DNA of 29,629 nt from IMG/VR virus record IMGVR_UViG_3300048027_000247, positions 1-29,629 of that record; one strand, 5' to 3'. The notes below the pieces were generated by a model, which saw only the letters and a list, made by a program, of their open reading frames with translations, was not told where the DNA came from and did not search any database. Origin of the DNA: a virus. The translations under genes were made by a program, and so were the position numbers. Of the stretch, positions 1 to 29,629 are shown piece after piece (position 1 is the first letter of the stretch; every line of letters starts with the position of its first letter).

Positions 1-2
1 TT

Positions 3-1529
3 AAAATGGGTGGTACAAGTTCACCAAAACTTGAATTTGATGGAACTACATTATCCATTGATGGTACAGTAACCGCAGGAGCTGGTTCTATTGGTGGGTG
101 GACAATTGGTTCATCACATATTGGAATAAAAGGAACGGCAACCTCAAATGATACTTATGGTGAGTTTACATTAGGTTCTTCAGGATATATTTCAGCACCT
201 CAATTTAAAATTGCACAAGATGGTACTGCAACATTTAAAGGAATTCTTGAAGATACCGCAACCTTCAAGTCTGGTAGTACAACAAAAGCATTTAATACCA
301 TGTTTGGTGTTGACGCAACTGGTTTAATTCTAAAAGTACCAAGATTTAGAGATAGTGATGGAACAGTTAAAAATGCTGCTACAAGATTTACAAACCTTGA
401 AGATGATATTGATACTGAATTGACTGCAATTTCAACTGCATATGGTGGAAGTTATAGTTGTGTATTGCCTGGTACTAAAATAATTACTAAAAGAGGTGAG
501 ATAAATATAGAAGATACAAAAGACGATGATATAATCAAAGTATTTAACTTTGAAACTAAAGAATGGGATTGGTCACCGATTGACCACATTACTAGAGATA
601 AAGTTGAAGGATGGAGTTTAATAAAAACAGAATCGGGCAAAGAACTAAAATGTTCTAACTCACATTTACTATATCATCCTGATTATCCAAATTCTGCAAT
701 TGCAATAGATGAGCTTGGAGTTGGTGGTGAGTTGTATGTTGCCGATGGTGAAAACTTAGTTATTGATAAAATAAAAAGTATAGAAACTTTTGATGAAGAA
801 GTTGAAGTTTGGAATTATGAATTAGATGTAGTTCACAACTATGTTTCAAATGGAATACTTTCACACAATACATCATCTAAGTTATCACCCGCACCGACTG
901 GACCATCCGGCCTTGAAACAACACTTGGACACCAATACAAAAAAGATGTAACATCAGATATTAATTCTGGTGACTTGGTTAAATTAGGTGTAAATAATGA
1001 ACTTCATAAAGTCACAACTGCAAAAGACACTAATGTTGTTGGAATTCTGTGGGAAAAACTTGAACTAAGTTATGTTCAGAAATTTGAAGGATTTGGATTA
1101 GGAAAAAATGATACAAGTGATTCAGACGAACTTACCCCACCTGAGGAATACTACTCCGCATCAAGAAAAGATTCATTTGGCGATTATATTCCTGTAAGTC
1201 AAACAGGTTCTAAAGAAATTTGGAAAGTGGCTTCGATTGGGGATAGTGTAACGCAGGATGAATCAGGTTCATTTGTTTTACCTGGTTTTAAATTGTGTAA
1301 CCAAGGTGGTGATGTAAATAAAGGAGATTTACTATGTTCATCAGATACGCCTGGTTATCTAATGAAACAACCATCAGAGTGGGTGGTAACTTCATTTAGT
1401 GGTTCAAGTCCACTTTACGAAGAAAGACAATCACATACTTCATATACAGTTGCTAAGTGTATGATATCCTCTTCATGGGATTCTAATGGTAGAATGGAAA
1501 ATGTATATGGATACTTGTATTGTGGATAA
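3..1529 (+). CDS. Tail-fibre-like virion protein, 5' partial, intein-containing
   Basis: The frame is open to the window edge and the first in-frame ATG (position 6) begins in what looks like mid-protein, so the true start is probably upstream. The N-terminal part is Gly/Ser/Thr-rich with a 'GSIGGWTIG' segment, a pattern common in phage tail-fibre and tail-tip proteins. Residues 152-288 (counted from position 6) form a mini-intein, annotated separately. After it the protein resumes with 'TSSKLSPAP' and ends in a Cys-containing beta-rich segment ('KGDLLCSSDTPGYLMK') typical of phage structural proteins. Splicing would remove 137 residues and join Ser151 to Thr289. The virion role is inferred from composition and from the late-gene neighbourhood; the receptor or tail position is unknown. 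It is followed 37 nt later by the nucleotidyltransferase/ligase gene. Confidence 0.75.
   Translation, partial: KMGGTSSPKLEFDGTTLSIDGTVTAGAGSIGGWTIGSSHIGIKGTATSNDTYGEFTLGSSGYISAPQFKIAQDGTATFKGILEDTATFKSGSTTKAFNTMFGVDATGLILKVPRFRDSDGTVKNAATRFTNLEDDIDTELTAISTAYGGSYSCVLPGTKIITKRGEINIEDTKDDDIIKVFNFETKEWDWSPIDHITRDKVEGWSLIKTESGKELKCSNSHLLYHPDYPNSAIAIDELGVGGELYVADGENLVIDKIKSIETFDEEVEVWNYELDVVHNYVSNGILSHNTSSKLSPAPTGPSGLETTLGHQYKKDVTSDINSGDLVKLGVNNELHKVTTAKDTNVVGILWEKLELSYVQKFEGFGLGKNDTSDSDELTPPEEYYSASRKDSFGDYIPVSQTGSKEIWKVASIGDSVTQDESGSFVLPGFKLCNQGGDVNKGDLLCSSDTPGYLMKQPSEWVVTSFSGSSPLYEERQSHTSYTVAKCMISSSWDSNGRMENVYGYLYCG
459..869 (+). other. Mini-intein (Hint domain, no endonuclease) in tail-fibre-like gene
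   Basis: This in-frame segment encodes 137 residues from Cys to Asn. It starts with 'CVLPGTKIIT' (block A, nucleophile Cys1) and has a block B-like 'CSNSHLLYHP' with a conserved-type His. A block F-like 'VWNYELDVVHNYVSNGI' follows, and it ends 'SHN' before Thr, the usual block G His-Asn plus hydroxyl +1 residue. All residues needed for class 1 protein splicing are visible. There is no room for a homing endonuclease between blocks B and F, so it is a mini-intein. The alternative is a Hint domain that only self-cleaves, but the intact C-terminal His-Asn-Thr favours splicing. Confidence 0.85.
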
Positions 1530-1555
1530 AAAATAACTAATTAATAAATCTAAGA

Positions 1556-1563
1556 TACTTATA
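1556..1563 (+). promoter_or_regulatory. Late-promoter-like motif (TACTTATA)
   Basis: This is a variant of the TATTTATA motif found in intergenic gaps across the window. It ends only 3 nt before the ATG of the next gene, so a transcript from it would be almost leaderless; this is one of the weaker members of the set. Confidence 0.4.
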
Positions 1564-1566
1564 GAT

Positions 1567-4200
1567 ATGGGAAAGACTTTAACAAATTGGGTAGTAGACT
1601 CTATACTGAGTGAAGATATAAAAAAAGAGGTAGTAGTTTACTCAGGTAGATTTCAACCCTTCCATTCTGGACACGCAAAAGTTTACGAACATCTTGTCAG
1701 TAAGTTTGGTAAGAATAATGTATTCATAGGTACATCAAACAAACAAGGTGGTCCAAGACATCCATTTAACTTCAGAGAAAAAAGAGAAGTTATGACTACG
1801 ATGTTTAAAATCCCTTCTAATAAAATTGTTCAAGTTAAAAACCCATATTCACCATCAGAGGTGATGGATAAGTTTCCAGAAAAAACAACGGCATTTATTA
1901 CTGTCGTAGGAAAAAAAGATGCAAACAGATTAGCAAGTCCTGGTTATCAAAAATATTTTTCAATGTATAAAAAGGGAAATGTTGATACAGGTTACAAAGA
2001 TAAGGGATATGTTTATGTATCACCATCTTTTGGTAATATAAGTGGTACTGATGTTCGTAAGGGAATGTCGAGAGGGAGTGATTCTCAAAGAAAATCATTC
2101 TTTAAAAAAGTATATGGTAAATTCAATCCAAAAATATTTAACTTAGTATCAGGTAGATTAATCTCAGTAGAATCCGTAATGGAATCTTTTTTACAATCAA
2201 TTAACATTAATAGTTTAATCAATGAAGCTTCACAAATTCCAACAAGTGGTAAAGGTATTGTAGATGATGGGCCAGGTGCATTCTATGGTAATATGAAATC
2301 TTATAAAGCAGAGATGGAAGAAGTTGTTGGGGACTTAGGTTGGGATATTGTAAACTACTTAATGGACGAAGACTCAATGGAATCGTTTAACACCCATTAT
2401 CCGAATGGACCTGGTAGATATCAAGTATCATTCTTTCCAAGTGGTGATACTATGGATGGGCAGAAAAAGAGATATGGTAAAGATATAACTGGTAGACCTG
2501 CTTATAGAAAATGGGCAAAACATATTAAAAGAGTTGCATTGAGATTGGGTATGGAATTTGTTAAATTCGCTGAACCAAAAGATTTAGATAACCTTACTCC
2601 TAAAACCCTCACAAAAAAACAACAAGGTAAATCCGCTTCACTAAAAGAAGATTTAAAACGATTTGAAGCTATCGTAGGTGATACGATTGAATGTGATGAA
2701 TGTGACCATAGTTGGAAAATAGAAGATGGTGGTGATGACTTATATATATGTCACGAGTGTGGAAATGATAACGAACCAACCATTGACGAAAAGAAAAAAC
2801 CAAAAAGTAAAAAAGCATCTTTAATGAAACAAAAGAGAAACTTTTACTTAAAACCTGATAATGCAAAAAAAGAACTTGACAACTCAGGTAAAGAAGGACA
2901 AGTACTTTCAAAAAAAGTTGGTAAACAACGATTATACTTTGTGTCCTATGTTGGAAATGCAGGAACACAAAATATATTTAATGAAAGTATGATTATGGAA
3001 GGTGGAGCATATGGGCATATGAATCATCCATTCGATACAGAAATAAATTTGACATTTGGTGATTTAAAAATAATCATATCAAAAGCTCTTGAAGGTACAT
3101 TAGAATTTGCAAGAGAAAAAACAGATGGACAAGCTCTGGCTATATCATATCGTAAAGATAGAGGTATTATCGCTGCCAGAAATAAAGGACACCTCAAAGA
3201 CAGAGGACTTAACGCATTAGACATCAAAGGTGTCGCCGATAAGTTTGCTAATAGGGGTGGGTTGACCGATGCGTATAATTTCGCAATGAGAGATTTAGAA
3301 TCAGCCATTTCAAAACTCTCCGATGCGCAAAGAAGTAAAATATTCAAGGATGGCTCAAAGTTTATGAACCTTGAAGTTATATGGCCGGAGTCAGTAAATG
3401 TAATACCATATGGTCAACCTCTATTAGTCTTTCATGGAACGATGGAGTATAATGAAGATGGAAAGGCAATCGGTGCTGATACATCAGACGCTAAAGTATT
3501 AGCGGGTATGATAAAGCAGGTAAATGCCGATGTTCAAGATAATTACACTATCCAAGGACCGCCAGTTGTTAAGATACCAAGGAGTCAGGATTTATCAAAC
3601 AAGAAATCAATTTATTCATCGAAGGTAAGTAAACTTCAAAAAGAATTTAAACTAAAAGATTCTAATGGAGTTGCAGATTACCATCAAGCATGGTGGAGTG
3701 ATTTTGTAGATAAAAACTCACCAACCACATTAGATAATAAAACTAAAATGGGGTTAGTAAAACGATGGGCGTTTTATGATAAATCATTTAGATTAGATAA
3801 GAAAAACATTTCTGATTCTAAAACAAGAGATTGGGCAAACAAGACAGATAAAATAGACCACTCAAAAATGGCTAAGAATAATATGAAACCATTCGAAGAT
3901 ATATTTTTAGGTCTTGGTGCAGAAGTACTTTCATTTATGTCATCAGCACTTACTGTTAATCCTGATAAATCACTTCGTGATATTCAGAAACAATTAGATA
4001 AAGTAATCAAAGATGTTCAGAAATCAGGTGACCCAAAAAAGATTGCAAAATTAAAAATGGAATTAGAAAGATTAAAGAGTATTGGTGGTAGAGATAAGAT
4101 AGTACCAAACGAGGGTATTGTATTCCTATATAAAGGTGGTACATATAAGTTAACAGGTACATTCGCACCTCTTAACCAAATCCTTGGCCTTTTCTATTAA
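1567..4200 (+). CDS. HxGH nucleotidyltransferase / zinc ribbon / KxDG ligase-like fusion protein
   Basis: The 877-residue protein has three regions. Residues 20-200 are a cytidylyltransferase-like nucleotidyltransferase: 'GRFQPFHSGH' (H33xxH36) and 'ISGTDVR' (158-164) match the HxGH and ISSTxxR motifs of NMN and phosphopantetheine adenylyltransferases. Residues 221-475 hold a module of unknown role and a zinc ribbon (C376xxC379, C395xxC398). Residues 480-877 look like a covalent nucleotidyltransferase of the DNA/RNA ligase superfamily: 'EKTDGQ' with candidate nucleophile K518 (motif I), 'NLEVIW' (601-606, motif III-like), 'NEGIVF' (motif IV) and 'YKLTG' (motif V). The boundaries carry gp21-type sites, LINE220/A221 and IME478/G479, suggesting release as separate proteins. 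Substrates cannot be told from sequence; nucleic-acid end repair or NAD metabolism are possibilities. No Shine-Dalgarno is visible before this ATG. Confidence 0.8.
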   Translation: MGKTLTNWVVDSILSEDIKKEVVVYSGRFQPFHSGHAKVYEHLVSKFGKNNVFIGTSNKQGGPRHPFNFREKREVMTTMFKIPSNKIVQVKNPYSPSEVMDKFPEKTTAFITVVGKKDANRLASPGYQKYFSMYKKGNVDTGYKDKGYVYVSPSFGNISGTDVRKGMSRGSDSQRKSFFKKVYGKFNPKIFNLVSGRLISVESVMESFLQSININSLINEASQIPTSGKGIVDDGPGAFYGNMKSYKAEMEEVVGDLGWDIVNYLMDEDSMESFNTHYPNGPGRYQVSFFPSGDTMDGQKKRYGKDITGRPAYRKWAKHIKRVALRLGMEFVKFAEPKDLDNLTPKTLTKKQQGKSASLKEDLKRFEAIVGDTIECDECDHSWKIEDGGDDLYICHECGNDNEPTIDEKKKPKSKKASLMKQKRNFYLKPDNAKKELDNSGKEGQVLSKKVGKQRLYFVSYVGNAGTQNIFNESMIMEGGAYGHMNHPFDTEINLTFGDLKIIISKALEGTLEFAREKTDGQALAISYRKDRGIIAARNKGHLKDRGLNALDIKGVADKFANRGGLTDAYNFAMRDLESAISKLSDAQRSKIFKDGSKFMNLEVIWPESVNVIPYGQPLLVFHGTMEYNEDGKAIGADTSDAKVLAGMIKQVNADVQDNYTIQGPPVVKIPRSQDLSNKKSIYSSKVSKLQKEFKLKDSNGVADYHQAWWSDFVDKNSPTTLDNKTKMGLVKRWAFYDKSFRLDKKNISDSKTRDWANKTDKIDHSKMAKNNMKPFEDIFLGLGAEVLSFMSSALTVNPDKSLRDIQKQLDKVIKDVQKSGDPKKIAKLKMELERLKSIGGRDKIVPNEGIVFLYKGGTYKLTGTFAPLNQILGLFY

Positions 4201-4208
4201 TTTTTGTA

Positions 4209-4216
4209 TATTTATA
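4209..4216 (+). promoter_or_regulatory. Late-promoter-like motif (TATTTATA)
   Basis: Exact TATTTATA preceded by a T-rich tract in the 36-nt gap before the gene at 4237; the motif ends 20 nt before the ATG. No -35 box is visible, as expected for a T4-type late promoter. Confidence 0.6.
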
Positions 4217-4236
4217 TAAAGTATTAAACAAGTGTT

Positions 4237-4821
4237 ATGTCAAAAAAGTTAAAAAATGTAAAAGCAGTCACCGAAATGATTGCCGGAACACATAAAAGTC
4301 AAACAAAAACTAATGTTAGTTTTGGTGAGACTAAATCCTTTGTCAAAAGAGAAGTTGGTGACCAATGGACTGATGATGAAGGTACACTTTGGGAACAAAA
4401 GAAAGGATACAAGGTTAAACTTGGTAAACTTTCAAAGTTAAGAGAAGACTTAACAAAGTTTCCAAATTGTAAAAAAGGTTGTAACTCGTACTTAAAGCCA
4501 ACACGAAACGATATATACATGAGAGGAATCCATGGTATGTGTTTCGATTGTGTTATTGAAATGGAACATCAAATGAGAATTGATGGAACATACGAAGAGT
4601 ACGAAAGAAAAAAGATTTATGCTAATATGAAGTCTTGGTTAAAACAAGCCGAGATTGAAAAGCAGGCAGTTAAAACGGCATTAAAGGCGAAATTCGTTAA
4701 TGAAGATGGTTCAATAGAAGAATGGAACGATATGTCGTGGGAAGATGTTGAAGAGAAGATTGATAACGAGTTTCGTCTTTTTAAAGAAAACTATCTAAAA
4801 AAATGGGAAGTTAAAAAATGA
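4237..4821 (+). CDS. Conserved phage protein with Cys pairs (putative zinc binding)
   Basis: The 194-residue protein is hydrophilic. I do not recognise a function. 'FPNCKKGCNSYL' (CxxxC) followed about 30 residues later by 'GMCFDCVIE' (CxxC) could bind one zinc ion. The N-terminal part, with 'GDQWTDDEGTLWEQKKGYKV', is of a kind I have seen in marine T4-like phage proteins, but I cannot name a family. It starts at ATG in an 'aagtgttATG' context without a Shine-Dalgarno. Its stop codon overlaps the start of the next gene (ATGA), which suggests translational coupling. The upstream TATTTATA motif probably drives this gene and the three that follow. Confidence 0.75.
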   Translation: MSKKLKNVKAVTEMIAGTHKSQTKTNVSFGETKSFVKREVGDQWTDDEGTLWEQKKGYKVKLGKLSKLREDLTKFPNCKKGCNSYLKPTRNDIYMRGIHGMCFDCVIEMEHQMRIDGTYEEYERKKIYANMKSWLKQAEIEKQAVKTALKAKFVNEDGSIEEWNDMSWEDVEEKIDNEFRLFKENYLKKWEVKK

Positions 4822-5228
4822 AGTCCTTTATAAAAGAAACTTACGAGTCATACAAGACAGATGGTGTACCTCATATGTTAGCATTGGAGTATACCATTTC
4901 TGATGTCTATCAAAAATTAGTATCAGAGAATCTAATGAATGAAGACCTTCGTAAGTGGTTTGGTAAAGGAAAGACTGGCACCTCATCAGGTGGTGGTTGG
5001 GATAGATATGGTTCAGATGGACAGAAGTTAGGTAAGTGTGGTGATGGTAAAGAAGGTGGTGCTTACGCCGCATGTCTATCACAAGAGAAAGCCAATAAGT
5101 TAGGACCAAAAGGTAGGGCAGCATTTGTAAGAAGAAAAAGAGCGGCACAGAAAAAAGGTGGTGACGCAAAAAAAGGTGGAAACAGAACTAAAGGTAAAAA
5201 ACCTACAAATAGTAAAACAGGGGCATAA
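4818..5228 (+). CDS. Small basic modular protein (DUF5872-like)
   Basis: This 136-residue protein has a helical N-terminus (1-45), then a linker 'NEDLRKWFGKGKTG', then a compact Gly/Cys module (about 58-112: 'GGGWDRYGSDGQKLGKCGD', C74 and C86, 'AAFVRRKRAAQKK'). A Lys/Gly-rich tail completes it. The middle module resembles a family found in phages and large viruses that I believe is Pfam DUF5872; this is from memory. The very basic C-terminus suggests DNA or RNA contact, fitting a packaged or nucleoid-associated protein. Translation is coupled to the previous gene by ATGA overlap. No catalytic residues are evident. Confidence 0.7.
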   Translation: MKSFIKETYESYKTDGVPHMLALEYTISDVYQKLVSENLMNEDLRKWFGKGKTGTSSGGGWDRYGSDGQKLGKCGDGKEGGAYAACLSQEKANKLGPKGRAAFVRRKRAAQKKGGDAKKGGNRTKGKKPTNSKTGA

Positions 5229-5230
5229 CA

Positions 5231-5998
5231 ATGAATCCAAGATTAAATAAAAAAGTAAAAAAAGACTTAGACGCATATTTTAAAGGAACAAGTGCGTCCT
5301 CACCAGAAGCACATCACGCTATTATGTTTATTTTGAAAGGTGCATTAACAGACGCAAACTTTCATAGTACATCTAAGAAAGTAGATAAACTTTTTCCAAA
5401 AGCTAAAGGTGCAAAATACTTTGGTAAGAGAGAGTGGGAAGATAATCTTGAGTCTAAAGGAATGGACATCGCCGCAGCCGCAAAATGGGATGGACACGAC
5501 ATTCTTGATGCAATCGGATTCTTTGTATCAATGTATATAGGTAGACCTCTTGGTTCAAAAATTGAAGACCTTAAAAATGAATCTCTAAATAAAGAACACA
5601 AATTATTAGAAAACTTATCTGTTCTTGTTGAAAAGAATGTTCCTACAAATCCATCTAAATGGTCTTACTACAAATCACAAGCTAAAAAGAAGTTTGATGT
5701 ATATCCATCAGCATACGCAAACGCATGGGCGGCAAAACAATATAAAGCCGCAGGTGGTGGTTGGAGAACTACAAAAGAAAATGTAGAAGAGACTATTGAA
5801 GAAAAGGTATCTGTATTTGATGAAAGGCATGTTGGTAAAAATGGTATTATCATTATGATTGATGATAACGGAAAGAAAGTATCAGCAATTTTCAAAAACA
5901 AAAAGAACGCAGATAAATTCAACAGAAATAATCCTGAAGACTTAAAAAAACTTTTAGATTTAGCTAAGAAAACTAAGTTTCCAAAAACAATAGACTAA
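5231..5998 (+). CDS. Modular hypothetical protein, putative virion-internal
   Basis: The 255-residue protein has at least three segments. Residues 1-110 are unrecognised and partly helical. Residues about 136-180 form a Trp/Tyr/Ala-rich module ('NPSKWSYYKSQAKKKFDVYP' followed by 'AYANAWAAKQYKAAGGGW') that recurs in many phage and large-virus proteins, function unknown. Residues 190-255 are a small alpha/beta module ('GIIIMIDDNGKKVSAIF'). It starts 2 nt after the preceding stop and is followed 8 nt later by the polyprotein-like gene, so the genes from 4237 to 7644 read as one operon. Its own matches to the gp21 site are poor ('LKNE/S'), so cargo status rests on context only. Confidence 0.7.
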   Translation: MNPRLNKKVKKDLDAYFKGTSASSPEAHHAIMFILKGALTDANFHSTSKKVDKLFPKAKGAKYFGKREWEDNLESKGMDIAAAAKWDGHDILDAIGFFVSMYIGRPLGSKIEDLKNESLNKEHKLLENLSVLVEKNVPTNPSKWSYYKSQAKKKFDVYPSAYANAWAAKQYKAAGGGWRTTKENVEETIEEKVSVFDERHVGKNGIIIMIDDNGKKVSAIFKNKKNADKFNRNNPEDLKKLLDLAKKTKFPKTID

Positions 5999-6006
5999 GG
6001 GACATC

Positions 6007-7644
6007 ATGGATAAAAAACAACTCAAGAGTATTATAAAAGAAGAATATCAAAATGTTAAGTCATTCATGGAATACAAATATGGATTCACACCTGAGTTAG
6101 GTAAAGTGATTTCTAATCCCTATGCAAAATCATTTGTAAACGAAGCCAAAGAACCTGAAGTAATTACTACATTAAGAAAAATCGTAAAGAATAAACAAAA
6201 CGATTTGATTAAAGATACTAAGAGTGGTAAGAAGGTAAGAGTTGATATGAATTCAGCAAACCTAATGGTTCAAGTATATGATGCACTTAAACAACAATCT
6301 AATAAAGATAAGTTTGTTAAGAGTGGTATCGTAATGATGGGACATATGGCTTACAAACTTATGAAAAAAGAATCAGTAAACGAAGGTGCTTACACTATTA
6401 TGAACGTTAATCATACCGTATCAACCACTAAGAAAAAGTTAATGAAAAAGTGGAAACAAAAAGGTGGATACGAAAACTTCGGTCAAAAAGAATTAGATAT
6501 TTTGAAAAAGAAGTTGAATTACAATCCGTATGGTTCAGACGAAGAAAGAAAGATTGCTAAAATCCTTGATAACTTCAATAATTGGGCAATGAATTATGAT
6601 GGTAGTATGAGAGAATCAGTAAACGAAGCTAAATCTATGGATATGAAAAAAAGATTAAAGGTTTACGATAAACTTAAAAAAGGTGATAAGATTACGATTA
6701 AGTATGGTTCATCAATGAGGGGTGGAGTTGAAAAGGAATTTGTAGTATCCAAAGGAAAAACTTTAGTTGGTAAACAAAAAGTAGAAAGAATCATTCTACA
6801 AAATCCGGCGAATCCAAAAGGTGTTAAGTATTATCTATATCAAAGAAACGGAAATGTAACTATGGCTATTGGTGATATGGCAGCTACCATCGAAGATATG
6901 CATGAATCAATAGATGAATCAACAGGTCTTGCAATCATACATAAAGCAGCTAAAAAAGGAAGTTATCCTGTTAGTATTGTGGCAACTATGTTAGGTAAGG
7001 TTGTAAAACAAGAATTAGTAAAAACACCAATGGCAGTCCCAGCAGCATTTAGAATGATGCAAGGTGGATACCCACGAGCAACTATCGCAATTGAAGATAG
7101 AACAGGTAAAATTTTATTCAAAGAAGGATTTGTAAAAGAATCAGTAAACGAAGGTATGTTTAAAGTAATCGACCAAATTAGACAAGATTCTAAAGACGCG
7201 GGAGATTTTATCAAGAATGTATTTTCAGACCCAGACTTTAAAGACATGAAAAAGGACAAAGACTTTTTAAAGTATCTTAAATCTATTTACGAAGGATTTT
7301 CAGTAGTAGAAGAATATGATGTAGAAAATGAACAAGACATAAAAGAATTTGTTAACTTTATGAAAGAATACAAAGCTGATATAAATGAAGCAGAGTATCA
7401 AGGTAGGGATGTCAAGCTTGGTAAAATAATGCAAGGTGATGTTAAAAAGTTTAAAGTCTATGTTAAGAATCCAAAAGGAAATGTAGTGAAAGTAAACTTT
7501 GGTCACAAAGGTAAGGGAAATGAAAAGACAATGTCTATCAAAAAAAATAATCCTGAAAGAAGGAAAGCATTTAGAGCAAGACACAATTGTGATAATCCTG
7601 GACCGAGACATAAAGCAAGATATTGGTCTTGTAAAAAATGGTAA
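6007..7644 (+). CDS. Putative capsid-cargo polyprotein with repeated gp21-type sites
   Basis: The 545-residue Lys-rich protein is built of about seven modules separated by short related linkers: FVNE46/A47, SVNE126/G127, SVNE207/A208, SIDE304/S305, SVNE382/G383 and DINE461/A462. Segment lengths are 46, 80, 81, 97, 78, 79 and 84 residues. Each linker fits the T4 gp21 prohead-protease rule ([L/I/V]-x-E before A/G/S), so I infer processing into separate small basic proteins inside the prohead. The last module ('KKFKVYVKNPKGNVVKVNFG', then 'FRARHNCDNPGP' and 'KARYWSCKKW') is a recurrent phage module whose function I do not know. The N-terminus 'MDKKQLKSIIKEEY' is similar to that of the large terminase here. 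Function of the individual modules is unknown. Confidence 0.75.
   Translation: MDKKQLKSIIKEEYQNVKSFMEYKYGFTPELGKVISNPYAKSFVNEAKEPEVITTLRKIVKNKQNDLIKDTKSGKKVRVDMNSANLMVQVYDALKQQSNKDKFVKSGIVMMGHMAYKLMKKESVNEGAYTIMNVNHTVSTTKKKLMKKWKQKGGYENFGQKELDILKKKLNYNPYGSDEERKIAKILDNFNNWAMNYDGSMRESVNEAKSMDMKKRLKVYDKLKKGDKITIKYGSSMRGGVEKEFVVSKGKTLVGKQKVERIILQNPANPKGVKYYLYQRNGNVTMAIGDMAATIEDMHESIDESTGLAIIHKAAKKGSYPVSIVATMLGKVVKQELVKTPMAVPAAFRMMQGGYPRATIAIEDRTGKILFKEGFVKESVNEGMFKVIDQIRQDSKDAGDFIKNVFSDPDFKDMKKDKDFLKYLKSIYEGFSVVEEYDVENEQDIKEFVNFMKEYKADINEAEYQGRDVKLGKIMQGDVKKFKVYVKNPKGNVVKVNFGHKGKGNEKTMSIKKNNPERRKAFRARHNCDNPGPRHKARYWSCKKW
6369..7153 (+). repeat. Three exact copies of a 17-nt linker repeat
   Basis: AGAATCAGTAAACGAAG occurs at 6369-6385, 6612-6628 and 7137-7153, each encoding the ESVNE(G/A) junction. 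A near copy lies at 17481-17496 in another gene. Identity at DNA level, including codon choice, points to recent duplication or shuffling rather than protein-level convergence alone. Confidence 0.9.
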
Positions 7645-7652
7645 TCAATTTC

Positions 7653-7677
7653 ATTAAATTAATTTACATATTTATAT
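7653..7677 (+). repeat. 25-bp direct repeat containing the late-promoter-like motif
   Basis: This 25-bp AT-rich stretch is repeated exactly at 8705-8729. Both copies include the TATTTATA motif and both lie just downstream of a gene end and upstream of the next start. Confidence 0.85.
7669..7676 (+). promoter_or_regulatory. Late-promoter-like motif (TATTTATA)
   Basis: Exact motif ending 19 nt before the ATG of the glycosyltransferase-like gene. It lies in a 51-nt gap and inside the 25-bp repeat shared with the gap at 8710-8773. Confidence 0.6.
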
Positions 7678-7695
7678 AAAACTAAAAAACAAGTT

Positions 7696-8709
7696 ATGAA
7701 GTACATTCACACTTATAAGCTCGAAGAGGGTAAATCCTTTAACGACTTAGAACTCCTAACACAATTACTTAGTGTTGTAAAACTGAGGGTATCAAGTCCC
7801 TCTGAAAAAATCATGTTGTATGTAGACACTTATACTTTAAACGAGTATAAAAAATTTGGTATGGATACTTTATATGATGAAGTCAATACTGAAGTACTTG
7901 ACGAATATCCAAGTGATAAGATTTCTAAAGATTATTGGTCTTCACCAAAGTTATGGGTAATGAAACACCAAGAAGAACCTTTCCTTATGTTGGATACCGA
8001 TTTAGTACTACACAACATAACACCTGATGTATTAGAAAGAGCACAGGTATCATTCTTACATACAGAATCACCAACAACATACGCATTCCCATCAGTTTTA
8101 AATAAACCAAAAGCTTTTAAATGGAGTGATTGGGATGTGATGGCATTTATAAACACAATGCCTGCAAATTGTGCAGCTATTTGTTTTACAGACATGGAAT
8201 TTTTAAAAAGGTATACAGACAAGTACTTTAGATTTGTTCTAAATAATAAAGGTGGTTATTCTGAAAAGTTTTTCGAAAAATCAGACTTTACAGATAGTAC
8301 TGCACCACAAATCACAATGGAACAATGGTTATTAAGTGCTATGATGTTCCAAGAAGAATATGATAATACTGGTGCACCAATATCAAGAGAAACCCCATTT
8401 CAGTCTCAGTCATTAACTAACGCATTATCAACACCATTAGGATTCCAACACCAAGTTTGGAATGTACCATCAGTACAAGTTATGAAAGAGTTGGGTACAC
8501 AGATATTTCATCTATGGGGTGCAAAAACATTTTATGATAAAGCTGAAAAAGAAAACAAACCCGAACTATATGAAGTTTGGAATAAAATAAAAGAAGATTT
8601 GGTTGGAGCAAATAACGATTTCATTCAACTTCTTAAAAAAGATGAGTACTACGATATCTTAGAAAAGTTAGAAGATAATTGTAGGGAAATCCCAAAATCA
8701 ACTAATTAA
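7696..8709 (+). CDS. Putative GT-A-type glycosyltransferase
   Basis: The 337-residue protein contains 'EEPFLMLDTDLVLH' with D100-T-D102, the DxD motif that binds metal and sugar nucleotide in GT-A glycosyltransferases, sitting after a predicted beta strand as expected. Upstream 'YWSSPKLWVMKHQ' and downstream Trp/Phe-rich segments recall a Bacteroidota family that I believe is DUF6734 (unverified). There is no signal peptide or membrane segment, so it would act in the host cytoplasm. Possible targets are phage virion proteins or host surface precursors; sequence alone does not decide. It has its own upstream late-type motif and starts in an 'acaagttATG' context with no Shine-Dalgarno, which is common in this genome. 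Confidence 0.65.
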   Translation: MKYIHTYKLEEGKSFNDLELLTQLLSVVKLRVSSPSEKIMLYVDTYTLNEYKKFGMDTLYDEVNTEVLDEYPSDKISKDYWSSPKLWVMKHQEEPFLMLDTDLVLHNITPDVLERAQVSFLHTESPTTYAFPSVLNKPKAFKWSDWDVMAFINTMPANCAAICFTDMEFLKRYTDKYFRFVLNNKGGYSEKFFEKSDFTDSTAPQITMEQWLLSAMMFQEEYDNTGAPISRETPFQSQSLTNALSTPLGFQHQVWNVPSVQVMKELGTQIFHLWGAKTFYDKAEKENKPELYEVWNKIKEDLVGANNDFIQLLKKDEYYDILEKLEDNCREIPKSTN

Positions 8710-8720
8710 ATTAATTTACA

Positions 8721-8728
8721 TATTTATA
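8721..8728 (+). promoter_or_regulatory. Late-promoter-like motif (TATTTATA)
   Basis: Exact motif within the second copy of the 25-bp repeat, 45 nt before the ATG at 8774. The leader that follows contains two 'taatcaaa' words. Confidence 0.6.
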
Positions 8729-8773
8729 TTAGTAATCAAAGTTTAATTAATAATCAAATAAAACGGAAAAATT

Positions 8774-9148
8774 ATGACTACAATTTTTATTATTTTAGGT
8801 GTACTACTTGTCGGAGCAGGTGTATACTATTACTTTTACAAGCAAGGTAAAATTAACGACAGAGATGGTGACTACATTCCAGATGAAGTAGAAGATACTA
8901 TCGAAGACGCTAAAAAAGTTGCTAAAGAAGTAAAAAGAAGAGCAAAAAGAGTTAAAGAAGAGCTCGGTGATGTTGCTGACGCAGTAAAAGAAGTCGGTAA
9001 ACAAACTAAAGATGTTGTCTCAGCTGCAAAGGGTAAAAACCGAAAAGGTAGAAAACCTCGTAAAGCAAGTTCAGGTTCAGGTTCAGGTAGAGGAAGAGGA
9101 AGAAAATCTTCAGGTTCAGGTTCAGGTAGAGGAAGCGGAAAAAAATAA
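8774..9148 (+). CDS. Membrane-anchored protein with Asp-rich loop and basic SGSGRGRG tail
   Basis: The 124-residue protein has four visible parts. Residues 1-22 are a hydrophobic membrane segment ('IFIILGVLLVGAGVYYYF'). Residues 28-40 ('NDRDGDYIPDEVED') look like a dockerin/EF-hand-type calcium loop. Residues 40-85 form a long charged amphipathic helix ('KKVAKEVKRRAKRVKEEL'). The last 35 residues are a very basic Gly/Ser/Arg/Lys tail with an internal repeat. The helix and tail are histone-H1-like in composition, so nucleic-acid contact at the membrane is possible, but this is inference. It lies in the same operon as the next membrane protein and terL. Confidence 0.7.
   Translation: MTTIFIILGVLLVGAGVYYYFYKQGKINDRDGDYIPDEVEDTIEDAKKVAKEVKRRAKRVKEELGDVADAVKEVGKQTKDVVSAAKGKNRKGRKPRKASSGSGSGRGRGRKSSGSGSGRGSGKK
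9070..9135 (+). repeat. 27-bp direct repeat in the Ser/Gly/Arg tail
   Basis: A 27-bp sequence at 9070-9096 recurs exactly at 9109-9135 (39-bp period). It is made of 'ttcagg' hexamers followed by 'tagaggaag', and encodes SGSGSGRG-type units. Confidence 0.85.
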
Positions 9149-9168
9149 ACTCATAGGAGTACATAGTA

Positions 9169-9780
9169 ATGGGACTATTTAAAAAGGCTGGAACAAAACT
9201 CCAAAACTTAATAATTATTGTCCTCTGTATACTTGTCTTACTCAAAACTTGTGGTGGTGGTGACGATGTTACTACTGAAAAGATTGTTACTAAAATCGAA
9301 ACACGATACGACACTCTAACAGTAGAAAAAAAAGTTTATGTACCAAAATACAAAACAAGAATAGAGACAAAGACTGTTACAGATACAGTAGTATTAAAAA
9401 CTAAAATCGATACCCTCGAAATCTTAAAAGATTATTATAGCAAGTATGTCTATCAAGATACTCTTAAGTTAGATTCGTTGGGTTACATTACTATTATAGA
9501 TACAATATCTCAAAACAAGATATTTAGTAGAAACTTTGACTCCCAAGTATTAATACCAACTACAACCATTACTAATGACATTTACCTCAATAAACCAAAA
9601 TTGTTTGGTGGGGTAAGTGTCGGTGGTAATTCTAAGCAAATAAACTTTTTATCTGGAGACTTACTTTACAAATCTAAAAAAGATAATGTATATGGAGTGG
9701 GGCTTGGTGTTAATCAGAACTTCCAACCAATAGTAATCGGTAGAGTCTATTGGAAAATCTCGTTCAAGGGGAAAAAGTAA
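9169..9780 (+). CDS. Single-pass membrane protein of unknown function (spanin-like topology)
   Basis: The 203-residue protein has an N-terminal membrane segment ('LIIIVLCILVLLKTC', about 15-29). A Thr/Val/Lys-rich extended region follows with repeated 'T(V/L)T(V/D)' and 'KTxIxTKT' patterns, then a C-terminal beta-rich domain ('LFGGVSVGGNSK', 'VYGVGLGVNQNF'). The topology, a short cytoplasmic N-terminus, one helix and an extended periplasmic part ending in beta strands, could suit a lysis spanin or an envelope-facing factor. I see no lipobox, and the assignment is weak. The start has a good Shine-Dalgarno ('taggag'). It ends 4 nt before terL. Confidence 0.65.
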   Translation: MGLFKKAGTKLQNLIIIVLCILVLLKTCGGGDDVTTEKIVTKIETRYDTLTVEKKVYVPKYKTRIETKTVTDTVVLKTKIDTLEILKDYYSKYVYQDTLKLDSLGYITIIDTISQNKIFSRNFDSQVLIPTTTITNDIYLNKPKLFGGVSVGGNSKQINFLSGDLLYKSKKDNVYGVGLGVNQNFQPIVIGRVYWKISFKGKK

Positions 9781-9784
9781 ATGT

Positions 9785-11359
9785 ATGCAAAAGAATATCA
9801 AACAAATCATAAAGGAAGAGTACTTAAAATGTGCTAAAGACCCCGTATATTTTTTTAGAAAGTATTGTTATATTCAACACCCATCTCGTGGTAAAATTCT
9901 TTTTAATTTATACGACTTCCAAGAAGACTTAATGTCGGCAGTTTCCGACAATCGATTTAATGTAATTCTTAAATCACGACAATTAGGTATATCAACACTA
10001 TCAGCCGGATATTCTCTCTGGCTTATGTTATTTCATGAAGATAAAAATGTATTAGTAATTGCAACTAAACAAGAGGTTGCAAAAAACTTAGTTACTAAAG
10101 TTAGATTCATGCATCAGAATTTACCATCTTGGTTAAGAGGTAATACTGAAGAAGATAACAAGTTATCATTAAGACTTAAAAATGGTTCTCAGATAAAAGC
10201 AACATCTGCTGCAGGTGACGCGGGTCGTTCTGAAGCATTATCATTATTGGTAATTGATGAAGCTGCATTTATCGATAATGTAGAAGAAATTTGGACATCT
10301 GCACAATCAACACTATCAACTGGTGGTGGGGCAATCGTGTTATCTACACCAAATGGTGTCGGTAACTTTTTTCACAAAATATGGTTACAAGGACAAGCAG
10401 GTGAACAATGGAATCCGATAGAGTTACATTGGAGTGTCCATCCAGAAAGAGATGAAGCATGGAGAGAACAACAAACAAAGTTACTTGGTGAAAAGGGAGC
10501 AGCACAAGAATGTGATTGTGATTTCATCAGTTCTGGTTATACAGTAGTAGAAGGTTCAACATTAAAATGGTATGAAGAGACGCATGTTAAAGACCCTATT
10601 GAAAAAAGAGGTTTTGATGGTAATTATTGGTTATGGGATTACCCTAACTATTCTCGTGATTATGTTGTTGTGGCTGATGTTGCTCGTGGGGATTCTACTG
10701 ACTATTCTGCGTTTCATGTCTTTGATGTTGAGACTGTGGAACAAGTTGCTGAATATAAAGGTAAGATTGAAACAAAACAATATGGTGCATTTTTAACATC
10801 GGTTGCAACTGATTGGAACAATGCATTACTTGTAATTGAAAACGCAAACATTGGTTGGGCAGTAATACAAGAAGTTATAGACAGAAACTACCAAAACCTA
10901 TATTATTCATACAGAGATTTAGGTTATGTCGATGAGGATATTCATCTTAGAAAAGGTTTTGATTTAAAAAGAAAAGACGATATGGTTCCTGGGTTCTCAA
11001 TGACAAGTAGAACTCGCCCATTGGTTATATCTAAATTAGATACTTATATGAGAGAACGAACACCAATGATTAGGTCAAAAAGATTAATCGATGAGTTGTT
11101 TGTTTTTATATGGAATGGTAGTAGAGCAGAAGCTCAACGAGGTTATAATGATGATTTAGTAATATCTTTCTCAACAGGTCTTTGGGTTAGAGATACGGCA
11201 TTGAAGTTAAGACAACAAGGTATGGACTTAACAAGAACTACATTAACCCACATAAAAAGGAATCAACCAGGTGCTTATAACAATAGAAACCTTGGAATAG
11301 ACCCTTGGAAACAGAAAGACCAGCATGGTAATGACCAAGATTTAACTTGGTTGTTATAA
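9785..11359 (+). CDS. terL: Terminase large subunit (T4 gp17-like)
   Basis: The 524-residue protein is the ATP-driven DNA packaging motor and headful nuclease. The ATPase shows an adenine/Q motif 'YDFQEDL' (43-49), a non-classical Walker A 'KSRQLGIST' (63-71), Walker B 'LLVIDEA' with D158/E159, and motif III 'STPNG' (187-191). The RNase-H-like nuclease shows 'VVADVARGDSTDYSAF' (D298), 'LVIENANIGW' (E352) and 'GYNDDLV' (D456/D457). All key residues are present. An ATG 4 nt earlier opens only a tiny ORF in another frame. Bases about 10640-10752 (nuclease start) use T-ending Val, Ala, Ser and CGT Arg codons unlike the rest of the gene. The next gene is portal; T4 has sheath and tube genes in between. 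Confidence 0.97.
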   Translation: MQKNIKQIIKEEYLKCAKDPVYFFRKYCYIQHPSRGKILFNLYDFQEDLMSAVSDNRFNVILKSRQLGISTLSAGYSLWLMLFHEDKNVLVIATKQEVAKNLVTKVRFMHQNLPSWLRGNTEEDNKLSLRLKNGSQIKATSAAGDAGRSEALSLLVIDEAAFIDNVEEIWTSAQSTLSTGGGAIVLSTPNGVGNFFHKIWLQGQAGEQWNPIELHWSVHPERDEAWREQQTKLLGEKGAAQECDCDFISSGYTVVEGSTLKWYEETHVKDPIEKRGFDGNYWLWDYPNYSRDYVVVADVARGDSTDYSAFHVFDVETVEQVAEYKGKIETKQYGAFLTSVATDWNNALLVIENANIGWAVIQEVIDRNYQNLYYSYRDLGYVDEDIHLRKGFDLKRKDDMVPGFSMTSRTRPLVISKLDTYMRERTPMIRSKRLIDELFVFIWNGSRAEAQRGYNDDLVISFSTGLWVRDTALKLRQQGMDLTRTTLTHIKRNQPGAYNNRNLGIDPWKQKDQHGNDQDLTWLL

Positions 11360-11387
11360 AATTTGGAAATAAACTATTTTTTTTGTA

Positions 11388-11395
11388 TATTTATA
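11388..11395 (+). promoter_or_regulatory. Late-promoter-like motif (TATTTATA)
   Basis: Exact motif after an 8-nt T run in the 74-nt gap between terL and portal; it ends 38 nt before the portal ATG. Confidence 0.6.
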
Positions 11396-11433
11396 GAATG
11401 TATAAGTATACAATATAATTAGAAGTAGAAAAT

Positions 11434-13347
11434 ATGGCAGATAAATCATTATTTGGTAGACTAAAGAAATTATTCAACACCCAAGTTGTTGTTCGTAGAA
11501 TTGGTAAAGGTAACACACAAGCTATCGATACTCAAAGACTACAATCACAAGGTAACTTGAGGAGCTCGTCCTATTATGATAGGTTCGGTAGATTACACAC
11601 TACAAGAAAGCATTGGGAAACTTATAATAACCAATTCAACTACCATTCAAATAAATTAGAATTATATACAGATTATGAAGCGATGGATAAAGATTCAATC
11701 ATCGCATCTGTATTAGATATATACTCGGATGAATGTACCCTAAAAAATGATATGGGTGATGTTCTTAGAATTAAGACAAATGACGAGAATGTAAAAAAGA
11801 TATTACAAAACCTTTTCTATGATGTACTGAATATAGAGTTTAACCTTTGGTCTTGGATTAGAGGTATGAATAAATATGGTGATTACTTTTTACATCTTGA
11901 TATTGAAGAAGGTGTGGGTATTGTAAACGCATCACCAATGTCAGCATATGAAATAGAAAGAGAAGAAGGTTTTAATCCAGAGAATCCTTATGAAGTTAGA
12001 TTTAAGTTAGGTTCAGCTGGCGCAGCTCATGGTGTCGCATCTAACAAACAAGCAGACTATATGGAGTTTTATCAAATGGCACACTTTAGATTAATGTCAG
12101 ATACAAACTTCCTTCCATATGGTCGTTCTCTAATTGAAGGTGCAAGAAAAACTTGGAAACAATTAACTCTTATGGAAGACGCAATGATGATTCATAGAAT
12201 TATGAGAGCGCCTGAAAAAAGAGTGTTCAAAATCGATGTAGGTAACATTCCACCTAATGAAGTTGATAATCACATGAGAAGTATTATTGACCAAATGAAG
12301 AAAGTTCCTTACCTCGACCAAAATACAGGTGACTACAACCTTAAGTTCAACCTTCAAAATATGTTAGAAGATTACTATCTACCTGTTAGAGGTGGACAAA
12401 GTGGTACTGAGATTGATTCCCTAAGTGGAATGGAATTCGGTGGTATTGATGATATTGAATATCTAAAAAATAGAATGTTAGCAGCACTTAAAGTTCCAAA
12501 AGCATTTATTGGATATGAAGAAGGTGTTGAGGGTAAAGCAACATTAGCACAAGAAGATATTAGATTCGCAAGAACTGTTGAGAGATTACAAAAAATTGTA
12601 CTATCTGAATTAACAAAGATTGCAATCATTCACTTATACTCACAAGGATATGAAAATGCAGACTTAGTTAACTTTGAATTAGAGTTGACTAACCCATCAA
12701 TCATATACGAACAAGAGAAAGCAAATCTTTGGACTGAAAAAACAAGACTTGCAAGTGATTTAAAAGACCTTAAGATGGTATCTCAAGAATGGGTATACAA
12801 AAACATCTTTAATATGTCAGACGATGAATGGAAACTTGAACAAGGTAAGGTAATAAACGACCTTAAGTTAGGTTTCAGACATGAACAGATAGAATCTGAA
12901 GGTAATGACCCAATAAAATCAGGTGAGTCGTTTGGTACTCCACATGATTTAGCTATGATACAACAAAATGGTGATGGTGAAGAAGGTTCACAAAACGAAT
13001 ATGGTAATTCGGGTGTTCCAAGTAACCCTCCTGGTGCACCAGATGGTGGATTTGATGGCGCGGGAAGACCACCAAAGGCAGGGAACTACAAAACGGATGA
13101 TAATCCATTTGGAAGAGACCCAATTGGACAAAAAATGAATAGAAGAGCGTCCAAGCCAGAGACATCTTATAGTAAACATAAGATATCACCATTGGCATAT
13201 GAACAAGCCGAAGCTATGAAAAGTAGTCTTAGTAAGATGAAGAGAAAAACAAGAAGTGTAATACTTGAATCTTTGAAAGATGACTCCAAACCTAATGATA
13301 AAGGTGGGTTGTTAGATGAGAACAATTTAATAGATGACACGATTTAG
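11434..13347 (+). CDS. Portal protein (T4 gp20-like)
   Basis: The 637-residue protein sits directly after terL and has the T4-type portal core: 'YTDYEAMDKDSIIASVLDIY' followed by 'SDECTLKND', 'WIRGMNKYGDYFL', the segment 'MEDAMMIHRIMRAPEKRVF', and 'LKVPKAFIGYEEG'. It forms the dodecameric ring at the capsid vertex through which DNA enters and leaves, and nucleates head assembly. T4 gp20 is about 520 residues; here the C-terminus is extended by about 120 residues rich in Gly/Pro/Asn (about 495-637) and probably disordered. An ILE/S sequence near the C-terminus could be a protease site, but that is weak. It is preceded by a late-type motif. Confidence 0.93.
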   Translation: MADKSLFGRLKKLFNTQVVVRRIGKGNTQAIDTQRLQSQGNLRSSSYYDRFGRLHTTRKHWETYNNQFNYHSNKLELYTDYEAMDKDSIIASVLDIYSDECTLKNDMGDVLRIKTNDENVKKILQNLFYDVLNIEFNLWSWIRGMNKYGDYFLHLDIEEGVGIVNASPMSAYEIEREEGFNPENPYEVRFKLGSAGAAHGVASNKQADYMEFYQMAHFRLMSDTNFLPYGRSLIEGARKTWKQLTLMEDAMMIHRIMRAPEKRVFKIDVGNIPPNEVDNHMRSIIDQMKKVPYLDQNTGDYNLKFNLQNMLEDYYLPVRGGQSGTEIDSLSGMEFGGIDDIEYLKNRMLAALKVPKAFIGYEEGVEGKATLAQEDIRFARTVERLQKIVLSELTKIAIIHLYSQGYENADLVNFELELTNPSIIYEQEKANLWTEKTRLASDLKDLKMVSQEWVYKNIFNMSDDEWKLEQGKVINDLKLGFRHEQIESEGNDPIKSGESFGTPHDLAMIQQNGDGEEGSQNEYGNSGVPSNPPGAPDGGFDGAGRPPKAGNYKTDDNPFGRDPIGQKMNRRASKPETSYSKHKISPLAYEQAEAMKSSLSKMKRKTRSVILESLKDDSKPNDKGGLLDENNLIDDTI

Positions 13348-13359
13348 TTTTTTTTTAGA

Positions 13360-13367
13360 TATTTATA
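13360..13367 (+). promoter_or_regulatory. Late-promoter-like motif (TATTTATA)
   Basis: Exact motif after a run of T residues immediately downstream of the portal gene; it ends 30 nt before the ATG at 13398. Confidence 0.6.
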
Positions 13368-13397
13368 GTGTAGTTGTTAATAATTAAGGTAATAAAA

Positions 13398-14234
13398 ATG
13401 GGAAAATTAAAACATAGTAAATTTAAAAACACAGGAATTCTGTTTGAACTATTAGTTCGACAAATTGCCTCTGATACTTTATCAGATAATACCTGCTATG
13501 CAACTCAGATTATAAAAAAACACTTTACAAAAGGTTCTCAACTCGCAACAGAGCTAAAATTATATCAAGCTCTTACAAAAGAGAACTTTGACTCTCAATA
13601 TAAAGCACAAGAGTTCTTAAACATTGTTTTAAAAGAACGAGCTAAGTTAATTGAAGGTACTTTAAAAAGAGAAAAGTACAATTTAATCAAATCTATAAAA
13701 GATTCATATCTTATTGAAGACTTTTTTAAATATAGAGTTTCAAATTATAAAGAATTAGCATCTGCATACAAATTATTTGAAAATAGTGAATCACAATCAC
13801 CAAAAGAATATGTAGAGTGTAAGAATACAATCTTTGAATCAATAACAACAGATAAAGTTGTAATAACAGAGGATGTATCTAACAAAGAATATCAGAAACA
13901 ACCAAAAGAGGTTAGACTATTAGCATATAAGTTCTTAGTAGACTCGTTTAATTCAAAATACTCGACTCTTTCAGAATCTCAAAAACTTATATTGAAAAAT
14001 TACATCAATAACATTGACAATTCTCAAAATTTAAGAAAATTTGTTGTTTCTGAGGTAGCTAGATTGAAAAGAGAATTAAAATCTATTAAGATTTCCGATA
14101 AAGTTACTAATATTAAACTTAATGAAACAATAAATCTTATAAAAGAGTTAACTAAGCATAAAGTAGTTAACGAAAATCAAATATTAGCTCTATTAAGATA
14201 TAATCAATTACTTGACGAATTAAGGAGAAGATAA
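13398..14234 (+). CDS. Conserved T4-like head-cluster protein, function unknown
   Basis: I choose the ATG at 13398 over an upstream TTG (13374) because it follows 'ttaagg' and begins 'MGKLKHSKFKNTGILFELLV', a start that looks natural. The 278-residue protein is Lys-rich and almost entirely helical, with no recognised motif. It sits between portal and prohead protease, where T4 carries the small prohead-core genes 67 and 68, but it is far larger than either. I recall similar proteins in this position in other marine T4-like phages. A role in head assembly is inferred from position only. Its stop is immediately followed by the next ATG. Confidence 0.75.
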   Translation: MGKLKHSKFKNTGILFELLVRQIASDTLSDNTCYATQIIKKHFTKGSQLATELKLYQALTKENFDSQYKAQEFLNIVLKERAKLIEGTLKREKYNLIKSIKDSYLIEDFFKYRVSNYKELASAYKLFENSESQSPKEYVECKNTIFESITTDKVVITEDVSNKEYQKQPKEVRLLAYKFLVDSFNSKYSTLSESQKLILKNYINNIDNSQNLRKFVVSEVARLKRELKSIKISDKVTNIKLNETINLIKELTKHKVVNENQILALLRYNQLLDELRRR

Positions 14235-14780
14235 ATGTCTAAATTTTTACTTGAACAACTCGATAAAAGATTCGAGGAATTGGAAGAAAAGAAAACTGTT
14301 CTACTTGGACAAGAAGAAGAGGAAGAAGAAACTAAAGATGAAGCCAATGTTACAGGTAATTTAGATGGTGGCGCAGGTCCACCAAAAACTCCTTATGCGT
14401 TTGCAAAAAGTGAGGACGATATGGACAATGACCACATAGAAGTATTTGGGTACAAGAAATCTAAGAAGTCAAACAAGAATATTAAGAAATTAGAATCTGT
14501 TAGTAAGATTGAAGCTAAGTTAGAAAAAATAGTTGAGGCTAGTTATCGTGATTACAAACGAGATGACTCTATGAAAGCTCATCAAAAAGTAAATACTTCA
14601 ATTAAAGAGATTAATAGATTGATGTGGGAAATTACAAAGATTGTAAATCAGAACTCTAAACTAAAAACTGAAACGGGTGTACATACTGGTCAGTATTGGA
14701 AGTCTACTCAAAAAAGATTTGGTAAGATTTCTGAAAGAATGTTAAAAGTTGCACGACAATTAAAAGAATTGAGTGCTTAA
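14235..14780 (+). CDS. Acidic/helical head-cluster protein (prohead core candidate)
   Basis: The 181-residue protein opens with a helical, strongly acidic N-terminus ('MSKFLLEQLDKRFEELEEKK', then a Glu run near 27-33). A Gly/Pro linker ('GNLDGGAGPPKTPYAF') follows, then a Lys-rich helical C-terminal half. The position, three genes before the scaffold in a T4-type head cluster, and the charge pattern suggest a prohead core component analogous to T4 gp67 or gp68, but I see no diagnostic motif. 'FLLE' near the N-terminus followed by Gln does not fit the protease rule well. The ATG abuts the previous stop codon. Confidence 0.7.
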   Translation: MSKFLLEQLDKRFEELEEKKTVLLGQEEEEEETKDEANVTGNLDGGAGPPKTPYAFAKSEDDMDNDHIEVFGYKKSKKSNKNIKKLESVSKIEAKLEKIVEASYRDYKRDDSMKAHQKVNTSIKEINRLMWEITKIVNQNSKLKTETGVHTGQYWKSTQKRFGKISERMLKVARQLKELSA

Positions 14781-14781
14781 T

Positions 14782-14928
14782 ATGTCTTGTGGGTGTGAAA
14801 ATAAAAAGGTGACCTTGAAAGAGGAGTTGGAAATCACAGATATCCAACAAATACGAAAGTTAATTCGTCATGAATTAGCCAGAGTATTCTTTGATTTATA
14901 TCGTAAGAAAAAACAATGGGAAGGTTAG
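14782..14928 (+). CDS. 48-residue small protein between core gene and protease
   Basis: ATG at 14782 follows the previous stop by one base, and the TAG at 14926-14928 directly abuts the protease ATG. The product begins 'MSCGCENKK' (CxC) and continues as one charged amphipathic helix ('IQQIRKLIRHELARVFFDLY'). The tight packing, with no spare bases on either side, and the sensible composition support it as a real gene. In T4 the small prohead core gene 68 occupies the matching place just before gp21. That correspondence is positional only. Confidence 0.65.
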   Translation: MSCGCENKKVTLKEELEITDIQQIRKLIRHELARVFFDLYRKKKQWEG

Positions 14929-15561
14929 ATGAAATCACTTTTAATTGATACAATGATATTTGAAGTAACTCCTACTATGTTGGCAGAGGCTAAATCTGAA
15001 CATGGTAGATTTCTGGTAGATGGTGTTTTACAAAGAGCAAACGCTAAAAACCAAAATGGACGAGTATATCCAAAAGATATATTAAGAAGAGAAGTTACTA
15101 AGTACTTAGGAAAAGAAATCGCAGAGAATAGAGCGTATGGTGAATTAGACCATCCAGAATCATCAGTAGTTGAATTAAAAAACACTTCACACATTGTAAG
15201 AAATGTAAAGTGGAGAGGTGATGATGTAATCGGAACAGTAGAAATTCTAAATACACCATCAGGAAAAATATTACAAGAAATTATAAAAGCAGGTTGTACT
15301 GTTGGTATCTCTTCAAGAGGTATGGGTTCTGTAAAACAGATAAGTGAAGATGGGACTGTTGCAGTAGAACAAGACTTTGAATTAATTTGTTGGGACTTTG
15401 TATCTAACCCATCAACTCATGGGGCATTTATGTCGCCAAAGAATGAAGGTGTTATAAATGAAGGTATTAGTAGAAAACAAGATACTTATAAGTATAATAA
15501 AGCACAAGACATTATGAGAGACATCATCTGTGAAGTTGGTGGCTATTGTGAATGTTTTTAG
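14929..15561 (+). CDS. Prohead core protease (T4 gp21-like, S78-type serine protease)
   Basis: The 210-residue protein is close in length to T4 gp21 (212). It cleaves scaffold, capsid and internal proteins inside the prohead before DNA packaging. The catalytic pair is visible: His75 in 'GELDHPE' and a Ser in 'VGISSRGMGS' (S128 or S129). 'GRVYPKDIL', upstream, and 'DFVSNPSTHGAFM' are also typical. Two matches to the family's own cleavage rule occur, LAE20/A21 near the N-terminus and INE178/G179 near the C-terminus, consistent with self-processing. It is followed not by scaffold, as in T4, but by four small modular genes and bS21. Confidence 0.95.
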   Translation: MKSLLIDTMIFEVTPTMLAEAKSEHGRFLVDGVLQRANAKNQNGRVYPKDILRREVTKYLGKEIAENRAYGELDHPESSVVELKNTSHIVRNVKWRGDDVIGTVEILNTPSGKILQEIIKAGCTVGISSRGMGSVKQISEDGTVAVEQDFELICWDFVSNPSTHGAFMSPKNEGVINEGISRKQDTYKYNKAQDIMRDIICEVGGYCECF

Positions 15562-15575
15562 ATTAGGGATATATT

Positions 15576-16394
15576 ATGAAATTAAAAGATTTACTTAACG
15601 AATCATCAAAGTCTTACAAAAGAGTAAACATTGGTGAAGAAGAGCAAGAAAAGAAAATGACTTCAGAAGAAAAAAGAGCATTTCTTGAAGCCGTATCTGC
15701 ATATAAGAAATTTGGTGAAACAATTTATCGTAATGGTGACCTTATGGAAACATATGGCGCAATTAAGAACATTGTTGAGAATGCAAACAAAGTAACACTC
15801 GAAGAAACGGGTGATTGGTTTGATAGAGTTACTGTTAACAGACATATGAAATCAATGAACGAGTCATTTAAAGTTTTTCAAAAAACATTAAGTGAAGTTC
15901 ACACACTACAACAAAGAATGGAGTCTACTTATGATGAAATCGGTGAAGTACTTTCGAAATATTATGAAATTAAAGAAGGAAATGAATTCGGCGCTGAAAG
16001 AGCTAAAGCAATCGCTAAAGGCAAAGATGAGTTCGAAGTAGATGGAAAAAAATATCCTGTAAAATCAGTTGACAAAGATGATAAAGAAAATGCAAAAGAA
16101 TTTACTAATGAATCTAAGTCAATGAAACTAACAAGTTTATTAAACGAGTCATTTGGATTGGGCGAATTACCATCATCTAAATTAAAGAAGATGAAAGTAT
16201 CTGCTAAAGAAATGATGGATTCAGTTAACCCAAAAAATAAAGCAATCGTTGAATCATTCTCTACTGAAGAAAAAAGAATCGTAATGATGGCAGTTAGAAA
16301 GATTGCTAAATACATGAACAGAGACCTTGCAACTGCATTGAGTTATGTAATTGGTGCAGCACAAGAATTAGAAAGAAGTGGTAAGGTAAAGTAA
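15576..16394 (+). CDS. Two-part modular protein with internal gp21-type sites (putative cargo)
   Basis: The 272-residue protein begins 'MKLKDLLNE/SS', a match to the gp21 rule at an N-terminal peptide, as in T4 capsid-targeting sequences. Residues 25-130 are a helical module. Residues 135-175 ('GNEFGAERAKAIAKGKDEF', then 'VDGKKYPV') are a small module seen repeatedly in marine phage proteins. At residue 183 'MKLTSLLNE/SFG' repeats the N-terminal peptide inside the chain, as if two cargo genes had fused; residues 192-272 are the final helical module. IKE134/G135 is another candidate site. It lies right after the protease and overlaps the next gene by one base (TAATG). Biochemical function is unknown. 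Confidence 0.75.
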   Translation: MKLKDLLNESSKSYKRVNIGEEEQEKKMTSEEKRAFLEAVSAYKKFGETIYRNGDLMETYGAIKNIVENANKVTLEETGDWFDRVTVNRHMKSMNESFKVFQKTLSEVHTLQQRMESTYDEIGEVLSKYYEIKEGNEFGAERAKAIAKGKDEFEVDGKKYPVKSVDKDDKENAKEFTNESKSMKLTSLLNESFGLGELPSSKLKKMKVSAKEMMDSVNPKNKAIVESFSTEEKRIVMMAVRKIAKYMNRDLATALSYVIGAAQELERSGKVK

Positions 16395-16696
16395 TGATTA
16401 AATTAAAAGACATATTAACGGAAATCTCAGCAATCGGTGGATTAAAGCAGGTTGTAAAAGGTAATACTGATAGAGTAGAAGGAATCAAAGTATCAAAAGA
16501 AATGGCACAAGCTATGATTGATTGGTTTAACTCTTCACCTTATGGTAGAAAATATCCAAATGCTAAAAAAGGTAGATTACATTTATCAATAGGTATTATG
16601 ATGTCTTTTGGTTTAGATAGATATGCTAAACATAAAGGTGCTAAAGAAGAATTGAAACACTTGAAAACATTAGCAAAAGCAATGAGAGGTGACTAA
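16394..16696 (+). CDS. Small putative cargo protein with MIKLKDILTE leader
   Basis: The 100-residue basic protein starts 'MIKLKDILTE', nearly the same leader as its neighbours at 15576 and 17136. The residue after Glu is Ile rather than Ala/Gly/Ser, so cleavage there is less certain. The body is helical and Lys-rich ('KEMAQAMIDWFNSSPYGRKY', 'HLKTLAKAMRGD'). I do not recognise a family. It is translationally coupled at both ends: its ATG overlaps the preceding TAA, and its TAA overlaps the next ATG. Confidence 0.7.
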   Translation: MIKLKDILTEISAIGGLKQVVKGNTDRVEGIKVSKEMAQAMIDWFNSSPYGRKYPNAKKGRLHLSIGIMMSFGLDRYAKHKGAKEELKHLKTLAKAMRGD

Positions 16697-17127
16697 TGGA
16701 TAAGACGGAAATCTTACAAGATATTTCAGTAGACCTTTCTTTTATGTACAAGAAAGCACTTAAGAATATTAAAAAGTTAGACCCTAAGACAAGACAGCAA
16801 TTTGCAAAGTTGTTTGTTGACTTTAAAAATAAAGTGGATGACTTATCTGAAGGTGTTGGAATGAATCGTAGACTTCATATGGGTATAAACGAAGCTAACT
16901 ACAATACCAAACAAGATGCGATGAACGCATATATGAAAGGTAAAGTAACTGCACAAGAATTAGATAAGATTGCAAAAAATGATTTTAAATCATCAGTTGC
17001 AACTAAAAAAGAATTACAAAACTTTATGAACTCAGGATACATGAAAGAGTTGATGGCCAATACATATGGACTCAAAGTACCTGCTATGGAAAAGAAAGTT
17101 AAAGAATTAATGAAGTACGCGAGTTAA
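16696..17127 (+). CDS. Small putative cargo protein with two gp21-type sites
   Basis: The 143-residue protein is basic and helical. Residues 1-50 form one helical segment, followed by DLSE52/G53, then 'NRRLHMGINE66/A67', then a C-terminal module ('TKQDAMNAYMKGKVTAQELD') ending 'VKELMKYAS'. Both internal sequences fit the gp21 consensus and would release a 77-residue C-terminal product. No function is recognised. It overlaps the previous gene by one base and precedes the next by 8 nt, with an 'aagga' Shine-Dalgarno for that gene overlapping this stop. Confidence 0.7.
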   Translation: MDKTEILQDISVDLSFMYKKALKNIKKLDPKTRQQFAKLFVDFKNKVDDLSEGVGMNRRLHMGINEANYNTKQDAMNAYMKGKVTAQELDKIAKNDFKSSVATKKELQNFMNSGYMKELMANTYGLKVPAMEKKVKELMKYAS

Positions 17128-17135
17128 GGAACATT

Positions 17136-17765
17136 ATGATAAAACTAAAAAACTTATTAAGCGAAAAGGCTGACCCAGCATTAAAAGATGGTGAGAAAAA
17201 AATCATCGCAAAGGCAATGAGTAAAGCTATTGGTCGTGATGTTGAAGTTAACATGGACGATGTTGAATACCATACAGGCACAAGTACATTCTACGCAGGT
17301 AATGGTGGCGAAACACAATTATTCGTTGGATATTACGAAGATGAAGACAAACCATACAATGTTAGTATTGAAGATGGTTCAAAGCAATACGCTCAAGTAG
17401 ATGCAAAAAATATTAAGGATGTTATAAAGGCAGTAGTTACATTATCAAAGAAATTCAAAAAGAACCTATTAGAATCTAAAAAATCAGTAAACGAAGATTA
17501 CTCATCACATTACAGTCCTCAAGTTGGTTTATTTTATCTTGAAGGTGTTCCATTCACAAAGGAAAGAATTGTAGAAGTAATTAAATATTTTAGAAGTGCT
17601 AAAATAAAATCTGCAGTTAGTCAATTTGAATACCGACCAACGCTTCTTATAAAAGATAAAGAAAATAATGAATCAGTAACTATTGATGCTAGACGATTAA
17701 AAACATTAATTGACTTCTACAAAAAAGATAGTGCTAAGTTAGCATCTGATAAAGATTTCAAATAA
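17136..17765 (+). CDS. Putative cargo protein with MIKLKNLLSE leader
   Basis: The 209-residue protein starts 'MIKLKNLLSE/K', the same leader type as 15576 and 16394 though Lys follows Glu. Residues 12-105 form an alpha/beta module ('GTSTFYAGNGGETQLFVGYY'). A linker 'ESKKSVNE120/D' shares 16 nt of near-identical DNA with the linkers of the 6007 gene. Residues 125-209 form a second module ('GLFYLEGVPFTKERIVEVIK'). The two-module plan with a VNE linker mirrors the large polyprotein, although the +1 residue (Asp) is off consensus. Start ATG has 'aagga' 6 nt upstream. Function unknown. Confidence 0.7.
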   Translation: MIKLKNLLSEKADPALKDGEKKIIAKAMSKAIGRDVEVNMDDVEYHTGTSTFYAGNGGETQLFVGYYEDEDKPYNVSIEDGSKQYAQVDAKNIKDVIKAVVTLSKKFKKNLLESKKSVNEDYSSHYSPQVGLFYLEGVPFTKERIVEVIKYFRSAKIKSAVSQFEYRPTLLIKDKENNESVTIDARRLKTLIDFYKKDSAKLASDKDFK

Positions 17766-17790
17766 TTTATATTTACTAAAATAATTTCTA

Positions 17791-17798
17791 TATTTATT
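17791..17798 (+). promoter_or_regulatory. Late-promoter-like motif (TATTTATT)
   Basis: One-base variant of the motif in the gap before bS21. It lies 2 nt upstream of a terminator-type hairpin, which is an odd arrangement for a promoter of the next gene. Confidence 0.45.
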
Positions 17799-17799
17799 A

Positions 17800-17833
17800 A
17801 CATCGGTCACTAATGGCCGGTGTTTAATTTTTT
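17800..17833 (+). terminator. Rho-independent terminator after the cargo operon
   Basis: The arms 17800-17808 and 17815-17823 can form a 9-bp stem with two G-U pairs and a 6-nt loop, followed by TTAATTTTTT. It ends the 15576-17765 cluster and precedes bS21. Confidence 0.75.
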
Positions 17834-17873
17834 ATATATGCAAAAAAGATACAAAAAAGTAAGAAGGGAACAA

Positions 17874-18086
17874 ATGATTATCCCTGGTAAATTCAAAGCC
17901 GCAAAAGTAATCAACGGAAATATTGAAGCCGCACTTAAGTTTTTTAAACGACAAGTTAAAGAATCAAATGTCTTACAAGAACTTAAGGACAGAAAAGAGT
18001 TTATAAAACCATCCGCAGTTAAAAGAAAACAAAAGATGGACGCTATCAGAGCAGAATATATAAGAAGAATTAGGTCAAACGATTAA
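17874..18086 (+). CDS. rpsU: Phage-encoded ribosomal protein bS21
   Basis: The 70-residue product matches bS21: 'NGNIEAALKFFKRQVKESNV' then 'LQELKDRKEFIKPSAVKRKQ' and a basic helical C-terminus ('AEYIRRIRSND'). Family length is about 60-71 residues. I choose ATG 17874 because 'aagaaggga' sits 4 nt upstream and the protein then begins at the bS21 N-terminus; an in-frame ATG at 17838 and GTG at 17820 would add a non-homologous extension. bS21 binds the 30S platform near the anti-Shine-Dalgarno and affects initiation. Viral bS21 is known from marine phages and is thought to enter host ribosomes. The gene lies between two terminators, just before scaffold and capsid. Confidence 0.92.
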   Translation: MIIPGKFKAAKVINGNIEAALKFFKRQVKESNVLQELKDRKEFIKPSAVKRKQKMDAIRAEYIRRIRSND

Positions 18087-18126
18087 ATAAAATAGTAAAC
18101 ACTTACTGTTTTTGGTTTTAGACCTA

Positions 18127-18134
18127 TATTTATA
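18127..18134 (+). promoter_or_regulatory. Late-promoter-like motif (TATTTATA)
   Basis: Exact motif 40 nt after the bS21 stop and 13 nt before a terminator-type hairpin, 112 nt before the scaffold ATG. It could drive scaffold and capsid only if the hairpin is read through. Confidence 0.5.
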
Positions 18135-18147
18135 AACCGAACACAAT

Positions 18148-18178
18148 ACCACTCCCCAATGAGTGGTCACTTATTTTT
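18148..18178 (+). terminator. Hairpin terminator after bS21
   Basis: Perfect 7-bp stem (18148-18154 with 18161-18167, loop CCCAAT) followed after four bases by a T-rich stretch (TATTTTTAT). It separates bS21 from the scaffold leader. The offset T tract makes it weaker than the one after the capsid gene. Confidence 0.6.
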
Positions 18179-18180
18179 AT

Positions 18181-18214
18181 AATAGTAATCACTATTAAGA
18201 TTCCAAATAATCTT
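18181..18214 (+). other. Two tandem perfect hairpins in the scaffold leader
   Basis: AATAGT-aatc-ACTATT (18181-18196) is followed without a gap by AAGATT-ccaaat-AATCTT (18197-18214). Both stems are perfect 6-bp. They sit 18 nt upstream of a strong 'aaggag' ribosome site (18233-18238) for the scaffold gene and might stabilise or regulate this highly expressed mRNA. Confidence 0.5.
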
Positions 18215-18246
18215 ATTATCCAAAATTTAATTAAGGAGAGACAGAA

Positions 18247-19392
18247 ATGGCTAAATCTGATTTATTAAAAGAAGCTATCGCTGACGCAAAGGCAGTAAAA
18301 GAAACTGCATTAGCAAACGCAAAGATGGCCTTAGAAGAAGCCTTCACTCCAAAACTTCAATCAATGTTATCTCATAAGATTGCTGAAGAATTAGACGAAG
18401 ACGATATCGAAGAAGATGAAGTTGCTGACGAAATGGCAATGGCATCTGATGAGGAAGTTGCTGACGAAACCTATGAAGGTGAAGAAGTAGCTGACGAAAA
18501 CGAAGATATGGACGAGTCTGATGATGAAGTATCTGAAGAGGAAGTAGCTGACGAGGAATTAGATACAGAAGATAAAGAAGAAGTCGAAGACATCGCATCT
18601 GATGTTGTTGATGGACATGAAGACGAAATGCATGACGAAGAAGAAGCTGCTGAAGAAGCAGAAGAAGAAGCGCCTGCAGACGAAATGAATGACATGGACG
18701 AAGATGAAATGGACGAAGACGAACTTGATTTAGAATCTGTAATTAAAGAATTAGAAGCTTCTATCAACGAAGAAGAAGTTGAAGAGGAAGAAGAAGTAAA
18801 AGAAGAACTTGACTCATCTGATTTAGGTGACGGCGAAAACGCTGAACCATCTGATGATGCTAACGATTCTTCTGACATCGAAAACGATGACGAGTTAAAT
18901 ATTGACGAAATCATTGAAACATTAAAAGAAATGTCAGACGAAGAAGTAGATGAAAACGAAGAAGAAGAAGTTGAAGAATCTGTTGTAAACGAAGAAGAAG
19001 AAGTTGAAGAGACTGAAGAAGTTGAAGAAGAAAATAAAGAGTTGGAAGAAGCATACGCTACTATCGAATCTTTAAAAGGAACTATCAACGAAGTTAATCT
19101 TTTAAACGCTAAACTACTTTACACCAACAAATTATTCAGAACTTTTGATTTGAATGAGTCACAAAAAGTTAAAGTTATCGAGAACTTTGATAGAGCTGCA
19201 AACTTAAGAGAAGTTAAGCTTGTTTTTGCTACATTAGGTGAAAACTTAAATGTTGCAAGAAAAAAGAAAACTGTTGTTAAAGAAGGAATCGCTTCTAAAC
19301 CAACTGCAAGTACTGCACCTAGCAAATCAATAATCTCTGAAGGTAACGAAGTTGCTAACAGATTTAAGAAGTTAGCAGGACTAATAAAATAA
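18247..19392 (+). CDS. Prohead scaffold protein (T4 gp22-like)
   Basis: The 381-residue protein lies directly before the capsid gene, as gp22 does in T4. The middle (about 45-265) is an extreme acidic low-complexity region of Glu/Asp with repeated 'EEVADE' and 'VEEE' blocks. The C-terminal part is helical and ends 'EVANRFKKLAGLIK', a typical gp22 ending. Scaffold forms the prohead core and is degraded by gp21. Candidate sites are LLKE9/A10 at the N-terminus ('MAKSDLLKEA'), VKE/GIAS and ISE/GNE near the C-terminus. It has the best ribosome site in the window ('aaggag', 8 nt spacing), fitting high expression. A long Ser-rich reverse-strand frame is only its shadow. Confidence 0.9.
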   Translation: MAKSDLLKEAIADAKAVKETALANAKMALEEAFTPKLQSMLSHKIAEELDEDDIEEDEVADEMAMASDEEVADETYEGEEVADENEDMDESDDEVSEEEVADEELDTEDKEEVEDIASDVVDGHEDEMHDEEEAAEEAEEEAPADEMNDMDEDEMDEDELDLESVIKELEASINEEEVEEEEEVKEELDSSDLGDGENAEPSDDANDSSDIENDDELNIDEIIETLKEMSDEEVDENEEEEVEESVVNEEEEVEETEEVEEENKELEEAYATIESLKGTINEVNLLNAKLLYTNKLFRTFDLNESQKVKVIENFDRAANLREVKLVFATLGENLNVARKKKTVVKEGIASKPTASTAPSKSIISEGNEVANRFKKLAGLIK

Positions 19393-19413
19393 TTTAAAAA
19401 CGGAGAAATCAAA

Positions 19414-21075
19414 ATGGATACAAATTCATTATTAAACGAATCCGCTGGGTATACTAAGAAAATGTCTGATGAGGCAAAAGGATTAGTATCTAAGTGGGAC
19501 AAGACTGGCCTTTTAGAAGGTATCGAGTCTGATTTTGAAAGAAGTACTATTGCTACTCTACTTGAAAACCAAGCAAGAGAATTAGTAAAAGAAGCTTCTT
19601 CAACAGGTACATCCGCAAACTCTGAAGAGTGGGCAGGTGTAGCACTTCCATTGGTTAGAAGAATTTTCAGCGAAATCGCTGCAAAAGAATTCGTTAGCGT
19701 ACAACCAATGAACTTACCATCAGGTCTGGTATTTTACTTAGACTTTAAATATGGTACTGCACAACCAGGATTTGAAACTGGTGCAGGTAAAGATTCACAA
19801 ACTGACTCAGTATTCGGTGTAACTGAAACTGCAAGTGAAGCAAGTGAAGGTCTTTACGGAGCAGGAAGATTTGCATATTCAATCAACGAGACTGAATCTG
19901 GACCTTTAACTCAAGCAGCAGCTGGAGCAGTAGCGGCAGCTAGTACATTTACATCTGAATCATTCGCAAATGGTGTCGCTTTAGACCCAGCAATCGATTA
20001 TGATTCAAGCTTCTCACAATCTTTATCAGCAGCTGATAGAGCATTGTTAAGAAGAGTAACAGTAGCTAACGCATCGTTAAGTGGTGCTGATTTAGAAGGC
20101 GTAAGAGCATTCGAAATTAGTGGTTCTAACATCGCAGCTTACTATCCTGCATACACTAAAGCAAATGTTTCTGGGTCTAACTCAGTATCATTCATGGTTA
20201 AATTAGTAGGTGCTACTAACGCAATCGCTGGTGTTAAAGTAAAATACCAAAAGCAACCAACTGACATTACAAGAGGTGACTTTGAAGACACAACTTCAGG
20301 TGGTTCAGACTTAGGTATTCCAGAATTGAATGTTGAACTTAGAAGTGTTCCAATCGTAGCTAAGACAAGAAAGTTGAAAGCACAATGGACTCCTGAGTTC
20401 GCACAAGATTTAAACGCTTATCACTCAATTGACGCTGAAGCTGAATTAACTTCTATGTTATCTGAGTACATCTCACAAGAGATTGACTTAGAAATCTTAG
20501 ATATGTTAATGGAAAACGCTTTAACTGAAGCTAAGTGGTCTGCTAGAATCGGATATTCTTGGGATGGTAGTAAATTCACTTCAAGTGGTCTTAACGCAGC
20601 AGTTGAGAGATATACTCAACAACAATGGTTCCAGACTTTAGGTACTCAGTTACAGAGAGTTTCTAACCAAATCCACGCTAAGACAATGAGAGGTGGAGCA
20701 AACTTTATGGTAGTATCTCCTGATGTTGCTACTATCATCGAGTCTATTCCAGGTTATCAGTCAAATGGTACAGGTAACGAAATGCAATTTGCGTTTGGTG
20801 TAAGCCAAGTAGGTTCTTTCGCTAACAGATACCAAGTGTACAAAAACCCATACATGAAAGAGAATGTAATTCTATTAGGATTCAAAGGTTCTCAATTCTT
20901 GGAAACTGGTGCAGTTTACGCTCCATACATTCCATTAATTATGACTCCTCTTGTGTATGACCCAACTAACTTCCAACCAAGAAAAGGTGTAATGACTCGT
21001 TACGCTAAACAAATGGTAAGAGGTGAGTTCTATGGTAAAGTAATTTGTCATGGTTTAGAGGCAATAAGCGGATAA
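19414..21075 (+). CDS. Major capsid protein (T4 gp23-like)
   Basis: The 553-residue precursor forms the hexamers of the head shell. 'FVSVQPMNLPSGLVFYLDFK' corresponds to the conserved 'GVQPMNxPTG' region of gp23. The segment 'LVKE60/ASSTG' sits where T4 gp23 is cleaved (after Glu65), so mature capsid protein probably starts at Ala61. The N-terminus 'MDTNSLLNE/SAG' also resembles the targeting leaders of the cargo proteins. C-terminal 'PLIMTPLVYDPTNFQPRKGV' is typical. The gene has a 'ggag' ribosome site and is followed by a strong terminator. Confidence 0.96.
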   Translation: MDTNSLLNESAGYTKKMSDEAKGLVSKWDKTGLLEGIESDFERSTIATLLENQARELVKEASSTGTSANSEEWAGVALPLVRRIFSEIAAKEFVSVQPMNLPSGLVFYLDFKYGTAQPGFETGAGKDSQTDSVFGVTETASEASEGLYGAGRFAYSINETESGPLTQAAAGAVAAASTFTSESFANGVALDPAIDYDSSFSQSLSAADRALLRRVTVANASLSGADLEGVRAFEISGSNIAAYYPAYTKANVSGSNSVSFMVKLVGATNAIAGVKVKYQKQPTDITRGDFEDTTSGGSDLGIPELNVELRSVPIVAKTRKLKAQWTPEFAQDLNAYHSIDAEAELTSMLSEYISQEIDLEILDMLMENALTEAKWSARIGYSWDGSKFTSSGLNAAVERYTQQQWFQTLGTQLQRVSNQIHAKTMRGGANFMVVSPDVATIIESIPGYQSNGTGNEMQFAFGVSQVGSFANRYQVYKNPYMKENVILLGFKGSQFLETGAVYAPYIPLIMTPLVYDPTNFQPRKGVMTRYAKQMVRGEFYGKVICHGLEAISG

Positions 21076-21101
21076 TCATAAGATTATAACTTAATGTTAT
21101 T

Positions 21102-21131
21102 AAAAGGGTGGCTTCGGTCACCCTTTTTTTT
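21102..21131 (+). terminator. Strong rho-independent terminator after capsid gene
   Basis: An 11-bp stem (21102-21112 with 21117-21127, one G-U pair) is closed by a C(TTCG)G tetraloop and runs into an uninterrupted T tract (21124-21131). It is the clearest terminator in the window. Confidence 0.92.
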
Positions 21132-21142
21132 ATGCCTACGGA

Positions 21143-21150
21143 TATTTATA
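21143..21150 (+). promoter_or_regulatory. Late-promoter-like motif (TATTTATA)
   Basis: Exact motif 12 nt after the capsid terminator and 22 nt before the phoH ATG. This terminator-then-motif order supports its reading as a promoter. Confidence 0.7.
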
Positions 21151-21172
21151 ATAAACCAAAAGAGGATTGTCT

Positions 21173-21835
21173 ATGGCAGAGAATATCGCGAAGAAAGCTC
21201 CAAAAGGAAATGTTAGATTTTCAATAAGTTTATCAGAAGAGCAAAAACAAGCAAAAGCACAAATAAGAAATCATCCATTTAATTTTATATTAGGAAAAGC
21301 AGGTAGTGGTAAAACACTATTAGCAGTTCAGATTGCACTTGATAGTTTTTTTAAACGAGAAGTTAATAAAATAGTTATAACAAGACCTACCATATCAAAT
21401 GAAGACAACGGATTCTTACCTGGCTCATTAGATGAAAAAATGGAACCCTGGTTAGTTCCAATTCGTTCTAATATGAGAAAAGTCTACAACAAACCTACAA
21501 TCTTAGAAAAGATGGAAAAGGATGAGAATATTGAATTAGTATCTTTATCACACTTTAGAGGAAGAACTTTTGATAATTCAATAGTTATAGTAGACGAGTT
21601 TCAAAACTTAACTAAACAACAATTAGCTATGGTCTTGGGTCGTTTGGGTAAACACTCTACAATGATGTTATGTGGTGACCCTCAACAAATAGATTTAAAA
21701 TTTGCAAACGACTCAGCGGTACACGAAGTTCATAAACTGAAGGAATCGTTATTTGTTTTTAATGTAAACTTAAAAGACAACCATAGACACGAATCTTTGG
21801 ATGAAGTCTTAAAATTATTATTTTCATATGATTAA
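21173..21835 (+). CDS. phoH: PhoH-like P-loop ATPase
   Basis: ATG 21173 is preferred over an in-frame TTG (21167) because 'agagga' lies 6 nt upstream of it. The 220-residue protein is a single PhoH domain: Walker A 'GKAGSGKT' (41-48), the segment 'VITRPTISNEDNGFLPGSLD', Walker B 'SIVIVDEFQN', 'GDPQQIDL' and C-terminal 'DNHRHESLDEVLKLL'. PhoH proteins are ATPases of the helicase-like P-loop type, very common in marine phages. The biological role in infection is unsettled; RNA handling is suspected. In this genome it is a single-gene unit with its own motif and is separated from the capsid gene by a terminator. Confidence 0.95.
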   Translation: MAENIAKKAPKGNVRFSISLSEEQKQAKAQIRNHPFNFILGKAGSGKTLLAVQIALDSFFKREVNKIVITRPTISNEDNGFLPGSLDEKMEPWLVPIRSNMRKVYNKPTILEKMEKDENIELVSLSHFRGRTFDNSIVIVDEFQNLTKQQLAMVLGRLGKHSTMMLCGDPQQIDLKFANDSAVHEVHKLKESLFVFNVNLKDNHRHESLDEVLKLLFSYD

Positions 21836-21859
21836 TTTCAGTTATTGAAAATAATAAAC

Positions 21860-21867
21860 TATTTATA
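21860..21867 (+). promoter_or_regulatory. Late-promoter-like motif (TATTTATA)
   Basis: Exact motif in the 65-nt gap after phoH; it ends 33 nt before the ATG of the large virion protein. Confidence 0.6.
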
Positions 21868-21900
21868 TAGGTAAAAGTATTTTAATTGGAGAAAAAATAG

Positions 21901-24900
21901 ATGCCATTCGACTATTCAGGTTCATTTAGCGGTTCATTCTTTGGGGATATAACATCATCTAATGGTGTAATATCATCATCTGCGCAAGTAACATATAATT
22001 CTATACAGAATAGACCTCAAACAATAACTGCATTTCAAAAGAACTCGATAACTGCAGCAAATAACTTTAGACAAAAAGTATATCCAATTACATCAGGTTC
22101 TATTTCTACAAGAATCACATCATTAGAAGCAAGAAATAATTACACAAAAGCAGAAATATCAGGAGCGTTTGGTACTACCTCATCATCTTTAGCAACAAGA
22201 TTAACAAATGTTGAAGGTGCCGGTTATTTAACATCGGCAAGTGCTGCAGCCGCAGGATTTGGTAGTGGTGGTGATACACTTCCTGATGGAACAATATCAT
22301 CATCTGCACAAATAACGGCATTAGGATTCTCAACCACAGATAGTACAGGTTCAGAACAAACATTATCATTTAATGATGGAAACAACTCATTAAGTATTTC
22401 AGGTGGAAATTCAGTAGATTTATCATCACTTTCAGGTGGCGGTGGTGGTGGAGCCGGATTAAACATAACTGCATCAGATGAAGGAACTGCACTAAGTAAA
22501 ATAGTTCGTAGTTTTGATTTTGTAGGTAACGCAGTTACGGCAACCAATGATGGTAACGCAGTTACAGTTACAATCAATACAAGTTCGGTATCATTACCAA
22601 GTGGGTTAATATCATCTTCGGTACAATTACCAAGTGGATTGGTATCATCTTCGGTACAATTACCAAGTGGGTTAATATCATCTTCGGTACAATTACCAAG
22701 TGGGTTAATATCATCTTCAATAACAAGTGTTAACTCCTCATCGGTATCCGAACTAAGTAACTATACTTCACAATGGACATTGGGTGCAGATGGGAATAGT
22801 CATTACACATTTACTGGTCCAGGTTTAATAGGTGCAGAAAATGACCCAACTCTTTATTTAACAAGAGGTCAAAAGTATAAATTTATAAATAATATGGGAG
22901 CTCACCCATTTAGGATTCAATCAACTCCTAATGGTTCGGCAGGTTCTGAGTACAATGATGGTATAACAAACAATAATGTTTCAAATGGAACATTAACTTG
23001 GAATGTACAATTCGATTCACCAAGAGTTTTATATTATCAATGTACTGCTCATGCAAATATGGGTGGGGTTATCTATATTGATAACGCAAATACGGGTAGT
23101 AGTAGCGGTGGTGGTTCAACCGACATTAGTGCATTGAATACTTTTACAGGGTCAGCTATATCTAACAATCAGACTTCTTCAATGTCGGTAGCTACCGCAT
23201 CTTTTGTTTCATTTGATGGAAACCGAGTCGTATCAAATACAGACTTACCATCAGGTGTTTACAATAATAACTTTGGAACAACTACTTCTTTATCAGACTT
23301 TGTTGAAAAGGTATTCTTTCCAAATACAGTACCATCAATTAGTACAACTGGATTTACAATTGGTGAATTTGTAGCAAGTGGGTCTTCTGTTGGAACTGTT
23401 AGTGCAACAGACGCAGAAGGACAATCGATTACATTTAGAACTGCAAGTTCTTATACGGCAGATAAATTTAGAATAGCATCAAATGGAGCTATAACACTAA
23501 ATACAAAATCAACGGCATCATTAAATACTGATAACACACCAGGTAGTGGTTCACATCCATTCTTAGTAGAAGCAGTAGATACATTCGCAGGTGTTGGTTC
23601 AAAAACAATATACATTAGGGTAACACCTAACACTCCACCGAAGTGGAGACAAACATCAGTCGGTGGTTCTGTGGTAACTACATTTACACAATCACTAAAC
23701 GAAAACTCAGCAGCGGCAAGTAACAAAGTTAGAGTTTATTTCACCGATGATGAGAGTGATACAATCACAATTGGTAGTGGTTCAGTCCCAAGTGGATTTA
23801 CAATTAATAAAGCAAGTACATATGTTCAGTTAAATCAGACAACATCATCATTGGATTATGAAACTACACCAAAATATGAGTTAGTTTTAACTGCAAGTGA
23901 TGAACACTATGTAAGTGGTGATGATACTGAAGCAATTGCATACTTACCATTCCAAATAAAAGTTGTTGATAACATAAGTCCAACAGTAAATGACCAAACA
24001 TTGGGTAGTATTAATGAAAATAGTAGTAATGGTGCAAGTGTTGGTACAATAACCGCAACAGACCCAACGAGTGATACTATTGTATTTAGTAATTTTACAT
24101 TAAAAGAAGCAAATTTAGATGGTGGTTCAAATATTACCTCATCTTTAGGTGGTAATTCACTATATGACCCACATTCTAATCCATTCCAATGTAGTTCTGC
24201 AGGTGTTGTAACAAGAAGGAATGGAGTTTATCTAAATTCTGATGTTGCAAATAGATATTTTTACCAAGTAACAGTAAAAGACGCATTTAATACAACATCT
24301 GATACAGGTTTAATTAGAATTAATATCGCAGATGACGCGGCAAGCTCAATATCTGATAATTGGAGTAACTTATATGTTATAGAATCTGCAACAAGTGGTG
24401 ATGATATTAAAATTATCTCAAATGGTAGAACAGGAACAAGTGCACAATGGTCATCAGCGGCATCTCAACGATGGGAAGTTAAATCAACAGGTAATTTAAT
24501 TACATTAACAAGTGCAACGGGTTCTTCAACAACATTAGAACTTGCAAATAACCTAAGTGGTTCGGCATACGCAAGTGGAAGTACAATTGCAGTAGAACTA
24601 ACTGCATCAGAGCATGGATTCGAAACAACTAAACAATATGTAAATCAAAATATATCAGTTGTTATCAATAATGCACCAGTTCCAAGTTTCAGTAACACAT
24701 CTGCAAACTTAAATACAAATGGTGCAAGAAGTGGAAGTACACTTTCAACAATATCATTTACAGATACAGAAAGTGATTCACTAAACCATACTTCATTTAC
24801 TTTTACAGACCCAAGTGGTCAATTAAATGCATATAAATCTGGTGATACTTATTTAGTACAACCAAAAAATAATTTAAGTGGTTCTGCTTATCAAATGACG

Positions 24901-26160
24901 GCATCTATAAAAGATAGTCATGGATTTAGAACAGGTACTACTAAACATAGTGTAACAATCGCTCAATCACCAATCGGTACTTTAGGTGGTGATACAACAT
25001 CATATATTATAGAATCTGCAGTTAGTGGTTCTGTACTTAGAGACGCTACTGGGTTTGGAAATGGTAACGCATCTCAATTAACAGTAAGTTATTCACCACA
25101 ATATAACTCAGCCGCAGTTCAATCATTTACATCATCCAACGCCGCAATTGGTATTAACAATAGTGGTAACTTAACAATGAAAGTTCATGTTAGTGGTTCA
25201 AGTACAGGTAGTGGTGATGCAATTACATCAACAATAACATACAGAGACCAATTTGATAATATAGGAAGTGGTTCGGTAACAGTAAATGTATTCGCAAACC
25301 AAGCACCAACTGCAACATTTAATGAAGTAGGTGCAAACATGACCGCATCAGTTGCGGCATCAACTAATCTTACAACGATTACTATATCAGATACAGAATC
25401 GGATACACCATTCTCAGCTTCATTAGGTGGAACACACGCAGGTAATTTAAAACTTGTACCACAAAATGCAAACTCATCATCATATCAACTACAAAATACA
25501 GGCATAATCAGTAGTGGTGTTACTTACAATTATAGCGCATCAGTATTTGACAACTTTGATAAGTCAACAAGTTACAATAGAAGTATAACAATTCTTAACC
25601 CTGTAGCGAAAACATATGTTTATGGTTGGGATGGTGGTTCTGCGGCAAGTGAAGCAGCTGCAATCGCATCTATGGGTGATAGTGGTGGTGATGGAGTAGG
25701 AATCGAAGCAGGTTCAGTAATTGCAAAATTACAAAGTGGTTCACTTGGTACAACATTCAGTCCAACATATGTTGGTGGTACAATGCAATTATTTGGAAGT
25801 AGTTCAAAAACAACACTATCAGATAGTAGCGCAACAGGTCTATCAAGTTTTGGATATATAAACTTTAGTAGTGGTGGTTCAAAAAGATTAGTAGTAGTAT
25901 TCCCATCAGCATCGAATCAAGGTGGTAAACCTGTAAGTATGTATGATGGAGTACCGCCGGATAGTACGGGTACTGCAAACGAATACTATGTATATGCAAA
26001 AGACTCATCAATACCTGGTACAATTGGAACAGGTGTATATTATTTCAATACTGAAAATGCAGTAGAAGGATATACAAGATGGGGAATGATTTTTGCAGAA
26101 GGTGAAAATACAAATAACTCAAGATATTATTTAATGCCTGACTCAGCGTCAGCACCATAA
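21901..26160 (+). CDS. Giant tail-fibre/adhesin-like protein with cupredoxin-like and cadherin-like domains
   Basis: The 1419-residue Ser/Thr/Gly-rich protein has several regions. Residues 1-230 hold 'ISSSAQ' motifs and a hexaglycine linker. Residues 232-275 are four tandem 11-residue 'LPSGLISSSVQ' units. Residues about 288-395 look like a cupredoxin: 'GAHPFRI' (H335) and 'YYQCTAHANMGG' (C381, H384, M387) give a full type-1 copper ligand set. Residues about 480-1230 are repeated immunoglobulin/cadherin-like units with 'TATD', 'ENSS' and 'SDTE' signatures that may bind calcium. Residues 1231-1419 are a distinct C-terminal domain ('KTYVYGWDGGSAASEAAAIA'). It is probably a virion surface or tail-fibre protein for host attachment; the exact location is unknown. 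A ribosome site 'ggagaa' precedes the ATG. Confidence 0.8.
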   Translation: MPFDYSGSFSGSFFGDITSSNGVISSSAQVTYNSIQNRPQTITAFQKNSITAANNFRQKVYPITSGSISTRITSLEARNNYTKAEISGAFGTTSSSLATRLTNVEGAGYLTSASAAAAGFGSGGDTLPDGTISSSAQITALGFSTTDSTGSEQTLSFNDGNNSLSISGGNSVDLSSLSGGGGGGAGLNITASDEGTALSKIVRSFDFVGNAVTATNDGNAVTVTINTSSVSLPSGLISSSVQLPSGLVSSSVQLPSGLISSSVQLPSGLISSSITSVNSSSVSELSNYTSQWTLGADGNSHYTFTGPGLIGAENDPTLYLTRGQKYKFINNMGAHPFRIQSTPNGSAGSEYNDGITNNNVSNGTLTWNVQFDSPRVLYYQCTAHANMGGVIYIDNANTGSSSGGGSTDISALNTFTGSAISNNQTSSMSVATASFVSFDGNRVVSNTDLPSGVYNNNFGTTTSLSDFVEKVFFPNTVPSISTTGFTIGEFVASGSSVGTVSATDAEGQSITFRTASSYTADKFRIASNGAITLNTKSTASLNTDNTPGSGSHPFLVEAVDTFAGVGSKTIYIRVTPNTPPKWRQTSVGGSVVTTFTQSLNENSAAASNKVRVYFTDDESDTITIGSGSVPSGFTINKASTYVQLNQTTSSLDYETTPKYELVLTASDEHYVSGDDTEAIAYLPFQIKVVDNISPTVNDQTLGSINENSSNGASVGTITATDPTSDTIVFSNFTLKEANLDGGSNITSSLGGNSLYDPHSNPFQCSSAGVVTRRNGVYLNSDVANRYFYQVTVKDAFNTTSDTGLIRINIADDAASSISDNWSNLYVIESATSGDDIKIISNGRTGTSAQWSSAASQRWEVKSTGNLITLTSATGSSTTLELANNLSGSAYASGSTIAVELTASEHGFETTKQYVNQNISVVINNAPVPSFSNTSANLNTNGARSGSTLSTISFTDTESDSLNHTSFTFTDPSGQLNAYKSGDTYLVQPKNNLSGSAYQMTASIKDSHGFRTGTTKHSVTIAQSPIGTLGGDTTSYIIESAVSGSVLRDATGFGNGNASQLTVSYSPQYNSAAVQSFTSSNAAIGINNSGNLTMKVHVSGSSTGSGDAITSTITYRDQFDNIGSGSVTVNVFANQAPTATFNEVGANMTASVAASTNLTTITISDTESDTPFSASLGGTHAGNLKLVPQNANSSSYQLQNTGIISSGVTYNYSASVFDNFDKSTSYNRSITILNPVAKTYVYGWDGGSAASEAAAIASMGDSGGDGVGIEAGSVIAKLQSGSLGTTFSPTYVGGTMQLFGSSSKTTLSDSSATGLSSFGYINFSSGGSKRLVVVFPSASNQGGKPVSMYDGVPPDSTGTANEYYVYAKDSSIPGTIGTGVYYFNTENAVEGYTRWGMIFAEGENTNNSRYYLMPDSASAP
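22594..22725 (+). repeat. Four tandem 33-bp units
   Basis: Units start at 22594, 22627, 22660 and 22693 and begin 'ttaccaagtggg/attggt'. They encode LPSGL(I/V)SSSVQ, the last unit diverging at its end. The near identity of units suggests recent slippage expansion within the virion gene. Confidence 0.92.
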
Positions 26161-26177
26161 TAAAAGGAAGAAGATAA

Positions 26178-26840
26178 ATGGCAACAACGGCAGGTGATAT
26201 TTATGTAAGAAGTGGGGCTTCGGGCTCATTCACATCAGTACAATATGTACAAGGTGGTTGGACTACTGTACCCTCTGCTTCAGACATGACAGGCATATAT
26301 CACGACAGACTTAGAGATGGACAGGTAATTTGGGTAGAACATACCGAACAATTATATGTTACAAGAAAGTTTGTTGCATTTTCTACGCCGGGTTATGATG
26401 GAACGGATGATTCCGCATCATTCCATACAACTAATTTAGGTATTAGTGGTGGCGGCGGTGGTGGTGCCGGTGATATTACAAGTGTAGTAGCAGGAAATGG
26501 TTTAAGTGGTGGTGCAACAAGTGGTGCAGCAACTGTTACATTAGATACTAACTCAACTACATTTAAAGGTGGTGTTAGTAGTGTAATCACACCACTAAAT
26601 AACTTTACAGGTTCAGCAAATACAAGTATTGCTGCATTAAATACTTTTACGGGTTCAAGTTTTGGTGGAATCTTTACAACAACAGGTTCTTTCAAATCAA
26701 CTACTAATAATTTAGATATAACAGGTTCCGTTAGAGTTAGTAATGTAATTAAGTTTAAAGAATTAAGTTCTACACCTACATATGAAGAAGGTGGAATGTT
26801 TTATTCAGCATCTAACTTTTATATGGGGATAGGTAATTAA
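26178..26840 (+). CDS. Virion structural / fibre-associated protein
   Basis: The 220-residue protein has an N-terminal segment with 'GDIYVRSGASGSFTSVQYVQ' and 'WVEHTEQLYVTRKF', then a poly-Gly linker ('SGGGGGGAGDI'). A low-complexity region follows with 'LNTFTGS', a word also present in the preceding giant protein ('ALNTFTGSA'), and a C-terminal 'GGMFYSASNFYMGIGN' typical of fibre trimer ends. It lies 17 nt after the giant gene with an 'aaggaag' ribosome site, so both are probably co-expressed. It is likely a partner in the same fibre or decoration structure. No enzyme motif is seen. Confidence 0.7.
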   Translation: MATTAGDIYVRSGASGSFTSVQYVQGGWTTVPSASDMTGIYHDRLRDGQVIWVEHTEQLYVTRKFVAFSTPGYDGTDDSASFHTTNLGISGGGGGGAGDITSVVAGNGLSGGATSGAATVTLDTNSTTFKGGVSSVITPLNNFTGSANTSIAALNTFTGSSFGGIFTTTGSFKSTTNNLDITGSVRVSNVIKFKELSSTPTYEEGGMFYSASNFYMGIGN

Positions 26841-26855
26841 TAAAAAAATAATCTA

Positions 26856-26863
26856 TATTTATT
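26856..26863 (+). promoter_or_regulatory. Late-promoter-like motif (TATTTATT) within an inverted repeat
   Basis: Motif variant 84 nt before the ATG at 26948. It lies inside a perfect 7-bp inverted repeat (26852-26858 with 26866-26872), the only clear case of the motif being part of a palindrome. Confidence 0.5.
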
Positions 26864-26890
26864 GTATATAGATTTAAGAAGTTTCGCTAT

Positions 26891-26911
26891 TGATGCATTG
26901 GTTGTGTATCA
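26891..26911 (+). other. Leader hairpin upstream of fibre gene
   Basis: TGATGCA and TGTATCA form a 7-bp stem (one G-U) with a 7-nt loop, in the leader between the motif at 26856 and the ATG at 26948. No T tract follows, so it is not a terminator. Its role is unknown. Confidence 0.4.
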
Positions 26912-26947
26912 TAATGTTTAAAAAAATAAATTAAAAGGGAAAACAAA

Positions 26948-28267
26948 ATGGCAACATGGAAAAAAGTCATTGTCTCGGGTTCGATAGCTAGTTTAGCCGA
27001 AGTTTCTGCATCAGTAGGATTCAAAGGTAATTTAGTCGGAAACGCAACAACGGCAACAACAGCAACTCAAGTTGGAAATAGTCTTACAGTAGATAATTCG
27101 ACAATCCAACTTAACTCGGGTACCACATATGATGGTGCGGCGGGAAAAACTATTAGTATAAAAGATGGTGGTGTAACACTCGCAAAAATAGAAAGTATTG
27201 CAAACAATACAATCTTAGGTAATATAACAGGGGACACTGCAGCTCCATCGGCATTAACTAAAGCAAATGTATTAGAACTGATTAATGTTGAAAACGGAGC
27301 AGATGTAACTGACGCAGCAGGAATTAGAGCATTAGGTGCAGGAATTGTATCCTCATCAGCACAGGTATCTGCATTAGGTGGTGTTCAAAATTCAACAATA
27401 ACAGTAACTGCAGGTAATGGTTTATCAGGTGGTGGTTCATTTACTACTAATACAGGAAGTAATGGAACTATCTCATTAGCAGTAGGTGTTGACGATTCAA
27501 CAATCGAACTTAACTCAGACGCACTAAGAATTAAAGATAGTGGTGTTACTTTTGCTAAAATACAAAATGTCGCAACAGACACAATAGTAGGTAGAACTGC
27601 AGCTTCAGATGGTGTAGTAAAAGCTTTATCTAAATCAGAAGTTTTAGGTATATTAAATGTAGCAGATGGTGCAAACGCATTTACACTTACGGCAGCAGGT
27701 GTTAGAGGATTGGGTGCAGGAATACATTCAGGTTCAATCTCCGCAGCATCAGTAACTGAAATCAGTAACTTAACTGCAGACGAAGGTGCACAATTAGAGA
27801 ACATCGGTACAACAACAATCTCAGCAACTCAATGGGGTTACTTAGGTGCAATGAACCAAGGTGTAACAAATAGTTCTAATGTACAATTTGCAAATATGGT
27901 AGTGACAGGTGATTTAACTGTTGAAGGTTCAAGAACAGAATTAAATGTTGCAAACTTAAATGTAGAAGACCAATTCATACTTATCAATTCTGGTTCAGCT
28001 GGTGCTGATGCTGGTATTATATTTGGTGGTTCAAGTGGTACTGCACAAGCAGGTCACGCAATTTATTGGGAAAGAACTGGCGCAGGTACTGGTAACTTCG
28101 GATTTGTCGAAGAATTAGCACATAATGCAACTAGTGCAAATATAGATTCTAAATTAGGTAATATTCAGACTTCAACGGGTGCAAATCCAACAACCGCTCC
28201 AACATTCCAAGGAGTAGGTACTATTAATGTAAGAACTGATGATGAAACTATTTGGATTTATTCTTAA
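26948..28267 (+). CDS. Tail-fibre-like protein A
   Basis: The 439-residue protein is Ala/Thr/Ser/Gly/Asn-rich, with repeated beta-type segments ('DGGVTLAKIESIANNTILG' and the later 'DSGVTFAKIQNVATDTIVG' are internal duplicates). It contains 'GIVSSSAQVSALGG', shared with the giant protein, and a C-terminal region 'VEGSRTELNVANLNVEDQFI' followed by 'LINSGSAGADAGIIFGG', common in phage fibre proteins. Its N-terminus 'MATWKKVIVSGSIASLAEVS' is paralogous to that of the gene at 28766, suggesting both attach to the same virion site. The ribosome site 'aaaaggg' lies upstream of the ATG. Confidence 0.75.
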   Translation: MATWKKVIVSGSIASLAEVSASVGFKGNLVGNATTATTATQVGNSLTVDNSTIQLNSGTTYDGAAGKTISIKDGGVTLAKIESIANNTILGNITGDTAAPSALTKANVLELINVENGADVTDAAGIRALGAGIVSSSAQVSALGGVQNSTITVTAGNGLSGGGSFTTNTGSNGTISLAVGVDDSTIELNSDALRIKDSGVTFAKIQNVATDTIVGRTAASDGVVKALSKSEVLGILNVADGANAFTLTAAGVRGLGAGIHSGSISAASVTEISNLTADEGAQLENIGTTTISATQWGYLGAMNQGVTNSSNVQFANMVVTGDLTVEGSRTELNVANLNVEDQFILINSGSAGADAGIIFGGSSGTAQAGHAIYWERTGAGTGNFGFVEELAHNATSANIDSKLGNIQTSTGANPTTAPTFQGVGTINVRTDDETIWIYS

Positions 28268-28284
28268 TAATTAAAAAAAAAGTT

Positions 28285-28470
28285 ATGTCGAATCACAAAA
28301 ACATTAGTAAAACAACACAACCACAAAAAAAAGAGACAAACCTCAAGCTTAGTAAAAATGAGCTTGAGGTTCTCTTGTTTTTAATATCCAATGGAACTTT
28401 CCAAGGACGAGATATTGAACGAATCTACAAATTAGCAGTAAAATTACAAAACGAACACGATAAATTATAA
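28285..28470 (+). CDS. 61-residue small helical phage protein
   Basis: The ATG at 28285 ('aaaaaagttATG') is preferred to an in-frame upstream ATG at 28252 that would overlap the end of the previous gene. The N-terminus is Lys/Gln-rich and disordered; residues 20-61 ('KLSKNELEVLLFLISNGTFQ' then 'DIERIYKLAVKLQNEH') are two helices of a small conserved type that I recall from other marine phages, function unknown. Its coding sequence contains a long perfect inverted repeat (annotated separately). The next gene starts 5 nt later in the same 'aagttATG' context. Confidence 0.65.
   Translation: MSNHKNISKTTQPQKKETNLKLSKNELEVLLFLISNGTFQGRDIERIYKLAVKLQNEHDKL
28331..28376 (+). other. Long intragenic hairpin (11+5 bp)
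   Basis: 28339-28349 pairs perfectly with 28361-28371 (11 bp, loop of 11). After a 3-nt bulge, 28331-28335 pairs with 28372-28376 for another 5 bp. A short T run (28378-28382) follows. It lies inside the coding region of the 61-residue protein. Confidence 0.85.
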
Positions 28471-28474
28471 AGTT

Positions 28475-28645
28475 ATGCAAGAATATGATGGATTAACAGA
28501 GGCAGATTTAAAAATAATTCAAATCGCTCTAAGTAAACTACAAATTACAGGTGCTGAAGCATCTATGATGGTAAATCTTCAACAAAAAATTCAAATGGAG
28601 ATTGAATTACTCAAAACTCCTAAAGCAAAAAAGTCAAAAGGGTAA
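28475..28645 (+). CDS. 56-residue small helical protein
   Basis: The gene begins 5 nt after the preceding stop with the same 'aagttATG' start context. The product is 'MQEYDGLTEADLKIIQIALS' followed by 'KLQITGAEASMMVNLQQKIQ' and a Lys-rich tail. It is predicted to be two amphipathic helices and could pair with the preceding 61-residue protein. No family is recognised. Support comes from tight spacing, sensible composition and in-frame length. Confidence 0.6.
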   Translation: MQEYDGLTEADLKIIQIALSKLQITGAEASMMVNLQQKIQMEIELLKTPKAKKSKG

Positions 28646-28664
28646 TTCTTTCTTTTTTTCTTGA

Positions 28665-28672
28665 TACTTATA
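28665..28672 (+). promoter_or_regulatory. Late-promoter-like motif (TACTTATA)
   Basis: Variant motif after a long T/C tract and 93 nt before the ATG at 28766. The transcript would carry the structured leader at 28697-28748. Confidence 0.5.
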
Positions 28673-28696
28673 TACAAGGAATAAATTAAAGAACCT

Positions 28697-28748
28697 GGTT
28701 GTTGGCCCCCGAAAAGGGGAAGTGGGCTCAATAGTTGAGTTACCAACC
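28697..28748 (+). ncRNA. Structured RNA leader (candidate three-way junction)
   Basis: A GC-rich island in AT-rich surroundings. GGTTG (28697-28701) pairs with CAACC (28744-28748). Inside are CCCC-gaaaa-GGGG (28707-28719) and CTCAA-tag-TTGAG (28727-28739). An alternative pairing of GGCCC with GGGCT is possible, so the element could switch between folds. It lies just upstream of an 'agagga' ribosome site and the ATG at 28766. I recognise no known riboswitch, ribozyme or tRNA. Confidence 0.55.
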
Positions 28749-28765
28749 GCAAAGAGGATTAGAAT

Positions 28766-29596
28766 ATGCCAAATTGGAAAAAATTAATAACTTCTGGCAG
28801 TAATGCCGTATTAAACAAAGTAACCGCCTCATCGGATGTATTATTCGAAGGTGGTTTTCAACTTGAAGGACAATTTAACGCAGGAGCGAATATTGTCCCA
28901 CAAACCGACAATATAGGGTCGGTTGGTACATCAGCACTAACATTTAACGATGGTAGATTTACGAGTTTTACCGTAGATAATACATTAACGAGTAAATCAA
29001 GCTTGTCTGCCGTTGATATTACCGCATCTGGTCTAATAGAAATACCAACATACATTGAACATAAAGGTGATACCAACACTAAATTTGGATTTGGTGGTGC
29101 AGATAGTTTTGAAGTTAAAACAGGTGGTACAAAAAGACTACAAGTAAATAATAGTGGTGTTACAATTATAGGTTCACTTGACGCAGAAAAAGAAAAACAA
29201 ATCATCGTAACAAATGGTGAGGTACTAAAAGCATCTGAAGTAACTGGCTATGTACCATTTGCAAATATAAACCAAATAGATAGTGATGTTCAAACAGGTT
29301 ATTGGCAATATGTCGCACCTGTTGAGGGATATGTAGAAAAAGTAATTGTGAGTCCACATCAATCTGCAACGGCTGGTAGTATTGGGTTAACATGGAAAAA
29401 TCAAAGTGGAAACTTAGGAACTGAAGTAACTGGTACAATAAATGCAACCGCAGGTGTTCCAACAACCTTTAATTTTGGTTCATCATATAATTTTAGTGGT
29501 GACGATAGATTAAATTTATTTATAGATAGAAAATCATCAGCAAAGTCACGAGGATTTGGTTTTACAATAATATTAAGACTTGATTTTGTTAGCTAA
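28766..29596 (+). CDS. Tail-fibre-like protein B
   Basis: The 276-residue virion-type protein starts 'MPNWKKLITSGSNAVLNKVT', paralogous to the gene at 26948. The middle contains 'TDNIGSVGTSALTFNDGRFT' and 'GGTKRLQVNNSGVTIIGSLD', repeat types common in phage fibre and baseplate-wedge proteins. The C-terminal domain ('TGYWQYVAPVEGYVEKVIVS', 'NLFIDRKSSAKSRGFGFTII') is a beta-rich domain probably exposed at the fibre end. The ribosome site 'agagga' follows the structured leader. Role in adsorption is inferred. Confidence 0.75.
   Translation: MPNWKKLITSGSNAVLNKVTASSDVLFEGGFQLEGQFNAGANIVPQTDNIGSVGTSALTFNDGRFTSFTVDNTLTSKSSLSAVDITASGLIEIPTYIEHKGDTNTKFGFGGADSFEVKTGGTKRLQVNNSGVTIIGSLDAEKEKQIIVTNGEVLKASEVTGYVPFANINQIDSDVQTGYWQYVAPVEGYVEKVIVSPHQSATAGSIGLTWKNQSGNLGTEVTGTINATAGVPTTFNFGSSYNFSGDDRLNLFIDRKSSAKSRGFGFTIILRLDFVS
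29517..29524 (+). promoter_or_regulatory. Late-promoter-like motif inside the 3' end of a gene
   Basis: Exact TATTTATA within the coding sequence of fibre-like protein B, 82 nt before the ATG at 29607. It may serve the next gene or be chance in AT-rich DNA. Confidence 0.3.
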
Positions 29597-29606
29597 AGGG
29601 TAGAAT

Positions 29607-29629
29607 ATGGAACATATACATGGATTACA
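29607..29629 (+). CDS. Start of a further gene, 3' partial
   Basis: ATG at 29607, 10 nt after the previous stop with a weak 'aaggg' upstream, opens a frame reading MEHIHGL to the window end. It is too short to identify. Confidence 0.4.

Follow-up and report, generated by a model that had tools for sequence, protein, structure and literature searches.

A putative polyprotein of internal head proteins in T4-like phages, with modules joined at a codon-fixed, protease-site-like DNA seam

Background

An open reading frame (ORF) in a T4-type head region that encodes 545 amino acids divided by six short linkers raises the question of whether its product acts as one protein or is cut by the prohead protease of the phage into several small proteins. 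The internal proteins of T4 carry an N-terminal capsid targeting sequence of 10-19 amino acids ending in a gp21 site. They are anti-restriction weapons found gene by gene through these leaders, and Ip1, Ip2 and Ip3 are injected, block different GmrSD (type IV) restriction enzymes and have only the leader in common, as described in parts of PMC12373910, with the cleavage rule of T4 gp21 given as L/I-x-E in passages of PMC9026906.

We analysed a virus record of 29,629 nucleotides (29.6 kb; hereafter the window) that contains a T4-type head region and whose hosts seem to be aquatic bacteria. Terminase-like and portal-like genes precede gp21 and gp23, and a gp22-like gene sits between the latter two, the identities being taken from position, length and sequence. 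The gp21 prohead protease that the original prediction had placed in this phage is present at 14929-15561 (+; Pfam Peptidase_S77, E 8.4e-32) and is the proposed trans-acting cutter, the gp23 major capsid protein is encoded at 19414-21075 (+), and an acidic gp22-like scaffold (pI 4.1), assigned from position and composition and distinct from the polyprotein, lies at 18247-19392 (+). Among the cultured phages in the matches listed, which may leave out records very close to the window, gp21 and gp23 are matched best, at 52-57% identity, by Microcystis phage Mel-JY01 and Flavobacterium phage immuto.

Six linkers divide a 545-residue protein

The polyprotein gene spans 6007-7644 (+), an assignment based on the ORF translation and on relatives. 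Its linkers read SFVNE/A, ESVNE/G, ESVNE/A, ESIDE/S, ESVNE/G and ADINE/A (the slash marks the predicted cut), placing predicted cuts after E46, E126, E207, E304, E382 and E461 and giving segments of 46, 80, 81, 97, 78, 79 and 84 residues. This division, first proposed from the sequence of the window, was borne out, as the pattern [SDF][VI][ND]E[AGS] occurs six times in the protein and reached six in none of 10,000 residue shuffles (mean 0.02, maximum 2). A chance origin of the linkers was ruled out by the shuffles together with a de novo 4-mer enrichment.

The segments, all on the + strand, are termed M1 to M7. M1 (6007-6144, residues 1-46) is an N-terminal leader ending in SFVNE/A that has a weak IIKE/E at residue 12 and is internal in two relatives (L101, L111); no textbook leader of 10-19 amino acids is apparent at this N terminus, which counts against the explanation we prefer. 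It is followed by M2 (6145-6384, residues 47-126), M3 (6385-6627, residues 127-207), M4 (6628-6918, residues 208-304; a predicted beta-barrel), M5 (6919-7152, residues 305-382; predicted alpha/beta), the helical M6 (7153-7389, residues 383-461) and the C-terminal M7 (7390-7641, residues 462-545), which matches phrog_7595, of unknown function. Further candidate sites are a VKE/S directly ahead of SVNE/G and a SIYE/G within M6. The segments had been described as seven small basic proteins, which holds for six of them (pI 9.0-10.5) and is inexact for the whole because M6 is acidic (pI 4.6, charge -7).

Linkers resemble the head-protease sites of the same phage

The T4 rule by which the linkers were originally interpreted proved too narrow as written. 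The pattern [LI]xE[AGS] finds three sites in the polyprotein, a number matched or exceeded in 268 of 10,000 shuffles, and only two of the six linkers (SIDE and DINE) fit [LI]-x-E since P3 is V in the other four. We replaced the rule by the sites of the phage's own gp23 (predicted cut LVKE/AS at 19582-19593, with V at P3 as in SVNE) and gp21 (VINE/G near the C terminus, 15451-15462), and all six linkers agree with the resulting motif, [VIL]-x-E before A, G or S, in which V has been admitted at P3.

Of 21 distinct N termini of gp23, 20 have LVKE/AS or LVSE/AS as the predicted site, and the remaining one (L119) reads LISE/S. Locating gp21 ends by the motif FVSNPST, we found a C-terminal [VILM]xE/[GS] in 50/50 distinct ends that were long enough, one of 51 being cut off before the site; in L119 this site reads SVNE/S. 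C-terminal autocleavage has been reported for the protease of SPN3US, and its conservation suggested, in parts of PMC5694885. Compared by eye, P3 of the gp23 site is V in the window lineage and in immuto, both of which have SVNE, I in Mel-JY01, whose 38.7-kb head region is without SVNE in the + frames, and L in T4 (FLTE/A), P-SSM2, Melnitz and C48C1, M4 being flanked by ELDE or EIDE in Melnitz-like contigs. P3 of the gp23 site thus goes with the type of linker, in a handful of lineages that do not amount to a statistic. In the cultured relative immuto (vB_FspM_immuto), gp23 has VSE/A, and MNE/SVNE/G and KE/SLNE sites are present in gene KNV73_gp079.

Modules recur in differing orders among relatives

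Relatives were gathered by scanning IMG/VR with the whole 545-residue protein (42 loci) and with gp21, which added 80 loci (the best 80 of 291), and further loci came from module searches. The proteins at these loci are not simple orthologues: those of L005 (674 amino acids), L008 (783), L006 (505), L041 (410) and L042 (429, N end open) are assembled from differing sets of modules with linkers between them, and the gp21-scan loci contain polyproteins of up to 847 amino acids with differing module orders. One relative has the order M3-M5-M6 with M4 absent (L252) and another M5-M4-M7 (L260). Distinct contexts numbered 26 for M2, 27 for M3, 64 for M4 and 22 for M5, counts that include contexts truncated at contig ends and close duplicates; two of the M4 contexts lie within named Kyanoviridae (L243, L244). 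M7 had the most matches (70) among the loci gathered at that stage, and M3 had no match among cultured phages. M7 also occurs at 70% identity in records of small Pelagibacter phages such as Aegir and Kolga, which counts against the explanation preferred below.

The original prediction had named loss of the linker glutamates in homologues as evidence against it. Glutamate precedes the module in 141/165 distinct contexts of M2-M7 and is the last module residue in 96/120 distinct contexts of M2-M6, so the prediction withstood this comparison, with some relatives differing. It is absent ahead of the module in 24/165 contexts, eight of them in M4 and ten in M7; some of the misses are one-residue alignment shifts and others are real, mostly in M4 and M7 of distant relatives. 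A comparison of homologues had also been proposed, looking for modules that stand alone near gp21. Some modules are found in separate genes behind leader-like starts, as in L370, where M2 stands alone behind the leader MKLLDILNE/GKEPLI.. in an 85-codon frame, and such starts occur on some module-bearing relatives as well as on neighbouring genes. Peptidase_S77 is encoded by 22/24 long (55-340 kb) module-bearing contigs, which were chosen from earlier matches, one of them (L087) a product of the gp21 scan itself; the two records in which gp21 was not found may be fragments or weak matches.

From 115 polyprotein ORFs we extracted 298 internal segments of 35-200 amino acids (median length 76), which form 132 families with 84 singletons, the loci being partly seam-chosen. 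The pI exceeds 8 in 240 of the segments and is below 6 in 43. Doubled sites such as DE/SVNE/A recur among the relatives.

The commonest linker is a codon-fixed DNA seam

In 616 non-redundant proteins from the whole-protein and gp21 scans, SVNE was the top enriched 4-mer (145 observed vs 4.43 expected), a result computed de novo, independently of the linker finding. Its codons are strongly fixed, with TCA at 85%, GTA at 97%, AAC at 88% and GAA at 94% vs general usage of 39, 46, 41 and 81%, and the 12-mer TCAGTAAACGAA accounts for 105/145 copies (72%) vs 8.2% expected from a codon-pair chain; codon or codon-pair bias was tested as the cause of the fixed seam and is insufficient. The conserved stretch is sharply bounded at about 16 nt. 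In the window, the linkers at 6370-6384 and 6613-6627 (both +), of the commonest type, ESVNE, are exact copies of the seam GAATCAGTAAACGAA, and an exact seam also lies at 7138-7152 (+), where the relative L005 has an additional 80-residue module between two seam copies. SFVNE at 6130-6144 (+) and ESIDE at 6904-6918 (+) differ from the exact seam, and ADINE at 7375-7389 (+) belongs to a linker type without codon conservation in relatives: ESINE (16 copies) and ADINE (10 copies) are much less codon-fixed than ESVNE. The V-N codons of KVNFG within M7 are likewise strongly fixed (GTA 97%, AAC 92%), so one conserved VN pair by itself is no proof.

In 1.42 Mb of partly overlapping loci, TCAGTAAACGAA was in frame of a kept ORF in 111/111 distinct contexts, with 0 copies on the other strand. 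Scanning IMG/VR for exact copies of the 16-mer GAATCAGTAAACGAAG gave at least 120 stretches, and in 119 new loci 169/174 sites were in frame (longest frame, at least 60 codons), 117 of the 169 sitting in frames that contain SVNE at least twice. Among the 52 matches with a single SVNE, some look unrelated, for instance very long repetitive proteins. A DNA query containing two seams gave only chance-level matches among cultured phages. SVNE is followed by A, G or S in 101/145 cases, by E in 19 and by D in 6, so not every linker need be cut.

Homology breaks at the linkers

Module shuffling at the codon-fixed DNA seam is the main point of this analysis and is invisible from one sequence alone. 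At the protein level we examined the ends of blocks at least 70% identical, with linkers masked, between proteins with two or more strict sites; 97/365 breakpoints fell within 10 amino acids of a strict site in both partners, vs a null mean of 7.9 and maximum of 17 (200 draws). These settings had been tightened after a first attempt with lax BLAST gave noisy ends (319/1179 near a strict site, null 181). Among the protein examples, some off-linker breaks coincide with weaker sites, for instance KEEEE, or NE with other residues after it.

At the DNA level, a test with linkers replaced by N (568/1084 in both genes, null 17.2) was invalid, since a run of N necessarily interrupts an alignment at the linker, and was repeated requiring unrelated flanks. 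This repeat utilized 106 genes that were picked for two or more [VI]NE[AGS] from loci that were not seam-chosen. With linkers masked, 265/538 junctions had a [VIL][ND]E linker beside them in each of the two genes, vs a null of 8.3 and at most 17 in 300 draws, and with linkers unmasked 278/622 were near linkers in both (null 4.0, maximum 12). The other 273/538 masked junctions lie off linkers in at least one gene, which counts against the explanation set out below. A further count, on genes picked in the same way, gave 291/855 for both genes (null 4.9), but linkers common to the two genes lengthen the matches and so favour linkers in the result; of these 855 ends, 371 were near any [VIL][ND]E linker vs 240 near the seam.

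A recent event can be followed between the window and L005, which share a 6.3-kb block of 95.6% nucleotide identity extending into M2 and an 8.5-kb block of 98.6% starting at the last seam; L045, from the same contig as L005, matches the window at 97.7% over 18.4 kb. Between the blocks, the two phages have divergent alleles of M2 (about 73%) and of M4 (about 78%), a different module occupies the place of M3, and L005 has additional modules of 52 and 80 amino acids. In L005 a seam copy lies on either side of the 80-residue module, one of the two carrying one change, and the single seam of the window at that place has the left flank of the first L005 copy and the right flank of the second. Judged from the two sequences, this is the trace expected from recombination that added or removed one unit of module plus seam.

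Predicted folds and function searches

Structure prediction, proposed originally for each segment, was run for two pairs and gave fair to good confidence for M4-M5 (mean pLDDT 77.2) and lower confidence overall for M6-M7 (mean pLDDT 73.5, pTM 0.48). The M4-M5 model consists of a beta-barrel and an alpha/beta domain, with the minimum of interdomain confidence at D303-E304-S305, the predicted cut. Its final eight residues, which include VKESVNE, are also of low confidence, and the M5 alignment, having no diverse rows, may itself reduce confidence there. Foldseek returned no match at E <= 0.001 for either model. The fold of M4 resembles Tudor/SH3-like barrels (Spindlin1 4mzh, Z 6.3, rmsd 2.1, 65 aligned) and that of M5 the Rubisco small subunit (9iqo, Z 8.0, rmsd 2.7, 75 aligned); for these models such matches are within the range of common arrangements and do not indicate function. 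The best fold match of M6-M7 reached Z 2.4.

Searches of the modules against Pfam, PHROGs and PADLOC gave no usable function and nothing indicating a host target. Pfam had no domain above cut-off in the 545-residue polyprotein (P0001), and the sole domain above cut-off in ten other polyprotein ORFs was a cytidylyltransferase (in L232). Weak matches below cut-off included PADLOC Csm2 to residues 402-453 (E 0.0035) and Pfam PLAT to residues 465-509, and in other polyproteins Pfam KOWx_SPT5, Imm70 and REGB_T4.

A probable processed polyprotein and its alternatives

Comparison supports well the originally predicted modular polyprotein with prohead-protease-like boundaries, through kept glutamates, breaks on the linkers, modules in separate genes and co-occurrence with gp21, to which the codon-fixed seam is added at the sequence level. 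We consider it probable that the gene encodes a late polyprotein of internal head proteins that is cut in trans by gp21, probably ejected, and remixed between phages at the protease-site seam. By analogy with T4, the product of ORF 6007-7644 would be expressed late and enter the prohead core, where each [S/D][V/I][N/D]E/[A/G/S] linker would be cut by the phage's own gp21 on the C-terminal side of its glutamate; the freed modules, about 80 amino acids long and mostly basic, would remain with the packaged DNA and probably be ejected into the host like the T4 internal proteins. Through recombination at the linker DNA GAATCAGTAAACGAA, related phages would swap whole modules or add and remove them. 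The seam would therefore have two jobs, keeping the frame and restoring a cutting site on either side of a new module. Since T4 Ip1-3 are alike in their leader only, rapid change in the set of modules is in keeping with a use like theirs.

A broader reading, which we put forward tentatively and hold to be somewhat less likely true than false, is a cassette system at the level of proteins. In it, these phages would have in common an extensive stock of small anti-host proteins for injection, each encoded by a cassette in frame; many cassettes would end in one and the same 15-bp sequence, which would be both the recombination seam and the code for a capsid-protease site. A cassette dropped into such a gene would be packaged, cut free and delivered without a promoter, ribosome site or targeting signal of its own.

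The main rival, which we regard as unlikely, is an uncut multidomain polyvalent protein active in the cell or the virion, its linkers serving only as flexible joints and recombination seams. Phage polyvalent proteins of 2-15 domains are described in parts of PMC5512222, recombination alone could explain conservation of the seam at the DNA level, and A, G or S is missing at P1' in 44/145 SVNE sites. The joint resembles, however, the sites in the capsid protein and protease of the phage itself as well as the ends of leaders on neighbouring proteins, which makes an uncut protein less likely; modules are also found behind leaders ending in the same type of site, the SVNE 12-mer is found in frame only, and doubled sites recur. 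Still less probable is a core or scaffold protein cut merely for clearance from the prohead, in the manner of T4 gp22, gp67 and gp68. Parts of PMC9026906 describe the core proteins of T4 as cleaved at numerous positions and for the most part cleared, and the gene has its place in the head region, close to those for the portal and gp21; but a separate acidic gp22-like gene is present, most internal segments have a pI above 8, two modules fold with fair to good confidence, and turnover of modules as fast as this would be unlike an essential scaffold.

It is very improbable that the linkers spread as a 15-bp target of a dedicated recombinase or homing enzyme, with the protease site incidental. 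Fixation at the codon level with a sharp boundary at about 16 nt and the exact insertion between two seam copies in L005 speak for such a target, yet every copy of the 12-mer in the 1.42 Mb of partly overlapping loci is in frame and on the coding strand, and junctions fall on non-seam linkers as well as on the seam.

Relation to known systems

Internal proteins, gp21 cuts, head proteins cut at multiple sites and polyvalent proteins are already known. The predicted modules are like T4 IPI, IPII, IPIII and Alt, as described in parts of PMC12373910 and PMC9026906, in being small, often basic and variable between phages; the T4 proteins enter the prohead behind a leader that gp21 cuts after glutamate. 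Unlike the T4 proteins, which have one protein per gene and one leader, many modules are carried per chain, whole modules are exchanged and every internal linker is a candidate site. Several predicted prohead-protease cuts in one chain recall T4 gp22, gp67 and gp68 and head proteins of giant phages (parts of PMC9026906 and PMC5694885), although the pieces of those proteins are scaffold or propeptides that are mostly cleared, whereas the pieces described here look like folded, exchangeable modules. Polyvalent proteins characteristically combine several conflict-related domains, including known polyvalent or enzymatic ones. As presented by Iyer et al. 2017 (parts of PMC5512222), they are long chains of many domains presumed to reach the host by delivery, are themselves compared there with RNA-virus polyproteins, and have their release ascribed to in-chain peptidase domains, whereas the cutter proposed here is a separate gp21 and the modules are of about 80 amino acids.

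Mobile regulatory cassettes occur in T4-type phages. Protein modularity in phages is documented in PMC10684548, in parts of which the words 'protease', 'polyprotein' and 'linker' were not found, nor a protease-site linker as exchange seam. No such polyprotein was recognised among the top-ranked matches of the mainly open-access literature searched; within it, exchangeable internal-protein modules in a polyprotein whose protease site is a codon-fixed exchange seam appear to be new. If this interpretation is correct, many aquatic T4-like phages deliver several internal proteins per gene, the linker makes the modules readable by eye, and the segment families supply a ready-made list of candidates for injected anti-defence proteins. 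It would also be a concrete case of one site that may serve both proteolysis and recombination, offering a direct route for modular protein evolution with frame and processing kept.

Modular and leader-like genes nearby

Other genes of the window share parts of this organisation. The modular ORF directly upstream (5231-5998, +), which has a weak match to the polyvalent-associated domain LPD5 (14.4 bits, cut-off 27), has a last module that terminates at the stop codon (..KTID). Where it stops, L042 continues ..KAIDE/SVNE/A into M2, the gene end of one phage being the linker of another. Further upstream, an 877-residue protein with a cytidylyltransferase domain (1567-4200, +) contains the candidate site SLINE/A, and a related protein of 1974 amino acids in L232 bears seam modules. 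Genes between gp21 and gp22 open with leader-like starts comparable to that of T4 gp24 (MAKINELLRE/S). One of them, a core-region protein at 15576-16394 (+), has the N-terminal leader MKLKDLLNE/S and an internal leader-like linker, MKLTSLLNE/S, at 16122-16148, and its second half is a gene of its own in L064, with the leader MIKLKKLINE/SFGLGELPSSK.

Modular proteins elsewhere in the window and in related phages

Modular organization is not limited to the polyprotein, as the genes between gp21 and gp22 (window 15576-18086) are modular too, and proteins starting like window ORF 15576 in two related phage loci (L073 and L100) are 573-596 amino acids in length with several linkers. In a third locus, L232, a 1974 amino acid protein (L232:4474-10395) contains, in one chain, a cytidylyltransferase domain and several seam modules, those bordered by ESVNE linkers encoded by near-fixed DNA, and has a GGAYGHMNHPF region in common with window ORF 1567-4200. 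The C-terminal module of the polyprotein, M7 (residues 462-545), is present at 70 % identity in the smaller phage records MT375519 and MT375529 (Pelagibacter phages Aegir and Kolga). Module M4 (residues 208-304) is preceded by ELDE or EIDE, not SVNE, in Melnitz (L244) and similar contigs, which include many of the loci L297-L332, and these phages apparently have a polyprotein system that parallels the SVNE one and uses a linker of its own. The protein before gp23 in Flavobacterium phage immuto (L392:12973-14214) contains a stretch of approximately 65 residues (GFEQWLDSVSAQMDKFGKNNPTIQAIEKAV..) in tandem copy, with a possible cut site at the beginning of each copy.

Candidate late promoters and the first ORF

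Eight + strand genes of the window are preceded by TATTTATA, read on the + strand (positions 4209, 7669, 8721, 11388, 13360, 18127, 21143 and 21860), at a distance of 24-53 bases from the gene start in seven cases and 120 bases in the other, while a ninth copy, at 29517, is intragenic. TATTTATA, which is the T4 late promoter word reverse-complemented, may be the late promoter of this phage's lineage, in which case genes 4237-7644 could form a single unit. Within the first ORF (window 6-1529), the segment lying approximately between CVLPGTKIITKRGE and VVHNYVSNGILSHN/T resembles, by eye, an intein or Hint domain.
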